From: Rhabdothermincola salaria
GTDB taxonomy: Bacteria; Actinomycetota; Acidimicrobiia; Acidimicrobiales; Acidimicrobilacustridaceae
Direction: 5' to 3'
Assembly: GCF_021246445.1 (NCBI RefSeq)
Contig: NZ_JAJQXW010000004.1
Location: 124,001-188,000 of the forward strand
DNA: 64,000 nt
The notes under the pieces are model-generated. The model did no database searches and was not told where the DNA came from. It worked only from the letters and a program-made list of their open reading frames with translations. A program made the translations under genes and the position numbers. Below, piece after piece: positions 1 to 64,000 of the stretch (position 1 is its first letter; each line of letters opens with the position of its first letter).

Positions 1-617
1 ACCAGGGTGAAGCCCACGTAGACCAACCAGAGGTTGCGGGCGGTGTGGCGCACGCGGGGGGTGAGCCGCTCCCCCGCCGGCCCCGGCGCCTCGGCCTGCA
101 TGAGGCTCATGGCCCCGGCCCCCACGGTGGGCAGCACCGCGATCACCAACACGATGACCCCCATGCCGCCGATCCACTGGGTGATGGCCCGGTACATCAA
201 CAGGCCCTGGGAGGTGTCGGCCACCGGCCGCAGCACCGTCGCCCCCGTGGTGGTGAAACCGGAGATGGACTCGAACAGGGCCTGGTCGGGGGCGGTGAGC
301 CGTCCGGTGGCCAGGTACGGCAGCGCGCCCACCACGGCGAGGGCCACCCACGCCAGGGTGACGGTGACGAACACGTCGAGGATGCGGACCTCGTGCGGAG
401 GCTCGGTGGCGCGCCACACGACGAGACCCACGACGAGGGTGGGAACGCCGCAGGCGAGCAGCGCCACCGCGTCCGGCCCGCTGTCGGCGATCTCGACGAC
501 GGCCCCGATGAGCATGCCCACCCCCGCCACCGCGCCGGAGAGGGCGGCCACGTAGAGCGGGAGGGAGCGTCGACGGCGCGACGGTGTGAGCCAGCGCTCG
601 ACGAACACCTCGGTCAT
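1..617 (-). CDS. trkH: Trk-type potassium uptake membrane subunit TrkH, N-terminal part
   Basis: The gene reads leftward and runs off the window edge; about 205 N-terminal residues are visible. Hydrophobic segments lie near residues 21-42, 48-66 and 82-102. The first pore-loop signature ISGFTTTGAT is near residues 118-127, followed by QWIGGMGVIVL near 147-157, both hallmarks of the TrkH/KtrB family. The product is the ion-conducting subunit of a K+ uptake system in the cytoplasmic membrane. Its ATG overlaps the trkA stop codon (ATGA), so the two are translationally coupled and TrkA is the likely cytoplasmic gating partner. The C-terminal pore repeats are outside the window. Confidence 0.93.
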   Translation of the reverse strand, partial: MTEVFVERWLTPSRRRRSLPLYVAALSGAVAGVGMLIGAVVEIADSGPDAVALLACGVPTLVVGLVVWRATEPPHEVRILDVFVTVTLAWVALAVVGALPYLATGRLTAPDQALFESISGFTTTGATVLRPVADTSQGLLMYRAITQWIGGMGVIVLVIAVLPTVGAGAMSLMQAEAPGPAGERLTPRVRHTARNLWLVYVGFTL

Positions 618-1963
618 CGCACGAAGAGCTGGCGGGCCTTGCCCACGTCGCCGGCGCGGGCGAACACGGCCACGGTGTCGCCGGCTGCCAGCTCGGTGGG
701 GCCGTGGACGATCTCGACGCGGCCGTCCGGTCGCACCACGGCGCCGAGGAGCACGCCGCGAGGCGTGCGCAGGTCGGCCACCACCCCGCCGTCGGCCGTG
801 CTCCCCGGCTCGACCACGAACTCGTTGACCTCCACGTCGCTCTCGAGGAAGGTCGTGACCGAACCGGTGCCGCCGCGCATCTCCCGCAGCACGGTGTTGG
901 CCGACGCCGTGCGGGGGCTCAGCGTGGCGTCGATGCCGAAGCGGGTGACGAGCGGCAGCAGGGCCAGGCGATGCAGCACCGCGATGGTGAACCCCGACCC
1001 CTCGGCCCCGGCGAAGGCGCAGGCCAAGACGTTGGCGGTGTCCTCGCCGGTGGTGGCGACCACGGCGTCCATGGTGGCCACCGACTCCTCCACCAACAGC
1101 TCGATGTCGGTGATGTCGCCCTGGATCACCCTCATCTTCGGTGCCGCCGCCGCCAGGTCCTCGGCCAGGGCGCCGTCACGCTCGACGAGCACGACCTCGG
1201 CCCCCTCGGCCGACATCGTGTTGGCCACCCTCGCCCCCACCGCCCCTCCGCCCAGCACCATCAGACGTCGCACCCGGCGCCCCATCGCCCCCAGCAGGCC
1301 CAGCGTCCGGCGCCGGGCGGCCCGGGTGGTCAGCACCCGCACGTGGTCGCCGGCCTCGAGCACCTCGTCGCCGTGGGGGATGATCGTGTGCCCGCCGCGG
1401 GTGATGGCCCCGAAGAGGAACTGCCAGTCGGCGTCGCTCGCCGCCCGCACGGACCGCAGGCGCTGGCCGACCAGCACCGAGTCGGCCTTGAGCACCGCAC
1501 CCAGCACGACCAGCTCGCCACCGACCATCGGGTACACCTCGTCGGCCCCCGAGAGGTGGAGCAGCTCGAGGATCTCCTCGGCGGTGTCGGCGTCGGGGTC
1601 GATGACCACGTCGGCGCCCACCCGCTCGAGCAGGGCCCGGCCCTCGGGGCCCCGCAGCTCGTCGGTCTGCACCCGGACCACCGTGCGAGGCACGCCGTGC
1701 TCCTTGGCCAGCAACGAGGTGATCAGGTTGACCTCGTCGTCCTGGGTGACCCCGGCGACCAGCGAGGCCCGGTCCACCCCCGCCTCGGCGAGCACCGTGG
1801 GGTGGGTGCCGCTGCCGACCAGCACCTGCACGTCGAGGTCCTGGCCCAACGCCTCGGCCGTGGCTTCGTCCTGCTCGACCACGACGACGTCGTGGCCCTC
1901 GGCGCCGAGGCGCTCGGCCAGGTACCACCCGACCTCACCGGCACCAACGATGATCACGTGCAC
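614..1963 (-). CDS. trkA: Trk potassium uptake regulatory subunit TrkA
   Basis: This is a 449-residue protein with two tandem RCK modules. The first Rossmann motif GAGEVG is at residues 6-11 (HVIIVGAGEVGWYLAERLG). A second glycine-rich nucleotide motif (VLGGGAVGARV) starts the second half, and each module ends in a TrkA-C-like regulatory domain. It binds NAD(H) or ATP-type nucleotides and gates TrkH, encoded directly downstream with a 4-bp overlap. An ATG at 2050 would add 29 residues unlike the family and would overlap the divergent gene. I therefore chose the GTG at 1963, which gives the usual MHVIIVGAGEVG beginning. A weak -10-like CAGACT lies 8 nt upstream of it. Confidence 0.92.
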   Translation of the reverse strand: MHVIIVGAGEVGWYLAERLGAEGHDVVVVEQDEATAEALGQDLDVQVLVGSGTHPTVLAEAGVDRASLVAGVTQDDEVNLITSLLAKEHGVPRTVVRVQTDELRGPEGRALLERVGADVVIDPDADTAEEILELLHLSGADEVYPMVGGELVVLGAVLKADSVLVGQRLRSVRAASDADWQFLFGAITRGGHTIIPHGDEVLEAGDHVRVLTTRAARRRTLGLLGAMGRRVRRLMVLGGGAVGARVANTMSAEGAEVVLVERDGALAEDLAAAAPKMRVIQGDITDIELLVEESVATMDAVVATTGEDTANVLACAFAGAEGSGFTIAVLHRLALLPLVTRFGIDATLSPRTASANTVLREMRGGTGSVTTFLESDVEVNEFVVEPGSTADGGVVADLRTPRGVLLGAVVRPDGRVEIVHGPTELAAGDTVAVFARAGDVGKARQLFVR

Positions 1964-2048
1964 AAGAGCCGAGTCTGGCCCATCGTCGGAGGGGCGGGCG
2001 ACTCCCGATCCGAGCGCGTGGTGTGCCCGGCGTGAAAAGGTGGGGTCC

Positions 2049-2567
2049 ATGACCGAGCCACAGGATCAGCCAGAGGGGCCCGGCTCCACGCCTGCCGGAC
2101 CCTCCGACGACAACGGGATGTTGGGTGGGCTCTTCCGCGATCCCGCCACCCTGGCCGCCACCGGCCTGTTGGTCGCCTCGGCGTTCAACGTGATCGCGGG
2201 GTTCATCAACGTCCTCACCGACCCCGAGGGCGAGGGCCTCCGAGGCCGGTTGCTGTCGCTCACCGACGTCGTCGAGATCGGCGACGTGGCGCTGCTGGGG
2301 CTCGCGGTGGCCCTCCTGGTGCTCACCGTCGACCCGCCGGGGGGCCTCAGCCGCCCGCTGCTGTTGAACCTCAACTCGGCGCTGGCCAGCATCATCGCCG
2401 TCTTCGGCGTGGTGCGGGCCGTGGTGTTCCTGTCGCTCAGCGGCCCCATCCCGTACCGGTTGGCCGGGTTCATCGTCACCATCGGCATCTCCGTCGCCGC
2501 GGCCACCGTGGCCTACTGGGCCGCTCGCGAGTCGTTCCTGAAGGAACAGCTCCACGGCCGCCACTGA
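2049..2567 (+). CDS. small four-helix membrane protein of unknown function
   Basis: The product has 172 residues: a Pro/Asp/Glu-rich cytoplasmic N-terminus (about 28 residues) followed by four hydrophobic segments near residues 33-55, 72-94, 104-128 and 133-155, ending in a short charged tail. I recognise no enzymatic motif. The ATG at 2049 has a purine-rich AAAAGGTGG upstream. It is transcribed divergently from trkA and converges on the LuxR-type regulator gene. The function is unknown; a structural or accessory membrane role is all that can be said. Confidence 0.75.
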   Translation: MTEPQDQPEGPGSTPAGPSDDNGMLGGLFRDPATLAATGLLVASAFNVIAGFINVLTDPEGEGLRGRLLSLTDVVEIGDVALLGLAVALLVLTVDPPGGLSRPLLLNLNSALASIIAVFGVVRAVVFLSLSGPIPYRLAGFIVTIGISVAAATVAYWAARESFLKEQLHGRH

Positions 2568-2594
2568 GCGCCGCTCGCCGACGGCGCCGAGGCC

Positions 2595-5183
2595 CTAGGG
2601 CTGCGACCCCTCACCGCGGTCCGGGGCGAGGGCCGGCGACAGCACCTCCTTGAGTCCCTCGCGCCCGTCCACGCCGAGCTTGCGGTAGACGGACCGGAGG
2701 TGGTTCTCGACCGTCCGGACCGAGATGAACTTCTCCTCGGCGACGGCGGCACTGGTCTTGCCGGCGACCGCCTCGCAGGCGACCTCGATCTCGCGAGAGC
2801 TGGCACACGGCCGGCGCGCGGCCAGCGCCGGCGTCACCGGATCCTGGCACTGCGCCTCCCAGAGCTCCGACAGGCACGCCGCTCGGGCCGCCTCGACGCC
2901 GCTCAGGGCCAGCGACGCCTGGGCGGCCGCTTCGGCGGCCAACAGGTTGGCGCCCATGGCACCGAAGCGCACCGCCACGGCGAGGAGGCCGCGCCCGTCC
3001 TGCGCCGACAGGGCATCGGCGTGGTCGGCGACGACCTCGACGAGCGCCGCTCCCGGCGAGCCCCGCAGCGAGGCCAGGTCGGCGTGGACCAGATCGGGGC
3101 GTCCCAGCCGGACCGCGTCGTGCAAGGCCATCGCCCCCCAGGCCACGTGCTGGCCGGCGACCGCCTCCTGGCCACCACGAGCGGCGATCAGCGCGCCGTC
3201 CGGAGCCGAGCCGCCGGCGGCTCGACTCCAGGCCCGACCGCGGTCGACCCACACCGCCAGCCGTGGGTCCCGTGCGTCGAGCACGAGAGCCTCGACCGTC
3301 TCACCAGCCCGAGTGTCACCTCGCTGGCCCCGCTCCAACGCCACGATCCCGCGGACCTGGCGCTCGAGGCCGAACGGGTCGAACCGACCCATGAGCCCGA
3401 GGGCCTCTTCCGCCGAGCGGAGGGCATCGGCCAGGTGACCGGCGAGGTCGCAGGTGGCGGCGAAGGTGCCCAGCCAGGTCGAGTGCGTCCCGGTGCCCTC
3501 CGAGCGGACGACGTTGTCGGACGCCGCCGCCACCGATTCCTCCACGCGCCCGGCGATCCAGCACCCGAACACGTGCATCAGCTCCACCTGGTCGAGGGCG
3601 AACGGCATGTCGCTCGCGGCGGTGGCCGCCGCCTCACGGGCCTCGGCGATGACGGCCCCGAGCCCCTCGCAGTCGGCGGTCATCGTCAGGGCCAACGTGA
3701 GGCTCACGTAGCCGGCGGCGCGGGCCCCAGGTGAAGCGGCGGGGTTGGTCACCAAGGACCGACCCGCCGAGCGGGCCTCGACGAGGTCGCCCCGCACGGC
3801 GGCCACCACGCTGCGGTCCACATCGAGCCGAGCACCCAACCGGGCGTCGCCCACGTCGTCGATGGCGTCGCGGAGCACGGCGAGCGCATCCTCGGCCCGA
3901 TCGAGGCCGAGGGCCAGGTTGTGGGCCCGGATGGACGCGACCTCGGCCCGCGCCTCGGGGTCGGTCGGTTCGACGTCGCGCAGCAGCGCCTCGGCCTCGT
4001 CGAAGCGGCCCTGGTGGGTCAACGCCTTGGCCAGGGGCAGCGCTCCCAGGTCGGGGGCCGTCGCGTGGACAGGGCGCGCCAGCCGTTCGGCGAGGAGCGG
4101 ATCGTGGCGGGCCAGGGCGAGGGTGGCGCCTTCGATGGCCAACCGTGGACGGACCACCATCCCGGCCTCGTGGCGCCACACTGCGGCGCGCACCGGATCG
4201 ATGCGATCGTCGTCGTCACCGACGGCCTCGACCAACTCGGTGAGCAGCTCACAGCGGCGCGCCCCGCTCAGCGTCGCCCGCAGGACCTCGCCGTGCAGCG
4301 GGTGGGCCGGCACCACCACCGGCCCGCCGCTCGAGGACACCACGTCGACCAAGCGGCGTTGCTCGAGGTCCGCCACCTCGGTGTCGACCACCGCCTTCAG
4401 GATGGGGAGCGGCAGGGGGGCGGCCAGCGCCACCATCTCGACGGCGTGGCGCTCGTCGATGGACAGCACGTCGAGGCGAGCCCGGACCAGATCGGTCAGA
4501 CGGGAGGACTCGGCCAGCGGGCCGTGCTGCTGCCAGGTCCCGTCGGCATCCTGACGAAGGGCGCCCCCGACGGCGCCTTCGACCAGCTCGTGGACCACCA
4601 GGGGGTTCCCCTCACCGATCCGCCAGAGCTCGGCCAACAGCTCGGGAGCCACCCGACCCAGACGGGCCACGACGAGGGCGTCGGCATCGCTGCGCTCGAG
4701 GGGGAGGACCTCGATCCGTTCGACCAGGCCCCCGGTCCACAGGTCGACCACCTCAGCGGCCAACGGTTCACCAGCGCGCCCGGTGAGCACCAGCGAGGCG
4801 AGGCCGCGGTGGGCGGCCCCGGTGACCAGGGACAGCGAACCGGGATCGAGCAGGTGCACGTCATCGACGCCGAGGATCAGCCCGTTGGGCCCCCTACGGT
4901 CGCCGAGCGCCTCGAGTGCCGCGCCCACCACCTCGGTGGGGGGCCCGGCGGTCGGGAGGTCGAGGAGCTCCACGAAGGCGGCGAAGGGGATCCCGGCCAT
5001 CGACGGGGTGGCCGTCGCCCTCACGACCCCCCAGCCGGACTGCTCGCTGCGATCGAGCACCTCGCGCAGGAGTCGGCTCTTGCCGGTCCCGGGCGGCCCC
5101 ACGAACGCCGTGCCCGTCCCCGACGCGAGCCGATCGATGGAGGAGACGAGATGGTCCGCCCGCCCCACCAACGACCACCCCAT
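2595..5183 (-). CDS. LuxR-family transcriptional regulator with AAA/STAND ATPase domain
   Basis: This 862-residue protein has the large ATP-dependent LuxR (LAL/MalT-like) layout. A Walker A motif GPPGTGKS is at residues 29-36, a Walker B-like LILGVDDVHLLD near 100-111, then a long helical repeat region of TPR type. The C-terminal LuxR helix-turn-helix is near residues 795-850 (SSREIEVACEAVAGKTSAAV, then FISVRTVENHLRSVYRKLGV). Such proteins are ATP-dependent activators responding to a ligand or partner protein. It lies 53 bp downstream of the giant protease gene on the same strand and may control it or share its transcript. The ATG is preceded by TACCAT with a 6-nt gap, so a leaderless transcript of its own is likely. 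Confidence 0.88.
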   Translation of the reverse strand: MGWSLVGRADHLVSSIDRLASGTGTAFVGPPGTGKSRLLREVLDRSEQSGWGVVRATATPSMAGIPFAAFVELLDLPTAGPPTEVVGAALEALGDRRGPNGLILGVDDVHLLDPGSLSLVTGAAHRGLASLVLTGRAGEPLAAEVVDLWTGGLVERIEVLPLERSDADALVVARLGRVAPELLAELWRIGEGNPLVVHELVEGAVGGALRQDADGTWQQHGPLAESSRLTDLVRARLDVLSIDERHAVEMVALAAPLPLPILKAVVDTEVADLEQRRLVDVVSSSGGPVVVPAHPLHGEVLRATLSGARRCELLTELVEAVGDDDDRIDPVRAAVWRHEAGMVVRPRLAIEGATLALARHDPLLAERLARPVHATAPDLGALPLAKALTHQGRFDEAEALLRDVEPTDPEARAEVASIRAHNLALGLDRAEDALAVLRDAIDDVGDARLGARLDVDRSVVAAVRGDLVEARSAGRSLVTNPAASPGARAAGYVSLTLALTMTADCEGLGAVIAEAREAAATAASDMPFALDQVELMHVFGCWIAGRVEESVAAASDNVVRSEGTGTHSTWLGTFAATCDLAGHLADALRSAEEALGLMGRFDPFGLERQVRGIVALERGQRGDTRAGETVEALVLDARDPRLAVWVDRGRAWSRAAGGSAPDGALIAARGGQEAVAGQHVAWGAMALHDAVRLGRPDLVHADLASLRGSPGAALVEVVADHADALSAQDGRGLLAVAVRFGAMGANLLAAEAAAQASLALSGVEAARAACLSELWEAQCQDPVTPALAARRPCASSREIEVACEAVAGKTSAAVAEEKFISVRTVENHLRSVYRKLGVDGREGLKEVLSPALAPDRGEGSQP

Positions 5184-5189
5184 GCGCCG

Positions 5190-5195
5190 ATGGTA
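5190..5195 (-). promoter_or_regulatory. -10 hexamer TACCAT for the LuxR-type regulator
   Basis: TACCAT ends 6 nt before the ATG at 5183, the leaderless spacing seen repeatedly in this window. Confidence 0.5.
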
Positions 5196-5236
5196 GGGAG
5201 GTCCGACCGGCAGTGGGGCCGAGAACGGTGAGCCGA

Positions 5237-8200
5237 CTAGTGGTCGCCGGCGGCGGAGGCCCGGCGCCGGGCGGCGAGCAGACCCAGCCACCCGGCGCTC
5301 AGCAGCGCCACGGCGATGGCCAACAGCGAGGAGACGGGCCCTCCGGTGAAGGGCAGGAACCCCGTGCCCGGCCCGCTTCGAGCCGACGCCACGTCGGTCT
5401 CGGAGTCCGCTGAGGGCCCGACGGCGCCCGGCCCCTCGGTGCTGGTCGAGTCCCGGGAGGCCGAGCCGCCTTCCACCTCGGTCGGATCGGGAACGGTGGT
5501 CGACGGGCCCGGTCGGTCGAGCTGGGTGGTGGTCGTCGACTCGGACACCGTGGTGGTGGTCGTCGAGCCCGGCTCGGTCGTCGTCGTCGAACCCGGGGCG
5601 GTGGTCGTCGTGGTCGTCGTGGTCGGCAGGGTCGTCGTCGTCGTGGTCGGCAGGGTCGTGGTGGTCGTCGTGGTCGTGGTGGTCGTCGTGGTCGTGGTCG
5701 TCGTGGTCGTGGTCGTCGTCGTGGTGGTCGTGGTGGTCGTGGTGGTCGTCGTCGCGGGGGCGAAGGCGAAGTCCTGCCGCACATCGGCGTCGGGCTGCAC
5801 CGTGACGTCGGCGGACACCTGGCGACCATCGGGATGGACGGCGGTGACCTCCCAGACGCGAGGACCGCCGTCGGGGGCCAAAGGGGCCTCCTCGAGGCGG
5901 TAGCTGCCGCTGTCGTCGGTGGTGGCCGACCCCCCGAAGGACGAACCGATGAACGCCCCCGACAACGCGGCGCCACTCCCGGTCTCGGTCACCGTGCCGA
6001 CCACCGCACCGAACCCCCCGGCCGGCTGGCCGAAGTCCACGGTGATGGTGGCGCCGCAGTAGATGGTGACGAACTTGGTCTGGGAGACGAAGCCGTCGGC
6101 CGAGGCGGTGATGCTGAGCAGGCCCGGCTGGTTCAGGTAGCCGGGCACCAGATCGGTGAACTCGAACACCCCGTTGGCCCCCGTGATCGCCGTCACCGAG
6201 CCCGAGTACGCGAAGTCGGCCGTGACGGTCGCCCCCTCGATCGGTTCGAGGTCCACCGCGCTGACCACCACGCCGCGCACCGTGGCCCCTCCGCAGACGG
6301 GCACCACGGTCAGGTCCGCGGTCGTCGTCTGGTCCGGGTAGACGAGCGCGGTGGTCTCGGCCGAGAACCACCGATGGGTCTCCGGGGCACCGAACACCGG
6401 CACGTAGGCGACCTCCACCAACGCCTCGTCCCGCCCTTGGCGCAACGGGATGCCGTCGACGCGGTAGAAGCCGTCTTCGTCGGTCTGGACGTTCGGCAGG
6501 CCCTGGGAGGTGCACCCATCTCGACACGTGAGCCACACGGTCTCGTCCACCAACGGGGCGCCGGTCCCCTCCTCGATCAGCCGTCCCTGCAGCGACCCGA
6601 ACCGGATGGGCTCGAGCGCCAGATCGACGGTCGCGTCATCTCCCGGGGAGAGCACGAAGGGCTCGGACACCGACTGGTGGTGGGTACCCGCTCGCGCCGC
6701 CCGCACCAGCACGTTCTCGGCCACCTCGTCACCGAGGCCGACCGGGAGCTCGTCGAACCGGTAGCGGCCATCCTCGTCGGTGCGCTGCCACTGCAGACCA
6801 CCGGGCAGGTTGACGACCTCCACCCGGGCGTCGGCGACGGGCTCTCCGGTCACCTCGTCGGTGATCACACCGCCGACAGCCGCCACGCCCGGCTCGTCAC
6901 CCCGGACGACCGTCAGCTCGACCTCCGGCACCACGACCTCGTCGCAGCCCTCGGCCACGAAGCGAAGCGATTCGGAGTTCTGACTGCTCGCCGGCCAGTC
7001 CTCCGGCGGCGCCGCGAACACCGTGATCCAGATGGGTTGGTTGTTGTAGGCCAGCAGCCTCGGCTTCTGCTGCGTGGCGAACGTGCCGTCGCTGGCGGTC
7101 GTCGGCAACGGGACATCACCCCAGACGATCTCGGCGCCAGCCACCGGGTCACCGTTCTGGTCGACCACCCGCCCGGTGAACCCGACGACCACGTCGCACT
7201 GCGGCACCATGACCAGGTCGACCTCGTCCACGGGCTCGTCCACGGTGAGCGACATCACCTCCGCGGCGGAGCGCCAGTAGCCGTCCTTGGTGGCCCGCAG
7301 GGCGCTGTTGGTCCCGTCGGCGTCTCGCTCGATCTCCACTGCGTCGTCGTCGTAGTAGCCGTCGGCGTCGCTGACGGCGATGAGGTTCCCGTCGCGGATC
7401 TGCGCGCCCGCCACTCCGATGTCGGTGGGGACGACCTCACCGTCGGCGTCGACGGTCCCCTCGACCACCCGTCCCGACACCGACCCGTAGAGGCGCGGAA
7501 GGAGCTCGAGGTGGACCGGGGTGGCCGTTCCACAGACGGCGGGGAAGGCGGCGAGGAACTGGTCGTGGTAGCCCGGGGCCGAGGCCCTCACCGAGAAGTT
7601 GTTGGTGGGCGTCGTCGGGATCTCCTCGCCCAGGAAGCGCCCGTCGGCGTCGGTCGTGCCCTCGTCGATGATCGTCCCCAGCGAGCCGAGGATGAGGACC
7701 TGGGCCCCGGCCAGCGGGAGTCCGGTGTCGGCGTCGAGCACGGTGACGTCGGCCGCTCCGAAGCACTCCGGGGTCAGCGCGAAGGTCACCGAGGCCTCAC
7801 CGCCCGCCTCGCGCACCCGACCACCGGACTCGCCGCGGACGACGACGGCGACGGGCTCCTCGGCGGCGTCGTCCGGCGCGGAGACGGTGAGCTCGGCCAC
7901 CTCCCCCGGCGCCACGGACGCCGGGGAGACGCTGGCGCTCCAGCCGTCGGGCAACGGGCCGGCGCTCAGCGCCACCTGGTCGTCGAACGCTCCGATGGCG
8001 AGGACCTCGACGAGGAAGCTGGTGCGGCCACCGGGGTTGACGGGTTGCGATGCGGGGGTCACCGTCAGGGCGAAGTCGTCACCGTCACCCACCACCACGG
8101 TGGTGGCCGACACCGAGGCGAGGCCGCCGGCATCGGTGACGCGCAGGCCGATGGGGTACAGCACCGCCGCGACGCAGGTGCCGCCGCAGACCAGCGCCTG

Positions 8201-11200
8201 CACCTCCGACCACTCGAGCTCGACGATCGCCCCGGTGGCATCGTCGTAGGCGCCGTCACCGTCGAGGTCCCACTCGAACTCGAGGGCATCGTCCGGGTCC
8301 GGATCGGTCGATCCGGTCCCGTCGAACACCAGGGTGGCGTCGGCCTGGGTGACGTAGGGGCCGCCGGCATCGGCGGTGGGTTCGCGGTTGGGCCGCTGCT
8401 CGACCTCGAGCGAGATCGACGCCGGCGCCCCGCCCTCGGTCGTCATCGTGACCACCACCGGGCCGCCCTCGGACCAGATGGCGGGCGCCGAGCCGTCGGC
8501 GTCGACGGCGACCGGCTCGCTCCCGTCTCCCTGGTCGAGGAGAGCGGCCAGGGGGGTGCCCTCGGCGTCACGGGACCGGTTGGCCACCGCGACCTCCTCC
8601 CCCACCAGGGGTGTCGTGTCGCTGACGGTGAAGGCCGACACGACCGGCGCGGTCGAGGCCACCTCGAAGGCGGTCGTGGACACGAACGACGAGACCGTCG
8701 CGACCATCGCCGAGAGGCTCGATGTCGAGGATGCGGTGGCGGACTCGGCCGGTGTCGCCGTCGGTTCGAACGAGGTGGTCGCGGAGGTGGGGTCGTCGTG
8801 GCCCAACCAGGTGGCCCGCTCGATGCGGGCCAGGTTCGCCGACCGGAGCCGATAGGCGAGCTGGTGATCCTCGAGGCGCTCGGCCGCGCCACCGCCCAGG
8901 GGATCGTGGACGGTGATCTCGGTGACGGTCTCTGCTCCGAGGGGGTCACCGAGCTGGGCCACGGCGACAGGGATCTCGGCCCGGGCCTCGAGGGGTCGGT
9001 CCGGGTCGCCGGTGCCGGCGAAGCGAACCACCACCGACCACAACCCTTCGGTGTCGGAGAAGCGGCTGCTCGAGGCGTTGGGCGTGCCCTGGAAGACCAC
9101 GACGGCCACGTCGTCGACCAGGCCCGGCTCGCCGCCCTCACGATGGAGCACCTCGATCGGCTCGCCGATGTCGAGGTCGACGAAGAAGAGCGGCTGACCG
9201 GCCTCGTCGAGGCCCAGCTCGGCATCCGCGCCGGCCAGGTTCTCGCCGATCACCGCGACGGGCTCGGTGTAGCCGGTGGGGCCCCGCCACGACAGGAAGA
9301 GGCCGTCGCCGTCGCCGCGGTCGGCGCCGAAGGCCACCACCTCGGCGTCGTCGCTGATGGCCGACACGCCGAGAGGCCACCACCCCTGCGATGCCGTCAC
9401 CAGGAGCTGGGCCTGCTCGAGCACGCCGGGGCCCACGAAGACCGCGGTGTCGAAGATGGGCACGCCCCGGGGGTCGACCTCGCCGGTGGGGTACGAGCCG
9501 GTCACGACGGTGGTGCCGTCGTCGGCGTGGTCGGCGAGGCTCGAGCTCGACGCGTCGGACGCTCCGGGCAGGACGATGCCCGGTCCGGTGGTGAAGGTGC
9601 CCTCGGCACCAGGGCTGGCCAGCACGCCGATCCCCGAGCTCTGGTCGAGCGGTCGGACCGGCACCACCACCCCGCCGACGTCGTTGGGGGCGGGCAGGCC
9701 GATGACCGAGAAGTCGGCGTCGTCGTCGACGCCGAACAGGCTGCTGTGGCTGCGAGCCAGGACCTCGACGCCGGGTGCGGGGTACGCGTAGCGCGTCAGG
9801 CGGCGCCGCAGGTCTCCGGCGAAGGTCTCCACCAGGGCGTACACGTTGCCGTCGTCGGTGATCTCGACCTGGTCGTAGACGGTCTCGTCGGGGCCGATCG
9901 AGTCGCCGTCGATCCGCAGCGGGGGGTCGTCGCCCTGGACCACGTGCACGCCGATGTCGAGCACGGGACCCAGGTCGACGGCACCGGCGAAGGCCACGTC
10001 GCCGAGGTCGTTGATGGAGGGGCCCGAGCCCAGCGCGTACCAGTCCGGGCCGGTCTCGGCGATGACGTCGCGGCGATAGGACTGGGTGACGGCGATCTGC
10101 GCGTCGCCCGTGAGGGTCGTGACCCCCTCGTTCCCGTCGGAGACCTGGGCGGCGGCGCGGACGGTGGAGATCCCCGTGTCCTGGCCGACCTGGAACGTGG
10201 CGGTGGCCGTGCCGGTGGCGTCGGTCAGCGGCTCGTCGTCGTCGAACCACGCGGCCGGGTCCGCAGGGTCGACGGAGAGGGCCACGGCGTAGCCCTCGAG
10301 GTCGATGTCGGCACAGGGATCGAGGCGGGCCGTCACCGTCGTGGTGCCCCCCGGCTCGACCGACACCGGGTCCACGCTCACCCGGATGGTGCCGCAGGCG
10401 TCGAGGCGGTGGTCCTCGCCGGCGCGCAGGAGGGGGACGTCGTCGACCTCGAGGGTCTGGGGCCCGGCCGGCAACGTGTAGTCGATGCGCAGCCGGATGT
10501 CGGTGGCGGCGGGCACGGTCACCAGCTGGTGGCCGAGGTCGGGGTCGACCAGCTCGGTGGTCAGGTCGGTGTCGGTGAACGGGTCGACCGCGGTGATGGT
10601 GAGGTCCTCGGCTCCCAGGGCCAGGAGGCCGTCGACGTGGACTTCCAGATCCCCTGACGACATCAGGAACGGGAGGTCCGCCGCGGACCACTGCCCGGGG
10701 CCACGAGGATCGAACTGGGTCTGGAGCACCTGGAGGTCGGTCAGGTAGGGAGCAGTGACCGGGTTGCTCGCCGGGTTCGCCAGAGTGTCGAAGGGCATCG
10801 GAGCGGACAGCTCGAGGCTGATCTGTCCGTCGCCGTTGAAGTCGAAGCGCGAGTAGGTCGTTTCCGCCGGGGGGCACCCCGTCACCCCGGGGGCGAGGCG
10901 CTCGGCCACGCAACCGTTGTGGTTGAGGTCCTTCTTGGGGTGGTCGGCGGCGCCGTCGAGCACGATGTCGGCCGCATCGGGGCAGCCGGCGCTCGGCGCC
11001 TCCAGGCACCCCTGGAGCCAGGCGTCACGGAAGCGCCGGAAGTCGCGCAGGTCCACCTTGCCGTCCGGCGCGGTGAAGCGGTTCGGGTCGTCGGGGTCGA
11101 TGACGGTGTCCTGGGCCACGACGGCACCGGACGCATCCCGCACGACCCGGCGGTTGCCGTCGAGGGAGGCGTCGTTGACGTCGACCAGGTCGCGGGCCGC

Positions 11201-13159
11201 TCCGTCCAGCGTCATCAGCGGCCAGAAGGCGTCGACGGCGGGGGCCGCGGTGCACGCCGGCCAGGTGCCGCAGTCGCCGGCATCGGTGATCGGGAAGTTC
11301 CACGTGGTCAGCGCAGAGCGGCGCTCGGCGATGCCCGGCCGCGACCCGTGGGAGGCCAGGAGACCCGCGATGCCGGCCACCATCGGGGCGGCCATGGAGG
11401 TCCCCCGGCGCACACAGATCCGCTCGAACTCACAGGCCGACCACGCATAGCCGGGTGCGGCGACGTCGCCACCGGAGTTGGAGAAGTAGCTCCGGGTGAA
11501 GTTGGCCACGAGGTCACCCGGGTCGGGGAACCCCTGCGGGTCGGCGGCGAGGCCGAGCGCCTCCACCACCACGACGGGGTTGGGTCCGTCGTCGCCGTCC
11601 CAGGTGAGGGCAGCCTCGGGCGGTCCTGCGGTGGCCCGCATGGGGATCCACGGGCAGCTCGGGTCCTGTGGCAGTCGGAGCTGCTCCTCGGTGCTGGCGG
11701 CCAGCGTCCCGCCGGCGTCGCAGAACTGCGTGGAGTAGTTCCCCGCGGCGGCGATGGTCAGGACGTCGAGCGACGCCCCCCGCTTCAGCACCTGCCGCCA
11801 CTTGCCGGCGTCGTGGGCGATCTCGGTGAGGGTCTCGTCGCGCGTCGAGGGCAGGCACGGTCCGGTGCCGGTGGCGTCGTCGTTCGGGCCCGGACCGCAG
11901 GTGAACGCCGGGTAGTTCGCCGCCCAGCTCGACGGGTACCAGGAGACGGCGATCGAGTAGTTCACCGTGCGCACGCCGGGGTAGCGCCCGTCCTCGATGG
12001 CGTCGAACAACGCCGAGAACAGGGCCATGGAGTCGTGACCCCTGCCGGTCGAGATGCCCACCACGGAACCGAGGGGGTGCATGCCCCGTGGACCTCCGGT
12101 GGCGTTGGCCCAGCCGGCAGCGATGATGCCGGACACGTGGTTGCCGTGCTCGGCGCCGGCCGGGGACTCGTTCACCGCGCAGCTCTCGCCGTAGGCGTGG
12201 GGGAAGCAGGGCTCGAAGACCTCGAGGCTGCCTTCCAGGTCTGGATGGTCGGGTTGGAAGGCCGAGTCGATGACGGCGATCTGCGCGCCGACATCGTCGT
12301 CGGCGAGGGCCTCGGTGAGGTTCCAGGCATGCGGCGCCCGGGTGGCTTCGAGGCTCCAGTTCGCACCGGCGCCGGGATCCGGGAAGATGCCGACCGGCTC
12401 GTCCCAGCGGTAGTCGCCGGGCAGCAACGAGGCGTCCTGGCCCTGGGGCAGGACGACCGGCTCCTCGACGAAGTCCATGGCCGCGAACTCGACGGCCGGC
12501 TCGGCCCGCAGCGCGTCGAGGGCGGCGTCGAGACCCGAGAAGTCGTCGGTGTCCTCGGCCAGCACCAACATGATGCCGTCCGAGGGAAGGGTGCCGACCA
12601 GGGGGCGGCCGACCCGGGTGAGGACGCCGTTCGCCTCGGCCACGGTGGTCTCCGGGACGAAGCCGAGCAGGATGCGGGTCCGCGACGCGCCGACGAAGTG
12701 CTCGGGGTGGACGCCCAGCTCGTCGGGGTCGCGGGTGGGCCAGCCCAGCTCGGGGAGGACGTCGACGACGAAGTCGTCGGCTGCGCCGGTGAGGGTGGCG
12801 CCCACGACGACCGTGCCGCCCGCAACCGCCGTCCCCCCGACGTCGACCCCGTAGTCGATGCTGATCGCCCCCGGGAAGGCCGCCGCGTAGGCCCCTCCCG
12901 GCGCGATGGGACCCGAGTCGATGAGCCCGTCCTCGCTGGTGAGCGTCGCCGCCTCCGAGGCCTGGTTGCGCCACACCACGCTCTGGTCGACGGTGGCCAC
13001 CACCTCGGTCGCCGTGGGGCCGGCGTCGGTGAGGACGACCTCGACCGGGACCGGCGTCGGGGCCTCCTGGCCCACGGCCGGGTCGGGGACGTGCACCACG
13101 AGGCCCGTGAGGACGGCGATCGCGAGGGCCACTCGCACCACCACCCACGCGCGCTGCAT
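5237..13159 (-). CDS. giant secreted subtilisin-like (S8) protease with PKD, EF-hand/dockerin-like and repeated carboxypeptidase-regulatory domains, LPFTG anchor
   Basis: This 2,640-residue protein starts with a signal peptide (residues 1-31, cleavage near VGQEA) and an inhibitor-like prodomain. The S8 catalytic domain follows: Asp near 298 (AVIDSAFQPDHPD), His near 338 (EHGNHVSG), oxyanion Asn near 474 (AAAGNYS) and Ser near 588 (RRGTSMAAPMVAG), so the triad is intact. Near residues 680-780 are EF-hand/dockerin-like segments (APDGKVDLRDF, DFNGDGQISLE). Later come Ig-like regions, a PKD module (DAGGPYVTQ...FEWDLDGDG) and several carboxypeptidase-regulatory/CNA-B-like modules. A 33-residue threonine run (about 2470-2502) precedes LPFTG at 2602-2606, a hydrophobic helix and RRR, a sortase-type anchor. 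No sortase gene is in the window. TACGTT lies 6 nt before the ATG. Confidence 0.9.
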   Translation of the reverse strand: MQRAWVVVRVALAIAVLTGLVVHVPDPAVGQEAPTPVPVEVVLTDAGPTATEVVATVDQSVVWRNQASEAATLTSEDGLIDSGPIAPGGAYAAAFPGAISIDYGVDVGGTAVAGGTVVVGATLTGAADDFVVDVLPELGWPTRDPDELGVHPEHFVGASRTRILLGFVPETTVAEANGVLTRVGRPLVGTLPSDGIMLVLAEDTDDFSGLDAALDALRAEPAVEFAAMDFVEEPVVLPQGQDASLLPGDYRWDEPVGIFPDPGAGANWSLEATRAPHAWNLTEALADDDVGAQIAVIDSAFQPDHPDLEGSLEVFEPCFPHAYGESCAVNESPAGAEHGNHVSGIIAAGWANATGGPRGMHPLGSVVGISTGRGHDSMALFSALFDAIEDGRYPGVRTVNYSIAVSWYPSSWAANYPAFTCGPGPNDDATGTGPCLPSTRDETLTEIAHDAGKWRQVLKRGASLDVLTIAAAGNYSTQFCDAGGTLAASTEEQLRLPQDPSCPWIPMRATAGPPEAALTWDGDDGPNPVVVVEALGLAADPQGFPDPGDLVANFTRSYFSNSGGDVAAPGYAWSACEFERICVRRGTSMAAPMVAGIAGLLASHGSRPGIAERRSALTTWNFPITDAGDCGTWPACTAAPAVDAFWPLMTLDGAARDLVDVNDASLDGNRRVVRDASGAVVAQDTVIDPDDPNRFTAPDGKVDLRDFRRFRDAWLQGCLEAPSAGCPDAADIVLDGAADHPKKDLNHNGCVAERLAPGVTGCPPAETTYSRFDFNGDGQISLELSAPMPFDTLANPASNPVTAPYLTDLQVLQTQFDPRGPGQWSAADLPFLMSSGDLEVHVDGLLALGAEDLTITAVDPFTDTDLTTELVDPDLGHQLVTVPAATDIRLRIDYTLPAGPQTLEVDDVPLLRAGEDHRLDACGTIRVSVDPVSVEPGGTTTVTARLDPCADIDLEGYAVALSVDPADPAAWFDDDEPLTDATGTATATFQVGQDTGISTVRAAAQVSDGNEGVTTLTGDAQIAVTQSYRRDVIAETGPDWYALGSGPSINDLGDVAFAGAVDLGPVLDIGVHVVQGDDPPLRIDGDSIGPDETVYDQVEITDDGNVYALVETFAGDLRRRLTRYAYPAPGVEVLARSHSSLFGVDDDADFSVIGLPAPNDVGGVVVPVRPLDQSSGIGVLASPGAEGTFTTGPGIVLPGASDASSSSLADHADDGTTVVTGSYPTGEVDPRGVPIFDTAVFVGPGVLEQAQLLVTASQGWWPLGVSAISDDAEVVAFGADRGDGDGLFLSWRGPTGYTEPVAVIGENLAGADAELGLDEAGQPLFFVDLDIGEPIEVLHREGGEPGLVDDVAVVVFQGTPNASSSRFSDTEGLWSVVVRFAGTGDPDRPLEARAEIPVAVAQLGDPLGAETVTEITVHDPLGGGAAERLEDHQLAYRLRSANLARIERATWLGHDDPTSATTSFEPTATPAESATASSTSSLSAMVATVSSFVSTTAFEVASTAPVVSAFTVSDTTPLVGEEVAVANRSRDAEGTPLAALLDQGDGSEPVAVDADGSAPAIWSEGGPVVVTMTTEGGAPASISLEVEQRPNREPTADAGGPYVTQADATLVFDGTGSTDPDPDDALEFEWDLDGDGAYDDATGAIVELEWSEVQALVCGGTCVAAVLYPIGLRVTDAGGLASVSATTVVVGDGDDFALTVTPASQPVNPGGRTSFLVEVLAIGAFDDQVALSAGPLPDGWSASVSPASVAPGEVAELTVSAPDDAAEEPVAVVVRGESGGRVREAGGEASVTFALTPECFGAADVTVLDADTGLPLAGAQVLILGSLGTIIDEGTTDADGRFLGEEIPTTPTNNFSVRASAPGYHDQFLAAFPAVCGTATPVHLELLPRLYGSVSGRVVEGTVDADGEVVPTDIGVAGAQIRDGNLIAVSDADGYYDDDAVEIERDADGTNSALRATKDGYWRSAAEVMSLTVDEPVDEVDLVMVPQCDVVVGFTGRVVDQNGDPVAGAEIVWGDVPLPTTASDGTFATQQKPRLLAYNNQPIWITVFAAPPEDWPASSQNSESLRFVAEGCDEVVVPEVELTVVRGDEPGVAAVGGVITDEVTGEPVADARVEVVNLPGGLQWQRTDEDGRYRFDELPVGLGDEVAENVLVRAARAGTHHQSVSEPFVLSPGDDATVDLALEPIRFGSLQGRLIEEGTGAPLVDETVWLTCRDGCTSQGLPNVQTDEDGFYRVDGIPLRQGRDEALVEVAYVPVFGAPETHRWFSAETTALVYPDQTTTADLTVVPVCGGATVRGVVVSAVDLEPIEGATVTADFAYSGSVTAITGANGVFEFTDLVPGYLNQPGLLSITASADGFVSQTKFVTIYCGATITVDFGQPAGGFGAVVGTVTETGSGAALSGAFIGSSFGGSATTDDSGSYRLEEAPLAPDGGPRVWEVTAVHPDGRQVSADVTVQPDADVRQDFAFAPATTTTTTTTTTTTTTTTTTTTTTTTTTTTTTTTTLPTTTTTTLPTTTTTTTTAPGSTTTTEPGSTTTTTVSESTTTTQLDRPGPSTTVPDPTEVEGGSASRDSTSTEGPGAVGPSADSETDVASARSGPGTGFLPFTGGPVSSLLAIAVALLSAGWLGLLAARRRASAAGDH
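5654..5752 (-). repeat. threonine-codon microsatellite (33 consecutive Thr codons)
   Basis: The run is 99 bp of uninterrupted ACC/ACG codons on the minus strand, seen as GTC/GGT triplets on the plus strand, inside the wall-spanning part of the protease gene. Further Thr-rich blocks with short interruptions continue to about 5530. Changes in repeat number would stay in frame and alter stalk length. Confidence 0.9.
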
Positions 13160-13165
13160 GGCCCG

Positions 13166-13171
13166 AACGTA
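13166..13171 (-). promoter_or_regulatory. -10 hexamer TACGTT for the protease gene
   Basis: TACGTT ends 6 nt before the ATG at 13159, which points to a leaderless transcript. The rest of the 228-bp divergent gap to the CorC gene shows no further gene. Confidence 0.5.
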
Positions 13172-13355
13172 GAGGGCGCCCTCACCGGAGGTCCACGGTC
13201 GGGGCTACCTATTGGTGCCGCTCGACCTACTCATCGCGATCGAGATCCCCACTCCTGGTGCTGGCCCGAGGGTCGCCGCCTTCCCGACGGCCCGGGAGCG
13301 CCGACCCGACTGGGTCCGAGCCTCCCGGCGACATGGTGGTACCTGCGGGTCTGAG

Positions 13356-13361
13356 TACTCT
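13356..13361 (+). promoter_or_regulatory. -10 hexamer TACTCT upstream of the CorC/HlyC gene
   Basis: TACTCT lies 26 nt before the GTG at 13388, leaving room for a short leader that carries the GAGGAGGA ribosome-binding site. This gene therefore appears to have a conventional leader. Confidence 0.4.
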
Positions 13362-13387
13362 CGGACGACCAGGACCGAGGAGGAACC

Positions 13388-14680
13388 GTGGGATCCATAT
13401 GGCCGCAGCTGGTGCTCGTCGCCGGGCTGGTGGTGCTCAACGCCGTGTTCGCCGGCTCCGAGCTGGCCCTGGTGTCGTTGAGGGAGGGCCAGCTCCGGCG
13501 CCTCGAGGAGTCCTCCCGCAACGGCGCGGTGCTGGCGGCCCTGGCCCGGGACCCCAACCGCTTCCTGGCCACCATCCAGATCGGCATCACCCTCGCCGGC
13601 TTCCTGGCCTCGGCATCGGCGGCCGTCACCCTCGCCGAGCCGCTGGAGGAGCCCCTGGGGTTCCTCGGCGGGGCGGCCGGTCCGGCTTCCATCGTGGTGG
13701 TCACGCTGGTGCTCTCCTACGCCACCTTGGTGTTCGGTGAGCTGGCCCCCAAGCGCATCGCCATGCAGCGCGCCGAGCGTTGGGGCCTCGTCGTGGCCCG
13801 TCCGTTGGCCTGGCTGGCGTCGGCCACCCGGCCCGTGGTGTGGCTGCTGTCGCGCTCCACCGACATCGCGGTGAAGGTGCTGGGCGGCGACCCGGGCCGC
13901 GAGCGCGAGGACGTCACCGAGGAGGAGATCAGGGACATGATCGCCACCCAGGTGTCCTACACACCGACCCAGCGAGCGATCATCGACGGCGCGCTCGAGA
14001 TCGGTGAGCGGCGCCTGCAGGAGGTGCTCTGCCCTCGGCCCGACGTGGTGTCGGTCCCGCACACGGCGACCCGGGCCGAGGCTCGCGACCGGCTGCGGTC
14101 GTCGGGCCACTCGCGGGCCCCGGTGGTCACGGGCGACATCGACCACGTGATCGGGATGATCCACCTGCGCGACGTCATCGACGATGATGGACCCCCCGTG
14201 ACCGAGGCGTCGAAGCCCGTGCCGTTCTTCCCCGAGTCGGCCGGCGTGCTGGAGACGCTGCGCGACATGCAGACCCGGCGGGCCCAGCTCGCCGTCGTGG
14301 TCAACGAGCACGGCGGCGGTGAGGGCATCGTGACGATGGAGGACCTCGTGGAGGAGCTCGTCGGCGAGATCTACGACGAGACCGACCGCGACATCCTCAG
14401 TGTGATCCACGAGGCCGACGGGGCCATGGTGCTGCCGGGGCGGTTCCCCTTCCACGATCTGGGCGACGTGGGCATCGACGCCCCCGACGGGGACTACACG
14501 ACCGTGGCCGGGTTGGTCCTCGACCGCCTCCAACGGCTGCCGGAGGGCCCGGGCGACACCGTGGAGGCCGGAGCGTGGAGCCTCACGGTGCTCGAGGTCT
14601 CCGGACGCACCATCACCTCGGTGCGGGCCCGGCGGCGCCCCGACGAGGCCGACGGGGACGGCGATCCGACGGAGGGCTGA
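13388..14680 (+). CDS. CNNM/CorC (HlyC-type) transporter with CBS domains
   Basis: This 430-residue protein has a DUF21/CNNM membrane domain (residues 1 to about 195) with four hydrophobic stretches and the NAVFAGSELALVSLREGQL beginning typical of the family. A pair of CBS domains follows (about 210-330, with VIGMIHLRDV and AVVVNEHGGGEGIVTMEDL). The C-terminal part is a CorC_HlyC module (about 345-425). Family members are implicated in Mg2+/Co2+ transport or homeostasis; 'hemolysin' in older annotations is misleading. The GTG start follows a strong GAGGAGGA site. The next gene begins 38 bp downstream. Confidence 0.9.
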   Translation: MGSIWPQLVLVAGLVVLNAVFAGSELALVSLREGQLRRLEESSRNGAVLAALARDPNRFLATIQIGITLAGFLASASAAVTLAEPLEEPLGFLGGAAGPASIVVVTLVLSYATLVFGELAPKRIAMQRAERWGLVVARPLAWLASATRPVVWLLSRSTDIAVKVLGGDPGREREDVTEEEIRDMIATQVSYTPTQRAIIDGALEIGERRLQEVLCPRPDVVSVPHTATRAEARDRLRSSGHSRAPVVTGDIDHVIGMIHLRDVIDDDGPPVTEASKPVPFFPESAGVLETLRDMQTRRAQLAVVVNEHGGGEGIVTMEDLVEELVGEIYDETDRDILSVIHEADGAMVLPGRFPFHDLGDVGIDAPDGDYTTVAGLVLDRLQRLPEGPGDTVEAGAWSLTVLEVSGRTITSVRARRRPDEADGDGDPTEG

Positions 14681-14705
14681 GAAGGCCCCTCATCGGCGCG
14701 ACCGG

Positions 14706-14711
14706 TACGGT
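14706..14711 (+). promoter_or_regulatory. -10 hexamer TACGGT for the acyltransferase gene
   Basis: TACGGT ends 7 nt before the GTG at 14719. This supports that start over an upstream ATG (14575) that would overlap the CorC gene. Confidence 0.5.
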
Positions 14712-14718
14712 CGCCCGG

Positions 14719-15234
14719 GTGGTGCACCTCTCGCTCGGCTGGACGATCGCCCTGGACGTGGCGGCGTGGGCCGTCATCGGCGTGACGGTCGGCTACGCCA
14801 TGCACCGCATGCCGCGGCGGCGCCTCGACCACGACACGTGGCTCACCCGCATCCGGCCCTTCGAGGACGACGGCGGCCTCTACGTGCGCCTCGGCATCAA
14901 GCGGTGGAAGGACCGCACCCCCGAGCTCGGCGGGCTCTTCGCCGGAGGGGTGTCGAAGCGCTCCTCGGGCGGTCGCCCCCAGCTCGCGCGCTTCGCCGCC
15001 GAGACCCGCCGGGCCGAGTACACCCACTGGCTGGTGATGGCCGCCGGACCGTTCTTCGCCCTGTGGAACCCGTGGTACCTGGCACTCGTGATGGTCGCCT
15101 ACGGGGTGGTGGCCAACCTCCCCTGCCTGGTGATCCAGCGCTACAACCGGGCCCGCATCACCAGGATGGCCGTGCGGCTCACCGACCGCAGGGCCCGACC
15201 CGACCCCGAGGGGCCTCCCGCCACGGGGACCTGA
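14719..15234 (+). CDS. CrtO-like glycosyl-carotenoid acyltransferase
   Basis: The product is a 171-residue membrane protein with an N-terminal transmembrane helix. Conserved blocks (RPFEDDGGLYVRLGIKRWKD, GGVSKRSS, AETRRAEYTHW, LWNPWYLAL, NLPCLVIQRYNRARI) match the glycosyl-4,4'-diaponeurosporenoate acyltransferase family, known as CrtO in staphyloxanthin synthesis. By family it would esterify the sugar of a glycosylated carotenoid with a fatty acid. It faces the carotenoid glycosyltransferase gene tail to tail, and the two coding regions overlap by 94 bp. The GTG start is supported by the -10 hexamer at 14706. The substrate is inferred from context, because this locus encodes C40 enzymes and not the C30 pathway in which the family was defined. 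Confidence 0.82.
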   Translation: MVHLSLGWTIALDVAAWAVIGVTVGYAMHRMPRRRLDHDTWLTRIRPFEDDGGLYVRLGIKRWKDRTPELGGLFAGGVSKRSSGGRPQLARFAAETRRAEYTHWLVMAAGPFFALWNPWYLALVMVAYGVVANLPCLVIQRYNRARITRMAVRLTDRRARPDPEGPPATGT

Positions 15235-16322
15235 CGACCCCGCCAGGTGACGCTGCGCGTCCACCAGCGGGCCCGCGCCGAGCGGGCGAACAGCGCCGCG
15301 AAGCCTCCGAGGAGAGCGGGGTGGGCCGGCGCCACCCACCACCGGAACCGGCCGACCCGCCGGGCGAGCACCCCGAACTGCACGCTGTAGGCCAGCCACG
15401 CCAGCACGGCGACCGCCAGGGCGCGAGGCGTGCGGCGGCGCAACACCGCCAGCGGGCCGGCCAGCCCCGCGGTGACCCACAGCGCCACCAGCACCGAGCG
15501 CCACCACGGCACCGAGGTGGCCCCTGCCGCCATGTTCTTGGTCCACCCCTCGATGAGCTGACGCGGACCCTCCGGGTACATGCGGAAGCCGACCAGATCG
15601 CCCCCGGCGAGCGCGGCCACGGGCAGGTCGGCGGCACGGAAGCGGTGGGCGAGCGCCAGGTCCTCGACCACCTCGTCGGCCACCGCCGCCCAGCCCCCGA
15701 CGGCGGCCAGGTCGTCGCGTCGCACCACCAGGCAGGGGCCGAACGCACCGTCGGCCGTGCCGGTGGATCCCGGGGCGGCCGCCCCGGTGCCCATCACCGA
15801 GACGAGGTTGCACGGTGCCGACCACTGCTCGTAGGCCGCGTGCGGTCGGTGCTCGGGGAGCACCGACACCAACCCCCCGCGGTGCGCGTGCTCGCCGACG
15901 AGCGCGTCGAGGGCCCCGGGGGCGAGCGTGACGTCGGCATCGAGGAACACCAGCAGCGGGGCGGAGGTGGCCGCCACCCCGGCCCGCAGGGCCCAGGGCT
16001 TGCCCGCCCAACCGTCGGCGACGGGCCCGGCGGAGACCACCCGGGCACCGGCGGCCGCGGCCAACTCGGCCGTGGCGTCGGTGGAGCCGTCGTCGACGAC
16101 GACGAGCTCGTGCGGGGTGAGCGTCTGGGTGGCCACCGACGCCAGCAGTGCGCCGATCGAGGCCTCCTCGTCACGCGCCGGCACGATCACCGCGACCTGG
16201 GGCGCTCTGGGCTCCGCCAGGGCGACGACCCGGGCGCCCTCTCCCAGCGGAGGGAGGCGCCAGCCCAGGAACCACCCCGCCGCCCACCCGGCCGACCAAC
16301 CGGCCACCGCCAGGGCACTCAC
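15141..16322 (-). CDS. family 2 glycosyltransferase, CrtQ-like (carotenoid glycosylation)
   Basis: This 393-residue membrane-attached GT2 enzyme has an N-terminal hydrophobic helix (residues 2-21). The catalytic domain carries VIVPARDEEASIGALLAS, a DDGSTDAT nucleotide motif, GWAGKPWAL and a DADV metal-binding motif, with QLIEGWTKNM as the acceptor/Q-x-x-x-W-like region. Two or three hydrophobic segments lie near the C-terminus. GWxGKxWA is typical of the HpnB/CrtQ branch, which transfers sugars to carotenoid or hopanoid lipids. It is last in the crtYc-crtYd-crtZ unit, 25 bp after crtZ, and likely glycosylates a hydroxyl made by CrtZ. The GTG at 16322 was chosen because the longer frame would run through crtZ. 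Its last 94 bp overlap the convergent acyltransferase gene. Confidence 0.82.
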   Translation of the reverse strand: MSALAVAGWSAGWAAGWFLGWRLPPLGEGARVVALAEPRAPQVAVIVPARDEEASIGALLASVATQTLTPHELVVVDDGSTDATAELAAAAGARVVSAGPVADGWAGKPWALRAGVAATSAPLLVFLDADVTLAPGALDALVGEHAHRGGLVSVLPEHRPHAAYEQWSAPCNLVSVMGTGAAAPGSTGTADGAFGPCLVVRRDDLAAVGGWAAVADEVVEDLALAHRFRAADLPVAALAGGDLVGFRMYPEGPRQLIEGWTKNMAAGATSVPWWRSVLVALWVTAGLAGPLAVLRRRTPRALAVAVLAWLAYSVQFGVLARRVGRFRWWVAPAHPALLGGFAALFARSARARWWTRSVTWRGRQVPVAGGPSGSGRALRSVSRTAILVMRARL

Positions 16323-16347
16323 GCCCGGACGCCTCCGGGATCGATGC

Positions 16348-16836
16348 TCATGCCGGCTGCTGCTCGGCGAGCATGGCGGGTGCGGGTGCGCTCTCGCGCC
16401 AGGCCGTGCCCAGCGGCACGAGCATGCCGAAGGGTTCTCCGGCGGCCACGTGGTGGCGGCGGTGCGCCCGGGCCAGACGACGGGCCAGCGCCGAACGGCG
16501 GGCCACCGCCGCGCCACCCGGCATGCGGCGGTGCACGATGCCGTCGTGGACGAACGCGTACGCCGCGCCGTACGCCGTGACCCCTGCGCCCACCGCCAGC
16601 AAGGCCCGGGCTCGCGGCCAGCGGGCCCCGACGGCCATGGCGGTGACGGTGCCGGCGGCGAAGACCACCGGGTAGAGGTCGTTCTTCTCGACCAGCCCCG
16701 GTCGGGGCCGATGGTGGCTCTCGTGCCACGCCTCGCCGGGACCGTGCATCACCCAACGGTGGGCGGCGTAGGCCACCGGTTCCATGACGGCGAACGCGGC
16801 AGCAGCCTGCACCCCGCGGCGCACCCAGGGCCTCAT
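16348..16836 (-). CDS. crtZ: beta-carotene hydroxylase CrtZ
   Basis: This 162-residue fatty-acid-hydroxylase-superfamily protein carries the diiron histidine boxes: HRWVMHG and WHESHH near residues 21-40, HDGIVHRR near 105, and RAHRRHH further on. Hydrophobic stretches separate them. The family hydroxylates the beta-ionone rings of beta-carotene at C3 to give zeaxanthin. The ATG overlaps the end of the second cyclase subunit gene (ATGA), so it is translationally coupled in the cyclase-hydroxylase-glycosyltransferase operon. Confidence 0.9.
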   Translation of the reverse strand: MRPWVRRGVQAAAAFAVMEPVAYAAHRWVMHGPGEAWHESHHRPRPGLVEKNDLYPVVFAAGTVTAMAVGARWPRARALLAVGAGVTAYGAAYAFVHDGIVHRRMPGGAAVARRSALARRLARAHRRHHVAAGEPFGMLVPLGTAWRESAPAPAMLAEQQPA

Positions 16837-17192
16837 CGGATCGCCCCGGGAGGGGTGGGCCCGGACGGAGCGTCCGTCGCGACGGCATCGTCGTCGCGAT
16901 CGAGCGCCTTCCAACGGGCGGCCACGGCGGTGAGGAGCGAGAAGCCGAACACGTAGTCCTCCACGGGGATGTCCCACGGGAACCGCCAGCCGATGTGGTG
17001 GTCCGGGTCGTACAACACGATGGGCGCCGACAGCTTGGTGAACCAGCCGTTGACGAGCAGCATGAAGGCGTAGCAGATCGCCATGGCGATCCAGAAGCGC
17101 GAGTCCGAGAAGATGCCGCTGCGCAGCCAGAGCCGCTCGTAGAGCACCACCAGCAGCACCGACACGAGCGCGAGGAGCGTGTACTCGCCCAT
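16833..17192 (-). CDS. crtYd: lycopene cyclase, second subunit (CrtYd type)
   Basis: This 119-residue protein has three hydrophobic helices and the cyclase-domain block FPWDIPVEDYVFGFSLLTAV, typical of the small heterodimeric lycopene cyclases of actinobacteria. DPDHHIGWRFPWDIPVEDY parallels GWRMPLDVPFDEF in the first subunit. Both subunits together close the ends of lycopene to form beta-ionone rings. The ATG overlaps the crtYc stop by ATGA. The C-terminus after the last helix is a charged, Pro-rich tail. Confidence 0.88.
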   Translation of the reverse strand: MGEYTLLALVSVLLVVLYERLWLRSGIFSDSRFWIAMAICYAFMLLVNGWFTKLSAPIVLYDPDHHIGWRFPWDIPVEDYVFGFSLLTAVAARWKALDRDDDAVATDAPSGPTPPGAIR

Positions 17193-17581
17193 CACCGGCT
17201 CCGTTGCGATGCGGCGGGGCGCGATCGGGAGCCGGGGCCGAAGGGCAGCCAGGTGACGCGCCCGTCGAGGATGTTGCGCACGCTCTCGTAGGACAGCAGC
17301 AGGCAGAGCGGCACGACCACGAAGAACACGAACTCGTCGAAGGGCACGTCGAGGGGCATCCGCCATCCCGTCACGTACTGCTCGGCGAAGAACCAGTGGC
17401 CGCGGGCGATCGCCACGGCGTCCCACAGGTAGAAGACCACCACCACGGGGGCCAGCGTCTTGAGGGTGCGGACCGGTCGGCGGTACACGCGCGCCGAGAA
17501 AATCCACTCCAAAGGCAGGGTCACGATCAGACAGCCCAACATGACCAACAGGTACTGTCCTCGATCCAAGACCTCTCTCAC
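17192..17581 (-). CDS. crtYc: lycopene cyclase, first subunit (CrtYc type)
   Basis: This 129-residue protein has an N-terminal helix with LVMLGCLIVTLPLEWIFSARV, a central helix VVVVFYLWDAVAIARGHWFF and the signature GWRMPLDVPFDEFVFFVVVP. It is the partner of the downstream CrtYd-type subunit. The GTG at 17581 gives VREVLDRGQYLLV. A TTG at 17569 (giving MDRGQYLLVMLGC) fits the family's usual beginning equally well, so the start is uncertain by four codons. It is transcribed divergently from crtE across a 66-bp gap, which must hold the promoters of both carotenoid units. Confidence 0.88.
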   Translation of the reverse strand: MREVLDRGQYLLVMLGCLIVTLPLEWIFSARVYRRPVRTLKTLAPVVVVFYLWDAVAIARGHWFFAEQYVTGWRMPLDVPFDEFVFFVVVPLCLLLSYESVRNILDGRVTWLPFGPGSRSRPAASQRSR

Positions 17582-17647
17582 CTTCTCGGGCGCCGACACG
17601 GTGCCCACCGCTATGCGGGACCGAGCGTCCTCGCGCAGGAGCGAACC

Positions 17648-18745
17648 ATGGCTTCCGTGCCTTCCACCGTACGCCCCGCGGGGGGTGGAGCACCCAGCGA
17701 GCTGCGAGAAATCGCGGCGGCCACCGACGCCCACCTCGACGTGTTCCTGACCGAGGAGCTCCGGCGCTGGGAGGCGGTCGACCCGGGGCTGGCCGACCCC
17801 CTCGAGGCCCTCCGCAAGCTCGTGCTCCGAGGCGGCAAGCGGCTCCGTCCCGCGTTCTGCCAGTGGGGCTTCCTCGCCGCTGGTGGCGACGTCGGTGACG
17901 ACGCGGCCACGGCCGCGCTGAGCGACACCCGTTCGGCCTTCGAGCTGTTGCACGCCTTCGCCCTGGCCCACGACGACGTCATGGACGGCTCGGCCAGCCG
18001 ACGCGGGCTGCCCACCACCCACATCGAGTGGGGCGAACGCCACCGCGAAGGGGGGTGGCGGGGCGAGAGCCGACGCTTCGGCGAGAGCGTCGCCATCCTG
18101 GTCGGCGACCTGGGCCACACCTACGCCGCCCGACTCATGGCCGGGAAGCCAGCGCCCGTTCTCGCCGCCTGGGGTCAGCTCGAGACCGAGCTCATGTTGG
18201 GGCAGTTCCTCGACGTGGTCGGCACCGCCACCGGCGAGGTGCCCGAGGGCACGGCCCGCCACATCGCCCAGCTCAAGTCCGGGCGCTACACCGTGGCCCG
18301 ACCCCTCGAGGTGGGTGCCGCGCTCGCCGGCCGGACCTCCGTGCCTCCCGCCCTCACCGCCTACGGCGACGCGGTGGGCCTGGCCTTCCAGCTGCGCGAC
18401 GACCTCCTCGGCGTGTTCGGGGCCGAGGCCGACACCGGCAAGCCGGTGGGCGACGACCTGTCCGAGGGCAAGCCCACCACCCTCTTGGCCATCGCCCGAC
18501 GCCGGGCCGACGCGGCGCAACGCACCGTGCTCGACCAGGTCGGCCACGAGTGCACCCCCGCCCAGATCGCCGACATCCAGGCGGTACTCGAGGACACCGG
18601 CGCCCGTTCCGAGGTCGAGCACCTCACCGTCGAGCTCACCCACACCGGCGTCGATGCGATCACCCGGGCCGACGCCGGGCTCGAGCGCAGAACGGTCGAG
18701 GTGCTCGCCGAGTTCGCCGTCATCCTCTGCGATCGGAGCTCGTGA
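17648..18745 (+). CDS. crtE: geranylgeranyl (polyprenyl) diphosphate synthase
   Basis: This 365-residue trans-prenyltransferase has GGKRLRP near residue 60, the first aspartate-rich motif DDVMD near 109-113, KSGRYT near 219 and the second motif QLRDDLLGVFG near 249-259. It condenses IPP with an allylic diphosphate to give GGPP, the precursor of phytoene. The ATG has an AGGAG site 8 nt upstream. The stop overlaps the start of crtI, making crtE-crtI-crtB a translationally coupled unit. Product chain length is inferred from context. Confidence 0.92.
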   Translation: MASVPSTVRPAGGGAPSELREIAAATDAHLDVFLTEELRRWEAVDPGLADPLEALRKLVLRGGKRLRPAFCQWGFLAAGGDVGDDAATAALSDTRSAFELLHAFALAHDDVMDGSASRRGLPTTHIEWGERHREGGWRGESRRFGESVAILVGDLGHTYAARLMAGKPAPVLAAWGQLETELMLGQFLDVVGTATGEVPEGTARHIAQLKSGRYTVARPLEVGAALAGRTSVPPALTAYGDAVGLAFQLRDDLLGVFGAEADTGKPVGDDLSEGKPTTLLAIARRRADAAQRTVLDQVGHECTPAQIADIQAVLEDTGARSEVEHLTVELTHTGVDAITRADAGLERRTVEVLAEFAVILCDRSS

Positions 18746-20214
18746 TGCGAGTCGTCGTCGTCGGCGCCGGCCTCGCCGGGCTGTCCGCCGCCTGCCACCT
18801 ACGAGGTGCCGGCCACGACGTCCTGGTCGTCGAACGCGATGCCGGACCAGGCGGACGGGCGCACGACCTGCGCCTCGAGGGCTACCGCTTCGACGCCGGC
18901 CCGACCGTGTTCACCATGCCCGAGCTGGTCGACGACTGCTTCCGGGCCCTGGGCGCCGAGCCCCGCGCCTACCTCGAGGTGCGCCCGGTCGATCCGCTCT
19001 ACCGGACGACGTTCGACGACGGCAGCGTGCTGCACGTCCGGGCCGGCCGAGAGGCCATGGCCGCCGAGATCGCCTCGGTGTGCGGCCCGGCCGAAGCCGC
19101 CGCCTTCCACCGCTTCGCCGATTGGCTGGGCGAGCTCTACGCGCTCGAGATGCCCAACTTCATCGACCGCAACTTCGACTCGCCGCTCGACCTGGCCTGG
19201 CCGCTCGGACCGGCCCTGCACCTGCTGCGCCTCGGCGGACTGCGCAAGCTCTCCACCAAGGTGGCGAGCTACTTCGCCGACGAACGGCTCCACAAGGTCT
19301 TCGGCTTCCAGAGCCTCTACGCGGGGCTGGCGCCCTACGAGGCCCTGGCCGTCTACTGCATCATCACCTACATGGACTCCATCGCCGGGGTGTACCACCC
19401 GGTGGGCGGGATGCAGGCCGTGCCGGCGTCCATGGCCCGAGCCCTCACCGACCACGGCGTCGAGTTCCGCTACGACACACCGATCGACCGCATCCTGCTG
19501 GCCGAGGGGACGTCGGGACGCGTCCTCGGCGTCCGCACGGACGACGGCGAGGTCATCGGCGCCGACGCGGTCGTGTGCAACCCCGACCTCCCCGTCGCCT
19601 ACCGCACCCTGCTGCCCGGCACCCCGATGCCCCGCGTGGCCCGTCGCGGCTCGTACTCGCCCTCGTGCCTCCTGTGGCACGTGGGCGTGAAGGGCCGCCC
19701 GGCCCCCGAGGTCGCCCACCACAACATCCACTTCGGCGGCGACTGGCACGGCGCCTTCCGGGCCCTGCTCCACGACGGCGTGCGCATGCCGGACCCGTCG
19801 TTGCTGGTCAGCGTGCCCACGGTCGACGAGCCGGGCATGGCCCCCGACGGCGACAGCGTCCTCTACGTCCTCGAGCCCTGCCCCAACCTCGACGGCCGCG
19901 TCGACTGGACCCGCGAGCGGGGACGGGCCCGCGACAGCCTGGCCCGGCGCATCGAGGAGCTGGGCTACCCCACCGACATCGTGGTGGAGCACTTCGTCGA
20001 CCCCCTCGACTGGGAACGCCAGGGCATGGAGCGCGGCACGCCGTTCGCGCTGGCCCACGACTTCTTCCAGAGCGGTCCGTTCCGGCCCAACAACGTGACC
20101 CGCCACGCACCGGGGTTGGTGTTCGCCGGTTCGGGTACCGTTCCGGGCGTGGGGGTCCCGATGGTGCTGGTGAGCGGCCGACTGGCGGCCGAGCGCGTGT
20201 CCCGCCTCTCGTGA
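18745..20214 (+). CDS. crtI: phytoene desaturase CrtI
   Basis: This 489-residue FAD-dependent amine-oxidase-fold enzyme begins with the dinucleotide-binding motif VVVGAGLAGLSAACHL, followed by the acidic residue of VVERDAGPGGR. The C-terminal block GLVFAGSGTVPGVGVPMVL is the conserved FAD-binding tail of bacterial phytoene desaturases. By family it introduces double bonds into phytoene, giving lycopene. The ATG at 18745 overlaps the crtE stop (TGATG), and the gene ends in a GTGA overlap with crtB. Confidence 0.92.
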   Translation: MRVVVVGAGLAGLSAACHLRGAGHDVLVVERDAGPGGRAHDLRLEGYRFDAGPTVFTMPELVDDCFRALGAEPRAYLEVRPVDPLYRTTFDDGSVLHVRAGREAMAAEIASVCGPAEAAAFHRFADWLGELYALEMPNFIDRNFDSPLDLAWPLGPALHLLRLGGLRKLSTKVASYFADERLHKVFGFQSLYAGLAPYEALAVYCIITYMDSIAGVYHPVGGMQAVPASMARALTDHGVEFRYDTPIDRILLAEGTSGRVLGVRTDDGEVIGADAVVCNPDLPVAYRTLLPGTPMPRVARRGSYSPSCLLWHVGVKGRPAPEVAHHNIHFGGDWHGAFRALLHDGVRMPDPSLLVSVPTVDEPGMAPDGDSVLYVLEPCPNLDGRVDWTRERGRARDSLARRIEELGYPTDIVVEHFVDPLDWERQGMERGTPFALAHDFFQSGPFRPNNVTRHAPGLVFAGSGTVPGVGVPMVLVSGRLAAERVSRLS

Positions 20215-21086
20215 GCGGCCCGTCCGCACCGGTCACCCTCGAGCAGTCCTACGAGGAGTGCCGGCGGCTGAACCGGGCCTACGGCACCACCTACTACTGG
20301 GCCACCTACGCCCTGCCCCGAGTGAAGCGCCACCACGTGCACGCCCTGTACGGGTTCTGCCGCTTCGCCGACGAGATCGTCGACGATCCCGGCTTCGGCA
20401 CCGTCGCCCAGCGCGAGGCGGCGCTGGGCGACTTCTCGCGACGCTTCTTCGCCGACCTCGACGCCGGCCGCTCCGACGACCTGGTCCTCAAGGCCGTCAT
20501 CCACACGATCCGCGCCTTCGACCTCGACATCGACCTGTTCGAGCGGTTCCTGCGGTCCATGACGATGGACCTCACCGTCGAGACCTACGAGACCTGGGCC
20601 GACCTCGAGCTCTACGTCGACGGTTCGGCGGCCGTCATCGGCGAGATGATGATGCCGATCCTCGAACCGGTCGACGCCGAGCGGGCCCGAGCCGGCGCCC
20701 GTGCGCTCGGCATCGCCTTCCAGCTCACCAACTTCCTGCGCGACGTGGGCGAGGACCTCGACCGGGGACGCGTCTACATCCCCCAGGAGGACCTGCGACG
20801 CTTCGGGGCCGACCCCCACCGGCGCACGGTCGATGCCGCCTGGATCCACCTGATGCACTTCGAGATCGAGCGGTGCCACCAGCTCTACGCCGAGGCGGAC
20901 CGCGGCATCCGGGACCTGCCCGCGTCATCGGCCCGCGGCATCTGGGCGGCCCGCCGCCTCTATGCCGGCATCCTCGACGAGATCGCCGGCAACGCCTACG
21001 ACGTGTTCACCCAACGGGCCCGGGTGCCCGCGTGGGAGAAGGCCCGCGTCGTGGCCCTCAGCGCGCTCGGCCGCCCACCGAGCTGA
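20211..21086 (+). CDS. crtB: phytoene synthase CrtB
   Basis: This 291-residue squalene/phytoene synthase contains YWATYALP, the first Asp-rich motif FCRFADEIVDD near residues 48-58, and AFQLTNFLRDVGEDLDRGRVYIP with the second DxxxD near 170. Residues for both Mg-diphosphate sites are present. It condenses two GGPP to phytoene, feeding crtI just upstream. The GTG start is embedded in the crtI stop (GTGA). The next gene is 50 bp away with its own promoter, so crtB likely ends this unit. Confidence 0.93.
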   Translation: MSGPSAPVTLEQSYEECRRLNRAYGTTYYWATYALPRVKRHHVHALYGFCRFADEIVDDPGFGTVAQREAALGDFSRRFFADLDAGRSDDLVLKAVIHTIRAFDLDIDLFERFLRSMTMDLTVETYETWADLELYVDGSAAVIGEMMMPILEPVDAERARAGARALGIAFQLTNFLRDVGEDLDRGRVYIPQEDLRRFGADPHRRTVDAAWIHLMHFEIERCHQLYAEADRGIRDLPASSARGIWAARRLYAGILDEIAGNAYDVFTQRARVPAWEKARVVALSALGRPPS

Positions 21087-21123
21087 CGCGGCCGGCGGCG
21101 GCGCCCACGGCCCTCGGCCCCGC

Positions 21124-21129
21124 TACCGT
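21124..21129 (+). promoter_or_regulatory. -10 hexamer TACCGT for the PPOX-type gene
   Basis: TACCGT ends 7 nt before the ATG at 21137, the leaderless spacing. Confidence 0.5.
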
Positions 21130-21136
21130 CGCCGCC

Positions 21137-21604
21137 ATGGCCAGCATCGCGACCAACCGCTCCGTCGACCGGGACGGGCTCGACGAGTTCGTCCGCCCCC
21201 GGCACAAGGGCGTGCTGCTGACCCGACGACACGACGGCTGGCCGCAGGCCTCACTGGTGACGGTGGGCCTGGCGGCCGACGGCGACCTGGTGGTGTCGAG
21301 CTACCCGGAGCGGGCCAAGGTGCACAACGTCGAGCGCGACGCCCGGGCCTCGATGGTGGTCATGTCCGACGACTTCGGCGGCGAGTGGGTGCAGGTCGAC
21401 GCGTCGGCCCGGGTGGTCCACCTGCCCGAGGCGGTCGACGACCTCGTCGAGTACTACCGGTGCATCAGTGGCGAGCACCCCGACTGGGACGAGTACCGCG
21501 AGGCCATGGTGCGCCAGGGCAAGTGCCTCATCCGCCTCACGCCCGAGCGCTGGGGCCCCATCGCCAAGGGCGGCTTCCCTGCCCGCCTCGTCGCCGACGA
21601 CTGA
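21137..21604 (+). CDS. PPOX-class F420/flavin-dependent oxidoreductase-like protein
   Basis: This 155-residue split-barrel protein of the pyridoxamine-5'-phosphate-oxidase superfamily carries KGVLLTRRHDGWPQASLVTV near the start and SSYPERAKVHNVERDARASM as the cofactor-contacting region. That pattern resembles the Rv1155-type F420-dependent branch. The substrate cannot be predicted, and flavin versus F420 use is an inference from family resemblance. The gene follows crtB but has its own -10 hexamer. Confidence 0.8.
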   Translation: MASIATNRSVDRDGLDEFVRPRHKGVLLTRRHDGWPQASLVTVGLAADGDLVVSSYPERAKVHNVERDARASMVVMSDDFGGEWVQVDASARVVHLPEAVDDLVEYYRCISGEHPDWDEYREAMVRQGKCLIRLTPERWGPIAKGGFPARLVADD

Positions 21605-21690
21605 CGATGGCGGACGGACCAGCCGCCACGCCTCGCCAGCGGTGGTTCGGCCATGCTGGGGGCGTCGGGACGTGTGAGAGGGGAAGCAAC

Positions 21691-22005
21691 GTGACACCGA
21701 CCCGTTGGCGATCAGCCCGGTGGGACCGGATGCCCGTGGGCCGCAAGATCCTGCTCATGGCCTTCGTGGCCGTGCGGATCTCACTCACGGTCAGCGCCCT
21801 CGTCGATCTGGCGGATCGTCCCGCCGAGTCGGTGCGGGGCAAGAAGCGCACCTGGGCCCTCGCCATCGTGGGCGTCGACATCATCGGCCCCCTCGCCTAC
21901 TACTGGCGGGGCCGATCGGCGGATCCGACGACGGGACCGCCCGCCCCCGACCCGGTCGATCCCACGGCTACAGCAGGGCGCGCTGGCGAGCCCATTCGAG
22001 GGTGA
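21691..22005 (+). CDS. small membrane protein with PLDc_N-like domain
   Basis: This 104-residue protein has one or two transmembrane segments (KILLMAFVAVRISLTVSALV and TWALAIVGVDIIGPLAYYWR). The pattern ending in GPLAYYWRGR is that of the phospholipase-D N-terminal (PLDc_N) membrane domain, found alone in many actinobacteria. No nuclease or lipase catalytic domain follows. The GTG at 21691 has a strong GAGGGGA site 8 nt upstream; an upstream ATG at 21607 would lack one. It converges on fni, overlapping its end by 38 bp. Confidence 0.7.
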   Translation: MTPTRWRSARWDRMPVGRKILLMAFVAVRISLTVSALVDLADRPAESVRGKKRTWALAIVGVDIIGPLAYYWRGRSADPTTGPPAPDPVDPTATAGRAGEPIRG

Positions 22006-23095
22006 AGCCCGACAGCACCGGCGATCCGAGCTGGCCGGCAGCGGACGCACCAGCCAGCACCAGGGCGGCTCGCAGCTCGTCGAGGAACCCCTCGAGGTAG
22101 CGCACCAGGGCGGCCGTGCCCCGCTGGGCGGCTTCCACGGCGGGACGTCCCACGCCCACCAGGGTGGCGCCGAGCGCCAGGGCGCGGGCGGCGTCGAGAC
22201 CGCTGCGCACCCCTCCGGTGGCGATGACGGGCACCCCGAGCGTCCGGGTCTCGAGCACCGAGGCCGCGGTAGGGATGCCCCAGTCGGCGAACACCTCCCC
22301 GAGACGGGCGGCGTGCTCGTCGCCGAGGGCGGCGGCCCGATCCCGCTCGATCCGGGCGAAGCTGGTCCCGCCCAGGCCACCGACGTCGAGGGCGGCCACT
22401 CCCGAGGCCACCAGCGCCGTGGCGCCTTGGCGGTCCATGCCGGCACCGGTCTCCTTGGCCACGACCGGGACCGGGCTGGCGGCCACGGCTCCGGCCACCC
22501 CTTCGAGCAGACCGGTGAAGGATCGGTCGCCCTCGGGCTGGACCAGCTCTTGCACCACGTTGAGGTGCACGGCGAGCGCATCGGCTCCCACCATCTCCAC
22601 GGCCCGGGCCAGGTCGGCGGGCGTGAGGCCGGGCGTGCCGTCCTGGTCGATGAGCTGGCAGGCCCCCACGTTGCCGAGCACGAACGCGTCGGGGGCATGG
22701 CGCCGGACAGCGGCGAAGGAGTCGCGGACCGAGGCGTCGATGAGGGCCACCCGCTGCGACCCCACGCCCACGGCCAGCCCCAGCTCGGCGGCCGCCTCCC
22801 CGAGGGTGGCGTTGAGGTGGCCGGCATCGGGGAAGCCACCGGTCATCCCGGCGATCATCACCGGGGCCCGGAGGGTGGCCCCGAGGAAGGACGTGCGGAG
22901 GTCGACCTCGGCGACCGAACAGCCCGGGAGCACCCGGGGAACCAGGTGGACGTCGCCCCACCCGGCGTCGCGGGCGTGCTGGGAGGCGCCGTCCAGCACC
23001 AGCTCGAGGTGCTGGCGCTTGCGATCCTTGGCCGTCGCCGCACCCTGGGCACCGACCCGCGTGCCCGCTCGCGCGACGCCGTCCCCGTCGGTCAC
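21968..23095 (-). CDS. fni: type II isopentenyl-diphosphate delta-isomerase
   Basis: This 375-residue FMN-dependent TIM-barrel enzyme has RKRQHLELV near the N-terminus, APVMIAGMTGG, VGSQRVAL, NVGACQL, HLNVVQELVQPEGDRSF, VVAKETGAGM and the phosphate-binding ATGGVRSGLDAARALALGA. All are typical of Fni/Idi-2. It interconverts IPP and DMAPP, supplying starter units to CrtE. The GTG at 23095 follows GAGGGG at a good distance. It is transcribed toward the carotenoid cluster and likely belongs to it functionally. Confidence 0.93.
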   Translation of the reverse strand: MTDGDGVARAGTRVGAQGAATAKDRKRQHLELVLDGASQHARDAGWGDVHLVPRVLPGCSVAEVDLRTSFLGATLRAPVMIAGMTGGFPDAGHLNATLGEAAAELGLAVGVGSQRVALIDASVRDSFAAVRRHAPDAFVLGNVGACQLIDQDGTPGLTPADLARAVEMVGADALAVHLNVVQELVQPEGDRSFTGLLEGVAGAVAASPVPVVAKETGAGMDRQGATALVASGVAALDVGGLGGTSFARIERDRAAALGDEHAARLGEVFADWGIPTAASVLETRTLGVPVIATGGVRSGLDAARALALGATLVGVGRPAVEAAQRGTAALVRYLEGFLDELRAALVLAGASAAGQLGSPVLSGFTLEWARQRALL

Positions 23096-23178
23096 GAGGG
23101 ACCCCTCGGCGGCCTCATGGCTCCAGACCTTCGCGGATGCCCCGCGCCGATGTCGGGTCGGGGGCCCGATCGGGCCGC

Positions 23179-23184
23179 GACAAT
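23179..23184 (+). promoter_or_regulatory. -10 hexamer GACAAT for the cupin-like gene
   Basis: GACAAT ends exactly 6 nt before the GTG at 23191, supporting that start over the ATG at 23137. Confidence 0.45.
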
Positions 23185-23190
23185 GGCGAG

Positions 23191-23556
23191 GTGGACTACC
23201 TGCGGATCTGGGCCGACGAGGACGGCGAGTCGCACCTCGAGGAGGTGACGCTCGAACGCCGGGTGCACCCGGCCGAGCCGGGGGTGGCCGAGCTCTGGCA
23301 GTCGGCGGCACTGCCCGTGTCGGCCCTCCACGTGGTGACGGTGAAGGCCGCCGAGCAGCGTCCCGACTGGCACTGCGGGCCCCGGCGACAGTTCGTGGTC
23401 TTCCGCGACGGCTCGACCCGCATCGCCACCAGCGACGGCGACGAGCGCCGGTTGGCGGCGGGCAGCCTGGTGCTGGTGGAGGACCTCCACGGGCGGGGGC
23501 ACCTCACCGAGCACGAGTCCGGCGATCGCCGGGTGCTCGTCATCCCCACCGCGTGA
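23191..23556 (+). CDS. small cupin-fold protein
   Basis: This 121-residue protein starts with VDYLRIWADEDGESHLEEV. Its core WHCGPRRQFVVFRDGSTRIA, then SLVLVEDLHGRGH, has the spacing of a single cupin barrel with the GRGH end. Metal-ligating His residues (WHCGP, GRGH, TEHES) are present. The family is widespread and of unknown substrate. The start was set by a GACAAT hexamer 6 nt upstream. It is divergent from fni. Confidence 0.72.
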   Translation: MDYLRIWADEDGESHLEEVTLERRVHPAEPGVAELWQSAALPVSALHVVTVKAAEQRPDWHCGPRRQFVVFRDGSTRIATSDGDERRLAAGSLVLVEDLHGRGHLTEHESGDRRVLVIPTA

Positions 23557-23593
23557 GGGGCAGGACGGGGACCGGCGCAGCTCCGCCGACCGA

Positions 23594-24283
23594 CTAGAAG
23601 CCCAGGCCGGACTTGGTGCCCGCGCCCCGCTCCACGCCCTCGGAGGGCTGCACCATCACCCAGCCCTCGCCGCTGAACGCCATCTGGAACGTCTCACCGG
23701 AGGACTTGCCGATGAGGGTCTTGAGGTTCACGTCGCTCTTGAGGCTCATCTGCACGCCGTTGGTCCACATCACCACCGCCTGGGGGTCGACGAAGGTGGG
23801 GGCGCTGGCCACGTCGAGCACCACCGGGGGCCCGTCGGAGGTGATGGCCACGTAGCCGGTGCCGGTGAGCACCACGTTGTAGCGACCGCCGGCCATGGCG
23901 CCCGTGCCGCCGATGGCCTTGATGTCGTAGCCGATGGAGCCGCTGAAGGCGAGGACGCTGGAGCCGTTGCACCAGATGCTGTCGTTCTCGAGGTAGATGA
24001 TCTGGATCTCGGCCGCCTGGTCGGCCAGGAACACCTCGCCGGAACCGGTGACGTCCATGATGGGGACGCCTTCCCTGGTGACCTTCTGCTTGAGGTAGCC
24101 GCTCATCCCCCCGGAGCCGGCGTGCCCGAAGGAGGCATCGCCCTGGTAGGCGACCATGGAGCCGATGCGGGCCTTCACCGGTCCGTACTGCAGGAACACC
24201 TTGAGCAGCTTCTTGTTCTGCAGGGTGAAGGGGTCGGCCCCCGTCGTCTCCTTGAACTCGGTGAAGTCGGCATGGATCGCCAC
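23594..24283 (-). CDS. AIM24-family protein
   Basis: This 229-residue beta-rich protein of the AIM24/TerD-like TRAP-fold family has LLKVFLQYGPVKARIGSMVAY near the start, a Gly-rich GHAGSGGMSGYLKQKV loop, the block VFLADQAAEIQIIYLENDSI and the late GEGWVMVQPSEG. Bacterial members are cytosolic and of unknown biochemical role. The GTG start has a GAGG site 8 nt upstream. Nothing in the neighbourhood predicts its partner. Confidence 0.85.
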   Translation of the reverse strand: MAIHADFTEFKETTGADPFTLQNKKLLKVFLQYGPVKARIGSMVAYQGDASFGHAGSGGMSGYLKQKVTREGVPIMDVTGSGEVFLADQAAEIQIIYLENDSIWCNGSSVLAFSGSIGYDIKAIGGTGAMAGGRYNVVLTGTGYVAITSDGPPVVLDVASAPTFVDPQAVVMWTNGVQMSLKSDVNLKTLIGKSSGETFQMAFSGEGWVMVQPSEGVERGAGTKSGLGF

Positions 24284-24406
24284 GGTGCATCCTCACTTGT
24301 GGTGTTCGGAGGCGGTGGAGCCCACCACCTCGGCCAACACTAGGTCGCGCCGGCCACCGCATCTCCGTGCCGAGCACCGGGCCGGCGTCCACCAACATGG
24401 CGGGCC

Positions 24407-25237
24407 ATGGCCCGCACCCCTCTCGTCCTGCTCCCCCCGTCCGAAGGCAAGGCGGCCGGAGGTTCCGGCCGCCCCTGGGCCCCCGGCTCGACGTCCTTCC
24501 CCGAGCTCGACGACGCCCGTCGCCAGCTGATCGCGGCCCTCGCCACCGCCATGGATCGACCCGAGCCGGCGCGCCGCAAGCTCCTCGGGGTGAAGGGCGC
24601 GGCGCTGGAGGCAGCCACGGGAGCGAACCGCGCCGTGGCCGCCGCCCCCACCCGCCCCGCCATCGAGCGCTACACCGGGGTGCTCTACGACGCCCTCGAC
24701 GCCGGGTCGCTGCCCGCCCGCGAACGGCGCCGCCTCCGAGAGCAGGTGGTGGTCTTCTCGGGGCTGTGGGGCCTGGTGCAGCCGGGCGACGCCATCGCCG
24801 ACTACAAGCTCAAGATGGGCGCCGTGCTGCCCCCGTTCGGGCGCCTGTCGACGTGGTGGCGGCCGGCCGTCACCGAGGCGCTGGCGCCCCGGGTCGACGG
24901 CCGGGTGGTCTGGGACCTGCTCCCCCAGGAGCATCGGGCCGCCTGGGCACCCACGACGGCGCAGTCGGATGGTGCCCCCCGTACGGTCATCACCGTGCGG
25001 TTCCTCGACGAGACGTCCCCACCAGGGGCCGAGGGCGCCGACCGCGCCTTCACCACCGTCAACCACTGGAACAAGCTGCTCAAAGGGGCGCTCGTCCGCC
25101 ACGTGCTCACCCACCAGCTGCGCGATCCCGACGGCCTGGCCCGGTTCACCCACCCGGAGGGCTACGTCTACGACCCGTCGCTCACCGAGGACGCCGCCGG
25201 GCACCTGGCCGTGGCCCTGGTCCGTCCGGCTCGCTGA
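24407..25237 (+). CDS. yaaA: YaaA-family (UPF0246) peroxide-stress protein
   Basis: This 276-residue DUF328 protein has LLPPSEGK at residues 8-15, RYTGVLYDALDA near 90, FSGLWGLVQPGDAIADYKLKMG near 118-139, WDLLPQEHRAAW near 170 and FTTVNHWNKLLKGALVRH near 215. Characterised YaaA proteins lower free iron and protect DNA and protein during peroxide stress. The ATG has AACAT 8 nt upstream as a -10-like element and no clear ribosome-binding site, so it may be leaderless. Confidence 0.9.
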   Translation: MARTPLVLLPPSEGKAAGGSGRPWAPGSTSFPELDDARRQLIAALATAMDRPEPARRKLLGVKGAALEAATGANRAVAAAPTRPAIERYTGVLYDALDAGSLPARERRRLREQVVVFSGLWGLVQPGDAIADYKLKMGAVLPPFGRLSTWWRPAVTEALAPRVDGRVVWDLLPQEHRAAWAPTTAQSDGAPRTVITVRFLDETSPPGAEGADRAFTTVNHWNKLLKGALVRHVLTHQLRDPDGLARFTHPEGYVYDPSLTEDAAGHLAVALVRPAR

Positions 25238-25292
25238 CCCCCGCCGGACCGGACGGTCGGAAACGACCCCTGGGGCACGCCGACGCCGGTGG

Positions 25293-25298
25293 CACACT
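25293..25298 (+). promoter_or_regulatory. -10-like hexamer CACACT for the PNPOx-like gene
   Basis: CACACT ends 6 nt before the ATG at 25305. The same GGTGGCACACTCG string occurs upstream of the TetR gene at 34220-34232. Confidence 0.35.
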
Positions 25299-25304
25299 CG
25301 AGGC

Positions 25305-25850
25305 ATGGCCCGCCTCCACGATGCGATCGACCAGACCCTGCGCGACTGGATCGCCGCCCAACACGTCTTCTTCGTCGCCACCGCGCCGAGCGGGCCCGAC
25401 GGGCACGTGAACCTGAGCCCCAAGGGCTACGACACCTTCCGGGTGCTCGACGACCACACCGTGGCCTACCTCGACCTCACCGGGAGCGGCGTGGAGACCA
25501 TCGCCCACCTGCGCGACAACGCCCGCATCACGTTCATGTTCTGCGCCTTCGAGGGCAAGCCCCAGATCCTGCGCCTGTTCGGACGGGGCGAGGCGGTGCT
25601 CCCCGAGGACGGCCGCTTCGCGGACCTGGCCGCCGCGTTCCCCGCCGTCCCCGGAGTGCGGGCCGTCGTGCGCTGCGAGGTGGACCGGGTGCAGACCTCC
25701 TGCGGCTTCGCCGTGCCGTTCATGGCCTACGAATCCGAGCGGGAGACCCTGAGCGACTGGGCGGCGCGCAAGGGCCCGGACGGCATCGACACCTACCAGG
25801 CCGACAAGAACGCCCGGAGCATCGACGGCCTGCCCGGCATGGTGCCCTGA
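25305..25850 (+). CDS. pyridoxamine 5'-phosphate oxidase-family protein
   Basis: This 181-residue flavin split-barrel protein shows HVFFVATAPSGPDGHVNLSPKGYDTFRV near the start, YLDLTGSGVETIAHLRDN and ITFMFCAFEGKPQILRLFG. This subgroup, with NLSPKG, is annotated as pyridoxamine-phosphate-oxidase-like and is unlikely to be the vitamin B6 enzyme itself. The substrate is unknown. The gene converges on csoR with an 7-bp gap and so likely ends a single-gene transcript. Confidence 0.82.
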   Translation: MARLHDAIDQTLRDWIAAQHVFFVATAPSGPDGHVNLSPKGYDTFRVLDDHTVAYLDLTGSGVETIAHLRDNARITFMFCAFEGKPQILRLFGRGEAVLPEDGRFADLAAAFPAVPGVRAVVRCEVDRVQTSCGFAVPFMAYESERETLSDWAARKGPDGIDTYQADKNARSIDGLPGMVP

Positions 25851-25857
25851 GCCACCC

Positions 25858-26145
25858 TCAGGTGCGCAGCATGCGCTCGATGGCCTGCATGGCCTCGTCG
25901 AGCTTGGCGTCGCCCTCGTCGGGCCCCTCGGCGGCGGCGGCCATCACGCAGTGACGGAGGTGCTCGTCGAGCAGACCGAGCCCCACCCCTTGGAGGGCTT
26001 TGGTGACCGACGCGATCTGGGTGAGCACGTCGATGCAGTACTTGTCGTCCTCGATCATGCTCTGCAGGCCCCGGACCTGGCCCTCGATGCGGCGCAGGCG
26101 CGCCAGGTGCTGGTCCTTGGTGAGCGTGTAGCCGCGGGTCGCCAT
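25858..26145 (-). CDS. csoR: CsoR-family copper-sensing repressor
   Basis: This 95-residue all-helical repressor has RLRRIEGQVRGLQSMIEDDKYCIDVLTQIASVTKAL, in which Cys37 is followed further on by EHLRHCV. This Cys-x-x-x... His/Cys arrangement is the Cu(I) site of CsoR (Cys, His, Cys). Apo-CsoR binds operators and releases them when Cu(I) binds. It is divergent from a CopZ-like chaperone with a G-tract operator candidate between them. The ATG at 26145 is preceded by TACGAT with a 7-nt gap; a second ATG at 26154 lies inside that hexamer, so the downstream start is preferred. Confidence 0.9.
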   Translation of the reverse strand: MATRGYTLTKDQHLARLRRIEGQVRGLQSMIEDDKYCIDVLTQIASVTKALQGVGLGLLDEHLRHCVMAAAAEGPDEGDAKLDEAMQAIERMLRT

Positions 26146-26152
26146 GGCCACC

Positions 26153-26158
26153 ATCGTA
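26153..26158 (-). promoter_or_regulatory. -10 hexamer TACGAT for csoR
   Basis: TACGAT ends 7 nt before the ATG at 26145 and directly abuts the G-tract operator candidate. Confidence 0.45.
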
Positions 26159-26165
26159 GCGCCTT

Positions 26166-26183
26166 GTAGGGTGGGGGGGTATG
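26166..26183. promoter_or_regulatory. candidate CsoR operator (G-tract flanked by TA steps)
   Basis: GTAGGGTGGGGGGGTATG lies between csoR and copZ. A G-rich core flanked by GTA/GTAT ends is the pattern of CsoR/RcnR-family operators. It sits just upstream of the csoR -10 and upstream of copZ, where one bound repressor could silence both genes. The assignment is by pattern and position only. Confidence 0.5.
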
Positions 26184-26241
26184 GTTTCGGTGAGGGCCGC
26201 CGGCCGACGGCGACCCCACCCCACCCCTCGGGAGGTACCCC

Positions 26242-26448
26242 ATGACGACCCGAACCTACGACGTGCCCGGGATCTCGTGCGGCCACTGCAAGACGGCGAT
26301 CGAGACCGAAGTGGGCCAGCTCACCACCGTCACCACCGTCGACGTCGACATCGACGCCAAGTCCGTGCGGGTCGAAGGTGAGGCCACCGAGGCCGAGGTG
26401 ACCGCCGCCATCGACGAGGCCGGCTACGACGTCGCCGCGGTGAGCTGA
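26242..26448 (+). CDS. copZ: CopZ-like copper chaperone (HMA domain)
   Basis: This 68-residue single heavy-metal-associated domain carries the metal motif as GISCGHCKTAIE, residues 10-21: Cys13 and Cys16 are present, and Ile replaces the usual Met before the first Cys. It binds Cu(I) and would hand it to a pump, but no copper ATPase gene is adjacent. The ATG has a GGGAGGT site 8 nt upstream. The last 25 bp overlap the convergent desaturase-family gene. Confidence 0.9.
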   Translation: MTTRTYDVPGISCGHCKTAIETEVGQLTTVTTVDVDIDAKSVRVEGEATEAEVTAAIDEAGYDVAAVS

Positions 26449-27623
26449 GCCTCGACCCCGGGTCGAGCTGCCTCGGCGGCGCCGTCGCCGTCGGCCGGCC
26501 AGCGCCGGTACGACCATCCCGGGCCCCGCAGCACCGTGGAGAGGCGGTCCCGCCACGTCGTCGATCGAGCGACGTCGCCCAGCAACGCGGCGTGCTCGTG
26601 GGTGGCGATGCGCAGTGGGTCGAAGGTGGTGATGTTGCGGGTGAGGCCGTAGACGACTGGCTCGTCCTCGCGCTGGAAGGTACCGAAGAGGCGGTCCCAG
26701 ACGATCAGGATGCTGCCGTGGTTGCGGTCGAGGTAGCGGGCGTTGCTGCCGTGGTGCACCCGGTGGTGTGACGGGGTGTTGAGCACCTCCTCGGCCCCGC
26801 CGAGGCGGTCGATGACCTCGGTGTGGATCCAGTACTGGTAGAGCAGGTTGACCTGTCGGGCCAGCTCGACCAGGCCGGGCCGGAAGCCGGCCATGGAGAG
26901 CAGGCCGTAGGGGACGAAGCTGCCGAAGTTCTCGGCCACGGGTTGGCGCAGCGCGGTGGAGAGGTTGTAGCGCTCGCTCGAGTGGTGCACGACGTGGATG
27001 GCCCACAGCCACCGGCTCTCGTGCATGAGCCGGTGGTTCCAGTAGTAGACGAAGTCCCAGGCCAGCACGGCGCCGAGCGTCGCCGCCACGCCGGTGCCGA
27101 GGTCGCGGCGGTGCCCCGAGCGGGCCCAGAGCCGGCGGGCCCCCGTCTGGGTCGCCCACGCCGTGCTGCCGGCCACGATGCCACCGGCCACCGCCACCAC
27201 CCCCGACGAGGAGGCGACCCGTCGGGCCGCCCGCCGCCACCAGCGCCCGCCGGGCGGAGCGCCTTCGCCCGCGCCGAACGGGGCCGGGGCACCGCTCCCG
27301 GTCGCCGGCCCGCTGGCCGCGGGCGAGCGACGGTCGGCCCGGGCCACGGCGTCGGCGAGGGTGGTCACCGCGGCCGCACCCACCGTGAGGCCCACCAGGA
27401 CCCTGGCGTGGCGACCTCGGCCCGGGGTCACGGGGGCCAGCAGGCGGGACATGGCGAGCGGGACGACCAGGCTGCCCACCCCCATCGACAGGCTGGCGAG
27501 GGTGTCGCGGGCCTCGTAGCCGAGGAGCCGGTCGTCACCTCGTGCCGCCCGCCGCCGCACCGCGGCGTGCTCGAGGCCCATGGTGGCGAAGAAGCCGGGG
27601 ATGGCGGCGACGGTGAGGTCCAC
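26424..27623 (-). CDS. sterol desaturase/fatty-acid hydroxylase-superfamily membrane protein
   Basis: This 399-residue protein has hydrophobic segments and the three diiron histidine boxes: HRLMH near 202, HVVHHSSERYNLS near 214, and TPSHHRVHHGSNARYLDRNHG near 291. The family oxidises lipids such as sterols, fatty acids and sphingoid bases. The C-terminal 60 residues are poorly conserved and Ala-rich. The GTG start has AAAGGG nearby. It is divergent from the FGGY kinase/S1P-lyase-like operon, so a shared role in hydroxylated lipid metabolism is possible but unproven. Confidence 0.85.
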   Translation of the reverse strand: MDLTVAAIPGFFATMGLEHAAVRRRAARGDDRLLGYEARDTLASLSMGVGSLVVPLAMSRLLAPVTPGRGRHARVLVGLTVGAAAVTTLADAVARADRRSPAASGPATGSGAPAPFGAGEGAPPGGRWWRRAARRVASSSGVVAVAGGIVAGSTAWATQTGARRLWARSGHRRDLGTGVAATLGAVLAWDFVYYWNHRLMHESRWLWAIHVVHHSSERYNLSTALRQPVAENFGSFVPYGLLSMAGFRPGLVELARQVNLLYQYWIHTEVIDRLGGAEEVLNTPSHHRVHHGSNARYLDRNHGSILIVWDRLFGTFQREDEPVVYGLTRNITTFDPLRIATHEHAALLGDVARSTTWRDRLSTVLRGPGWSYRRWPADGDGAAEAARPGVEAQLTAATS

Positions 27624-27701
27624 GGCAGCCCTTTCTCGACGAACCGACCGGCGGGGAGCACCCGAGGGCGGTGACGACCCTCCCGGTCCGTGACGGCGTC
27701 A

Positions 27702-27707
27702 CCGTAC
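27702..27707 (-). promoter_or_regulatory. -10 hexamer TACGGT for the desaturase-family gene
   Basis: On the minus strand TACGGT lies about 79 nt upstream of the GTG at 27623. It would leave a leader of roughly 70 nt. Confidence 0.3.
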
Positions 27708-27742
27708 CGCCGCCGATGGCCCCCGCACCGGCCACCCCCCCC

Positions 27743-27764
27743 CCGCCGACGAGAGCGTCGGCGG
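27743..27764. repeat. 8-bp inverted repeat, possible operator
   Basis: CCGCCGAC and GTCGGCGG form perfect 8-bp arms with a 6-nt spacer (GAGAGC). The element covers the -35 region of the TAGTGT promoter (27777-27782) and lies between divergent genes, so it is more likely a regulator site than a terminator. Confidence 0.4.
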
Positions 27765-27776
27765 CGGGGCCAGCCG

Positions 27777-27782
27777 TAGTGT
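27777..27782 (+). promoter_or_regulatory. -10 hexamer TAGTGT for the kinase/lyase operon
   Basis: TAGTGT lies 41 nt before the ATG at 27823, which would give a leader of about 34 nt carrying GGGAGGGGGA. Confidence 0.4.
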
Positions 27783-27822
27783 GCTGCTCCAGTGCCCGCG
27801 CCGGGAGGGGGAGCCGTCCGGG

Positions 27823-29457
27823 ATGACCGACCGCACCGAGACACCGTCGGCCACCCGCCCGCCCGCGCCCCGCGATCCCCTGGTCCTGGCCATCGACCTG
27901 GGCACCGGAGGGCCCAAGGTGGCGCTCGTGGGGGTACGGGGCGCCATCGTGGGCCACGCCAAGGTGCCCGTGGGTCTCGTCCTGGTCGACGGCGGCGGAG
28001 CCGAGCAGGACCCGGCCGAGTGGTGGAGTGCCGTGGTGGCGGCCGCCCGCCAGGTGCTCGGCGCCCACCCCGAGCGGGTGGACGACGTGGTCGCCGTGGG
28101 GGTCACCAGCCAGTGGTTCGGCACGGTGGCCGTCGACGACGCCGGCGACCACCTCGGCCCGGCGGTCATCTGGATGGACGGCCGCGGGGCCCGGTACGTG
28201 CGACGAGCCGTCCGCGGCCCGGTGCGCATCGCCGGCTACGACGTGCGTCGGCTGCGAGCCTGGCTGCGGCGCACCGGCGGGATCCCGTCGCTCACCGGCA
28301 AGGACCCCGTGGGCCACATCCAGTTCCTCCGCCACGAGCGTCCCGACGTCTACCGGGACGCCGCCACGTTCCTCGAACCCGTCGACTACCTCGGGCTCCG
28401 CCTCACGGGACGGGCCGCGGCCAGCGGCGCCAGCATCACCGGCCACTGGGTCACCGACAACCGCGACCTGGCGCGCATCACCTACGACGACGAGCTGGTG
28501 GCCTGGACCGGCATCGATCGCCACAAGCTGCCGGAGCTCGTCACCACCAACAGCGTGCTCGGTCCCCTCGCCCCGACCGCGGCCGACGCGCTCGGCCTGC
28601 GCTCGGGGGTCCCCGTGGTCGCCGGCAGCAGCGACACCGCCTCGGCCGGCATCGGCTCGGGCGCCGTGGACGACCGCCAGGCCCACCTCTACGTCGGCAC
28701 CTCCTCGTGGCTGTCGTGCCACCTGCCCGACAAGCACACCGATCTGCGCACCAACGTCACCGCCCTCCCCTCGGGGATGCCGCACCGCTACTGGATGGCG
28801 ACCGAGCAGGAGTCCGCGGGGATCTGCCTCACGTGGTTGGCGGACCAGGTCCTCTTCCCCTCCGACGAACTGGCGGGCGCCGAGCCCCCCGACGACCTCT
28901 TCGACCGGCTCAACCAGGTGGCCGCGGGCGTGGCGCCGGGCGCCCGGGGGGTGGTGTTCACCCCGTGGCTCAACGGTGAGCGCACCCCGGTCGACGACGC
29001 CACGATCCGCGGCGGCTTCCACCACCTGTCGCTGACCACCCGCCGGGCCGACCTGGTGCGGGCCGTCTTCGAGGGGGTGGCCCACAACTCCCGGTGGATG
29101 CTGGCCGCCGCCGAGCGGTTCGTCGGCAGCCCCTTCGAGAGCCTGCGCTTCGTGGGCGGTGGCGCCCAGAGCGAGCTGTGGGGCCAGATCATGGCCGACG
29201 TGCTCGACCGCCCCGTCCACCAGGTCGCCGAACCCGTCCTGGCCAACGCCCGGGGGGCGGCCTTCGCCGCCGCCGTGGCCACCGGGCACCTGCGTTGGGA
29301 CGAGATCCCCGCCCTGGTCCCGGTCACCGCCATCCACCACCCCGACCCCTCCACCCGGGCCGTGCACGACCGGACCCACGCCGCCTTCCTCGACATCTAC
29401 CGTCGCACCAAGGGCATCCACCGCCGCCTCGGCCGCCACCCCCAGGAGCACCCATGA
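27823..29457 (+). CDS. FGGY-family carbohydrate kinase (xylulokinase-like)
   Basis: This 544-residue two-domain actin-fold kinase begins [17 protein letters not shown] near residue 21. It continues with [42 protein letters not shown] and [12 protein letters not shown], and closes with [22 protein letters not shown] plus [11 protein letters not shown], the FGGY_C signature. It phosphorylates a sugar or polyol; the closest general pattern is xylulokinase, but the substrate is not determinable. Its stop overlaps the start of the S1P-lyase-like gene (ATGA), an unusual partner. A GGGAGGGGGA site lies 13 nt before the ATG. Confidence 0.88.
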
Positions 29458-30902
29458 CCAGCGACGCCGACCGCACCGCCCCGGTCCCCGAGCCGTCCCT
29501 CGCCCAGTACCGGTCCGACTTCGAGACCTACCACCGCCTGCCCGCCCAGGGCCGGTCACGCGCCCGCATCCTCGCCGAGCTGCAGGAGATGCACGACCTC
29601 GAGCAGGCCCGGTGGGAGGAGGGGTTCGTCTCGGGCGCCGTCTACAACGGCGACGCCGACCACGTGGACTTCGTGAACCAGGCCTACGCCATCCACTCCC
29701 AGTCCAACCCGCTGCACACCGACCTGTGGCCGAGCGCGGTGAAGTTCGAGAGCGAGATCGTGGCCATGACCGCCTCGATGCTCGGCGGTGACGGCATCGG
29801 CGGAGGGCCCGGCTCGCCCGACGGTGTGTGCGGTGTGGTCACGTCGGGAGGCAGCGAGAGCATCCAGCTGGCGATGAAGACCTACCGCGACCGGGGCCGG
29901 TCCGAGCAGGGCGTCGAGCGCCCCAACATGGTGCTGCCCACCACCGCCCACGCCGCGTTCGCCAAGGCGGCCCACAACTTCGGCATCGAGGCCCGGTGGA
30001 TCGCCCCCACCGACGGGTGGGTGGCCGACGTCGACGCCATGGCCGACGCCGTCGACGACCACACCGTGGTGGTGGTCAGTTCCGCGCCGCCGTTCCCGCA
30101 CGGCCTCATCGATCCCATCCCCGAGCTGGCGGCGATGGCGCTCGAGCGGGGCGTGGGCTTCCACACCGACGCCTGCCTCGGCGGTTTCGTCGTGCCGTGG
30201 GCCGAGCGACTCGGCCACGACGTGCCCGTGTGCGACTTCCGGCTCCCCGGCGTCACGTCCATCTCGGCGGACACCCACAAGTTCGGTTACGCGGCCAAGG
30301 GCACCTCCGTCGTGCTGTACCGCGACCAGGCGCTGCGCCACCACCAGTACTTCACCATCACCGACTGGCCCGGTGGCCTGTACTGCTCTCCTGGGTTCGC
30401 CGGCTCACGACCCGGAGGCCTGTCGGCCGCGTGCTGGGCGGCCATGGTGTCGATGGGCGAGGCCGGCTACCTCGAAGCCACCCGTCGCATCCTCGCCACG
30501 GCCGCGACCGTCACCGCCGGCATCCGGGCCCGGCCCGAGCTGCGTGTGTTCGGCGACCCCCTCTTCGTCATCGCCTTCACCGCCGCCGAGGGCGCCACCT
30601 GCGCCGATGGCCGCCCCCTCGACATCTACGAGGTGTACGACGCCATGACCCGTCGGGGCTGGGCCCTCAACGGCCTGCACCGACCCGCGGCGGTGCACCT
30701 GTGCGTGACCCTCCGCCACACCGAGCCGGGGGTGGCCACCCGCTTCCTCGCCGACCTCGCCGACGCCGTGGACGAGGTGCTGGCCGGCCCGCCCACCGGC
30801 ACCGGCATGGCCCCCATCTACGGCATGGCCGACACCGTCCCCGACCGCACCCTCGTCGCCGACGCCCTGGTCGACCACATGGACGCCTGGTTCAGACTCT
30901 GA
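29454..30902 (+). CDS. PLP-dependent lyase/decarboxylase of the sphingosine-1-phosphate lyase type
   Basis: This 482-residue fold-type I PLP enzyme has [20 protein letters not shown] near residue 82, the [10 protein letters not shown] cofactor loop near 125, HTDACLGGF with the Asp that pairs to the pyridine nitrogen, and the Schiff-base lysine in [15 protein letters not shown] near 280. The NPLHxD...E pattern is that of sphingosine-1-phosphate lyase and not of glutamate or aromatic decarboxylases. It would cleave a phosphorylated long-chain or other amino alcohol. It overlaps the kinase gene, with AGGAG 6 nt upstream. Its last codons and stop lie inside a 41-bp tandem repeat. Confidence 0.85.
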
Positions 30903-30978
30903 CACTTTGCTCCGGTCGGCAAGCCTCCCTGCGCCGGCTCTGACATCTTGCTCCGGTCGGCAAGCCTCCCTCCGCCGC
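30897..30978. repeat. 41-bp direct tandem repeat (two copies)
   Basis: Copy 1 (30897-30937) and copy 2 (30938-30978) share CTCTGACA, TTGCTCCGGTCGGCAAGCC and TCCCT with few differences. Copy 1 contains the stop codon of the S1P-lyase-like gene. The string GACATCTTGCTCC recurs at 49090-49102. Confidence 0.85.
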
Positions 30979-31398
30979 CTTCGCCGAAACGCGAGGGCTG
31001 ACTGAGCCTCCTTGCTGCGCGGCGTCGGCTGTTGCATGCCGGCTGAGGGTCTGGGTCTGGTGGCGGCGGGCAAGCGCAGCGTCGCCGCCACACCGCGTCC
31101 CGACGAGCTCGCGAGGAGGGCGCCATGGATTCGGGGCCGAGTGGGTTCCGGGGGGTGGCCCGCACCACCGGTTCTGACGCGCGCACGGGAGCGAGTGCGG
31201 CTCGGCGAGCGCCGCCTGAGATCGACGAAGGATTCGTCGACCCACGCCCGAGCTCGACGAAGCCGCCGCTCCGAGCGACCGAGCACGTCAGGTTCTGGTG
31301 CGGGACAGGACCCGCCGGAGCCCCGAGGACCCGAACATCGGGAGCGACCCGCCCATGGAGAGTGGGCGAATCTGCACTGATGGTGAAAGAATCCGGCC
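30979..31398. other. non-coding, repeat-bearing intergenic region
   Basis: About 420 bp with no convincing gene. Open frames here have no family features, and their codon pattern does not match the neighbours. It holds one copy of a dispersed repeat (31088-31129). An AAGAAT hexamer at 31387-31392 is the likely promoter of the diguanylate cyclase. Confidence 0.6.
31088..31129. repeat. dispersed intergenic repeat, copy A
   Basis: CCACACCGCGTCCCGACGAGC, a small variable joint, then CGAGGAGGGCGCCATGGA. It matches 49227-49269 over its whole length apart from a 1-3 nt difference in the middle. Confidence 0.8.
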
Positions 31399-31431
31399 AT
31401 CGACCCCCTGCCGTCACCCTCTTCCGACGAG

Positions 31432-32526
31432 TTGCCCCGGCCCCGGCTGTTGCACCTGGGTCCACCGCTGGCCGTCATCGTGGTGCTGCTGGGCCTGCTC
31501 GTGTGGGCCGTCGCCACCGACCACCTGGTGACGGCGGTCTGGGCCACGTTCGGCGTGTCGGCCGCCCTCGTCTGGTTCGTGCTCGGCGGCCTCCGCGACC
31601 GCCGGCACATGACCGCCGAGCTCCAGGGCCGGGACACGCAGCTGCTCACCGTGCTCGACGGACTGCCCATCGCCGTCATGCTGCGTGACGAGAAGGGCCA
31701 CTTGCTCCACGCCAACCCCGGGACCGAACGGTTCCTCGAACGCCTGGGGCTGACCGTCGACCACATCGCCGAGAGCCCGGTGGCCATGCTCGACCACATC
31801 GACGTGATCCGCGAGGACGGCCGCCCGTGGCGGCCCGCCGATCTCCCGGTCGTCTCGGCGATCCGCGACGGCGTGAGCACCGACGCCGTGCTCGGCTACG
31901 CCCTGCCCGAGGGGGGCTGGGCGTGGTACTCGGCGCGCGCCGAACCCCTCCCGCTCGGCGACGGCACCCTCGGCACGGTGCTCACCCTCGACGACGTCAC
32001 CGAGCGCCGCGCTCTCGAGCAGGAGCTGCGCGATGCCGCCCTCACCGACCCCCTCACCGGGCTGGCCAACCGTCGGGCGCTGTCCGAACGCCTCGCCGAG
32101 GCCCAGAAGCGCCAGGCCCGCCACGGCGGCGTGATCGGGCTCATCTACCTCGACCTCGACGGCTTCAAGGCGGTCAACGACACCTGGGGCCACGACGTCG
32201 GCGACCGGGTCCTGATCTCGGTGGGCGAGCGCCTGCGTCGCGGCACCCGGGCCATCGACCTCCCCTGCCGCATCGGCGGCGACGAGTTCGTCGTGCTCTG
32301 CGACCCGCTGGAGGACCCGGCGGACCTCGCCGACCTGGTGAGGCGGTTGCGCGAGCTCCCACCCCTCATGGTGCCCGGCAGCCGCGCCGACGCGTTGACG
32401 GTGAGCATCGGGTCGGTGGTCGTGGAGCGGGGCGAGGGCCTCGACACCGCCCTGCGGCGCGCCGACCGCTCCATGTTCCAGGCCAAGCGGGGCACCCCGC
32501 CCGGGCCGGCCGCCGAGGCCGGCTGA
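31432..32526 (+). CDS. membrane-anchored PAS-GGDEF diguanylate cyclase
   Basis: The 364-residue product has two N-terminal helices (about 12-29 and 33-53), a PAS-like sensor (about 65-185) and a C-terminal GGDEF domain. The active site RIGGDEFVV is intact, and an RxxD inhibitory site (RAID) sits five residues before GGDEF, so product inhibition is likely. No EAL domain is present. It would make cyclic di-GMP from GTP at the membrane. No ATG or GTG is available in frame after the TGA at 31384; TTG at 31432 is given here. AAGAAT six nt before an in-frame ATC at 31399 raises the possibility of an earlier, non-canonical start. Confidence 0.85.
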   Translation: MPRPRLLHLGPPLAVIVVLLGLLVWAVATDHLVTAVWATFGVSAALVWFVLGGLRDRRHMTAELQGRDTQLLTVLDGLPIAVMLRDEKGHLLHANPGTERFLERLGLTVDHIAESPVAMLDHIDVIREDGRPWRPADLPVVSAIRDGVSTDAVLGYALPEGGWAWYSARAEPLPLGDGTLGTVLTLDDVTERRALEQELRDAALTDPLTGLANRRALSERLAEAQKRQARHGGVIGLIYLDLDGFKAVNDTWGHDVGDRVLISVGERLRRGTRAIDLPCRIGGDEFVVLCDPLEDPADLADLVRRLRELPPLMVPGSRADALTVSIGSVVVERGEGLDTALRRADRSMFQAKRGTPPGPAAEAG

Positions 32527-32554
32527 ACACCTCTGGGGCGCGCTCAGCCGCTGA

Positions 32555-34048
32555 TCAGAGCGTCCCGTCGTCGAGCATGGCGAGCACCTCGGTGGCCCGC
32601 TCCCGCACGGCCGGCAGGTCCCGGAGGCGGCGCATGCTGCCCAGCGGGTTCCCCATGCGGTGGTTGCCTCGCAAGCCATCCTCGTGGCGGGCGAGGAAGT
32701 CCCAGTACAGCGTCGTGAACGGGCACGCATCGGCACCCACCCGTCGCCTGGGGTCGTAGCGACAGGTGCCGCAGTGGTCGCTCATGCGGTTCAGGTAGGC
32801 GCCGCCCGCGGCGTAGGGCTTGGTGGCCATGCGCCCACCATCGGCGTGCAGGGCCATCCCCACCACGTTGGGCAGCATCACCCACTCGGCTCCGTCGACG
32901 AACGAGGACCACATCCACTCGACCATCTCGTCGGGCGCGACCCCGGCCAGCAGGCCCAGGTTGCCGAGCACCATGAGCCGCTCGATGTGGTGCAGCCACC
33001 CGTGCCGGTCGAGCGCCGCCAACGTCCGCCCGACGCACGCCATGTCGGTCGGCCCGCCCCGCAGCACCGGTGGCAGGGGCCGGCGGGCGTCCAGGGCGTT
33101 CAGGCTCCGGTACCCGGGCATCCACAGCCAGTAGACCCCCCACACGTACTCGCGCCACCCGATCACCTGGCGCACGAACCCCTCGGCCGAGGCGATGGGG
33201 ACCGAGCCGCGCCGGTGGGCCTCGGCGGCGGCATCGGCCACCTCGCCCGGGTGGAGCAGTCCGAGGTTGAGGTAGGGGCTGAGCGTCGAGTGGGCCAGCT
33301 TCCACTCGTCGCGCAACATGGCGTCCTCGTGGGGACCGAAGAGGGGAAGGACCTCGTCGACGAAGTGGTCCAGACGGGCGAGTGCACCGGACCTCGACGT
33401 CGCCCAGGTGCCGTCCGGCGGGCCTCCCCAGAGCTCGGGGACGGCCCGCTCGATGTCGGCCAGCACCTCGTCGTCGAGCTCGTCGAGGTCGTCGACGAGT
33501 GGGGCCGGCCAGGGCCGTCCGTCGGTCGGTGGCGGTTCCCGGTTGGCGGCGTCGTGGTTCCATCGGCCGCCCGTGGGCTCGTCGCCGTCCATCAGGTAGC
33601 CGAGCCGGGTGCGTTGCCAGCGGTAGAAGTCCTCCATGCGCAGCCGGGACCGGTCCCCGGCCCACTCGGCGAACTGCTCGGCCGAGCAGAGGAACTGGTC
33701 GTTGGCGACGGTCGCCACGTCGCAACGGGCGAGGAGCTCGGCACCGTCCCAGGACATGGGCGACATCGCCACCACCCGCTCGGGCCGGTACCGGCGACGG
33801 TGGGCGGCCAAGCCGTCGGCGAGGCTGTCCGCGGTGCGCAGGTCCACCTCGAAGCCTTCCTCGGTGAGCTCGCGGGCCAGGCGGCGCATGGACGCCACCA
33901 CCAGGTGGAGCCGCTGGCGGTGCCAGCGGCGCGACGCCCACTTGCCCCGGCTCTCGACCAGCAGCACCCGCACCTCGCCCGGGCGGCGGCCGGCCAGCGC
34001 CCCGCCCTGGCGGCTCAGCTGATCGCCCAGCACCCAGACCGTCTCCAC
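32555..34048 (-). CDS. Fe-S cluster bacterial cryptochrome/photolyase (cryptochrome/photolyase family protein)
   Basis: This 497-residue protein has a Rossmann-like antenna half beginning VETVWVLGDQLSRQGGAL and an all-helical FAD half with HSTLSPYLNLGLLHPGEV, QVIGWREYVWGVYW and WMWSSFVDGAEWVMLPNVVG. The cysteines in HCGTCRYDPRRRVGADACPF plus an upstream Cys fit the 4Fe-4S site of the FeS-BCP/CryPro class. The class repairs (6-4) photoproducts or senses light. The GTG at 34048 gives the family's usual beginning. A light link with the carotenoid island is plausible but not shown. Confidence 0.88.
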   Translation of the reverse strand: METVWVLGDQLSRQGGALAGRRPGEVRVLLVESRGKWASRRWHRQRLHLVVASMRRLARELTEEGFEVDLRTADSLADGLAAHRRRYRPERVVAMSPMSWDGAELLARCDVATVANDQFLCSAEQFAEWAGDRSRLRMEDFYRWQRTRLGYLMDGDEPTGGRWNHDAANREPPPTDGRPWPAPLVDDLDELDDEVLADIERAVPELWGGPPDGTWATSRSGALARLDHFVDEVLPLFGPHEDAMLRDEWKLAHSTLSPYLNLGLLHPGEVADAAAEAHRRGSVPIASAEGFVRQVIGWREYVWGVYWLWMPGYRSLNALDARRPLPPVLRGGPTDMACVGRTLAALDRHGWLHHIERLMVLGNLGLLAGVAPDEMVEWMWSSFVDGAEWVMLPNVVGMALHADGGRMATKPYAAGGAYLNRMSDHCGTCRYDPRRRVGADACPFTTLYWDFLARHEDGLRGNHRMGNPLGSMRRLRDLPAVRERATEVLAMLDDGTL

Positions 34049-34155
34049 CCGCCGCACGCTACGTCGCGTCGGCTCGGGAGCGAGGGTCGAAGCCCGACCC
34101 ACCGATGGCCCGAGCCGATCCGGTCCACGAGCGGTCTGGGATCGTCCCGGCCTGA

Positions 34156-34200
34156 TCGCGTCCACCCGGATCGAGTCCACCCGGATCGAGTCCACCCGGA
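34156..34200. repeat. 15-bp tandem repeat, three copies
   Basis: Three consecutive units of TCGAGTCCACCCGGA (the first has C for A at position 4) lie in the divergent gap between the photolyase gene and the TetR gene. Confidence 0.9.
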
Positions 34201-34239
34201 CCGGGGCCGCGAGACGTTTGGTGGCACACTCGTCGGTGG

Positions 34240-34884
34240 ATGACCCTGGCCAGCCCCACCCCTGAGGACGTCGCGGGTGCACCCGCGACCGACGACGACA
34301 CGACCCCGCGCGTCGACGGTCGCCGGGCCCGGGCCGAGCGGTCCCGTCAGGCCATCGCCGATGCCCTGTTGTCGCTCGTCGAGGGGGGCGACCTGCGTCC
34401 GACCGCCGGTCGCATCGCCCAGCGGGCCGGCATCTCCGAGCGGCTCATCTACCACCACTTCGCCGACCTCGACGAGCTGCTCCGGGTCGTGGCCGAGCGG
34501 CAGCTGGCCCGGGCTCGGGCCCGGATGGCGCCGCTCGATCCCGTCGGCACTCGCGCCGAGCGGATCGCCGCCATCGTCGACCAACGGGCTGAGCTGTTCG
34601 AGTGGATCACCCCCATCCGGCGGGCCTCCAACCTCCAGGAACCCTTCTCGGCCGACCTGCGGGAGGTCCGGGCCCGCAGCAACGCCGAGCTGCGGGCCCA
34701 CACGGCGGCCCTCTTCTCCGCCGAGCTGGACGAGACCGACCGAGCCGAGCACGACGAGCTCCTGGCGGCCCTCGACGTCACCCTCTCGTGGCCCACGTGG
34801 AACACCCTGCGCGAGAGCGGCCTCGACCCCACGGCGACCCGCCAGACCCTCGCCCGCATGGTGCACGCCCTGCTCGACGGCTGA
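34240..34884 (+). CDS. TetR-family transcriptional regulator
   Basis: This 214-residue protein has a 25-residue disordered N-terminus and a TetR helix-turn-helix near residues 30-80 (RSRQAIADALLSLV, then GRIAQRAGISERLIYHHFADL). A helical ligand-binding domain of low conservation follows. The ATG has CACACT nine nt upstream and no clear ribosome-binding site. It is divergent from the photolyase gene, and the tandem 15-bp repeats in that gap could be its binding region. The ligand is unknown. Confidence 0.85.
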   Translation: MTLASPTPEDVAGAPATDDDTTPRVDGRRARAERSRQAIADALLSLVEGGDLRPTAGRIAQRAGISERLIYHHFADLDELLRVVAERQLARARARMAPLDPVGTRAERIAAIVDQRAELFEWITPIRRASNLQEPFSADLREVRARSNAELRAHTAALFSAELDETDRAEHDELLAALDVTLSWPTWNTLRESGLDPTATRQTLARMVHALLDG

Positions 34885-34891
34885 AGCGTCG

Positions 34892-35494
34892 TCAGGGGCC
34901 GTCGCGAGGGATCGTGGCGTGGCGACGGATCCAGGCGTGCATGGCGATACCCGCGGCCACCCCGGCGTTGATCGAACGGGTCGAACCGAACTGGGCGATG
35001 GAGCACACCACCGTCGACGCCGCCTGGGCCTCGGGCGAGAGGCCCGGGCCCTCCTGGCCGAAGAGCAGGAGGCACCGCTCGGGCAGCTCGGTGGTCTCGA
35101 GCGGCACCGAGCCCGGGAGGATGTCGACGCCGATGATCGCCAGGTCCTGCGCCGCGGCCCAGCCGACCAGGTCGTCGATCGTCGGGTGGTGGCGGACGTG
35201 GAGGTACCGATCGGTCACCATGGCGCCGCGCCGGTTCCACCGCCGCCGACCGACGATGTGGACGCCCTCGGCGTTGAAGGCGTTGGCGGTGCGCACCACC
35301 GTGCCGATGTTCAGGTCGTGCTGCCAGTTCTCGATGGCCACGTGGAAAGGGTGCCGGGTGGTGTCGAGGTCGGCGACGATCGCCTCGTTGGACCAGTAGC
35401 GGTAGCGGTCGGTGACGTTGCGCCGATCGCCGGCGGCGAGCAGCTCGCGGTCGAGGCGCGGGTCGTCGGGCCAGGGGCTGGGGTGCGGCCCCAC
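34892..35494 (-). CDS. SpoU/TrmH-family RNA 2'-O-methyltransferase
   Basis: This 200-residue SPOUT enzyme has the three family motifs: NIGTVVRTANAFN (motif 1), CLLLFGQEGPGLS (motif 2) and AQFGSTRSINAGVAAGIAMHAW (motif 3). They form the trefoil-knot SAM site. It methylates a ribose 2'-OH in tRNA or rRNA; the target position cannot be told. The open frame continues upstream, but the GTG at 35494 has GAGGT five nt before it and leaves room for the promoter of the divergent lipoprotein gene. Confidence 0.85.
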   Translation of the reverse strand: MGPHPSPWPDDPRLDRELLAAGDRRNVTDRYRYWSNEAIVADLDTTRHPFHVAIENWQHDLNIGTVVRTANAFNAEGVHIVGRRRWNRRGAMVTDRYLHVRHHPTIDDLVGWAAAQDLAIIGVDILPGSVPLETTELPERCLLLFGQEGPGLSPEAQAASTVVCSIAQFGSTRSINAGVAAGIAMHAWIRRHATIPRDGP

Positions 35495-35556
35495 CCCGAC
35501 CTCGACGTCCGGTGCGCCGGGGGCGGCCCGATCCGCCGCTTCTGATGGCTCGCCCG

Positions 35557-35562
35557 TAGCCT
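35557..35562 (+). promoter_or_regulatory. -10 hexamer TAGCCT for the lipoprotein gene
   Basis: TAGCCT ends 8 nt before the ATG at 35571, consistent with a leaderless transcript. Confidence 0.45.
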
Positions 35563-35570
35563 CGACGCCG

Positions 35571-36836
35571 ATGGCCCTCGCCTCTCCCTCGTGCCGGCGA
35601 CGACGCCGACGGTCCATGCTCGCACTGCTCGCCGCGGTGGTCGCACTGCTCGTGCTGGCCAGCGCCTGCACCACTGGTCGCGGCGACGGCGAGGCGGAGG
35701 GTGCTGGTGGCGACGGCGACCGCGAGCCCGAGCTCACCACCGGCCCCGGGCCCACCTACCCGACGATCCCCTTCGCCGACCTCGATGCCCGCCTGACCCG
35801 TCGGGTGAGCACCGCCGAGCTCCCCGGCGCCGCCCTGCTGGTGGAGCAGGACGGTGCCCGCCTGCACACCTTCGCCACCGGCTCGGTCGACGAGGACAGC
35901 CCTCTGCCCCTCGGCGAGACCGGGGGTTGGCTCACTGCGGCCGTGCTCATGAGCCTGGTGGACGACGGCCTGGTGGGCCTCGACGAGCCCGTCGCCAACC
36001 ATCTCTCCTCGATGGCCGGCGACGACCTGGGGCGCGTCACCCTGCGCCACCTGCTGTCGCACACCTCGGGCCTCCCGTTCGGCATCGACTGCGCCGATGC
36101 GGACGGGTGCGACGCCGGGGTCGCCCGCGCCACCCTGCTCGGCGCCCCCGGCGACGTGTTCGCCGTCAGCCCGGTGGGCACCCACGTGGCCGCCCGCCTG
36201 GCCGAGGCCGTCACCGGCCGGACGTGGGCCACGATCGCCGCCGAGCGCCTCCTGGGCCCCCTGGCCATGAACGCCACCTCCTTCCCCGAGCCCGAACGAA
36301 CCGTCCCCGTCGACGTCCCGGATCCCCCGACCGACGGAGGCGACGGTGAACCGGACGAACCGGTGCTCCCCCCGGCCCCGCGGAGCCTGCTCGCCGTCGA
36401 CGGCACCACCACCGCCGCCGACCTCGGTCGGTTCCTCGCCATGGTCCTGGCCAAGGGCCAGGGCCCCACGGAGCGGCTGCTCGAGGCGGCCTCGGTCGAG
36501 GAGATCGAACGCGACCAGACGAGCACCCTCGACACCAGCCGAGAGCCGTGGGTGGCCGCCACCGGCATCCCCACCCACGGCCTCGGCGTGTGGCGTGACC
36601 GCCCCCGGGGCGACGGCACCGGGCTGGCGTCGGTGGTCAGCGCCCCCAACCAGATCGGCGTGTACCCCCTCGTCGACCGGCCCCGCAACGCCTGGGCCGT
36701 CGTCGCCGTCCTCGACGACCCCCTCGTCCCCCTGGAGGCGGTGCGCGACTCGGCTGCCGTCGCCCAGCTCGTCGGGGTGGCCATCGACACCGACGGCCGG
36801 GCCATCAGGGAGCCGGGCACCCCCCTGGGCGGCTGA
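35571..36836 (+). CDS. lipoprotein with degenerate beta-lactamase/PBP (class C-like) fold
   Basis: This 421-residue protein has an Arg-rich N-terminus, a hydrophobic signal and a lipobox LASAC near residue 36. The rest follows the class C beta-lactamase/esterase fold: TAAVLMSLVDDGLVGLDEPV, then LRHLLSHTSGLPFGI, and AEAVTGRTWATIAAERLLGPLAM. The catalytic motifs are lost. Where family members have SxxK before TAA, this one has GETGGWL, and the usual YSN reads VSP. It is therefore probably a non-enzymatic binding or regulatory lipoprotein. The start fits a leaderless promoter; an internal ATG at 35616 would give a shorter signal. Confidence 0.82.
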   Translation: MALASPSCRRRRRRSMLALLAAVVALLVLASACTTGRGDGEAEGAGGDGDREPELTTGPGPTYPTIPFADLDARLTRRVSTAELPGAALLVEQDGARLHTFATGSVDEDSPLPLGETGGWLTAAVLMSLVDDGLVGLDEPVANHLSSMAGDDLGRVTLRHLLSHTSGLPFGIDCADADGCDAGVARATLLGAPGDVFAVSPVGTHVAARLAEAVTGRTWATIAAERLLGPLAMNATSFPEPERTVPVDVPDPPTDGGDGEPDEPVLPPAPRSLLAVDGTTTAADLGRFLAMVLAKGQGPTERLLEAASVEEIERDQTSTLDTSREPWVAATGIPTHGLGVWRDRPRGDGTGLASVVSAPNQIGVYPLVDRPRNAWAVVAVLDDPLVPLEAVRDSAAVAQLVGVAIDTDGRAIREPGTPLGG

Positions 36837-36845
36837 CCAGGACGG

Positions 36846-37775
36846 TCAGCGCACCAGCAGCGACGCCCCGCCGGCGTCGTCGAGCAGGTGGCGGGCCAGC
36901 TCCCGCCCCAGGCGGGGCCCATCGGCGACGGCACCCCGACGCTGGTGGCGCAGCAGCACGTGGCCGTCCATCGACGCGAGGAGGGCCTCGACCATGATCC
37001 GGTCGGCGGCGGTGTCGACCACGGCGTGGGCCCCGGCGGGCAGGTCGCAGTCGCCGCCGAGCTCGGCCAGGAAGCCCCGCTCGGCATCGACCGCGGCCCG
37101 ACTGGGGCCGTGCTCCACCGCGGCCAGCAGCTCGCGGGAACGGGCGTCGTCGGCCCGGCATTCGACGGCCAGGGCGCCCTGGGCCACCTGCGGGAGCATG
37201 ACCGACGGGTCGAGCACCTCGACGACCCGGTCGGCCAGGTCGAGCTCGAGGCGCTCGACCGCGGCGGCGGCCATGACGATGGCGTCGAACGAGCCCGACT
37301 GGGCCAGACGGGTGGCGATGTTGCCGCGCAGGCCCCGGAAGGTGAGGTCGGGGCGCAGCCAGGCCAGCTGCGCCCGCCGGCGCACCGACCCGGTGGCCAC
37401 CACCGCGCCGGGCGGCAGGTCGGCCAGGCAGGTGCCGACCAGCACGTCGCGGGCGTCGGCCCGCTCGGGGACGGCACCGACCACCAACGCATCGGGGGTG
37501 AGGGCCGGGAGGTCCTTGCCCGAGTGCACGGCCAGGTCGGCTCGTCCGTCGAGCACCGCCGCCTGCACCTCCTTGACGAACACCCCCTTGCCGCCCATCT
37601 CCCAGATGGGGATGTCGAGGCGGGCATCGGCCACCGTCTGGACCACGACCGCCTCGACGGTGACCTCGACGCCGCGAGCGGCACCGGCCGCGGCCAGCAG
37701 GGCGGCGATGTGGTCGGTCTGCCATCGGGCCAGGGCGCTGCCCCTGGTGGCGGCGCGCAGGTGCACGGAGATCAC
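36846..37775 (-). CDS. hemC: porphobilinogen deaminase (hydroxymethylbilane synthase)
   Basis: This 309-residue enzyme has RAATRGSALARWQTDHI at the start, GGKGVFVKEVQAA near 60, AVHSGKDLP near 85, GSVRRRAQLAWLRPDL near 128 and RGLRGNIATRL near 147. The cofactor cysteine is in LGGDCDLPAGAHAV near 240, where the dipyrromethane primer attaches. It polymerises four porphobilinogens into hydroxymethylbilane. It lies 10 bp downstream of hemA, the last gene of the Rex-led heme operon. No hemD follows. Confidence 0.94.
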   Translation of the reverse strand: MISVHLRAATRGSALARWQTDHIAALLAAAGAARGVEVTVEAVVVQTVADARLDIPIWEMGGKGVFVKEVQAAVLDGRADLAVHSGKDLPALTPDALVVGAVPERADARDVLVGTCLADLPPGAVVATGSVRRRAQLAWLRPDLTFRGLRGNIATRLAQSGSFDAIVMAAAAVERLELDLADRVVEVLDPSVMLPQVAQGALAVECRADDARSRELLAAVEHGPSRAAVDAERGFLAELGGDCDLPAGAHAVVDTAADRIMVEALLASMDGHVLLRHQRRGAVADGPRLGRELARHLLDDAGGASLLVR

Positions 37776-37785
37776 GGCGAGGGGC

Positions 37786-39045
37786 TCAGATGTCGAACAG
37801 GTCGCGCAGGGCCTCGGAGAGGCGTTCGCCCCTCGGCGAGCCTGCCGCGTCCTTGAGGTTGACCGTGGGCTCGTGGAGCAGCTTGGCCACGATGCCGCGG
37901 GTCAGGGCCTCGACGGCCTCGACCTGACGTTGGTCGAGGTCGCCCAGCCGGCCCCGGAAGCGATCGATCTCGGCCTGGCGGACGGCTTCGGCCTGGGCGC
38001 GCAGCGTGCCCACCAGCGGGGCCACCTCGCGGGCCGAGCTGAGGGCCACGTAGCGGTCGAGCTCGGCGGCCACCACGGCCTCGACGGCTTCGACCTCGCG
38101 TCGCCGCTCGGCCTGGCCGGCCTCGGCGAAGGCCCGCAGGTCGTCCATGTCGAGCAGGGTCACGCCGGGGAGGTCGGCGGCGCTGGGATCGACGTCGCGG
38201 GGCACGGCCACGTCGACCACGAGCAGGGGCCGGCCGGCCCGGGCATCCATCACCCGGGCGATGTCGGCGTGCTCGAGCAGCATCGAGGTGGCCCCGGTGC
38301 CGGTGAGCAACAGATCGACCTCGGCGAGGGAGGCGTCGAGGTCGGCGAGGCGGATGGCCCGCCCGTCGACGCGCTCGGCGATCTCCTGGGCCCGGTCCCA
38401 GGTGCGGTTGGCGATGCGGATGTCGTCGACGCCCTTGGTGCCGAGGGCTCGCACCATGCCCTCGCCCATCTCGCCGGCCCCGAGCACGAGGATGGCCCGG
38501 CCCTCGAGGGGCCCGAGGTGCTGGGCGGCCATGGCGACCGCCGCGGTGGACACGCTGGCCACGTGACGACCGATGCCGGTGTCGGTGCGCACCCGCTTGC
38601 CGACCTCGAGCGCATGGCGGAACAGCAGGTTGAGGCGAGCCCCGCAGGCACCCTCCTCCTGGGCCCGCTCCCACGCGACGCGCACCTGGCCGAGGATCTC
38701 GGCCTCGCCGACGACGGCGGAGTCGAGCCCGGCGGCCACGGTGAACAGGTGGGCGGCGGCGTCGGCGCCGTCGTGCACGTAGAGGTGCTCGGCGAACTCG
38801 TCGGGAGGAAGGAAGGCCAGCTCCGAGAGGAAGTTGCGCAGGTCGGCGTAGGCCGGGTGGAACTTCTCGGCGACGACGTAGACCTCGGTGCGGTTGCAGG
38901 TGGACAGCACCACCGCTTCGCTGAGGTGGTCGCGCGAGGTGACGTCGTGCAGGGCCTTGGGGAGACGGGCGTCGTCGATGGTGAGCCGCTCGAGGAGATC
39001 GAGCGGCACCGTGCGGTGGTTCAAGCCGATGACGACGACAGACAC
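37786..39045 (-). CDS. hemA: glutamyl-tRNA reductase
   Basis: This 419-residue enzyme has VVVIGLNHRTVPLDLLERL at the start and the nucleophilic Cys50 in LSTCNRTEVYVV. It continues with GLDSAVVGEAEILGQVR near 105, the NADPH motif VLGAGEMGEGM near 188 and a C-terminal helical dimer domain. It reduces Glu-tRNA to glutamate-1-semialdehyde, the entry step of C5 heme synthesis. The GTG start overlaps the 3' end of the siroheme gene by 25 bp, so the genes are co-transcribed. Confidence 0.94.
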   Translation of the reverse strand: MSVVVIGLNHRTVPLDLLERLTIDDARLPKALHDVTSRDHLSEAVVLSTCNRTEVYVVAEKFHPAYADLRNFLSELAFLPPDEFAEHLYVHDGADAAAHLFTVAAGLDSAVVGEAEILGQVRVAWERAQEEGACGARLNLLFRHALEVGKRVRTDTGIGRHVASVSTAAVAMAAQHLGPLEGRAILVLGAGEMGEGMVRALGTKGVDDIRIANRTWDRAQEIAERVDGRAIRLADLDASLAEVDLLLTGTGATSMLLEHADIARVMDARAGRPLLVVDVAVPRDVDPSAADLPGVTLLDMDDLRAFAEAGQAERRREVEAVEAVVAAELDRYVALSSAREVAPLVGTLRAQAEAVRQAEIDRFRGRLGDLDQRQVEAVEALTRGIVAKLLHEPTVNLKDAAGSPRGERLSEALRDLFDI

Positions 39046-39653
39046 GCCTTCAGGCGCTCCTTGGCTTCGGCGAGGCGGCCCTCGCGGATCAGTTCCAGCA
39101 TCCCTGAATCGAGCGCTCCCTGCCAGTCGAGGCCCTCGGTGGGACGCCCGTCACGCTGCAGACGGGCCCGCTCCTCGGAGAGCACGTCGATCAGGTCCAG
39201 GTACTCCGGACCGAACTCCGAGCTGAATCGCCGGCGCAACCAGGTGGCCAACGCCGGTGAACGGCCCCCCGTCGCGAAGGTGACCAGGAGGGGCCCCTGA
39301 CGCACCCGGCTGGGCAGGGTGAAGGCGCAGTTGGCCGGATCGTCGGCCGAGTTCACCCACACGCCGTGCTCCTCGCCCTCGAGGAAGACCTGCCGGTTGA
39401 CGGCGGGATCGTCGGTGGCGGTGATGGCCAGGCGGTACCCGGCCACCTCGCCCGACTCGTAGCGCCGGCGGTAGACGGTGAGGGGCAGCGCGGCCAGGTC
39501 GTCGACGACCTCGGGAGCCACGACGTCGACGACCGCCTCGCAGGCCACCAGCTCGGCCGCCTTCTGCCGGGCGACCGGGCCACCCCCGACGACGAGGCAC
39601 CGCCGGCCCGCGACCACCAGGTTCACCGGGTAGAGCGGCGCCTCGACCGGCAT
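39021..39653 (-). CDS. precorrin-2 dehydrogenase/sirohydrochlorin ferrochelatase (siroheme synthase, Met8/SirC type)
   Basis: This 210-residue protein begins YPVNLVVAGRRCLVVGGGPVARQKA, the NAD-binding beginning of the CysG-N/Met8 family. It goes on with TATDDPAVNRQVF, WVNSADDPANCAFTLPS and FATGGRSPALATWLRRR. No uroporphyrinogen methyltransferase domain is attached. It oxidises precorrin-2 and may insert iron to give siroheme. The ATG overlaps the rex stop (ATGA), and its 3' end overlaps hemA, tying siroheme and heme supply to one redox-controlled operon. Confidence 0.9.
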   Translation of the reverse strand: MPVEAPLYPVNLVVAGRRCLVVGGGPVARQKAAELVACEAVVDVVAPEVVDDLAALPLTVYRRRYESGEVAGYRLAITATDDPAVNRQVFLEGEEHGVWVNSADDPANCAFTLPSRVRQGPLLVTFATGGRSPALATWLRRRFSSEFGPEYLDLIDVLSEERARLQRDGRPTEGLDWQGALDSGMLELIREGRLAEAKERLKACLSSSSA

Positions 39654-40339
39654 CAGCTCACCGTCTCGCGGGCGGCGCCGTTGTCGGACCGCTCGTCGGT
39701 GGCGCGAGCCTCGCGCTGGCGGTAGAAGCTCAGGATCTGCAGCTCGAGGGCCAGGTCGACCTTGCGCAGCGAGGCCCCGGTGGGGACGGTGACCACGGCC
39801 GGGGCGAAGTTGAGGATCGACGTGACCCCGGCCTCGACGAGGCGGTCGGCGACGTCCTGGGCCACCGAAGCGGGCGTGGCCACGATGCCGATGGCGATCT
39901 TGCGGTCGGCGACGAGATCGGGGAGCTCGTCGATGTGGTGGATGCGGTGCTCGCCGAGCACGGTGCCCACCTTGGTGGGGTCGGCGTCGATGAGGGCGGC
40001 GACGGGGAAGCCGCGGTCGCCGAAGCCGGCGTAGTTGGCCAGGGCGGCACCGAGGTTGCCCATGCCGACGATGGCGACGGGTGAGTCCTCGGTGAGGCCC
40101 AGCTCTCGGCTCATCTGGAACAGCAGGTACTCGACGTCGTAGCCCACCCCTCGGGTGCCGTAGGTCCCCAGGTAGGAGAGGTCCTTGCGCACCTTGGCGG
40201 CGTTGACGCCGGCGAGCTCGGCCAGGCGCTCCGACGAGATGGTGGCGGTCTGGGCGTCGCGGAGCTCGACCAGGGTGCGCAGGTAGACCGGCAGGCGGGC
40301 GACGGTGGCTTCGGGGATGCGTCGTCGGGAGCGGTCCAC
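39653..40339 (-). CDS. rex: redox-sensing transcriptional repressor Rex
   Basis: This 228-residue protein has an N-terminal winged helix (IPEATVARLPVYLRTLVEL, AELAGVNAAKVRKDLSYLG, YGTRGVGYDVEYL) and a Rossmann domain with VAIVGMGNLGAALANYAG. The C-terminal swap helix ends in LSFYRQ. Rex senses the NADH/NAD+ ratio. The frame is open up to an ATG at 40405, but a Rex-like operator lies at 40361-40376 and a TAGCGT -10 hexamer 8 nt before the GTG at 40339. That makes the GTG the likely start and shows autoregulation. It heads rex-siroheme-hemA-hemC, as in the rex-hem operons of streptomycetes. Confidence 0.93.
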   Translation of the reverse strand: MDRSRRRIPEATVARLPVYLRTLVELRDAQTATISSERLAELAGVNAAKVRKDLSYLGTYGTRGVGYDVEYLLFQMSRELGLTEDSPVAIVGMGNLGAALANYAGFGDRGFPVAALIDADPTKVGTVLGEHRIHHIDELPDLVADRKIAIGIVATPASVAQDVADRLVEAGVTSILNFAPAVVTVPTGASLRKVDLALELQILSFYRQREARATDERSDNGAARETVS

Positions 40340-40347
40340 GGGGGCTG

Positions 40348-40353
40348 ACGCTA
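40348..40353 (-). promoter_or_regulatory. -10 hexamer TAGCGT of the rex-hem operon
   Basis: TAGCGT ends 8 nt before the GTG at 40339. TTGTGA at 40372-40377, 18 bp upstream, is a fair -35 element and lies within the Rex operator. Confidence 0.55.
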
Positions 40354-40360
40354 GTGACCT

Positions 40361-40376
40361 CGTGCCCGCGTTCACA
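40361..40376. promoter_or_regulatory. Rex operator (ROP-like)
   Basis: CGTGCCCGCGTTCACA agrees with the published streptomycete operator TGTGAACGCGTTCACA at 13 of 16 positions, with one perfect half-site (GCGTTCACA). It overlaps the predicted -35 of the rex promoter, so bound Rex would block its own operon. Confidence 0.65.
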
Positions 40377-40420
40377 AAGTCACACGCTCGCGGGTCGGCG
40401 GCCACGGCCCGATCGGACGC

Positions 40421-41893
40421 TCAGTGCAGGGCCCGCCGCAGGACCTTGCCGGTGAGCCCCACCGGGAGGGCGTCCACCACGTGGACCGCCGAGGGGCACT
40501 TGTACCGGGGCAGCGAGCGGCGGCAGAACTCGCGCAGCTCGTCGGGGTCGAGGACCGTGCCGGGCGCGGGCACCACCCAGGCCTTGACCGCCTCGCCGGT
40601 GGCGGAATCGGGCACACCGGTCACGGCCACGGCCTCGATGTCGGGGTGCTCGCCGAGGACGTCCTCGACCTCGGCGGGGAAGACGTTGAACCCCGACACG
40701 AGGATCAGCTCCTTGGCCCGGTCGACGAGGAAGAGGTGGCCCTCGCCGTCGACGACCGCCAGGTCGCCGGTGCGCAGCCACCCGTCGGGGGTGAGCGCCC
40801 GAGCGGTGGCCTCGGGGTCGTTCCAGTACCCCGGGAAGACGTTGTCGCCGCGGACCCACAGCTCGCCGGGGTCGTCCTGCAGGGACGGTTCGCCGTCGGC
40901 GTCGACCAGGCGCACCTCGATGCCGGGCAGCGGGACCCCGATCGACCCGTACGGCGAGTCGGTGCCGGTGGAGGCGGTGACGACGGGCGATGTCTCGGTG
41001 AGCCCGTAGCCCTCGTCGAGGTGGACGCCGAAGCGGGACTCGAAGCGCTCGGCCACCTCGACGGGCAGCTTGGCGGCGCCGGACGTGGCCACCCGCACCG
41101 AGGCGAGCGCGTCGTCGGGCGCCGACTCGAGCTCGAGCCAGGCCTTCCACATGGCGGGCGCCCCGGCGATGTGGGTGACGTGGTGGCGGCGCACCAGCTC
41201 GAGCGTGCCCACGGGGTCGAACCGGGGAGCCAGCACCACCGTCGACCCGGTGCGCAACCCGAGGTGCAGGACCACGTTGAGACCGAACACGTGGAACAAG
41301 GGGAGCACCCCGAGCGCCACGTCGCCGGGCTGGGGCAGCCGCTCGGGGACCTCCGCCACCTGGTCGAGGTTGGTGATGAGGTTGCCGTGGGTGAGCATGG
41401 CCGGCCTCGGCACCCCGACCGTGCCGCTGGTGAACAACAGCACCGCCAGGTCGGACGGGGACCGGTCGACCACGTCCACGGGGTCGGCGGCGGCCAGCTC
41501 CTCCCACCGCTGCTCGTCGGCGGAGATGACGTGCTCGAGCTCGGGCAGCGATTCCCGGTCGAGGCCGGCCACCGCCGCCGAGGCCCGCCCGGCCACCAGC
41601 ACCGATGCCCCGGTGAGGCGCAGCTCGTGGGCCAGTGCCGCGGCGGGCGACGCCGCGTTGAGCGGCACGCTGATGGCACCCAGGCCCATGACCGCCAGAT
41701 GGGTGACGACGAAGAGCAGGTCGGTGCCCGAGACGATGGCGACCCGGTCGCCGGGCTCGACGCCGAGGGCGCGCAGCCCTCCACGGGCGCGACCGGTCAG
41801 GTCGCGCAGCTCGCCGAAGGTCACATGACGGTCGCCCACCACCAGGGCGACGGCGTCGGCGGGGTGGGGGTCGACGATGGAGGCCAGGTTCAC
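40421..41893 (-). CDS. AMP-forming acyl-CoA synthetase/ligase
   Basis: This 490-residue adenylate-forming enzyme has the P-loop LLFTSGTVGVPRPAMLTHGN near residue 155 (Arg in place of the usual Lys), LPLFHVFGLNVV, EGYGLTETSPVV near 300, LRTGDLAVVDGEGHLFLVDR near 388, and the catalytic lysine in GLTGKVLRRAL at the C-terminus. It activates a carboxylic acid as an acyl-AMP and passes it to CoA; a medium- or long-chain fatty acid is likeliest. The GTG at 41893 follows GGGAGG, and a TACTGT -10 lies at 41966-41971. It is convergent with no partner and separated from rex by 81 bp. Confidence 0.88.
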   Translation of the reverse strand: MNLASIVDPHPADAVALVVGDRHVTFGELRDLTGRARGGLRALGVEPGDRVAIVSGTDLLFVVTHLAVMGLGAISVPLNAASPAAALAHELRLTGASVLVAGRASAAVAGLDRESLPELEHVISADEQRWEELAAADPVDVVDRSPSDLAVLLFTSGTVGVPRPAMLTHGNLITNLDQVAEVPERLPQPGDVALGVLPLFHVFGLNVVLHLGLRTGSTVVLAPRFDPVGTLELVRRHHVTHIAGAPAMWKAWLELESAPDDALASVRVATSGAAKLPVEVAERFESRFGVHLDEGYGLTETSPVVTASTGTDSPYGSIGVPLPGIEVRLVDADGEPSLQDDPGELWVRGDNVFPGYWNDPEATARALTPDGWLRTGDLAVVDGEGHLFLVDRAKELILVSGFNVFPAEVEDVLGEHPDIEAVAVTGVPDSATGEAVKAWVVPAPGTVLDPDELREFCRRSLPRYKCPSAVHVVDALPVGLTGKVLRRALH

Positions 41894-42042
41894 GTCCGGG
41901 GCCTCCCCCCTCGCGTCCGACGACGCCCGATGGGCGCAGCTCCCTGGGCGTTCCCGCCCGGGGTGACCACAGTAGCCACCCGACGCGAGGCCGGATCGTT
42001 CCAGTCCCGGGTCCCATCGGCCGATGGGGAGGAGGAGGATCC

Positions 42043-42782
42043 ATGCGGGCAGCAGCGACACCACGACAGCGATCGGTACCGGGCCGCCTCGTCGCGCTCG
42101 CCCTGCTCGTCGTCCTCCTGGTCCTGGCCACGACGTTCGCCCCGTCCGGCACCCCTGGTCCCGCACCCGCCCACGCCGGCAGCGGCGACGTCGGCCAGTA
42201 CCTCGGCCTGCTCAACCAGGCCCGGGCCCGGGCCGGCGTGGCGCCGCTGACCCTCGACGGCGAGCTCTCGGGCACGGCCCAGGGCTGGGCCGGACAGCTC
42301 GCCTCGTGGGGGCGACTCCAGCACGCCTCGGACCTGTCGATCGGGGTCAGCCAGCCCTGGGTGAAGCTGGGCGAGAACGTGGGTCGCGGCCCCAGCACCG
42401 GCGTGATCTTCGACGCCTTCCTGGCCAGCCCCACCCACTACCGCAACATCGTCGACGGCTCCTTCACCCGGGTGGGCATCGGGGTGGTGTGGTCGGGCGA
42501 CACCCAGTACGTCACCCACCGCTTCCTGGCCCCGGGCGGCGGCCGACCTCCTGCACCTCCACCGCCACCTCCGCCGCCGTCACCACCGCCGTCGCCCTCG
42601 CCGGCCACGGGAGGCGAGTCGAACGGCGGCAGCGGCGCGGGGACGACCGCCTCAGCCGGAGCCCCGGCGACCGCCGAGGAACCACCACCGCCGCCGCCAC
42701 CCGGTCCCGGCGACCCCGTCCGCGCCGCCTCCGTCCTCGACGCGCTGCGCGCCCTCGACGGCTCCGCCGCCAGACTGGGCCG

Positions 42783-42786
<4 letters not shown>
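42043..42786 (+). CDS. secreted CAP-domain (SCP-like) protein with proline-rich tail
   Basis: The 247-residue product has a signal peptide (residues 1-45, Ala-His-Ala cleavage region) and a single CAP domain (about 50-165). Visible motifs include LLNQARARAGVAPL, LQHASDLS, LGENVGRG, FLASPTHYRNIVDGSFTRVGIG and the VTHRFL end. CAP-cavity residues (His in QHAS, Glu in GENVG, His in SPTHYRN, final His) are kept. A Pro-rich linker and a short helical tail follow. The GGAGGAGGAGG site is very strong. Its stop overlaps the ABC ATPase start (GTGA), an unusual coupling. Confidence 0.87.
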
Positions 42787-43768
<982 letters not shown>

Positions 43769-43772
<4 letters not shown>

Positions 43773-44584
43773 TCGGCGTCGACTGGCGGGCGGTCTGGAC
43801 GATCGTCGGTCGCGACATCCGCGCCGTCCGGCGCTCCAAGGCCATCGTGTTGCCCATGGTGCTGGTGCCCACCGTGTTGCTGGTGGCGATGCCGCTCAGC
43901 ATCGGGCTCCTGGCCCGCTCCGCCCCCACCACCCGGGTCGAGAGCGCGCTGCGCTCCCCCCTCATCGAGCGCCTGGCCGAGCCCATCCTCGCCCTGCCCC
44001 AGGACGAGCAGCTGCTCGTGCTGGTGCTGGGCTACCTGCTCGCCCCCCTGCTGTTGGTCATCCCCCTCATGGTCTCCGCGGTGCTGGCCGCCGACGCCTT
44101 CGCCGGTGAGAAGGAACGGCGCACCCTCGAGGTGGTCCTGCACCTGCCCATCTCGGATCGCGACCTGTTCATCGCCAAGGTGCTCACCGCCTTCCTCCCG
44201 GCCGTGGCCATCACCTGGATCGGCGCCCTGCTCTACTCGGTGATCGGCGACCTCGTCGCCTGGCCCCTGCTCGAACGCGTCTTCCTGCCCTACGGGCAGT
44301 TCGCAGTGATGGTGCTGTGGGTGGCCCCGGCCATGGCCCTGCTGGCCCTCGGGCTGTTGGTCGTGGTGTCCTCCCGGGCCCGCACCACCCAGGAGGCCAA
44401 CCAGCTCGGTGGCGCGGTGATCCTGCCGCTGATCTTCCTGGCCGCGGCGCAGGCGTCGACGCTGTTGTTGATGCCGGTGCTCGGCGTGGTGGCCGCCGGC
44501 GCCGCCCTGTGGGCGTTGGCGGCGCTGCTGTTGGTGGTGAACGGCCGACGCTTCACCCGGGATCGCCTGGCGGCCCGCGTCTGA
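43769..44584 (+). CDS. ABC-2 type permease
   Basis: This 271-residue membrane protein has six hydrophobic segments (near 27-46, 80-108, 135-160, 175-200, 218-238, 240-262). Between the second and third it carries AFAGEKERRTLEVVLHLPIS, the cytoplasmic coupling motif of NatB/ABC-2 exporters. It forms the membrane part of the transporter with the ATPase upstream. The substrate is unknown; the CAP-domain protein in the same transcript is a candidate cargo or extracellular partner. Confidence 0.87.
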
Positions 44585-44605
44585 CGACACGCGTCACCCG
44601 ACCGC

Positions 44606-44695
44606 TCAGCGGGCGAACACGAACAGCTGCAGGGTGGCGGCGATCAAGATGGCGAGCAGGAGCACGCCGAGGGTGATGACGGTGCCGGGCCTCAT
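44606..44695 (-). CDS. 29-residue single-helix membrane microprotein
   Basis: The open frame MRPGTVITLGVLLLAILIAA-then-TLQLFVFAR encodes one transmembrane helix with a basic residue at each end. The ATG overlaps the stop of the SAM-hydrolase gene (ATGA), the coupling seen throughout this genome, which argues it is translated. It is too short for family assignment. A role as a membrane anchor or accessory to the upstream enzyme is possible but unsupported. Confidence 0.55.
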   Translation of the reverse strand: MRPGTVITLGVLLLAILIAATLQLFVFAR

Positions 44696-45579
44696 GGCTG
44701 GGCCTCCTCGCCGCTGACGCGGCGCATGGTGAGGGTGACCGAGGTGGACGTGCCTCGGGCGGTGGTGTCGTCGTCGAGGGCGCGGATGACGACCTGGGAA
44801 CCGGCGACGAGGTCGAGCCGGCCGGCGGCGGAGTCGCGGTCGAGGGCGAGGGCCATCAGCCCGTAGCTGTCGACGATCAGGCCGATCTCGCCGGCCCCGA
44901 CCTCGGCGAAGGTGCGAGCCCGCCGGGCGGTGCGCAGGGTGCCGTCGAGCTCGACGGCCACCTGGTCGTCGTGGCCCTCGAGCTCTTCGGGCTCGACGTT
45001 GAGCTGGGCGTTGCCGTAGCGGTCGACCCACAGGACCTCGGCGATGATCTCGCTGCCCTCCTCGCGAGAGAGGGGCACCAGGCCGGGCATCAGCGACGCC
45101 GGCTCGAGCAGGGGGCCCAGCTCGGTGAGCTCGACGCCGTTGCACAGGTGGGCGGCCGCGGGGGCGAAGACATCGCGACCGTCGAAGGTCGCCGCCCCCG
45201 TGTCGAGGCGGTGCTCGGGCGACACGAGCTCCACCGCCCGGGTGGCGCCCCCGCACATGGCCACCGCGGGGGCGAGCAGGCCGTTGTCGGGGCCGACCAG
45301 CACCGAGGCACCGTCGCCCACCTCGACGGCGATGGGGCGGCGGGTGGTGCCGACCGCGGGGTCGACCACCGCGACCACCACCCCCGGGGCCAGGAAGGGG
45401 ACGCTGCGGGCGAGGGCCAGGGCCCCGGCGCGCACGTCGTAGGGGGCGATGTCGTGGGTGAGGTCGATCACCCGCACGTCGGGGGCGATGGATCGGATGA
45501 CCGAGTGCACGACCCCGACGAACTCGTCGGTGCGGCCGTAGTCGGAGAGGAAGGTGACGGTGTCGAAGGGGGGCGCCAT
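44692..45579 (-). CDS. S-adenosyl-L-methionine hydrolase (adenosine-forming), DUF62 family
   Basis: This 295-residue protein has TFLSDYGRTDEFVGVVHSVI at the start, VIDLTHDIAPYDVRAGALAL near 35, VVVAVVDPAVGTTRRPIAVE near 70 and LVGPDNGLLAPA near 93, with VDRYGNAQLN and IVDSYG in the C-terminal domain. These match the SAM hydroxide adenosyltransferase family, which splits SAM with water into adenosine and methionine. The conserved Asp, Arg and His around DPAVG, RRPIA and LTHD are present. TAGCCT lies 10 nt before the ATG. Confidence 0.9.
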   Translation of the reverse strand: MAPPFDTVTFLSDYGRTDEFVGVVHSVIRSIAPDVRVIDLTHDIAPYDVRAGALALARSVPFLAPGVVVAVVDPAVGTTRRPIAVEVGDGASVLVGPDNGLLAPAVAMCGGATRAVELVSPEHRLDTGAATFDGRDVFAPAAAHLCNGVELTELGPLLEPASLMPGLVPLSREEGSEIIAEVLWVDRYGNAQLNVEPEELEGHDDQVAVELDGTLRTARRARTFAEVGAGEIGLIVDSYGLMALALDRDSAAGRLDLVAGSQVVIRALDDDTTARGTSTSVTLTMRRVSGEEAQP

Positions 45580-45662
45580 GGCGGGGTCGAGGCTACCGGC
45601 GGGCCCGTCGAGGTCCCCAACGGGGGCGGCCCGACGCCCTGGCCGGTCGGGCCCGGCCGGTG

Positions 45663-46451
45663 CTATCGGCCGAGCTCTCTGGAGCGCTCGGTCGCGGCCT
45701 TCACTGCGTCGAGGATGGCCGCCCGCAAGCCGCCGGACTCGAGGGCGTGCAAGCCGGCCGCGGTGGTTCCTCCGGGCGAGGTGACGCCCGCCCGCAGGGC
45801 GGCGGCGTGCTCGTCGCTCGACTCGAGCAACCGGCCCGAGCCCAACAGGGTCTGCACCGCCAGCACCTCGGCCACCTCGCGCGACAGCCCCACCAGGACC
45901 CCGGCCTCGATGAGGCTCTCGGCCACGAGGAAGACGTAGGCCGGGCCCGAACCGGACAGGCCGGTGACGGCGTCGAGCTGCCCCTCCGACACCCGTACGA
46001 CGACACCGACCGCGTCGAGCACCGAGGCCGCCCAGTCCAGGTCGTCGTCGCCCGCACTGATGCCGCCGGCGATGGCCGACGCCCCGGCGCCGACCACCGC
46101 GGGCGTGTTGGGCATGGCCCGCACCACGGCGATGCCCGCACCGAGGGCCGCCTCGAGGGCCCCGGTGGTGACCCCGGCGGCGATGGACAGCACTCGTCGG
46201 GCACCGGCCAGGGCGATCTCCTGCGCGGTCTCGGCTGCGTCGGTGGGCTTCACGGCCAGCACCGCGCCCTCGCAGGCCGTGGGCCGTTCGAGCACGGCCA
46301 CCCCCGGGAACCCCTCGGCCAGGTCGCGCCGTCGGGCGTCGAGACGTTCGACCACGGCCAGCTCGGAGGCCTCGGCCCACCCGGCACCGAGCAAGCCGGC
46401 CAGGAGGGCCTCGCCCATGCGGCCGCCACCGACGATCTGCAGTCTCACCAT
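45663..46451 (-). CDS. proC: pyrroline-5-carboxylate reductase
   Basis: This 262-residue enzyme has the dinucleotide motif IVGGGRMGEALLAGLL at the start, LAVKP near 66, VVRAMPNTPAVVGAGASAI near 110 and the C-terminal GLSGSGPAYVFLVAESLIEAG, VTSPGGTTAAGL. It reduces pyrroline-5-carboxylate to proline with NAD(P)H. TAGCGT ends 8 nt before the ATG, so it is probably leaderless. It is followed 83 bp later by the SAM hydrolase gene on the same strand. Confidence 0.94.
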   Translation of the reverse strand: MVRLQIVGGGRMGEALLAGLLGAGWAEASELAVVERLDARRRDLAEGFPGVAVLERPTACEGAVLAVKPTDAAETAQEIALAGARRVLSIAAGVTTGALEAALGAGIAVVRAMPNTPAVVGAGASAIAGGISAGDDDLDWAASVLDAVGVVVRVSEGQLDAVTGLSGSGPAYVFLVAESLIEAGVLVGLSREVAEVLAVQTLLGSGRLLESSDEHAAALRAGVTSPGGTTAAGLHALESGGLRAAILDAVKAATERSRELGR

Positions 46452-46459
46452 GGTCGCCG

Positions 46460-46465
46460 ACGCTA
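46460..46465 (-). promoter_or_regulatory. -10 hexamer TAGCGT for proC
   Basis: TAGCGT ends 8 nt before the ATG at 46451, the spacing also seen for rex. Confidence 0.5.
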
Positions 46466-46596
46466 CCGTCCGGACCGGGGAGGCCCGGGGCCTTTCCGGT
46501 CAGCGCGGCCGTGCCCGGGACCCGGACCCGTCTTCCCCGATCAGGTCCCGCTCCCGGGCACGCCGCTCACCGTAGGACAGCGCCGGTCCGAGAACA

Positions 46597-46626
46597 AGGA
46601 AAAACATCGAAACAGCACGAGATGTC
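46597..46626 (-). terminator. possible Rho-independent terminator after the YbjN gene
   Basis: On the minus strand GACATC and GATGTT can pair across a 12-nt loop and are followed by TTTTCC, one of the few T-tracts in the window. It lies 25-55 bp past the end of the YbjN gene. The stem is short. Confidence 0.35.
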
Positions 46627-46650
46627 CTCAGGCAGCGGCGCCGAGGCCGG

Positions 46651-47127
46651 TCAGCCCTCGGGGGCGTCCCCGAAGCGGGAGGCGTACCCGATGCGCAGCG
46701 CCGGCAGGAAGCACTGCTCCACGTAGGCGTAGAGCGAGCCCAGGATCCGATCGAGCTCACCGTCGTCGACGGCGTGCACGCCCAGGCTGCCCTCGAGGAA
46801 CACCGCGTCCTCGGCGCCGATGGTGAACGCCGCGCCGGTGAGCTTGTGGTTGCGGCGCAGCAGGTGCTCGTAGAAGGCGGCGTGGTTCTCCTCGGGGGCC
46901 GGCATCACGTAGGTCTCGTAGTGCAGGGTCCGCTGGCGCAGGGTGAACCAGATCGAGAACACGTCCTTGGACTCGCCGAGGACCCGCACGTACCACCGGC
47001 GCTCGCCCGGCTCGCCCCGTTCGACGGCGGCCACCACCGGGTTCTCGTCCAACTGCGCCGCCAGCCACCCGTCGATCAGATCCTCGAGCGCATCGAGGGT
47101 GGCGGGGTCGGCGATCTCGTCGGCCAT
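46651..47127 (-). CDS. YbjN-domain protein
   Basis: This 158-residue protein of the YbjN/SRP-like type III chaperone fold has RRWYVRVLGESKDVFSIWFT, LHYETYVMPAPEENHAAFYE, HLLRRNHKLTGAAFTIGAED and VEQCFLPALRIGY. In mycobacteria and streptomycetes a YbjN gene follows mshA, and the same order occurs here, 29 bp after mshA. The biochemical role is unknown. An AGGGAG site lies 8 nt before the ATG. Confidence 0.87.
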   Translation of the reverse strand: MADEIADPATLDALEDLIDGWLAAQLDENPVVAAVERGEPGERRWYVRVLGESKDVFSIWFTLRQRTLHYETYVMPAPEENHAAFYEHLLRRNHKLTGAAFTIGAEDAVFLEGSLGVHAVDDGELDRILGSLYAYVEQCFLPALRIGYASRFGDAPEG

Positions 47128-47156
47128 GGGAGCTCCCTGGGCGGTGGGCGCTGGCG

Positions 47157-48374
47157 TCAGGTGCAGCTGACGGGAGCGCGGGCGGTGAGGTCGGTGTAGA
47201 GGCGCCGCAGGCGAGCCGCGGTGGTGGACCACGTGTAGTGCCGGGCCCGCTCGGTGGCCGCCCGGCTCATGGCCGCGGCCCGGGCGGGATCGCCGAGGAT
47301 GGCCGCGGCGGCCCGGGCGTAGTCGTGAGGGGACCGGGTCTCGACCAGCGAGCCGGTGACTCCGTCGTCGACGAGGGTCAGCAGCCCCCCGACCGCGGCG
47401 GCCACCACCGGGGTGCCGCACGCCGCCGCCTCCAGGGCCACGAGGCCGAAGGACTCCGAGCGGCTGGGCACGATGCACAGGTCGGCCGCCCGGTAGTAGG
47501 TGGAGAGCAGGTGGTGGGGCTGGGGCTCGACGAAGCGCACCCGCTCGCCGAGGTGGTGCTCGTCGACGAGGGCGAGGGCCTGGGCCATCTCCCGCTCGCC
47601 CTCGGCGCCGCTCGGACCTCCGACCACGACCAGCACCGCATCGGGATGGGCGGCCGAGAGCTCGGCCAACGCCGAGATGGCGACCCCCAGGCCCTTGAGC
47701 GGCTGGATGCGACCGACGAAGAGCAGCACCGGGTGCTCGCCGAGACCGAGCGCGGCGCGCGCCCCCCGACGGTCGCCGGGCGAGAAGAAGGCGTGGTCGA
47801 CACCGGGGGGGACGATCTCGACCCGGCTCGGGTCGGCCCCGTAGAGCTCGACGAGCTGGGCGGCCTCGGCCGTGCCGTTGGCCAAGATGGCATCCGAGCA
47901 CCCGATGACGTCGGTCTCGGCCACCACCCGCCGGTCCGGTTCGAGGTCTCCGGTGTCGGCCTTGACCCGCGCCAGGGTGTGGAACGTGGAGACCAAGGGC
48001 AGCGAGAGCTCGTGCTTGAGTCGGTGCCCGGCCAGGCCCGAGAGCCAGTAGTTGGCGTGGAGGGCATCCGCGCCGTCGCGGCGTTGCAGGTGGTCCCGCA
48101 CGCCGTCGGCGTAGGCGTCGACCACGTCGGGCAGCTGCTCCTTGGCCAGGTCGTACGGACCGGCGTCGACGTGCACCACCCGGAAACCGGGCTCGACGTC
48201 GACGACCTCGGGCAGATCGGGCGACCACCTCCGCACGTAGACCTCGGCGCCCACGCCGGCCTGGGCCAGCGAGGCCACCAGCTCGCGCACGTAGACGTTC
48301 ATGCCGCCGGAGTCACCCGATCCGGGCTGGGCCAGCGGCGACGTGTGCAGCGAGAGGACGGCCAGGGAACGCAC
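47157..48374 (-). CDS. mshA: D-inositol-3-phosphate glycosyltransferase (mycothiol synthesis)
   Basis: This 405-residue GT4 (GT-B) enzyme begins LAVLSLHTSPLAQPGSGDSG-GMNVYVREL, the N-terminal signature of MshA. It has HANYWLSGLAGHRLK, the donor-site VLLFVGRIQPLKG near 217 and the E-x7-E region PSRSESFGLVALEAAACGTP near 308. It joins GlcNAc to inositol-3-phosphate, the first step to mycothiol. The frame extends to 48410, but the GTG at 48374 has TAACGT 7 nt upstream; GTG at 48383 is inside that hexamer. The following YbjN gene is conserved context. Confidence 0.92.
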   Translation of the reverse strand: MRSLAVLSLHTSPLAQPGSGDSGGMNVYVRELVASLAQAGVGAEVYVRRWSPDLPEVVDVEPGFRVVHVDAGPYDLAKEQLPDVVDAYADGVRDHLQRRDGADALHANYWLSGLAGHRLKHELSLPLVSTFHTLARVKADTGDLEPDRRVVAETDVIGCSDAILANGTAEAAQLVELYGADPSRVEIVPPGVDHAFFSPGDRRGARAALGLGEHPVLLFVGRIQPLKGLGVAISALAELSAAHPDAVLVVVGGPSGAEGEREMAQALALVDEHHLGERVRFVEPQPHHLLSTYYRAADLCIVPSRSESFGLVALEAAACGTPVVAAAVGGLLTLVDDGVTGSLVETRSPHDYARAAAAILGDPARAAAMSRAATERARHYTWSTTAARLRRLYTDLTARAPVSCT

Positions 48375-48381
48375 GGAGATC

Positions 48382-48387
48382 ACGTTA
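48382..48387 (-). promoter_or_regulatory. -10 hexamer TAACGT for mshA
   Basis: TAACGT ends 7 nt before the GTG at 48374, indicating a leaderless mshA transcript. Confidence 0.5.
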
Positions 48388-48428
48388 CGAGCGCCGAGAG
48401 CCGGAGCCACACTCCAGGCGGCAGGGGC

Positions 48429-49001
48429 TCACTCCGCCGGGGAGGACAGGGCGCTCTCGACGGTGGCCTCGCCGGAGCGGTAGCGGCGGGCCAACTCGCC
48501 GTTGAGCACGTCGATGGTGCGGTGCAGACGACGCCGGCGGGCCGAGACCTGCCGCTCGAGGGTGTCGAGCTCGGCGGCGAAGGCCACGAGCTCGTCGTCG
48601 GCGGCGGCGGCCACCTCGGCGGTGCGAGTCCCCCCGCGGGTGACCCGCTGCAGCTCGGCGGCCAGCTCGGGATCGATCTCGCTCGGTTCGAGGGCCATGG
48701 GGATGCGGCCGCCGGCCGTGCCGCGGCCACTCTCCGACAGCACCTCACCGAGCCCTTCCACCAGCCCGGCGAGGTCGCGCCGCTCGCCCCCGGCCCGGCT
48801 CTCGAGCTCACCCCGGACGAGGTCGAGGGGGCCTTGCACCAGGCGACGCAGGTAGGACAGCCCGGTCTCGGTGCCCACGGCCGCGTCGCGACGCTGGCGC
48901 AGCTCGACCAGGCTCAGCGCCGGCAGGTCCTCGGCACCGATCCCGTCGAGCTCGAGCGCGCTGTCGCCGTCGGGCGTCGGGGTGTCGTCGGTTCCTGACA
49001 T
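48429..49001 (-). CDS. RsiG-like protein, candidate c-di-GMP-binding anti-sigma factor
   Basis: This 190-residue, mostly helical protein carries the c-di-GMP signature E(X)3S(X)2R(X)3Q(X)3D once exactly, at E45-S49-R52-Q56-D60 (ETGLSYLRRLVQGPLD). A near copy sits in a later helix at E149-S153-R156-H160-D164, with His in place of Gln. RsiG of streptomycetes uses two such motifs on antiparallel helices to bind a c-di-GMP dimer and hold sigma factor WhiG. The middle (residues 68-135) is less conserved. AGGAGAAGG precedes the ATG, and TACAGT lies 50 nt upstream. No sigma-factor gene is adjacent. Confidence 0.75.
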   Translation of the reverse strand: MSGTDDTPTPDGDSALELDGIGAEDLPALSLVELRQRRDAAVGTETGLSYLRRLVQGPLDLVRGELESRAGGERRDLAGLVEGLGEVLSESGRGTAGGRIPMALEPSEIDPELAAELQRVTRGGTRTAEVAAAADDELVAFAAELDTLERQVSARRRRLHRTIDVLNGELARRYRSGEATVESALSSPAE

Positions 49002-49226
49002 CGACCTTCTCCTGGCCTCGGGTGACGCGGCGCGGGGCGCCCGACGGCGTCACTGTAGGGCACCCTGCCGCCGCGATCAGCCCCCTCGCGACATCTTGCT
49101 CCCGAACGCGTAGCTGTCGGGAAAGGGCGTCACCTGTGAGCGCTCAAACCCGACAGGTTGGTCAGAGGGGGCGTGCATCGGCACCAGCTCACCGGCAGGT
49201 GGGCGACGGGAGCGCCAGCGACCCGC

Positions 49227-49269
49227 CCACACCGCGTCCCGACGAGCGCAGCGAGGAGGGCGCCATGGA
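49227..49269. repeat. dispersed intergenic repeat, copy B
   Basis: It matches 31088-31129. GACATCTTGCTCC at 49090-49102 likewise matches 30942-30954, so both intergenic regions share two blocks in the same order. Apart from the promoter of the RsiG-like gene, no gene is visible in 49002-49274. Confidence 0.8.
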
Positions 49270-49274
49270 CAGGG

Positions 49275-50129
49275 TCAGCCCAGGTAGCCCCACAGCATCC
49301 ACGCCCACGCCGGCCCGGCGACGAGCCACGCGTCGAGGCGCCGCAGACCGGGACCACCCGCCGCCGCCGACGGCACCAGGGCCGAACCGAGGAAGGTCCC
49401 CAGAGGAGCCGCGGCGGCCACCATGCCGCCGAACACCCACGCCGCCTGGCTGTCGAAGGGGCCGAGCTGGAACACCGAGAGGGCGAAGGTGAGCACCGCG
49501 ACGGCCGCCATCCCGGAGAGCGGCCCCTCGATGGGGGTGCTGGCCCCGGTGCCCACCAGGTAGTCGCCCGCCTCGTAGGCGCTGACGAGGACCAACAGCA
49601 CCACGAAGCTGACCGTGTCGGTGCGGGCCACCAGCACCGCCGCCGCGGCCCCCACCCCGGTGAAGAAGCCGCTGCGCAGGGTCACCCCGGCCACGGCCAG
49701 GACGACGGGACGGCCACGACGGGGGCGACCACGGGTGAAGAGCACGGCGGTGACCAGGCAGGCCACCACCGAGAGCAGCGCGACGAGCCCCACGAAGGCG
49801 ATGCCGAAGCCGGCGGCCAGGGGCAGCGCCGCACCGACGAGGCCCGACGCCAGTTGCACCGGCCGACGGTGGACCCGCCGCCACGCGGCTGCGGTCTGCA
49901 ACCCGGCCGCCCCCGCCACCAGGGCGAAGAGCACGGCGAGAGGCACCAGGCCGCCGATAGTGGCCACGAGGGCGACCAGGAACCACACGACCCCGAGACG
50001 ACCTCGCGGCCCGCCGATGGGCTCGCCCGACACCAGCCGATCGGCCCACGAGCCGGGTGATCGATCGCTGGCGGGCGGCGCCTTGGCCGATGCGGGGGTC
50101 GCAGCCCGCCGGCGCGGGGCCGTGGTCAC
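49275..50129 (-). CDS. polytopic membrane protein (weakly CdsA-like)
   Basis: This 284-residue protein has a polar N-terminus of about 45 residues and then seven or eight hydrophobic helices. A loop with YEAGDYLVGTGASTPIEGPL and a C-terminal AWVFGGMVAAAAPLGTFLGS recall phosphatidate cytidylyltransferases. The full CDP-diglyceride synthase signature is not evident, so the function is left open. The GTG at 50129 overlaps the stop of the MoaD-like gene (GTGA), so the two are coupled. Confidence 0.65.
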   Translation of the reverse strand: MTTAPRRRAATPASAKAPPASDRSPGSWADRLVSGEPIGGPRGRLGVVWFLVALVATIGGLVPLAVLFALVAGAAGLQTAAAWRRVHRRPVQLASGLVGAALPLAAGFGIAFVGLVALLSVVACLVTAVLFTRGRPRRGRPVVLAVAGVTLRSGFFTGVGAAAAVLVARTDTVSFVVLLVLVSAYEAGDYLVGTGASTPIEGPLSGMAAVAVLTFALSVFQLGPFDSQAAWVFGGMVAAAAPLGTFLGSALVPSAAAGGPGLRRLDAWLVAGPAWAWMLWGYLG

Positions 50130-50386
50130 CGCGCTCCCGCAGTCGGCCCGCAACCACCCGACACCGGTGGCAGCACGGCCACCTCGTCGGCCGGTCCGAC
50201 GGGGTGATCGACCTCGGCGGGCTCGCCGTTGCACCAGACCCGGCTGTTCTCGACCACGGCGGCGAAGTCCGGGCCGTAGGCGGCTACGGCGGCGGCCAGC
50301 ACGTCGCCCACGGTGTCGCCCGCCATCTCGGCGCGAGCGGCTCCGGCCGCGTCGCGGGCAGCGGCGAAGAGACGAAGGTGGGCCAC
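50126..50386 (-). CDS. MoaD/ThiS-family sulfur-carrier-like protein with C-terminal tail
   Basis: This 86-residue ubiquitin-like protein has LRLFAAARDAAG at the start and VWCNGEPAEVDHPVGPADEVAVLPPVSGG at the end of the fold. MoaD proteins normally terminate in Gly-Gly, which is activated by adenylation and thiocarboxylation. Here eight more residues (CGPTAGAR) follow the GG. They could be removed by a protease, as in CysO-like systems, or the carrier role could be lost. TAGCAT 6 nt upstream of the GTG indicates a leaderless start. Confidence 0.8.
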   Translation of the reverse strand: MAHLRLFAAARDAAGAARAEMAGDTVGDVLAAAVAAYGPDFAAVVENSRVWCNGEPAEVDHPVGPADEVAVLPPVSGGCGPTAGAR

Positions 50387-50392
50387 GCCGAG

Positions 50393-50398
50393 ATGCTA
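50393..50398 (-). promoter_or_regulatory. -10 hexamer TAGCAT for the MoaD-like gene
   Basis: TAGCAT ends 6 nt before the GTG at 50386. Confidence 0.5.
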
Positions 50399-50459
50399 GG
50401 CGTGGCTTGCGGTCGACCCGAAGCCCCGGGGGCGCACCAGGGCTGTCGCGAGCGGCGAG

Positions 50460-50465
50460 TACCGT
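50460..50465 (+). promoter_or_regulatory. -10 hexamer TACCGT for the histidine phosphatase gene
   Basis: TACCGT ends 8 nt before the ATG at 50474. Together with the divergent MoaD hexamer it leaves only about 60 bp for two promoters. Confidence 0.5.
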
Positions 50466-50473
50466 CGGACCCG

Positions 50474-51064
50474 ATGACCCAGATGCTCCTCGTCCGTCAC
50501 GGCCAATCGGAGTGGAACGCCCTCGGCCGCTGGCAGGGGCGGGCCGATCCGCCCCTCACCGACCTCGGCCGGCAGCAGGCCTTCCACGCCAGCGCCCGCA
50601 TCGGCTCGGTCGACGTCGTGTGCGCCTCGCCGCTGCAACGCGCCCTCGACACCGCCCGCATCATCTCCGAGCAGATCGGGGTCGGGCCGGTGGTGGTCGA
50701 GGCCGACCTGGCCGAGCGCGATGCCGGCCAGTGGCAGGGCCTCACCCGCGCCGAGATCGAGGACGGCTGGCCCGGCTTCCTCGACACCGGTCGGCGTCCG
50801 GAGGGCTACGAGGACCAGGACACCCTCGTCGTGCGGGTGCACGGCGCCCTGGGCCGCATCGCCGCCGAGTACGAGGGCGCCGAGGTCCTGGTGCTCACCC
50901 ACGGCGGCGTCATCAACGCGGTGGAGCACGACTCCGGGCTCCCGTGGGAGCGCATGCCCAACCTCGGTGGCCGCTGGGTCACCCACCACGGCGACCGGCT
51001 GACGGTCGGCGATCGACTGGTCCTCGTCGACGACGACGAGCTCACCGTCCCCAGCCAGATCTGA
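50474..51064 (+). CDS. histidine phosphatase (phosphoglycerate-mutase superfamily)
   Basis: This 196-residue protein carries the phosphoacceptor motif LLVRHGQSEWNALGRWQGRAD at residues 5-25 (His9), SPLQRALDTARI with the second Arg, AERDAGQWQGLTRAEIEDGW with Glu, and the second catalytic His in VLTHGGVINAV. Length and pattern suit a cofactor-independent phosphatase of the GpmB/CobC/Rv3214 type more than glycolytic dPGM. The substrate cannot be assigned. Confidence 0.88.
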   Translation: MTQMLLVRHGQSEWNALGRWQGRADPPLTDLGRQQAFHASARIGSVDVVCASPLQRALDTARIISEQIGVGPVVVEADLAERDAGQWQGLTRAEIEDGWPGFLDTGRRPEGYEDQDTLVVRVHGALGRIAAEYEGAEVLVLTHGGVINAVEHDSGLPWERMPNLGGRWVTHHGDRLTVGDRLVLVDDDELTVPSQI

Positions 51065-51082
51065 TCCTGGGAGGTGGCCGAG

Positions 51083-51709
51083 GTGGCCGTCCCGTTCCAC
51101 GAGTACCCCGTCGAGGTCGTCCGCAGCGCCCGACGTCGCAAGACCGTCGGCGCCGAGATCGTCGAAGGACGGATCCGCTTGCGGGTGCCCGCCGACAGCA
51201 CCGACGACGAGGTCGCCGCGTGGGCGGCCCACTTCGCCCAGCGCTTCCAGCGCCGCTACGGCCGCGGCGGCCGATCCGGGCACACCGGCGACGCCGACCT
51301 CCAGGCCCGCGCCGACACGCTGGCCCGCCGCTACGACCTGCCGCGAGCCACCTCGGTGCGTTGGGTGACCAACCAGCGGCGTCGGTGGGGATCGTGCACC
51401 CCGGCCACCGGCGAGATCCGTCTGTCCCACCGGCTCCAGCCGTGGCCGACGTTCGTCGCCGACAGCGTGCTCGTGCACGAGCTGGCCCACCTGGTCGAGC
51501 CCAACCACTCCAAGGCGTTCCGGGCCCTCGAGGCCCGCTACCCGCTGCTCGAACGCGCCAACGGGTTCCTGCTGGCCCAGGCCTACGGCGCCCCGACGAT
51601 CACCGACGGTCCGGCGCCGCAGTGGTGCGACGCCGACGAACCCGATGCCGTCGACGCCCCGGACGACGGCGAGTGCCACGGTCCGGGCGCCACCACCCTC
51701 TTCGGGTGA
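51083..51709 (+). CDS. YgjP-like (DUF45) metallopeptidase-fold protein
   Basis: This 208-residue protein has RRRKTVGAEIVEGRIRLRVP at the start, VRWVTNQRRRWGSCTPATGEIRLSHRL in the middle, and the zinc motif VHELAHLVEPNHSKAFRALE (HExxH...H). This is the pattern of the YgjP/WLM-like family often annotated as M48-type. The GTG at 51083 was chosen over one at 51074 because GGGAGG lies 8 nt before it. A Cys/Asp-rich tail ends the protein. The target is unknown. Confidence 0.85.
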   Translation: MAVPFHEYPVEVVRSARRRKTVGAEIVEGRIRLRVPADSTDDEVAAWAAHFAQRFQRRYGRGGRSGHTGDADLQARADTLARRYDLPRATSVRWVTNQRRRWGSCTPATGEIRLSHRLQPWPTFVADSVLVHELAHLVEPNHSKAFRALEARYPLLERANGFLLAQAYGAPTITDGPAPQWCDADEPDAVDAPDDGECHGPGATTLFG

Positions 51710-51722
51710 GGCGGCCGCTCGC

Positions 51723-53180
51723 CTAGCGGCGACCCGCCCGCCAATGGGCTTCGTCGCGACCCATGGCGGTGGAGGGAGCATCGCCGTGGCGGTACTCCTG
51801 GAGGATGGAGCGCCAGTGGTTGCGGGCCTCCATGCGCCCCAGCATGGCGCTCATCCCCCACACCACCCGGTCGAGCAGCACGAAGCTGGCCGGCATGTCG
51901 AGCGCGGCGATGACATCCGCGTTGGGTCCCCGCACGTCGAGCAACGTCGACAGGGCGTCCACGACGTAGGTGGTGGTGAACGTGTACTCCTCGCTCAGGT
52001 AGGCGCGGTACGGCGCGCTCACCACGTCGAAGACGCGGTCGGGATCGAGGCCGTGTCCCGGGTGCAGGAAGCCGGCCGCCTCCATCGCCGCGGTGACGCC
52101 CGCCGCGTCGACGGCCAGCACGTGGTCGATGGCGGGGGCCAGCGCCTCCCATTCGCCGGGGGCGAAGGCCTTCACCAGGCCGAAGTCGAGGAAGGTGACG
52201 GTGCCGTCGGGATGGAAGCGGTAGTTGCCCGGGTGAGGGTCGGCGTTGAAGACGCGGTGCTCGTGCAAGGAGCCCTGCACGAACCGGAACAGCACCTCGG
52301 CGGCCCGCTGGCGCAGCTCGGCCGACGCCGTGGCCCGGAACTCGTCGAAGGTGAGGCCATCGACCCACTCCGAGGTCAGCACCCGGGTCGCCGACCGCTC
52401 GGGCACCACCTCGGGGATGCGCACGAAGGGGTGTCCGGCGTAGCGGCGGGCGAATCCGGTCTGGGCGTCCGCTTCGCGTCGGTAGTCGAGCTCGTCGGCC
52501 ATTCGGGCCCGTAGCTCGTCGACCAGCGCGTGGGTGTCGAGGCCGGGCAGGGCCACGGCCGCCGCCAACGAGTAGAGGCGGTCGGCCTGATCGAGGTCGT
52601 GGGCGATGGCCCGGTCGACGCCCGGGTACTGCACCTTGACCGCCACCCGCCGGCCGTCGGGCATCACGGCGCGATGGACCTGTCCGATCGATGCGGCGGC
52701 CACGGGAACCGGGTCCCAGTCGAGGAACAGCTCCTCCGGGCGGGCCCCGAGCTCGTCGACCACGACCTGCTCGGCGAGGCTGGGCGCCATGGGCGGGACG
52801 TCCTGTTGAAGCTGGGCGAAGGCGGCCTGGGCCTCGGGAGGCAGGCCGTCGACGGCGAAGCCCACCATCTGGCCCAGCTTCATCAGCGCCCCCTTCATCT
52901 CACCCAGCTCGCGGGCCACGTCGGCGGCGCTGCGGACGACGAAGCGCTCCTCGAGCTCGGCTCGGCGGCGCTCGTCGAGGCGCGCCCCGCGCACCTTCAT
53001 CGCCGCCAGGTGCGCACCACGGCGGGCGGTGAGGCGGGCCACCCGGAGCCGGCGGTCCCACCGCTCCCGGCGTGGCGAACGCGTCACGGCCCCCCATACC
53101 GACCGGTCGCGACGGCGTCCCCGAATCGACCAGGGGCGGGGGCGGTCGCTGGGATCCGGGCGGCGGCCGGGATCGCTCAT
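51723..53180 (-). CDS. UbiB/AarF/ABC1-family atypical kinase
   Basis: This 485-residue protein has the KxGQ motif in GALMKLGQMVGFAVDGLP near 95, the Ala-rich nucleotide loop VAAASIGQVHRA near 160, the ATP-binding Lys in RVAVKVQYPGVD near 177, NADPHPGNYRF near 319 and VTFLDFGLVKAF near 334. These are the defining features of the ABC1/UbiB family, which has ATPase activity and supports quinone or lipid metabolism. The ATG overlaps the stop of the upstream methyltransferase gene (ATGA); a methyltransferase-UbiB pair suggests isoprenoid-lipid work. Confidence 0.9.
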   Translation of the reverse strand: MSDPGRRPDPSDRPRPWSIRGRRRDRSVWGAVTRSPRRERWDRRLRVARLTARRGAHLAAMKVRGARLDERRRAELEERFVVRSAADVARELGEMKGALMKLGQMVGFAVDGLPPEAQAAFAQLQQDVPPMAPSLAEQVVVDELGARPEELFLDWDPVPVAAASIGQVHRAVMPDGRRVAVKVQYPGVDRAIAHDLDQADRLYSLAAAVALPGLDTHALVDELRARMADELDYRREADAQTGFARRYAGHPFVRIPEVVPERSATRVLTSEWVDGLTFDEFRATASAELRQRAAEVLFRFVQGSLHEHRVFNADPHPGNYRFHPDGTVTFLDFGLVKAFAPGEWEALAPAIDHVLAVDAAGVTAAMEAAGFLHPGHGLDPDRVFDVVSAPYRAYLSEEYTFTTTYVVDALSTLLDVRGPNADVIAALDMPASFVLLDRVVWGMSAMLGRMEARNHWRSILQEYRHGDAPSTAMGRDEAHWRAGRR

Positions 53181-53854
53181 GTGGGGGCGGTGGCCAGGAT
53201 CAGGCAGTGGGGGTGCGGGTAGCCGTGGTCGAGGCGCTTCACCATCGTCGTGCAGCCCTGACCCTCGAGATGGGCGGCGAGGGCCCGGGGCTCGGCGGAG
53301 TCCACGCCGGTGCCGTCGGTGGTGCGCGACAACCGGGTGGCCGCCACCTCCTGCACGGCGGCCAGACGGGCCTTCCAGCGAGGTCGGGTGTCGACCTCCT
53401 TGATCACCAACAGCCCACCAGGGGCGAGCGCCTCGACGCAGTCGTCGAGCAGGGCTCGGCGGGCGTCGTCGCCGAGGAGGTGGAGCACGTCGGCCACGAC
53501 GATCGAGCGCCAGCCGCCGTCGAGGCGCGGCACGCGGCCGTCGCCCGCCTCGAAGTGCAGCTCGGCCTCGCCGGGGCGAAGGCGCCGGGCCGCCTGTCGG
53601 GCCACGGCGACCTTGTCGCGATCGATGTCGGTGCCCACGACCTGACGGGCCCGTCCGGCGACGGCCAGGTAGGCGGCGAACAGCCCGTCGCCGCAGCCGA
53701 GGTCGAGCACCGGGCCGGCCAGGGGCACCTCGAGCTCGAGGGCGGCGAAGGGTGCCGTCCACCACCGCACGGCGGTGCGCACGCGCGCCCCCATGGGTGC
53801 CTCGGCGTAGAGCCCCAGCGCCCGCTGGGCGGCCGGGGAGCGGGGTCCCTGCAT
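53177..53854 (-). CDS. class I SAM-dependent methyltransferase
   Basis: This 225-residue enzyme has SAM motif I VLDLGCGDGLFAAYLA near residue 49, the acidic motif II VVGTDIDRDKV, VVADVLHLLG as motif IV and LAPGGLLVIKEVDTRP as post-motif. The substrate is not evident. The ATG at 53854 has a strong AAGGAG 7 nt upstream, which excludes the longer frame. TACGTT at 53918-53923 (minus strand) is the likely -10. It is coupled to the UbiB-type gene. Confidence 0.87.
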   Translation of the reverse strand: MQGPRSPAAQRALGLYAEAPMGARVRTAVRWWTAPFAALELEVPLAGPVLDLGCGDGLFAAYLAVAGRARQVVGTDIDRDKVAVARQAARRLRPGEAELHFEAGDGRVPRLDGGWRSIVVADVLHLLGDDARRALLDDCVEALAPGGLLVIKEVDTRPRWKARLAAVQEVAATRLSRTTDGTGVDSAEPRALAAHLEGQGCTTMVKRLDHGYPHPHCLILATAPT

Positions 53855-53997
53855 CGAGTCTCCTTCCGTGTCGAGGACGCGGTGCCGCCGAGCGGAGGTG
53901 TCCATCTGGCACCGCAACGTAGTGGCCACGCCCTTACCGGTCCCTTCGTGGGCCACCGCCCGCCGCCGCGCCACCGAGGCCGCCGCACCCCCACCGG

Positions 53998-54003
53998 TAG
54001 GCT
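53998..54003 (+). promoter_or_regulatory. -10 hexamer TAGGCT for tRNA-Lys
   Basis: TAGGCT ends 6 nt before the first base of the tRNA gene. It serves as an internal calibration for transcription start spacing. Confidence 0.5.
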
Positions 54004-54009
54004 CGTCGT

Positions 54010-54082
54010 GCCCCTGTAGCCAAGCGGTCAAGGCAGCGGACTTTTAATCCGAAGAGCGTGGGTTCGATCCCCACCAGGGGCA
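54010..54082 (+). tRNA. tRNA-Lys (anticodon UUU)
   Basis: The acceptor arms GCCCCTG (54010-54016) and CAGGGGC (54075-54081) pair fully, with discriminator A at 54082. The anticodon loop CTTTTAA places TTT at 54043-54045, and the T arm contains GGTTCGATCC. CCA is not encoded. Confidence 0.97.
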
Positions 54083-54105
54083 CCGCCGGAGACCGGAGCG
54101 CAGCC

Positions 54106-54372
54106 TCACTCGTCCCGGGCGAGGAACGACGCCACCTTGGCGGTGACCACGGCGAAGGCGCTGATCCCCACCAGCATCGTCAAGCCGGCCACGATCCGGC
54201 CGGCGGAGGTGACCGGGTAGATGTCGCCGTACCCGACCGTGGTGATGGTTACGGTCGACCACCAGAGGGCATCGAAGAACGATCCGAGCCGTTGGCCCTC
54301 CCCGACCTCCTCCACCATCGTGAAGGCCACGGCCGCCGAGATCCAGGTCAGCCCGGCCGCGCTGAGGGCCAC
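54106..54372 (-). CDS. two-helix potassium channel pore protein (possibly truncated)
   Basis: This 88-residue Ion_trans_2-type protein has a first helix [17 protein letters not shown], the pore loop with selectivity filter [16 protein letters not shown] and a second helix with [19 protein letters not shown]. No RCK or voltage-sensor domain is present, and it is shorter than usual two-helix channels. The first helix starts right at the GTG. The frame is open only 31 codons further upstream without another standard start, so the gene may have lost its 5' part. Confidence 0.72.
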
Positions 54373-54787
54373 GGTCGCGGCGTGCTTGCGCAGGACCTGT
54401 CGACCGTCTCTCGCGGCGAGGCCGCTGATGGGGCGTGATGTACTCGGCCGTCAGGGTTGGGTCGTCGATGCCCGCCACCGTCGACACACTAGGAGCCGAC
54501 CCGAGCGCGGTCCGTCGAGGCGGCGCCCGCTGGCCATCCGGCCGGTGCCTGACGGGAGGCGGGTGGGCGGCCGTTGGCTTCGATCGCTCCACGCTGGGGG
54601 CGAACGGGCCCGACAACCCCCCGAACGGAGGGTCTCGTCGGGCCATCCGCCCGTCGACCAGGGATTTCGCCGTGCTCTACGATCAGCCCCGCTGGAGCCG
54701 CTGGAGCCGCGACGTCGTCGCTCCTCGATGCTTCGGTCCCACCCGGGCGCGCCGAGCGTGACCGGCCCCACACCAGCGACGAGAACC
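54373..54787. other. intergenic region without recognisable gene
   Basis: About 415 bp between the channel gene and queD. Open frames here lack family features. TACGAT at 54679-54684 could be a promoter for queD with a leader of about 95 nt. No riboswitch or repeat was recognised. Confidence 0.5.
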
Positions 54788-55144
54788 ATGTTGTTGCACA
54801 AGCAGTTCCGCTTCGAGTCAGCCCACCTGCTGCCCAACGTCCCGGAGGGGCACAAGTGCCGTCGTCTGCACGGCCACTCGTTCCGGGTCACGGTGTGGGT
54901 GCGAGGCGACGTCGGCGAGGAGTCCGGTTGGGTCATGGACTTCGCCGACCTCACGGCCGCCTTCGCCCCCCTGCACGACCAGCTCGACCATCGCTACCTC
55001 AACGAGATCGAGGGCCTCGAGAACCCCACCAGCGAGCGGTTGGCGATCTGGATCTGGGACCGTCTCGAGCTCCCCGGCCTGGCCCGGGTCGACGTGCACG
55101 AGACGTGCACGTCGGGCTGCCGCTACGAGGGCCCGACCAGCTGA
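54788..55144 (+). CDS. queD: 6-pyruvoyl-tetrahydropterin synthase/QueD family protein
   Basis: This 118-residue protein has the zinc histidines in FESAHLLP (His13) and [11 protein letters not shown], the catalytic Cys in [35 protein letters not shown] and the final catalytic Glu in VHETCTSGC. It would convert dihydroneopterin triphosphate to 6-carboxy-tetrahydropterin (queuosine/deazapurine path) or a related pterin. No other queuosine gene is nearby, so the pathway role is open. Confidence 0.88.
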
Positions 55145-55199
55145 ACCCGGCGACAGGTCGACAGAGACCCGGGCGGGCCGGAACCCGGGAGGCCCAGGG

Positions 55200-55934
55200 T
55201 CAGACTGCGGTGGCGACGCCGGTGCGGGCCGCCTCGAGGACCAGTTCCCACTGCTCGACGCTGAGCTCGCCGCTGACCCGCTGGACGACGTTGCCCTCGC
55301 TGTCGACGACCACGAAGGCGGGGAAGCCCTGGATGCCGTAGGCGGCACCGCCGGTACTGGCCTCGTCGTCGACGAGGGTGGGCACGCTCCACCCCTCCCG
55401 CACCAGCCACTCACCGGGCGGGAAGTTCAGTTGGCTCGAACTCGAACCGGTGGCCATGGCCACCACGTCGACGTCGTCGGGCATGCCGTTGGCGTCGAAC
55501 CACTCCTGCAGGCGGGGCACCTCGGCCTGGCAGTTGCCGCACCAGTGGGCCAGTCCCAGCACGATCATGGGCTTGCCGGCGGGAGTGATGGTGATGGGCG
55601 AGCCGTCGAACATCTCTCCCTCGACCGTCGGCAGAGGCATGCCGGCCGCGGCATCGGCACCTCCTCGTGCCGCCGGGGGCAGCGCGGTGCCCTGCACCTC
55701 CACGGTGCCGAACTCCACGTCGCCCTCGGGCACCACGGTTCCGCCGCTCGGAGACGCCGAGCCGCCCTCGGGTCCCCCGGTGCTGGATCGCGACACGGCC
55801 ACGGCGACCACACCGGCGATGACGACGATGACGGCCAAGGCGATCCAGAGCGCAGGACTGCGGTTCTGTCCGGACTGCGACGCCTGGTGCACCTTGGCGG
55901 AGTGCGAGGTGGATCGAGAGGGACGGTTGCTCAC
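55200..55934 (-). CDS. membrane-anchored thioredoxin-like (TlpA/redoxin) protein
   Basis: This 244-residue protein has a cytoplasmic tail, a signal-anchor helix (ALWIALAVIVVIAGVVAVAV, about 29-48) and an extracytoplasmic thioredoxin fold. The active site is AHWCGNCQAEVPRLQEWF near 131-148, and GIQGFPAFVVVDSEG holds the cis-proline. Its GTG overlaps the stop of the DsbB-like gene (GTGA). The pair likely forms an oxidative protein-folding or thiol-relay system outside the membrane. Confidence 0.87.
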   Translation of the reverse strand: MSNRPSRSTSHSAKVHQASQSGQNRSPALWIALAVIVVIAGVVAVAVSRSSTGGPEGGSASPSGGTVVPEGDVEFGTVEVQGTALPPAARGGADAAAGMPLPTVEGEMFDGSPITITPAGKPMIVLGLAHWCGNCQAEVPRLQEWFDANGMPDDVDVVAMATGSSSSQLNFPPGEWLVREGWSVPTLVDDEASTGGAAYGIQGFPAFVVVDSEGNVVQRVSGELSVEQWELVLEAARTGVATAV

Positions 55935-56500
55935 GGAGCACCTCCGGGGTCTGGGCTCGCCGGTGAGGTCGGGCGGGCCACGAAGAGCAGGGCGATCATG
56001 ACGAGGGAGGCCGAAAGGGCCATGAAAGGCAACGAGACGAAGCCGAACTCCCACACGTAGCGGGCGGTGCAGGGGGCGTCGGCGGTGCAGAAGGCCGTGT
56101 CGGAGGCGGGCGGGTAGGCCTGGATCCAGGTGTGGTACGCCGAGATGACCGCTCCGATGACGAGCACCGGCACCGCGTAGACGCGGACGGCGGCGTCGCG
56201 GCGGACGGCGGCGATGGCCAGGATGACCGCGAAGGGGTAGATGGCGATGCGCTGGTACCAGCACAGCTCGCACGGCAGGTAGTTCTCGACCTTGGAGTAG
56301 TACAGCGACCCCAGGGTGGTGACGGTCGCCACGATCCAGGCCAACCACAGCGCGGCACGGCCGATCTCGTCGCGGATGCTCACCAGCCACGCGGGGCGAC
56401 GGGTCCGCCACACCAGCGCCCCCACGGCGATGGCGACGGCTCCCGCCATCGACAGCAGGGCCAGCAGGGCGAAGAAGGTCGAGAAGGTGTCGACGGTCAT
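55931..56500 (-). CDS. DsbB-family disulfide bond membrane protein
   Basis: This 189-residue protein has five hydrophobic segments. YLPCELCWYQRIAIYP near residues 74-89 holds the first redox pair CxxC with the conserved Arg, and FCTADAPCTARYVWEFGFVSLPFMAL holds a second Cys pair and the family tail. It passes electrons from a thiol partner to quinone. The thioredoxin-like gene overlaps its 3' end. GAGGAT lies 9 nt before the ATG, so the start may be leaderless. Confidence 0.87.
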   Translation of the reverse strand: MTVDTFSTFFALLALLSMAGAVAIAVGALVWRTRRPAWLVSIRDEIGRAALWLAWIVATVTTLGSLYYSKVENYLPCELCWYQRIAIYPFAVILAIAAVRRDAAVRVYAVPVLVIGAVISAYHTWIQAYPPASDTAFCTADAPCTARYVWEFGFVSLPFMALSASLVMIALLFVARPTSPASPDPGGAP

Positions 56501-56685
56501 GTCCCGGCCATCCTCGCACGGCGCGCCGGCCGCCACCCAGCGCCGCGCAGCCGTCGAGGACGGGACCAAAGACCCCTCACGACCCAGTCTCCGGGCCCTG
56601 CCTGGGGCCCGGTACCCCGACGACGATGCGCAACGACCGTGCCGGCCCTCGGCGGCACGGCGACCCCCTCAGCGCTAGGAGTCCC

Positions 56686-58131
56686 ATGGCCCCCAACGAA
56701 GACCGGAGCATGTTCACGGTGTTCGCGTCATTGACCGCCGTGATGGCGTTCCTGATCGCAGCAGTGGGCATCGTCGTCGTCGTCAACGACGACCCCAGCA
56801 CCAGCACGGTCGCCACCGCCGCCCCGGTGACGGTGACCCTCACCGAGTTCGCCGTCGCCCCCGCCATCATCACCGCCCCCGCCGGCGGGAGCCTCAACGT
56901 CGTCAACGGCGGCTCGATGGCCCACAACCTGGTCGTGGTCGACCAGGGCCTCGGCACGAGCGACCTGGTGGGCGGGCAGTCCGAGCTGCTCTCCCTGGGG
57001 AACCTGTCCCCGGGCGAGTACACGGTGATCTGCGACATCCCCGGCCACGAGGCCGCCGGCATGGTCGCCACCCTCGTGGTGACCGAGGCCGGCGCGGACG
57101 CCGGCGAGCTGGCGGTGGGAGCCGACGCCGGGGGCACGGCCGACGCCGCCCACGGAGGCAGCGCCGAGATCGACTTCGCGGCCATGGACAAGGCCATGAT
57201 CGACGGGGCCAACGAGTACCTCGACGCCTTCGCCGAGTTCGGCACCGGTGTGCCCACCGAGGGCCGCGGCAACGAGCTGCTGCGCCCCGAGGCCGGCCCC
57301 GACGGGGTCAAGGAGATCACCCTCGAAGCGTCGCTCATCGACTGGGAGGTCGAGCCCGGCAAGTGGGTCAAGGGCTGGGCCTACAACGGCATGATCCCCG
57401 GGCCGTCGATCCGCATCGAGCCCAACGACACCGTGCGGGTCACCCTCATCAACAACACGCCGCTCGGTCAGGACATCCACTGGCACGGCATCACCGCACC
57501 GTTCCCCATGGACGGCGTGGCTCCCATCACCCAGCCCATGGTCGAGCCCGGGGAGACCTTCACCTACGAGTTCACAACCCCCGACCACCACGAACTGGGC
57601 ATGTACCACCCCCACAACGGCGGCGCCCACACCATCGTCAACGGCATGTACGGCCAGTTCCAGATCGGCGACGTGCCCCTGCCGGCCGGGCGCACCATCT
57701 CGGGGCGCACCATCCCCGCCGACCTCCAGGTCGACCGCCACATCCCGATGGTCCTCAACGACGCCGGCACCATCGGCCTGAGCCTGAACGGCAAGAGCTT
57801 CCCGGCGACCGACCCGATCGCCATGGCGGCCGGCGAGACCCTCATGGTCACGTACCACAACGAGGGGCTGAGCTGTCACCCGATGCACCTGCACCGCGTG
57901 CCCCAACTGGTGATCGAGAAGGACAGCTGGCCGCTCGACCAGCCCTACTGGGCCGACACCGTCAACATCTGCCCGGGCGAGCGCTACACCGTGCTGATCA
58001 TGCCGGAGGCCGAGGACGCCGGCATCTGGGCGTACCACTGCCACATCCTCACCCACGCCGAGACCGAGGAAGGCCTCAAGTACATGGTCACGGTCCTGGT
58101 GGTCACCGACCCGAACGCCACCGAGGCCTGA
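56686..58131 (+). CDS. membrane-anchored multicopper oxidase with N-terminal blue-copper domain
   Basis: This 481-residue protein starts with a signal-anchor helix (about 10-36). A cupredoxin domain follows (about 45-140) with type 1 ligands in SMAHNLVVVD and VICDIPGHEAAGM. The remaining 270 residues are a two-domain multicopper oxidase with all four copper motifs: DIHWHGIT, MYHPHNGGA, SCHPMHLHRVP and YHCHILTHAETEEGL. Substrate candidates are phenols, metals or nitrite; the sequence alone does not decide. AGGAG lies 6 nt before the ATG, and a strong hairpin follows the stop. Confidence 0.88.
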   Translation: MAPNEDRSMFTVFASLTAVMAFLIAAVGIVVVVNDDPSTSTVATAAPVTVTLTEFAVAPAIITAPAGGSLNVVNGGSMAHNLVVVDQGLGTSDLVGGQSELLSLGNLSPGEYTVICDIPGHEAAGMVATLVVTEAGADAGELAVGADAGGTADAAHGGSAEIDFAAMDKAMIDGANEYLDAFAEFGTGVPTEGRGNELLRPEAGPDGVKEITLEASLIDWEVEPGKWVKGWAYNGMIPGPSIRIEPNDTVRVTLINNTPLGQDIHWHGITAPFPMDGVAPITQPMVEPGETFTYEFTTPDHHELGMYHPHNGGAHTIVNGMYGQFQIGDVPLPAGRTISGRTIPADLQVDRHIPMVLNDAGTIGLSLNGKSFPATDPIAMAAGETLMVTYHNEGLSCHPMHLHRVPQLVIEKDSWPLDQPYWADTVNICPGERYTVLIMPEAEDAGIWAYHCHILTHAETEEGLKYMVTVLVVTDPNATEA

Positions 58132-58157
58132 CGCCCGGGGGCGGACTCCCCCGAAGA

Positions 58158-58194
58158 CGACGAGGCCCCCGGCTCCGAGCCGGGGGTCTCGTCG
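58158..58194. terminator. strong hairpin, likely terminator of the multicopper oxidase gene
   Basis: Seventeen paired bases (one G-T) with a 3-nt CCG loop: CGACGAGGCCCCCGGCT pairs with AGCCGGGGGTCTCGTCG. There is no T-tract, as usual for GC-rich actinobacteria. It lies 27 bp past the stop and also serves the convergent gene ending at 58272. Confidence 0.7.
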
Positions 58195-58271
58195 CGTCCT
58201 CCCCTCGGGAGCCGACGGGAGCCCTGCCGAGGACGCGCCGGGACGTGCGGCCGCGAGACGGGCCGGGCGGG

Positions 58272-58703
58272 TCAGCCGGACGCGGCGTCGGCCGGCACGA
58301 TACGCCGACCGCTCACCCGCTCGGGGTGCACGGCCACGAAGTGGGGCTTGTCGTGCTCGGACCAGGGCTGCAGCTCGAGGGCTTCGGCCCGAGCCAGCTC
58401 CTCGGGCGTCTCCACCACCCGGGCCCACCCGGTGACCACCACGCTCCAGGCCGCACGGCTCCCGGGATCGGTCCAGTCGATCTCGAACGCGACCGGCGTC
58501 CCCCGCACCGTGGCGTCGAACTTCGTGCCCGGGGCGGTGCGGAACACGATGTGCTCGCCGTCCATGGCGTAGTTCACCGGGAAGATCACCGGGTGCCCGG
58601 CGTCGACCACCGCGATGCGCCCGATGTCGGTGGTGCCCAGCAACTCGAGGCACTCGGCACGGTCCATGACCTCGATCCCGGTGCGGGCATCGATGAGTCG
58701 CAT
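58272..58703 (-). CDS. pyridoxamine 5'-phosphate oxidase-like protein (dormancy-type)
   Basis: This 143-residue split-barrel flavin-fold protein has MDRAECLELLGTTDIGRIAV, PVIFPVNYAMDGEHIVFRT and AAWSVVVTGWARVVETPEE. It resembles the PNPOx-like proteins of the mycobacterial DosR regulon such as Rv0080; the match is from memory of the family pattern. The ATG at 58703 has GGAGGTG 9 nt upstream, excluding the longer frame. It is divergent from a universal stress protein gene with a DosR-box-like site between them. Confidence 0.8.
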   Translation of the reverse strand: MRLIDARTGIEVMDRAECLELLGTTDIGRIAVVDAGHPVIFPVNYAMDGEHIVFRTAPGTKFDATVRGTPVAFEIDWTDPGSRAAWSVVVTGWARVVETPEELARAEALELQPWSEHDKPHFVAVHPERVSGRRIVPADAASG

Positions 58704-58781
58704 GGCTTCACCTCCGTCGGGGCGGGCCAGTCCCCGCCGTCTCGTGTGGCCATCGTGGCAGACCGATCCCGTCGGCCGACA

Positions 58782-58794
58782 GGGACCAACGTCC
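58782..58794. promoter_or_regulatory. candidate DosR/DevR box
   Basis: GGGACCAACGTCC has the GGGAC-N4-GTCC core of the mycobacterial DosR box (TTSGGGACTWWAGTCCCSAA) and matches 13 of 20 positions over 58779-58798. Its centre is 50 bp upstream of the predicted start of the universal stress protein transcript, and it also faces the divergent PNPOx-like gene. Confidence 0.45.
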
Positions 58795-58825
58795 AGAGTC
58801 GGCCCGACGCTCGAACCCGGCCCCA

Positions 58826-58831
58826 TAGGGT
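58826..58831 (+). promoter_or_regulatory. -10 hexamer TAGGGT for the first universal stress protein
   Basis: TAGGGT ends 6 nt before the GTG at 58838, indicating a leaderless transcript. Confidence 0.5.
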
Positions 58832-58837
58832 GGGGTC

Positions 58838-59305
58838 GTGGCCGACAACCCCAGTCCTGCCGTCGTCGTGGCCGTCGACTTCGCCGACCCCACCGACCGC
58901 CTGGTGCGCGAGGGCCTCACCATCGCGGCGGCGACCGGCGGCGATCTCGTGCTCGTGCACGCCGCGGCCGAAGAGCCGGCGTTCGTCGGCTACGACACCG
59001 AGGACTTCGAGCGCCACACCCGCGACGCTCGAGCCGACGAACTCACCGACGAGCACCGGGCTCTCCGCGAGCTGGCCGAGCGCACCGACGCCCTGGCCCC
59101 CACGATCTCGGTGCGCTCCCTCCTCGCCATGGGCCCCACGGCCGAGACGCTGCTCCGCGTCGCCGACGACGTGGGCGCCGGCCACCTGGTGATCGGCAGC
59201 CACGGTCGGGGGCGCCTGCACCACCTGCTGGTGGGTAGCGTGGCCGAGGAGCTGCTGCGCCGCACCACCGTCACGCTGGTCGTGGTGCCCGTCCGCTCGA
59301 CCTGA
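58838..59305 (+). CDS. universal stress protein (UspA family)
   Basis: This 155-residue Rossmann-like protein starts with VVVAVDFADPTDRLVREGL and ends with the ATP-binding motif VIGSHGRGRLHHLLVGSVAEELL (G-2x-G-9x-G-S). It likely binds ATP and acts in stress or dormancy signalling. The first phosphate-loop residues differ from the second USP downstream. Position, promoter and DosR-box-like site suggest control by the DevR-type regulator at the right end of the window. Confidence 0.88.
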   Translation: MADNPSPAVVVAVDFADPTDRLVREGLTIAAATGGDLVLVHAAAEEPAFVGYDTEDFERHTRDARADELTDEHRALRELAERTDALAPTISVRSLLAMGPTAETLLRVADDVGAGHLVIGSHGRGRLHHLLVGSVAEELLRRTTVTLVVVPVRST

Positions 59306-59430
59306 GCAGTCGGGACCTTCCGCCCTTCCCGCCGGTGCACGCGGTGACGCACGCTCGCAGCACAAGGGGAGGACGCCTTCCCCCTGTGATCCCGGGGCCG
59401 GACCCGCCGGCCCACCGAGGAAGGACCATC

Positions 59431-60210
59431 ATGGACGTTCGAGAGCTCGAGGTCAGCGTGGCCACCAGGGGTGAGATCCCCCAGGCGGCACGAGAGTACG
59501 CCGTGGAGAAGATCACCCAACTCGGGCGCTTCACCCGCAAGCCGATCCTCTTCGCCCAGCTGAAGCTCTCCCTCGAAGCCAACCCCGCCCAGGCCCGCCC
59601 GGCCGTCGCCGAGGCCACCCTCGACGTGAACGGGCAGCCGGTGCGGGCCCACGTGGCCGGCGCCGACCTCATGGAGGCCGCCGACCTGCTCGAGAACCGG
59701 CTCCGCCGCAACCTGGTGCGCCACACCGAACGCCAGGAGCCGGGCGCGGAGCGGCCGGTGTCCGCCGAAGGCGAGTGGCGCCACGGCAGCGAACCCACCC
59801 GCCGACCCGACTACTTCGACCGGCCGGTCGAGGACCGTGAGGTCGTCCGCCACAAGACCTTCGCGCTCGATCCCATGACGACCGACGAGGCCGGCCTCGA
59901 TCTCGAGCTGCTGGGCCACGACTTCTACCTGTTCACCGAAGTCCACACCGGCGCCGAGGCCGTCCTGCACGTCCTCGACGACGGTGGCCTCGAGCTGCAG
60001 CAGGTGGGCGGTCGCACCGATCGGCCCGCGGACTGCCACGAGTCGATCGCCATCGGCCCCCCGGCGCCGGAGCTCACCCTGCCCGAGGCCGAGGAACGCC
60101 TCGATGTGGGCCACGAGCGCATGGTGTTCTTCGTCGACGCTGAGACCGGTTCGGGCCAGGTGGTCTACCGCCGCTACGACGGTCACTACGGTCTGATCAC
60201 GCCGGCCTGA
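59431..60210 (+). CDS. hpf: long ribosome hibernation promoting factor (HPF/RafH-like)
   Basis: This 259-residue protein has an N-terminal S30AE domain (about 1-105) with VSVATRGEIPQAAREYAVEKI. The C-terminal half seems to contain two related ribosome-dimerisation modules. The first has VVRHKTFALDPMTTDEAGLD and LLGHDFYLFTEVHTGAEAVL. The second ends FFVDAETGSGQVVYRRYDGHYGLITP. Standard long HPF has one such module; the duplicated form is that of the mycobacterial hypoxia factor RafH. It binds ribosomes in resting cells. A GAGGAAGGA site precedes the ATG. Confidence 0.87.
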   Translation: MDVRELEVSVATRGEIPQAAREYAVEKITQLGRFTRKPILFAQLKLSLEANPAQARPAVAEATLDVNGQPVRAHVAGADLMEAADLLENRLRRNLVRHTERQEPGAERPVSAEGEWRHGSEPTRRPDYFDRPVEDREVVRHKTFALDPMTTDEAGLDLELLGHDFYLFTEVHTGAEAVLHVLDDGGLELQQVGGRTDRPADCHESIAIGPPAPELTLPEAEERLDVGHERMVFFVDAETGSGQVVYRRYDGHYGLITPA

Positions 60211-60230
60211 CCGGTATCGACGACACGGAG

Positions 60231-60263
60231 TCGTCCCAGCGCCCGAACTCGGGCCTGGGACGA
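60231..60263. repeat. intergenic hairpin between hpf and the second universal stress protein
   Basis: TCGTCCCAG pairs with CTGGGACGA and GCCCGA with TCGGGC, with one bulged C and a loop of 2-4 nt. It starts 21 bp after the hpf stop and ends 22 bp before the next ATG, so it could attenuate, terminate or process the transcript. Confidence 0.6.
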
Positions 60264-60284
60264 CGAGCCGGGAGGAGCGCGACG

Positions 60285-60710
60285 ATGAGCAAGATCGTGG
60301 TCGGGGTGGACGCCTCGGAGGGGTCACGTGCCGCGTTGCGGTGGGCCCACCAGGAAGCCGGGTTGCGCCGTTGTCCCCTCGTGGTGGTGACCGTGTGGCA
60401 GTACCCGGTGCTCACCACCCTGCCGGCGTTCGGGGCCCTGCCCCCCATCGAGGACCTGAGCCAGGAGGCCGAGGCCGCCCTGCGCCAGGTGCTCGACGAG
60501 GAGGGCGTGGCCGCGACCGACGACGTCGAGATCGAGACCGTGGTCGCCGAAGGGGCGGCGGCCGCCGCGCTGCTCGAGGCGGCCGACGGTGCCGACCTGC
60601 TCGTCGTGGGCAGCCGGGGTCACGGCGGCTTCACCGGCATGCTCCTCGGCTCGGTCAGCCAGCACGTCGTGAGCCACGCGCCCTGCCCGGTCGTCGTCGT
60701 CCGCCACTGA
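60285..60710 (+). CDS. universal stress protein (UspA family), second copy
   Basis: This 141-residue single-domain protein has IVVGVDASEGSRAALRWAHQ with the ATP-contacting Asp at 9, and VVGSRGHGGFTGMLLGSVSQHVV as the G-2x-G-9x-G-S loop. It belongs to the classical ATP-binding group. The ATG has GGGAGGAG 9 nt upstream. It follows hpf by 74 bp across the hairpin. Confidence 0.92.
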   Translation: MSKIVVGVDASEGSRAALRWAHQEAGLRRCPLVVVTVWQYPVLTTLPAFGALPPIEDLSQEAEAALRQVLDEEGVAATDDVEIETVVAEGAAAAALLEAADGADLLVVGSRGHGGFTGMLLGSVSQHVVSHAPCPVVVVRH

Positions 60711-60781
60711 CCACCGACGGACGACCCGTCACCCTGGCCCGGGTCGGCCCGGGGTGGACCACCGTGCACTAGACACAAGGC

Positions 60782-63178
60782 ATGACTGCGGTGGCAGGGG
60801 ATCCGACGCGCCTGGAGGGACTCACCGCGGCGGAGGTGGCCGAGCGGCGGGCCGCCGGACTGACCAACGACGTCCCGGATCCGACCAGCCGGACAGTGGC
60901 CCAGATCGTCCGGGCCAACGTCTTCACCCCCTTCAACTTCCTGCTGGGCTCGCTCCTCGTCGTGATCCTGGCCGTCGGGCAGTTCCGTGACGGCCTGTTC
61001 GGCATCGTCCTGGTGCTCAACGCCCTCATCGGCATCGTGCAGGAAGTCAGGGCCAAGCGATCACTGGATCGGCTGGCCGTCCTCAACGCCCCCCGGTCCC
61101 GGGTGCGGCGCGACGGCGAGGTCATCGAGATCCCCTCCAAGGACCTGGTGGCCGACGACCTCATCGTGCTCCAGCTCGGTGACCAGATCGCCGTCGACGG
61201 GGAGGTGCTCCTCGAGACCGGCCTGGAGATCGACGAATCGCTGCTCACGGGAGAGGCCGACCCCGTCGACAAGGGGATCGGTGACGGTGTGATGTCGGGC
61301 AGCTTCGTCGTGGCCGGGAGTGGGAGCATCCGAGCGACGAACGTCGGCAGCGAGGCCTACGCGTTCAAGCTCTCCAGCGAGGCCCGTCGCTTCTCGCTGG
61401 TCAAGAGCGAGCTGCGATCCGGCATCGACCGGATCATCAAGATGCTCAGCTGGCTGATGGCACCGACGGCCGTGCTGCTGGTGACGGCCCAGATCGCCGC
61501 CGACGTCGGTGTCGTGGCCGCGGTGCAGGGGTCGGTCGCCGGTCTCGGCGCCATGGTCCCCGAGGGGCTGATCCTGCTCACCAGCATCGCCTTCGCCGTG
61601 GGTGCCACCCGGCTGGCCGGCAAGAAGGTGCTCACGCAGGAGCTGGCGGCCATCGAAGGGCTGGCCCGGGTCGACGTGATCTGCCTCGACAAGACCGGCA
61701 CCCTCACCGAGGGTGCCCTCACCCTCGCCACGGTCGAGCACCTGAGCGGCGACTCGGGTTCGACCCAGCCCGACACGGGCGCCGTGCTCGCGGCCATGGG
61801 CGCGGCCGACGACCATCCGAACCCCAGCCTGGCCGCCATCGTGGCGGCCTACGACCGGCCGCCCGGGTGGACCATCGACGATCTGGTGCCGTTCTCGTCG
61901 GCCCGCAAGTGGAGCGCGGCGGCCTTCACCGACCACGGCGCGTGGTTCCTCGGCGCTCCCGACATCCTCCTGACGCGGGCCCCCGACGGCCACGCCGCGA
62001 ACGAGGCGAGCGAGCGCCTCGAGCACTATGCGAGCCGTGGCCGACGGGTCCTCCTCCTCACCCAGGCACCGGGAGGGCTCACGGGGGAGCAGCTGCCGGC
62101 GGTGCTCGAACCCACCGCGCTCGTCGTCCTCGACGAGCAGCTCCGCGAGTCCGCTCCCGCCACCATCGCCTACTTCGGCGAGCAGGGCGTGGCCGTCAAG
62201 GTGATCTCCGGCGACAGCCCGATCACGGTGGGCGCAGTGGCCGAGCGGGTGGGCGTGCCCGGGGCCCACGAGCCCGTCGACGCCCGCGACCTACCCGACG
62301 ACGACCAGGAAGCGCTGGCCGAGATCCTCGAGTCCCACTCGGTGTTCGGGCGGGTCACCCCTCAGCAGAAGCGAGCGATGGTGCACGCCCTGCAGAGCAG
62401 GGGCCACACCGTGGCCATGACCGGCGACGGGGTGAACGACACCCTCGCCCTCAAGGACGCGGACATCGGCGTGGCCATGGGCTCGGGTTCCGCGGCCGCT
62501 CGGGCCGTGGCCCGCTTCGTCCTGTTGGCCAACGACTTCTCCGTCTTCCCGTCGGTCGTGGCCGAGGGTCGACGCGTCATCGCCAACGTCGAGCGGGTGG
62601 CCAACCTCTTCCTCACCAAGAGCTTCTACGCCATGAGCCTGGCTCTGGCCACCGGCGTGGGGCAGCTCCCCTTCCCGTTCCTCCCACGCCACTTCACCAT
62701 CATCTCGACGCTCACGATCGGGATCCCCGGCTTCTTCCTCGCGCTGGCGCCGAACAGCCGGCTGGCCCGACCGGGGTTCCTGGGCCGGGTGCTGCGCTTC
62801 GCCATCCCCGCCGGCGTGGTCGCCGCCATCGCCACCTTCGCCGCCTACCTCGTGGCGCGAGACGGCTCCGACGACGACCTGGCCGAGGCCCGCACGGTGG
62901 CCGTGATCGTGCTGTTCGTCGTCGCCCTCTGGGTGCTGGGGTTCCTCAGCCGCCCCCTCACCAGTTGGCGCGGAGGGCTGGTGGTCGCCATGGGGCTGCT
63001 CTTCGTCGTCGCGCTCGCGGTGCCGTTCTCGCAGGACTTCTTCGCCCTCGTCCTCCCGGATGCCATGACCATCGCCGCCGCGGTGGGGATCGGCGCCATC
63101 GCCGGGGGGCTCCTCCAAATCGGCTGGCACCTGAGCGGCTGGGCTCCGCCACCGGCCAACGCCCCCCACGACGTCTGA
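60782..63178 (+). CDS. ctpE: P-type cation-transporting ATPase, CtpE-like
   Basis: This 798-residue pump has the actuator-domain motif ESLLTGEADPVDKG near residue 158. Its phosphorylation site is VICLDKTGTLTEGAL near 299, the hinge is MTGDGVNDTLALKDADIGVAMG near 546, and the membrane motif PEGLILLTSIAFAVG is near 260. About ten hydrophobic segments are present. The sequence follows mycobacterial CtpE (about 797 residues), reported as a calcium importer, more closely than CtpF. RTVAQIVRANVFTPFNFLLG opens the first membrane pair. An AAGG close to the ATG is a weak ribosome-binding site. Confidence 0.9.
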   Translation: MTAVAGDPTRLEGLTAAEVAERRAAGLTNDVPDPTSRTVAQIVRANVFTPFNFLLGSLLVVILAVGQFRDGLFGIVLVLNALIGIVQEVRAKRSLDRLAVLNAPRSRVRRDGEVIEIPSKDLVADDLIVLQLGDQIAVDGEVLLETGLEIDESLLTGEADPVDKGIGDGVMSGSFVVAGSGSIRATNVGSEAYAFKLSSEARRFSLVKSELRSGIDRIIKMLSWLMAPTAVLLVTAQIAADVGVVAAVQGSVAGLGAMVPEGLILLTSIAFAVGATRLAGKKVLTQELAAIEGLARVDVICLDKTGTLTEGALTLATVEHLSGDSGSTQPDTGAVLAAMGAADDHPNPSLAAIVAAYDRPPGWTIDDLVPFSSARKWSAAAFTDHGAWFLGAPDILLTRAPDGHAANEASERLEHYASRGRRVLLLTQAPGGLTGEQLPAVLEPTALVVLDEQLRESAPATIAYFGEQGVAVKVISGDSPITVGAVAERVGVPGAHEPVDARDLPDDDQEALAEILESHSVFGRVTPQQKRAMVHALQSRGHTVAMTGDGVNDTLALKDADIGVAMGSGSAAARAVARFVLLANDFSVFPSVVAEGRRVIANVERVANLFLTKSFYAMSLALATGVGQLPFPFLPRHFTIISTLTIGIPGFFLALAPNSRLARPGFLGRVLRFAIPAGVVAAIATFAAYLVARDGSDDDLAEARTVAVIVLFVVALWVLGFLSRPLTSWRGGLVVAMGLLFVVALAVPFSQDFFALVLPDAMTIAAAVGIGAIAGGLLQIGWHLSGWAPPPANAPHDV

Positions 63179-63195
63179 CCCTGCACCGAGCGCGC

Positions 63196-63849
63196 CTACT
63201 CGACGCTGCGCCGATGCCGTTCGTTGAGCCGTGCCGCGTAGACGGCCGCCTCCGTGCGACGCTGCATGCCCATCTTGGCCAGGAGGTTCGACACGTAGTT
63301 CTTCACCGTCTTCTCGGCGAGGAACATGCGGTCGGCGATCTCGCGGTTGGTGAGGCCCTCGGCCAACAGATCCAGGATGCGTCGTTCCTGGTCGGTGAGG
63401 TGCTCGAGCTTCTCGTCCTCGCCGGACCCGGTGCGCAGGCGCTCGAGCACCTTGGCGGTGACCCCGGGGTCGAGCAACGACTGCCCTGCCGCCACCTTGC
63501 GGATGGCCTCCACCAGCTCCGTGCCCCGGATCTGCTTGAGGAGGTAGCCGGCGGCCCCGGCCATGATGGCGTCGAACAGGGCCTCGTCGTCGGCGTAGGA
63601 GGTCAGCATCAGGCACTGCACCTCCGGCATCTTGGAGCGGATGTCGCGGCAGACCTGCACACCGTCGCCGTCGGGGAGCCGCACGTCGAGCACGGCCACC
63701 TCGGGCGCCGCGGCCGGCACCCGGCGCAGCGCTTCCTCGGCCGTGCCGGCCTCGCCCACGACCTCGATGTCGCCCGCAGCTTCGAGCAGCTCGCGCAGCC
63801 CACGGCGGACGATCTCGTGGTCGTCGAGGAGGAACACCTTGATGGTCAC
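63196..63849 (-). CDS. devR: DevR/DosR-type NarL-family response regulator
   Basis: This 217-residue protein, the same length as M. tuberculosis DevR, has [19 protein letters not shown], the phosphoacceptor Asp55 in [13 protein letters not shown], the switch Thr/Ser in [13 protein letters not shown] and Lys in GYLLKQI. The C-terminal helix-turn-helix [40 protein letters not shown] is nearly the DevR sequence. The GTG is set by CAGAAT 6 nt upstream. It is divergent from a gene starting at 63946 and lies next to stress genes typical of its regulon. Confidence 0.92.
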
Positions 63850-63855
63850 GAGGCC

Positions 63856-63861
63856 ATTCTG
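63856..63861 (-). promoter_or_regulatory. -10 hexamer CAGAAT for devR
   Basis: CAGAAT ends 6 nt before the GTG at 63849. Confidence 0.45.
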
Positions 63862-63933
63862 CCTGCTGGCGGGCCGCCGACCGGCATGCGGTGCCGACCG
63901 GGAGCGGCCTGGGAGCGTCCGGTGACCCACCGG

Positions 63934-63939
63934 TAGCAT
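63934..63939 (+). promoter_or_regulatory. -10 hexamer TAGCAT for the gene at the right edge
   Basis: TAGCAT ends 6 nt before the ATG at 63946, indicating a leaderless start. Confidence 0.5.
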
Positions 63940-63945
63940 CCCCGC

Positions 63946-64000
63946 ATGCCCACGCCGAGCGTCGACCACAAGGAGCTGCAGCACCTCCTCGACGCCATCA
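63946..64000 (+). CDS. start of a gene cut by the window edge, possibly the DevS-like sensor kinase
   Basis: Only 18 residues are visible ([18 protein letters not shown]). The ELQHLLDAI phrase resembles the helix that precedes a GAF domain in DevS/DosT-type histidine kinases, and the divergent devR next door makes a sensor kinase plausible. The visible part is too short to prove it. The start is supported by TAGCAT 6 nt upstream. Confidence 0.5.

Follow-up and report, generated by a model that had tools for sequence, protein, structure and literature searches.

The closest described relative of the protein studied here is RsiG of Streptomyces venezuelae, known from crystals with the sigma factor WhiG and c-di-GMP (PDB 6pfj and 6pfv), which carries two c-di-GMP motifs on antiparallel helices joined by a loop. 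In contrast, RsiG of Rubrobacter radiotolerans (PDB 7lq2-7lq4) is a short single-motif homodimer, part of a c-di-GMP/WhiG switch for which control of type IV pili was inferred (Schumacher et al. 2021, PMC8325347). The presence of RsiG in a non-sporulating actinobacterium is thus already known from that work. The same article spells the motif with [Q/H], assigns its E, S, R and D to ribose and guanine contacts, and describes His as frequent in motif 1, where it fits the same stacking contact as Gln. It calls the Gln of motif 2 strikingly well conserved and motif 1 "the only exception", and reports His in motif 1 only. Three of its four Acidimicrobiales species had the twin-motif form, and few of its 135 homologues can therefore belong to this order.

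We analysed a 64-kb stretch of DNA (the window) in which a gene at 48429-49001 on the minus strand encodes, from an ATG start, a protein of 190 aa. This gene very probably encodes an ordinary twin-motif RsiG, predicted to be a c-di-GMP-dependent brake on WhiG. It is the only RsiG copy found in the genome, and the plus-strand reading of the same interval is an unrelated frame. The protein matches the Pfam family PF22802 (RsiG-like) in two stretches, with 81.2 bits for a cut-off of 27, and a search of NCBIfam profiles gave no match at E <= 1. In phmmer searches against the PDB, residues 23-185 align with RsiG of S. venezuelae (6pfj, where it is named AmfC; E 3.7e-18), the similarity spanning both helices and the loop, and residues 14-73 align with the motif and helix of the single-motif Rubrobacter proteins (E 1.3e-4 to 2.9e-4). 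The original prediction, made from the two motifs, holds on these points. Motif 1 (residues 45-60; 48822-48869, minus strand) reads ETGLSYLRRLVQGPLD and matches E(X)3S(X)2R(X)3Q(X)3D exactly, while motif 2 (residues 149-164; 48510-48557, minus strand) reads ERQVSARRRRLHRTID and keeps the pattern except for His160 at the stacking position, where RsiG of S. venezuelae has Gln. The two motifs are not a chance observation, because the Pfam match covers two stretches, because the similarity to S. venezuelae RsiG extends over both helices, and because the family is present in 95 of the 148 genomes sampled from Acidimicrobiales. Twin-motif RsiG proteins of this kind are common in the order.

An AlphaFold2 model of the protein (mean pLDDT 83.3, pTM 0.74), built from an alignment of 57 sequences (itself and 56 high-scoring members of the set of 93 Acidimicrobiales proteins defined below), has two long helices at residues 31-71 and 135-176, with one motif on each. 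Only four PDB chains matched it in Foldseek at E <= 0.001, and all are RsiG chains of 6pfv or 6pfj (TMt 0.70-0.71). The protein is thus predicted to fold as an antiparallel coiled coil with a linking loop. With two motifs and 190 aa it differs from the Rubrobacter homodimers, and it is expected to act as a monomer.

The gene has a conserved neighbour. A glycosyltransferase gene with Glycos_transf_1 and Glyco_transf_4 domains (47157-48410, minus strand) lies 18 bases past the stop of rsiG, and its product presumably resembles MshA. Of 62 order loci of 3.3-6 kb, 55 carry a homologue on the same strand downstream of rsiG, and this conserved order suggests that rsiG and the glycosyltransferase gene (47157-49001, minus strand) are co-transcribed. 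Next comes a gene for a YbjN-domain protein (46651-47199, minus strand; start codon not settled), found downstream of rsiG on the same strand in 28 of these 62 loci; its presence on the same transcript is a guess. The window also encodes a GGDEF domain at 32038-32490 on the plus strand (G000:C4:156038-156490; 133 bits).

The original prediction had noted the substitution in motif 2. We tallied the stacking position in 93 RsiG proteins from the order, the one studied here included and S. venezuelae excluded, which come from 92 of the 95 RsiG-bearing genomes (the set leaves out G032, G084 and G129, and third matches in G052 and G065). In motif 1 the position is Gln in 81 proteins, His in 8, Glu in 3 and Gly in 1. 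Motif 2 has His there in 65 proteins, Phe in 28 and Gln in none, so that His is the common state in the order and not an oddity. The combination found here, Gln in motif 1 and His in motif 2, occurs in 53 of the 93 proteins, followed by Gln/Phe (28), His/His (8), Glu/His (3) and Gly/His (1). The remaining positions of motif 2 hardly vary, with E, S and R in all 93 proteins and D in 87 (N in 4, A and G in 1 each).

A wider set of 90 loci was picked by score and family spread, hence not at random, from 396 sampled genomes of the phylum. Leaving out L206, which is from the same order, and L171, discussed below, it contains 41 single-motif proteins, with His (30) or Gln (11) in the slot, and 47 twin-motif proteins, in which the slot of motif 2 is Gln in 21, Leu in 10, His in 7, Phe in 5, Ile in 3 and Met in 1. 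One D tallied in the first slot is a misread chance motif in L129. All 11 loci of family f85 are Gln/Gln. The position at which motif 2 departs from the consensus thus varies by lineage, and the published view of the motif is amended: conservation of the Gln of motif 2 is limited to some of the sampled lineages. Jointly with the reading on pili developed below, we propose tentatively that this guanine-stacking slot (Gln, His, Phe, Leu, Ile or Met) is tuned by lineage and may set the affinity for c-di-GMP. Elsewhere in the phylum set, some twin-length proteins have a degenerate motif 1, with E replaced by R and D by E in L188 and L189 (family f74), and D by S in L192 (family f77). As candidates for altered c-di-GMP binding, these proteins are more promising than the one studied here.

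The original prediction had further raised the possibility of an intermediate between the single-motif and twin-motif forms; in a protein on the way from dimers to monomers, motif 2 would be decaying or half formed. Motif 2 does depart at a single position from the consensus of S. venezuelae, but the slot is never Gln in the order, always being His or Phe, and the rest of the motif is fixed or nearly so. We built a tree of 137 half-domains over 56 columns, rooted at the midpoint and with many open forks, from 25 of the 93 order proteins, 30 other twin-motif proteins, 25 single-motif proteins and both halves of L171. The 55 first (alpha1) halves of the twin-motif proteins lie on one side of a branch (100/93) and the 55 second (alpha5) halves on one side of another (100/95). 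Both halves of the protein studied here fall with their own kind, and the single-motif proteins fall with the first helices. Since first and second helices separate in the tree, the duplication predates this protein, and one old duplication would explain the twin forms sampled in Acidimicrobiales and elsewhere. The second helix of the protein studied here joins a group of second helices from outside Acidimicrobiales, not those of its own order, via an open fork (88/89), which is a point in favour of an intermediate. Yet the protein has the full 190 aa, whereas the open frames of 36 of 41 single-motif proteins span 83-163 aa. On the residue tally and the half-domain tree we reject the intermediate, which we regard as extremely improbable.

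A different case is L171 (710-1231, minus strand), where an open frame of 174 aa carries two His-type motifs, EDAISRRRRLLHGRID and EDDISLNRRVLHGQID; the same protein occurs in L315 (G253, family f104). The other two sampled members of the family (L144 and L152) have a single motif, and the first half of the L171 protein groups with that of L144 (81/75). These sequences suggest that in L171 RsiG was tandemly duplicated a second time, independently.

The genome encodes two FliA/WhiG-like sigma factors above 150 bits. The first, P0001 (G000:C3:128301-129065), is a WhiG, with 360.7 bits against NF004935 for a curated cut-off of 343 and an E-value of 1.2e-94 against the WhiG of 6pfj. The original prediction had made its case depend on such a sigma factor elsewhere in the genome, an objection that does not apply because the gene is present. 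It lies on a different contig from rsiG, outside the window, between a group formed by dprA, yifB and trmD and another formed by rpsB, pyrH and frr; UPF0102 and CTP transferase genes belong to the same stretch. Of 80 loci from named relatives, 50 have complete flanks, and in 43 of these whiG has rpsB or dprA no more than about 3 kb away; local synteny of whiG-like genes had been noted in a 2013 review (PMC4255298). The nearest named match of this WhiG (88%) is in a MAG filed as Actinomycetes, and the next two (77%) are filed as Acidimicrobiia and Acidimicrobiales; the best named matches are MAGs filed under these two names or only as Actinomycetes or Actinomycetota. Judging by these names, the organism probably belongs to Acidimicrobiales.

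WhiG and RsiG go together in the order. We searched 80 genomes, namely 27 of the 95 that have RsiG (mostly bearing Flp pilins) and all 53 that lack it, and found a WhiG-class sigma (at least 283 bits) in 27 of 27 and 3 of 53, respectively (Fisher 2.6e-18, with relatives that are not independent). Among the former, 25 matches exceed the curated cut-off and two fall below it (G079, 335.7 bits; G006, 291.6 bits). The three exceptions among the latter are G141 (81% complete), G103 (74% complete) and G108 (283 bits); G087 has a match of 212 bits, below the line set for the class. This co-occurrence and the homology to the co-crystallized WhiG make P0001 the likely partner of the RsiG studied here. 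The second sigma factor, P0002 (L105:8697-9569, minus strand; G000:C2:432864-433526), scores just below the FliA_WhiG cut-off and also below that of WhiG. It is a less likely partner, because sigmas of its class occur in many order genomes that lack RsiG and because it has R, F and Q at the positions of the c-di-GMP contacts of WhiG.

By analogy with the known family, RsiG would fold as a single chain into an antiparallel coiled coil with one c-di-GMP motif per helix. At high c-di-GMP it would bind a dimer of the nucleotide and hold sigma-WhiG, which would be freed when c-di-GMP falls. His160 would replace Gln as the residue stacking on guanine, as Schumacher et al. (PMC8325347) propose for the His of motif 1. 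Two findings count against this account: the Gln of motif 2 is strikingly well conserved in that article, where His is reported for motif 1 only, and WhiG of this genome has Ser in place of Gly61. At the positions of the S. venezuelae contacts K57, G61 and R62, alignment and inspection by eye give K, S and R. The contact pattern was readable in 69 of 90 loci; KGR prevails in the order (8 of 9 loci, the other being KSR) and in named loci (49 of 60, with 7 KSR, 2 KAR and 2 misread), which makes Ser a minority state among relatives. The Ser at this contact could be taken to mean that RsiG no longer binds c-di-GMP and that its action on WhiG is constitutive or absent. We consider this very unlikely, as E, S, R and D are kept in both motifs, WhiG is retained together with RsiG, and the genome has many GGDEF genes (24 matches, of which 23 are above the cut-off).

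What the switch controls is a separate question, and the output is probably different from that in S. venezuelae. Here, the switch may control a pilus rather than spores. The genome's only site within one mismatch of the published flagellar consensus (TAAA-N15-GCCGATAA, spacing 15) is at G000:C1:367755-367781 on the minus strand. Two tandem Flp/Fap pilin genes follow (37.7 bits, above the Pfam cut-off of 32.2, and 25.8 bits, below it), the ATG of the first lying 75 bases past the end of the site. The site itself is downstream of genes for a LuxR-type response regulator (from Pfam) and a histidine kinase (by eye). A Pfam scan of the 10 ORFs of this region (L210) revealed no Tad machinery genes. 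We propose, tentatively and from the resemblance of promoters, that RsiG-(c-di-GMP)2-WhiG of Acidimicrobiales controls Flp (type IVb) pili via a FliA-type promoter that is conserved some 75-165 bases ahead of the pilin domain. That the pilin operon is a main output of the switch in this organism is a possibility of the same order, short of being probable. Among open-access papers, judged by title or the start of the abstract, none linked WhiG or RsiG to Flp pili; one of them (PMC13232838) concerns RmdB and RsiG in Streptomyces.

The evidence for such a promoter comes from the regions upstream of pilin genes and not from genome-wide counts. Matches to the published consensus with at most two mismatches number 13 in this genome and 3 for the reversed control, but with at most one mismatch there is one of each. 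Genome-wide there is no excess over the control in 80 of the 95 RsiG-bearing genomes (229 against 230 sites), nor in the 53 genomes without RsiG (221 against 368). Of 41 sites read in context among the matches listed (L107 and L212-L251), only that of this genome has a Flp-like pilin within 700 bases. The -35 element is often TCA- at the Flp genes of relatives, and the published consensus therefore misses many of these sites. The pattern TMAR-N15/16-GCCGATAS matches this genome once and its control never, which is not an independent test because it was fitted after seeing the Flp sites, including this one.

The upstream regions comprise 49 stretches ahead of Flp matches from 42 order genomes (two others, of 51, had incomplete upstream sequence and were left out). 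Between 75 and 165 bases ahead of the Flp match, the sense strand carries the pentamer CCGAT in 28 of the 49 and the other strand in 10, compared with 52 of 392 windows further upstream (p 4.6e-11 for near against far on the sense strand). The 43 stretches from genomes with RsiG represent 37 genomes, and WhiG was found in all 24 of those tested for it. The published consensus, with a spacing of 14-16 and at most three mismatches, is present in 15 of them, against 7 of 172 windows further away (Fisher 2.1e-7), 4 of 43 on the other strand (0.008) and 3 of 43 for the reversed pattern. The other 28 have four or more mismatches, and a relative from the same family (G095) has a weak site with four. 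A Flp match was found in 44 of the 78 genomes searched; 24 of the 63 searched genomes with RsiG have none, and there the switch must do something else. Beyond the RsiG-bearing set, in L295 (G003:C2:3700-5200), from a genome with no match to RsiG or to a WhiG-class sigma, a Flp pilin is preceded by a FliA-type site, TAAAGGCCCCGCCTCCTACGCCGATAG, that has a single mismatch.

The sites might instead be read by a second FliA-like sigma of the P0002 class, with no control of pili by RsiG, and we give this explanation serious but tentative weight. Among 15 genomes without RsiG searched for Flp, all five with a match lack a WhiG-class sigma and have one of the P0002 class (162-188 bits), and two of these five, G003 (one mismatch) and G016 (three), keep good sites. 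The P0002 class also goes with Flp, being present in 25 of 31 genomes with pilins and 3 of 11 without (Fisher 0.0025), although presence was coded by hand afterwards, at 134-191 bits, and the relatives are not independent. On the other hand, sites are kept in genomes with WhiG and no P0002-class match: G004 (two mismatches, and five at a second pilin array), G029 (three and four), G079 (four) and G111 (three, and six in a second stretch). Moreover, the stretch following RIRGAIL in P0002 differs from that in WhiG of the same genome (DAVRAADWAPRSVR and DELRSIDWVPRSVR, respectively).

Another explanation is that WhiG drives flagellar genes and that RsiG ties motility to c-di-GMP. This clade of sigma factors is known for its flagellar role, and the 2013 review (PMC4255298) suggested that WhiG served early on in planktonic dispersal, noting that up to then a role in motile simple actinobacteria had not been analysed. 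Flagellated species make up 41-91% of basal classes, Acidimicrobiia included, according to a 2023 study of flagella and GGDEF counts in Actinobacteria (PMC10746217), whose main text does not contain the word WhiG. However, the only site of this genome that comes within one mismatch of the flagellar consensus precedes pilin genes, and we consider a flagellar output unlikely.

Overall, the RsiG described here is itself expected. Its interest is that, in a lineage other than Streptomyces and Rubrobacter, it comes with a clear partner and a candidate target, so that the output of RsiG-WhiG in this lineage can be tested directly. The lead on pili and the lineage-tuned stacking slot are both worth following. 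If control of Flp pili by the switch is true, then together with the type IV pili of Rubrobacter it would make surface pili an old output of RsiG-WhiG, and sporulation a later co-option.
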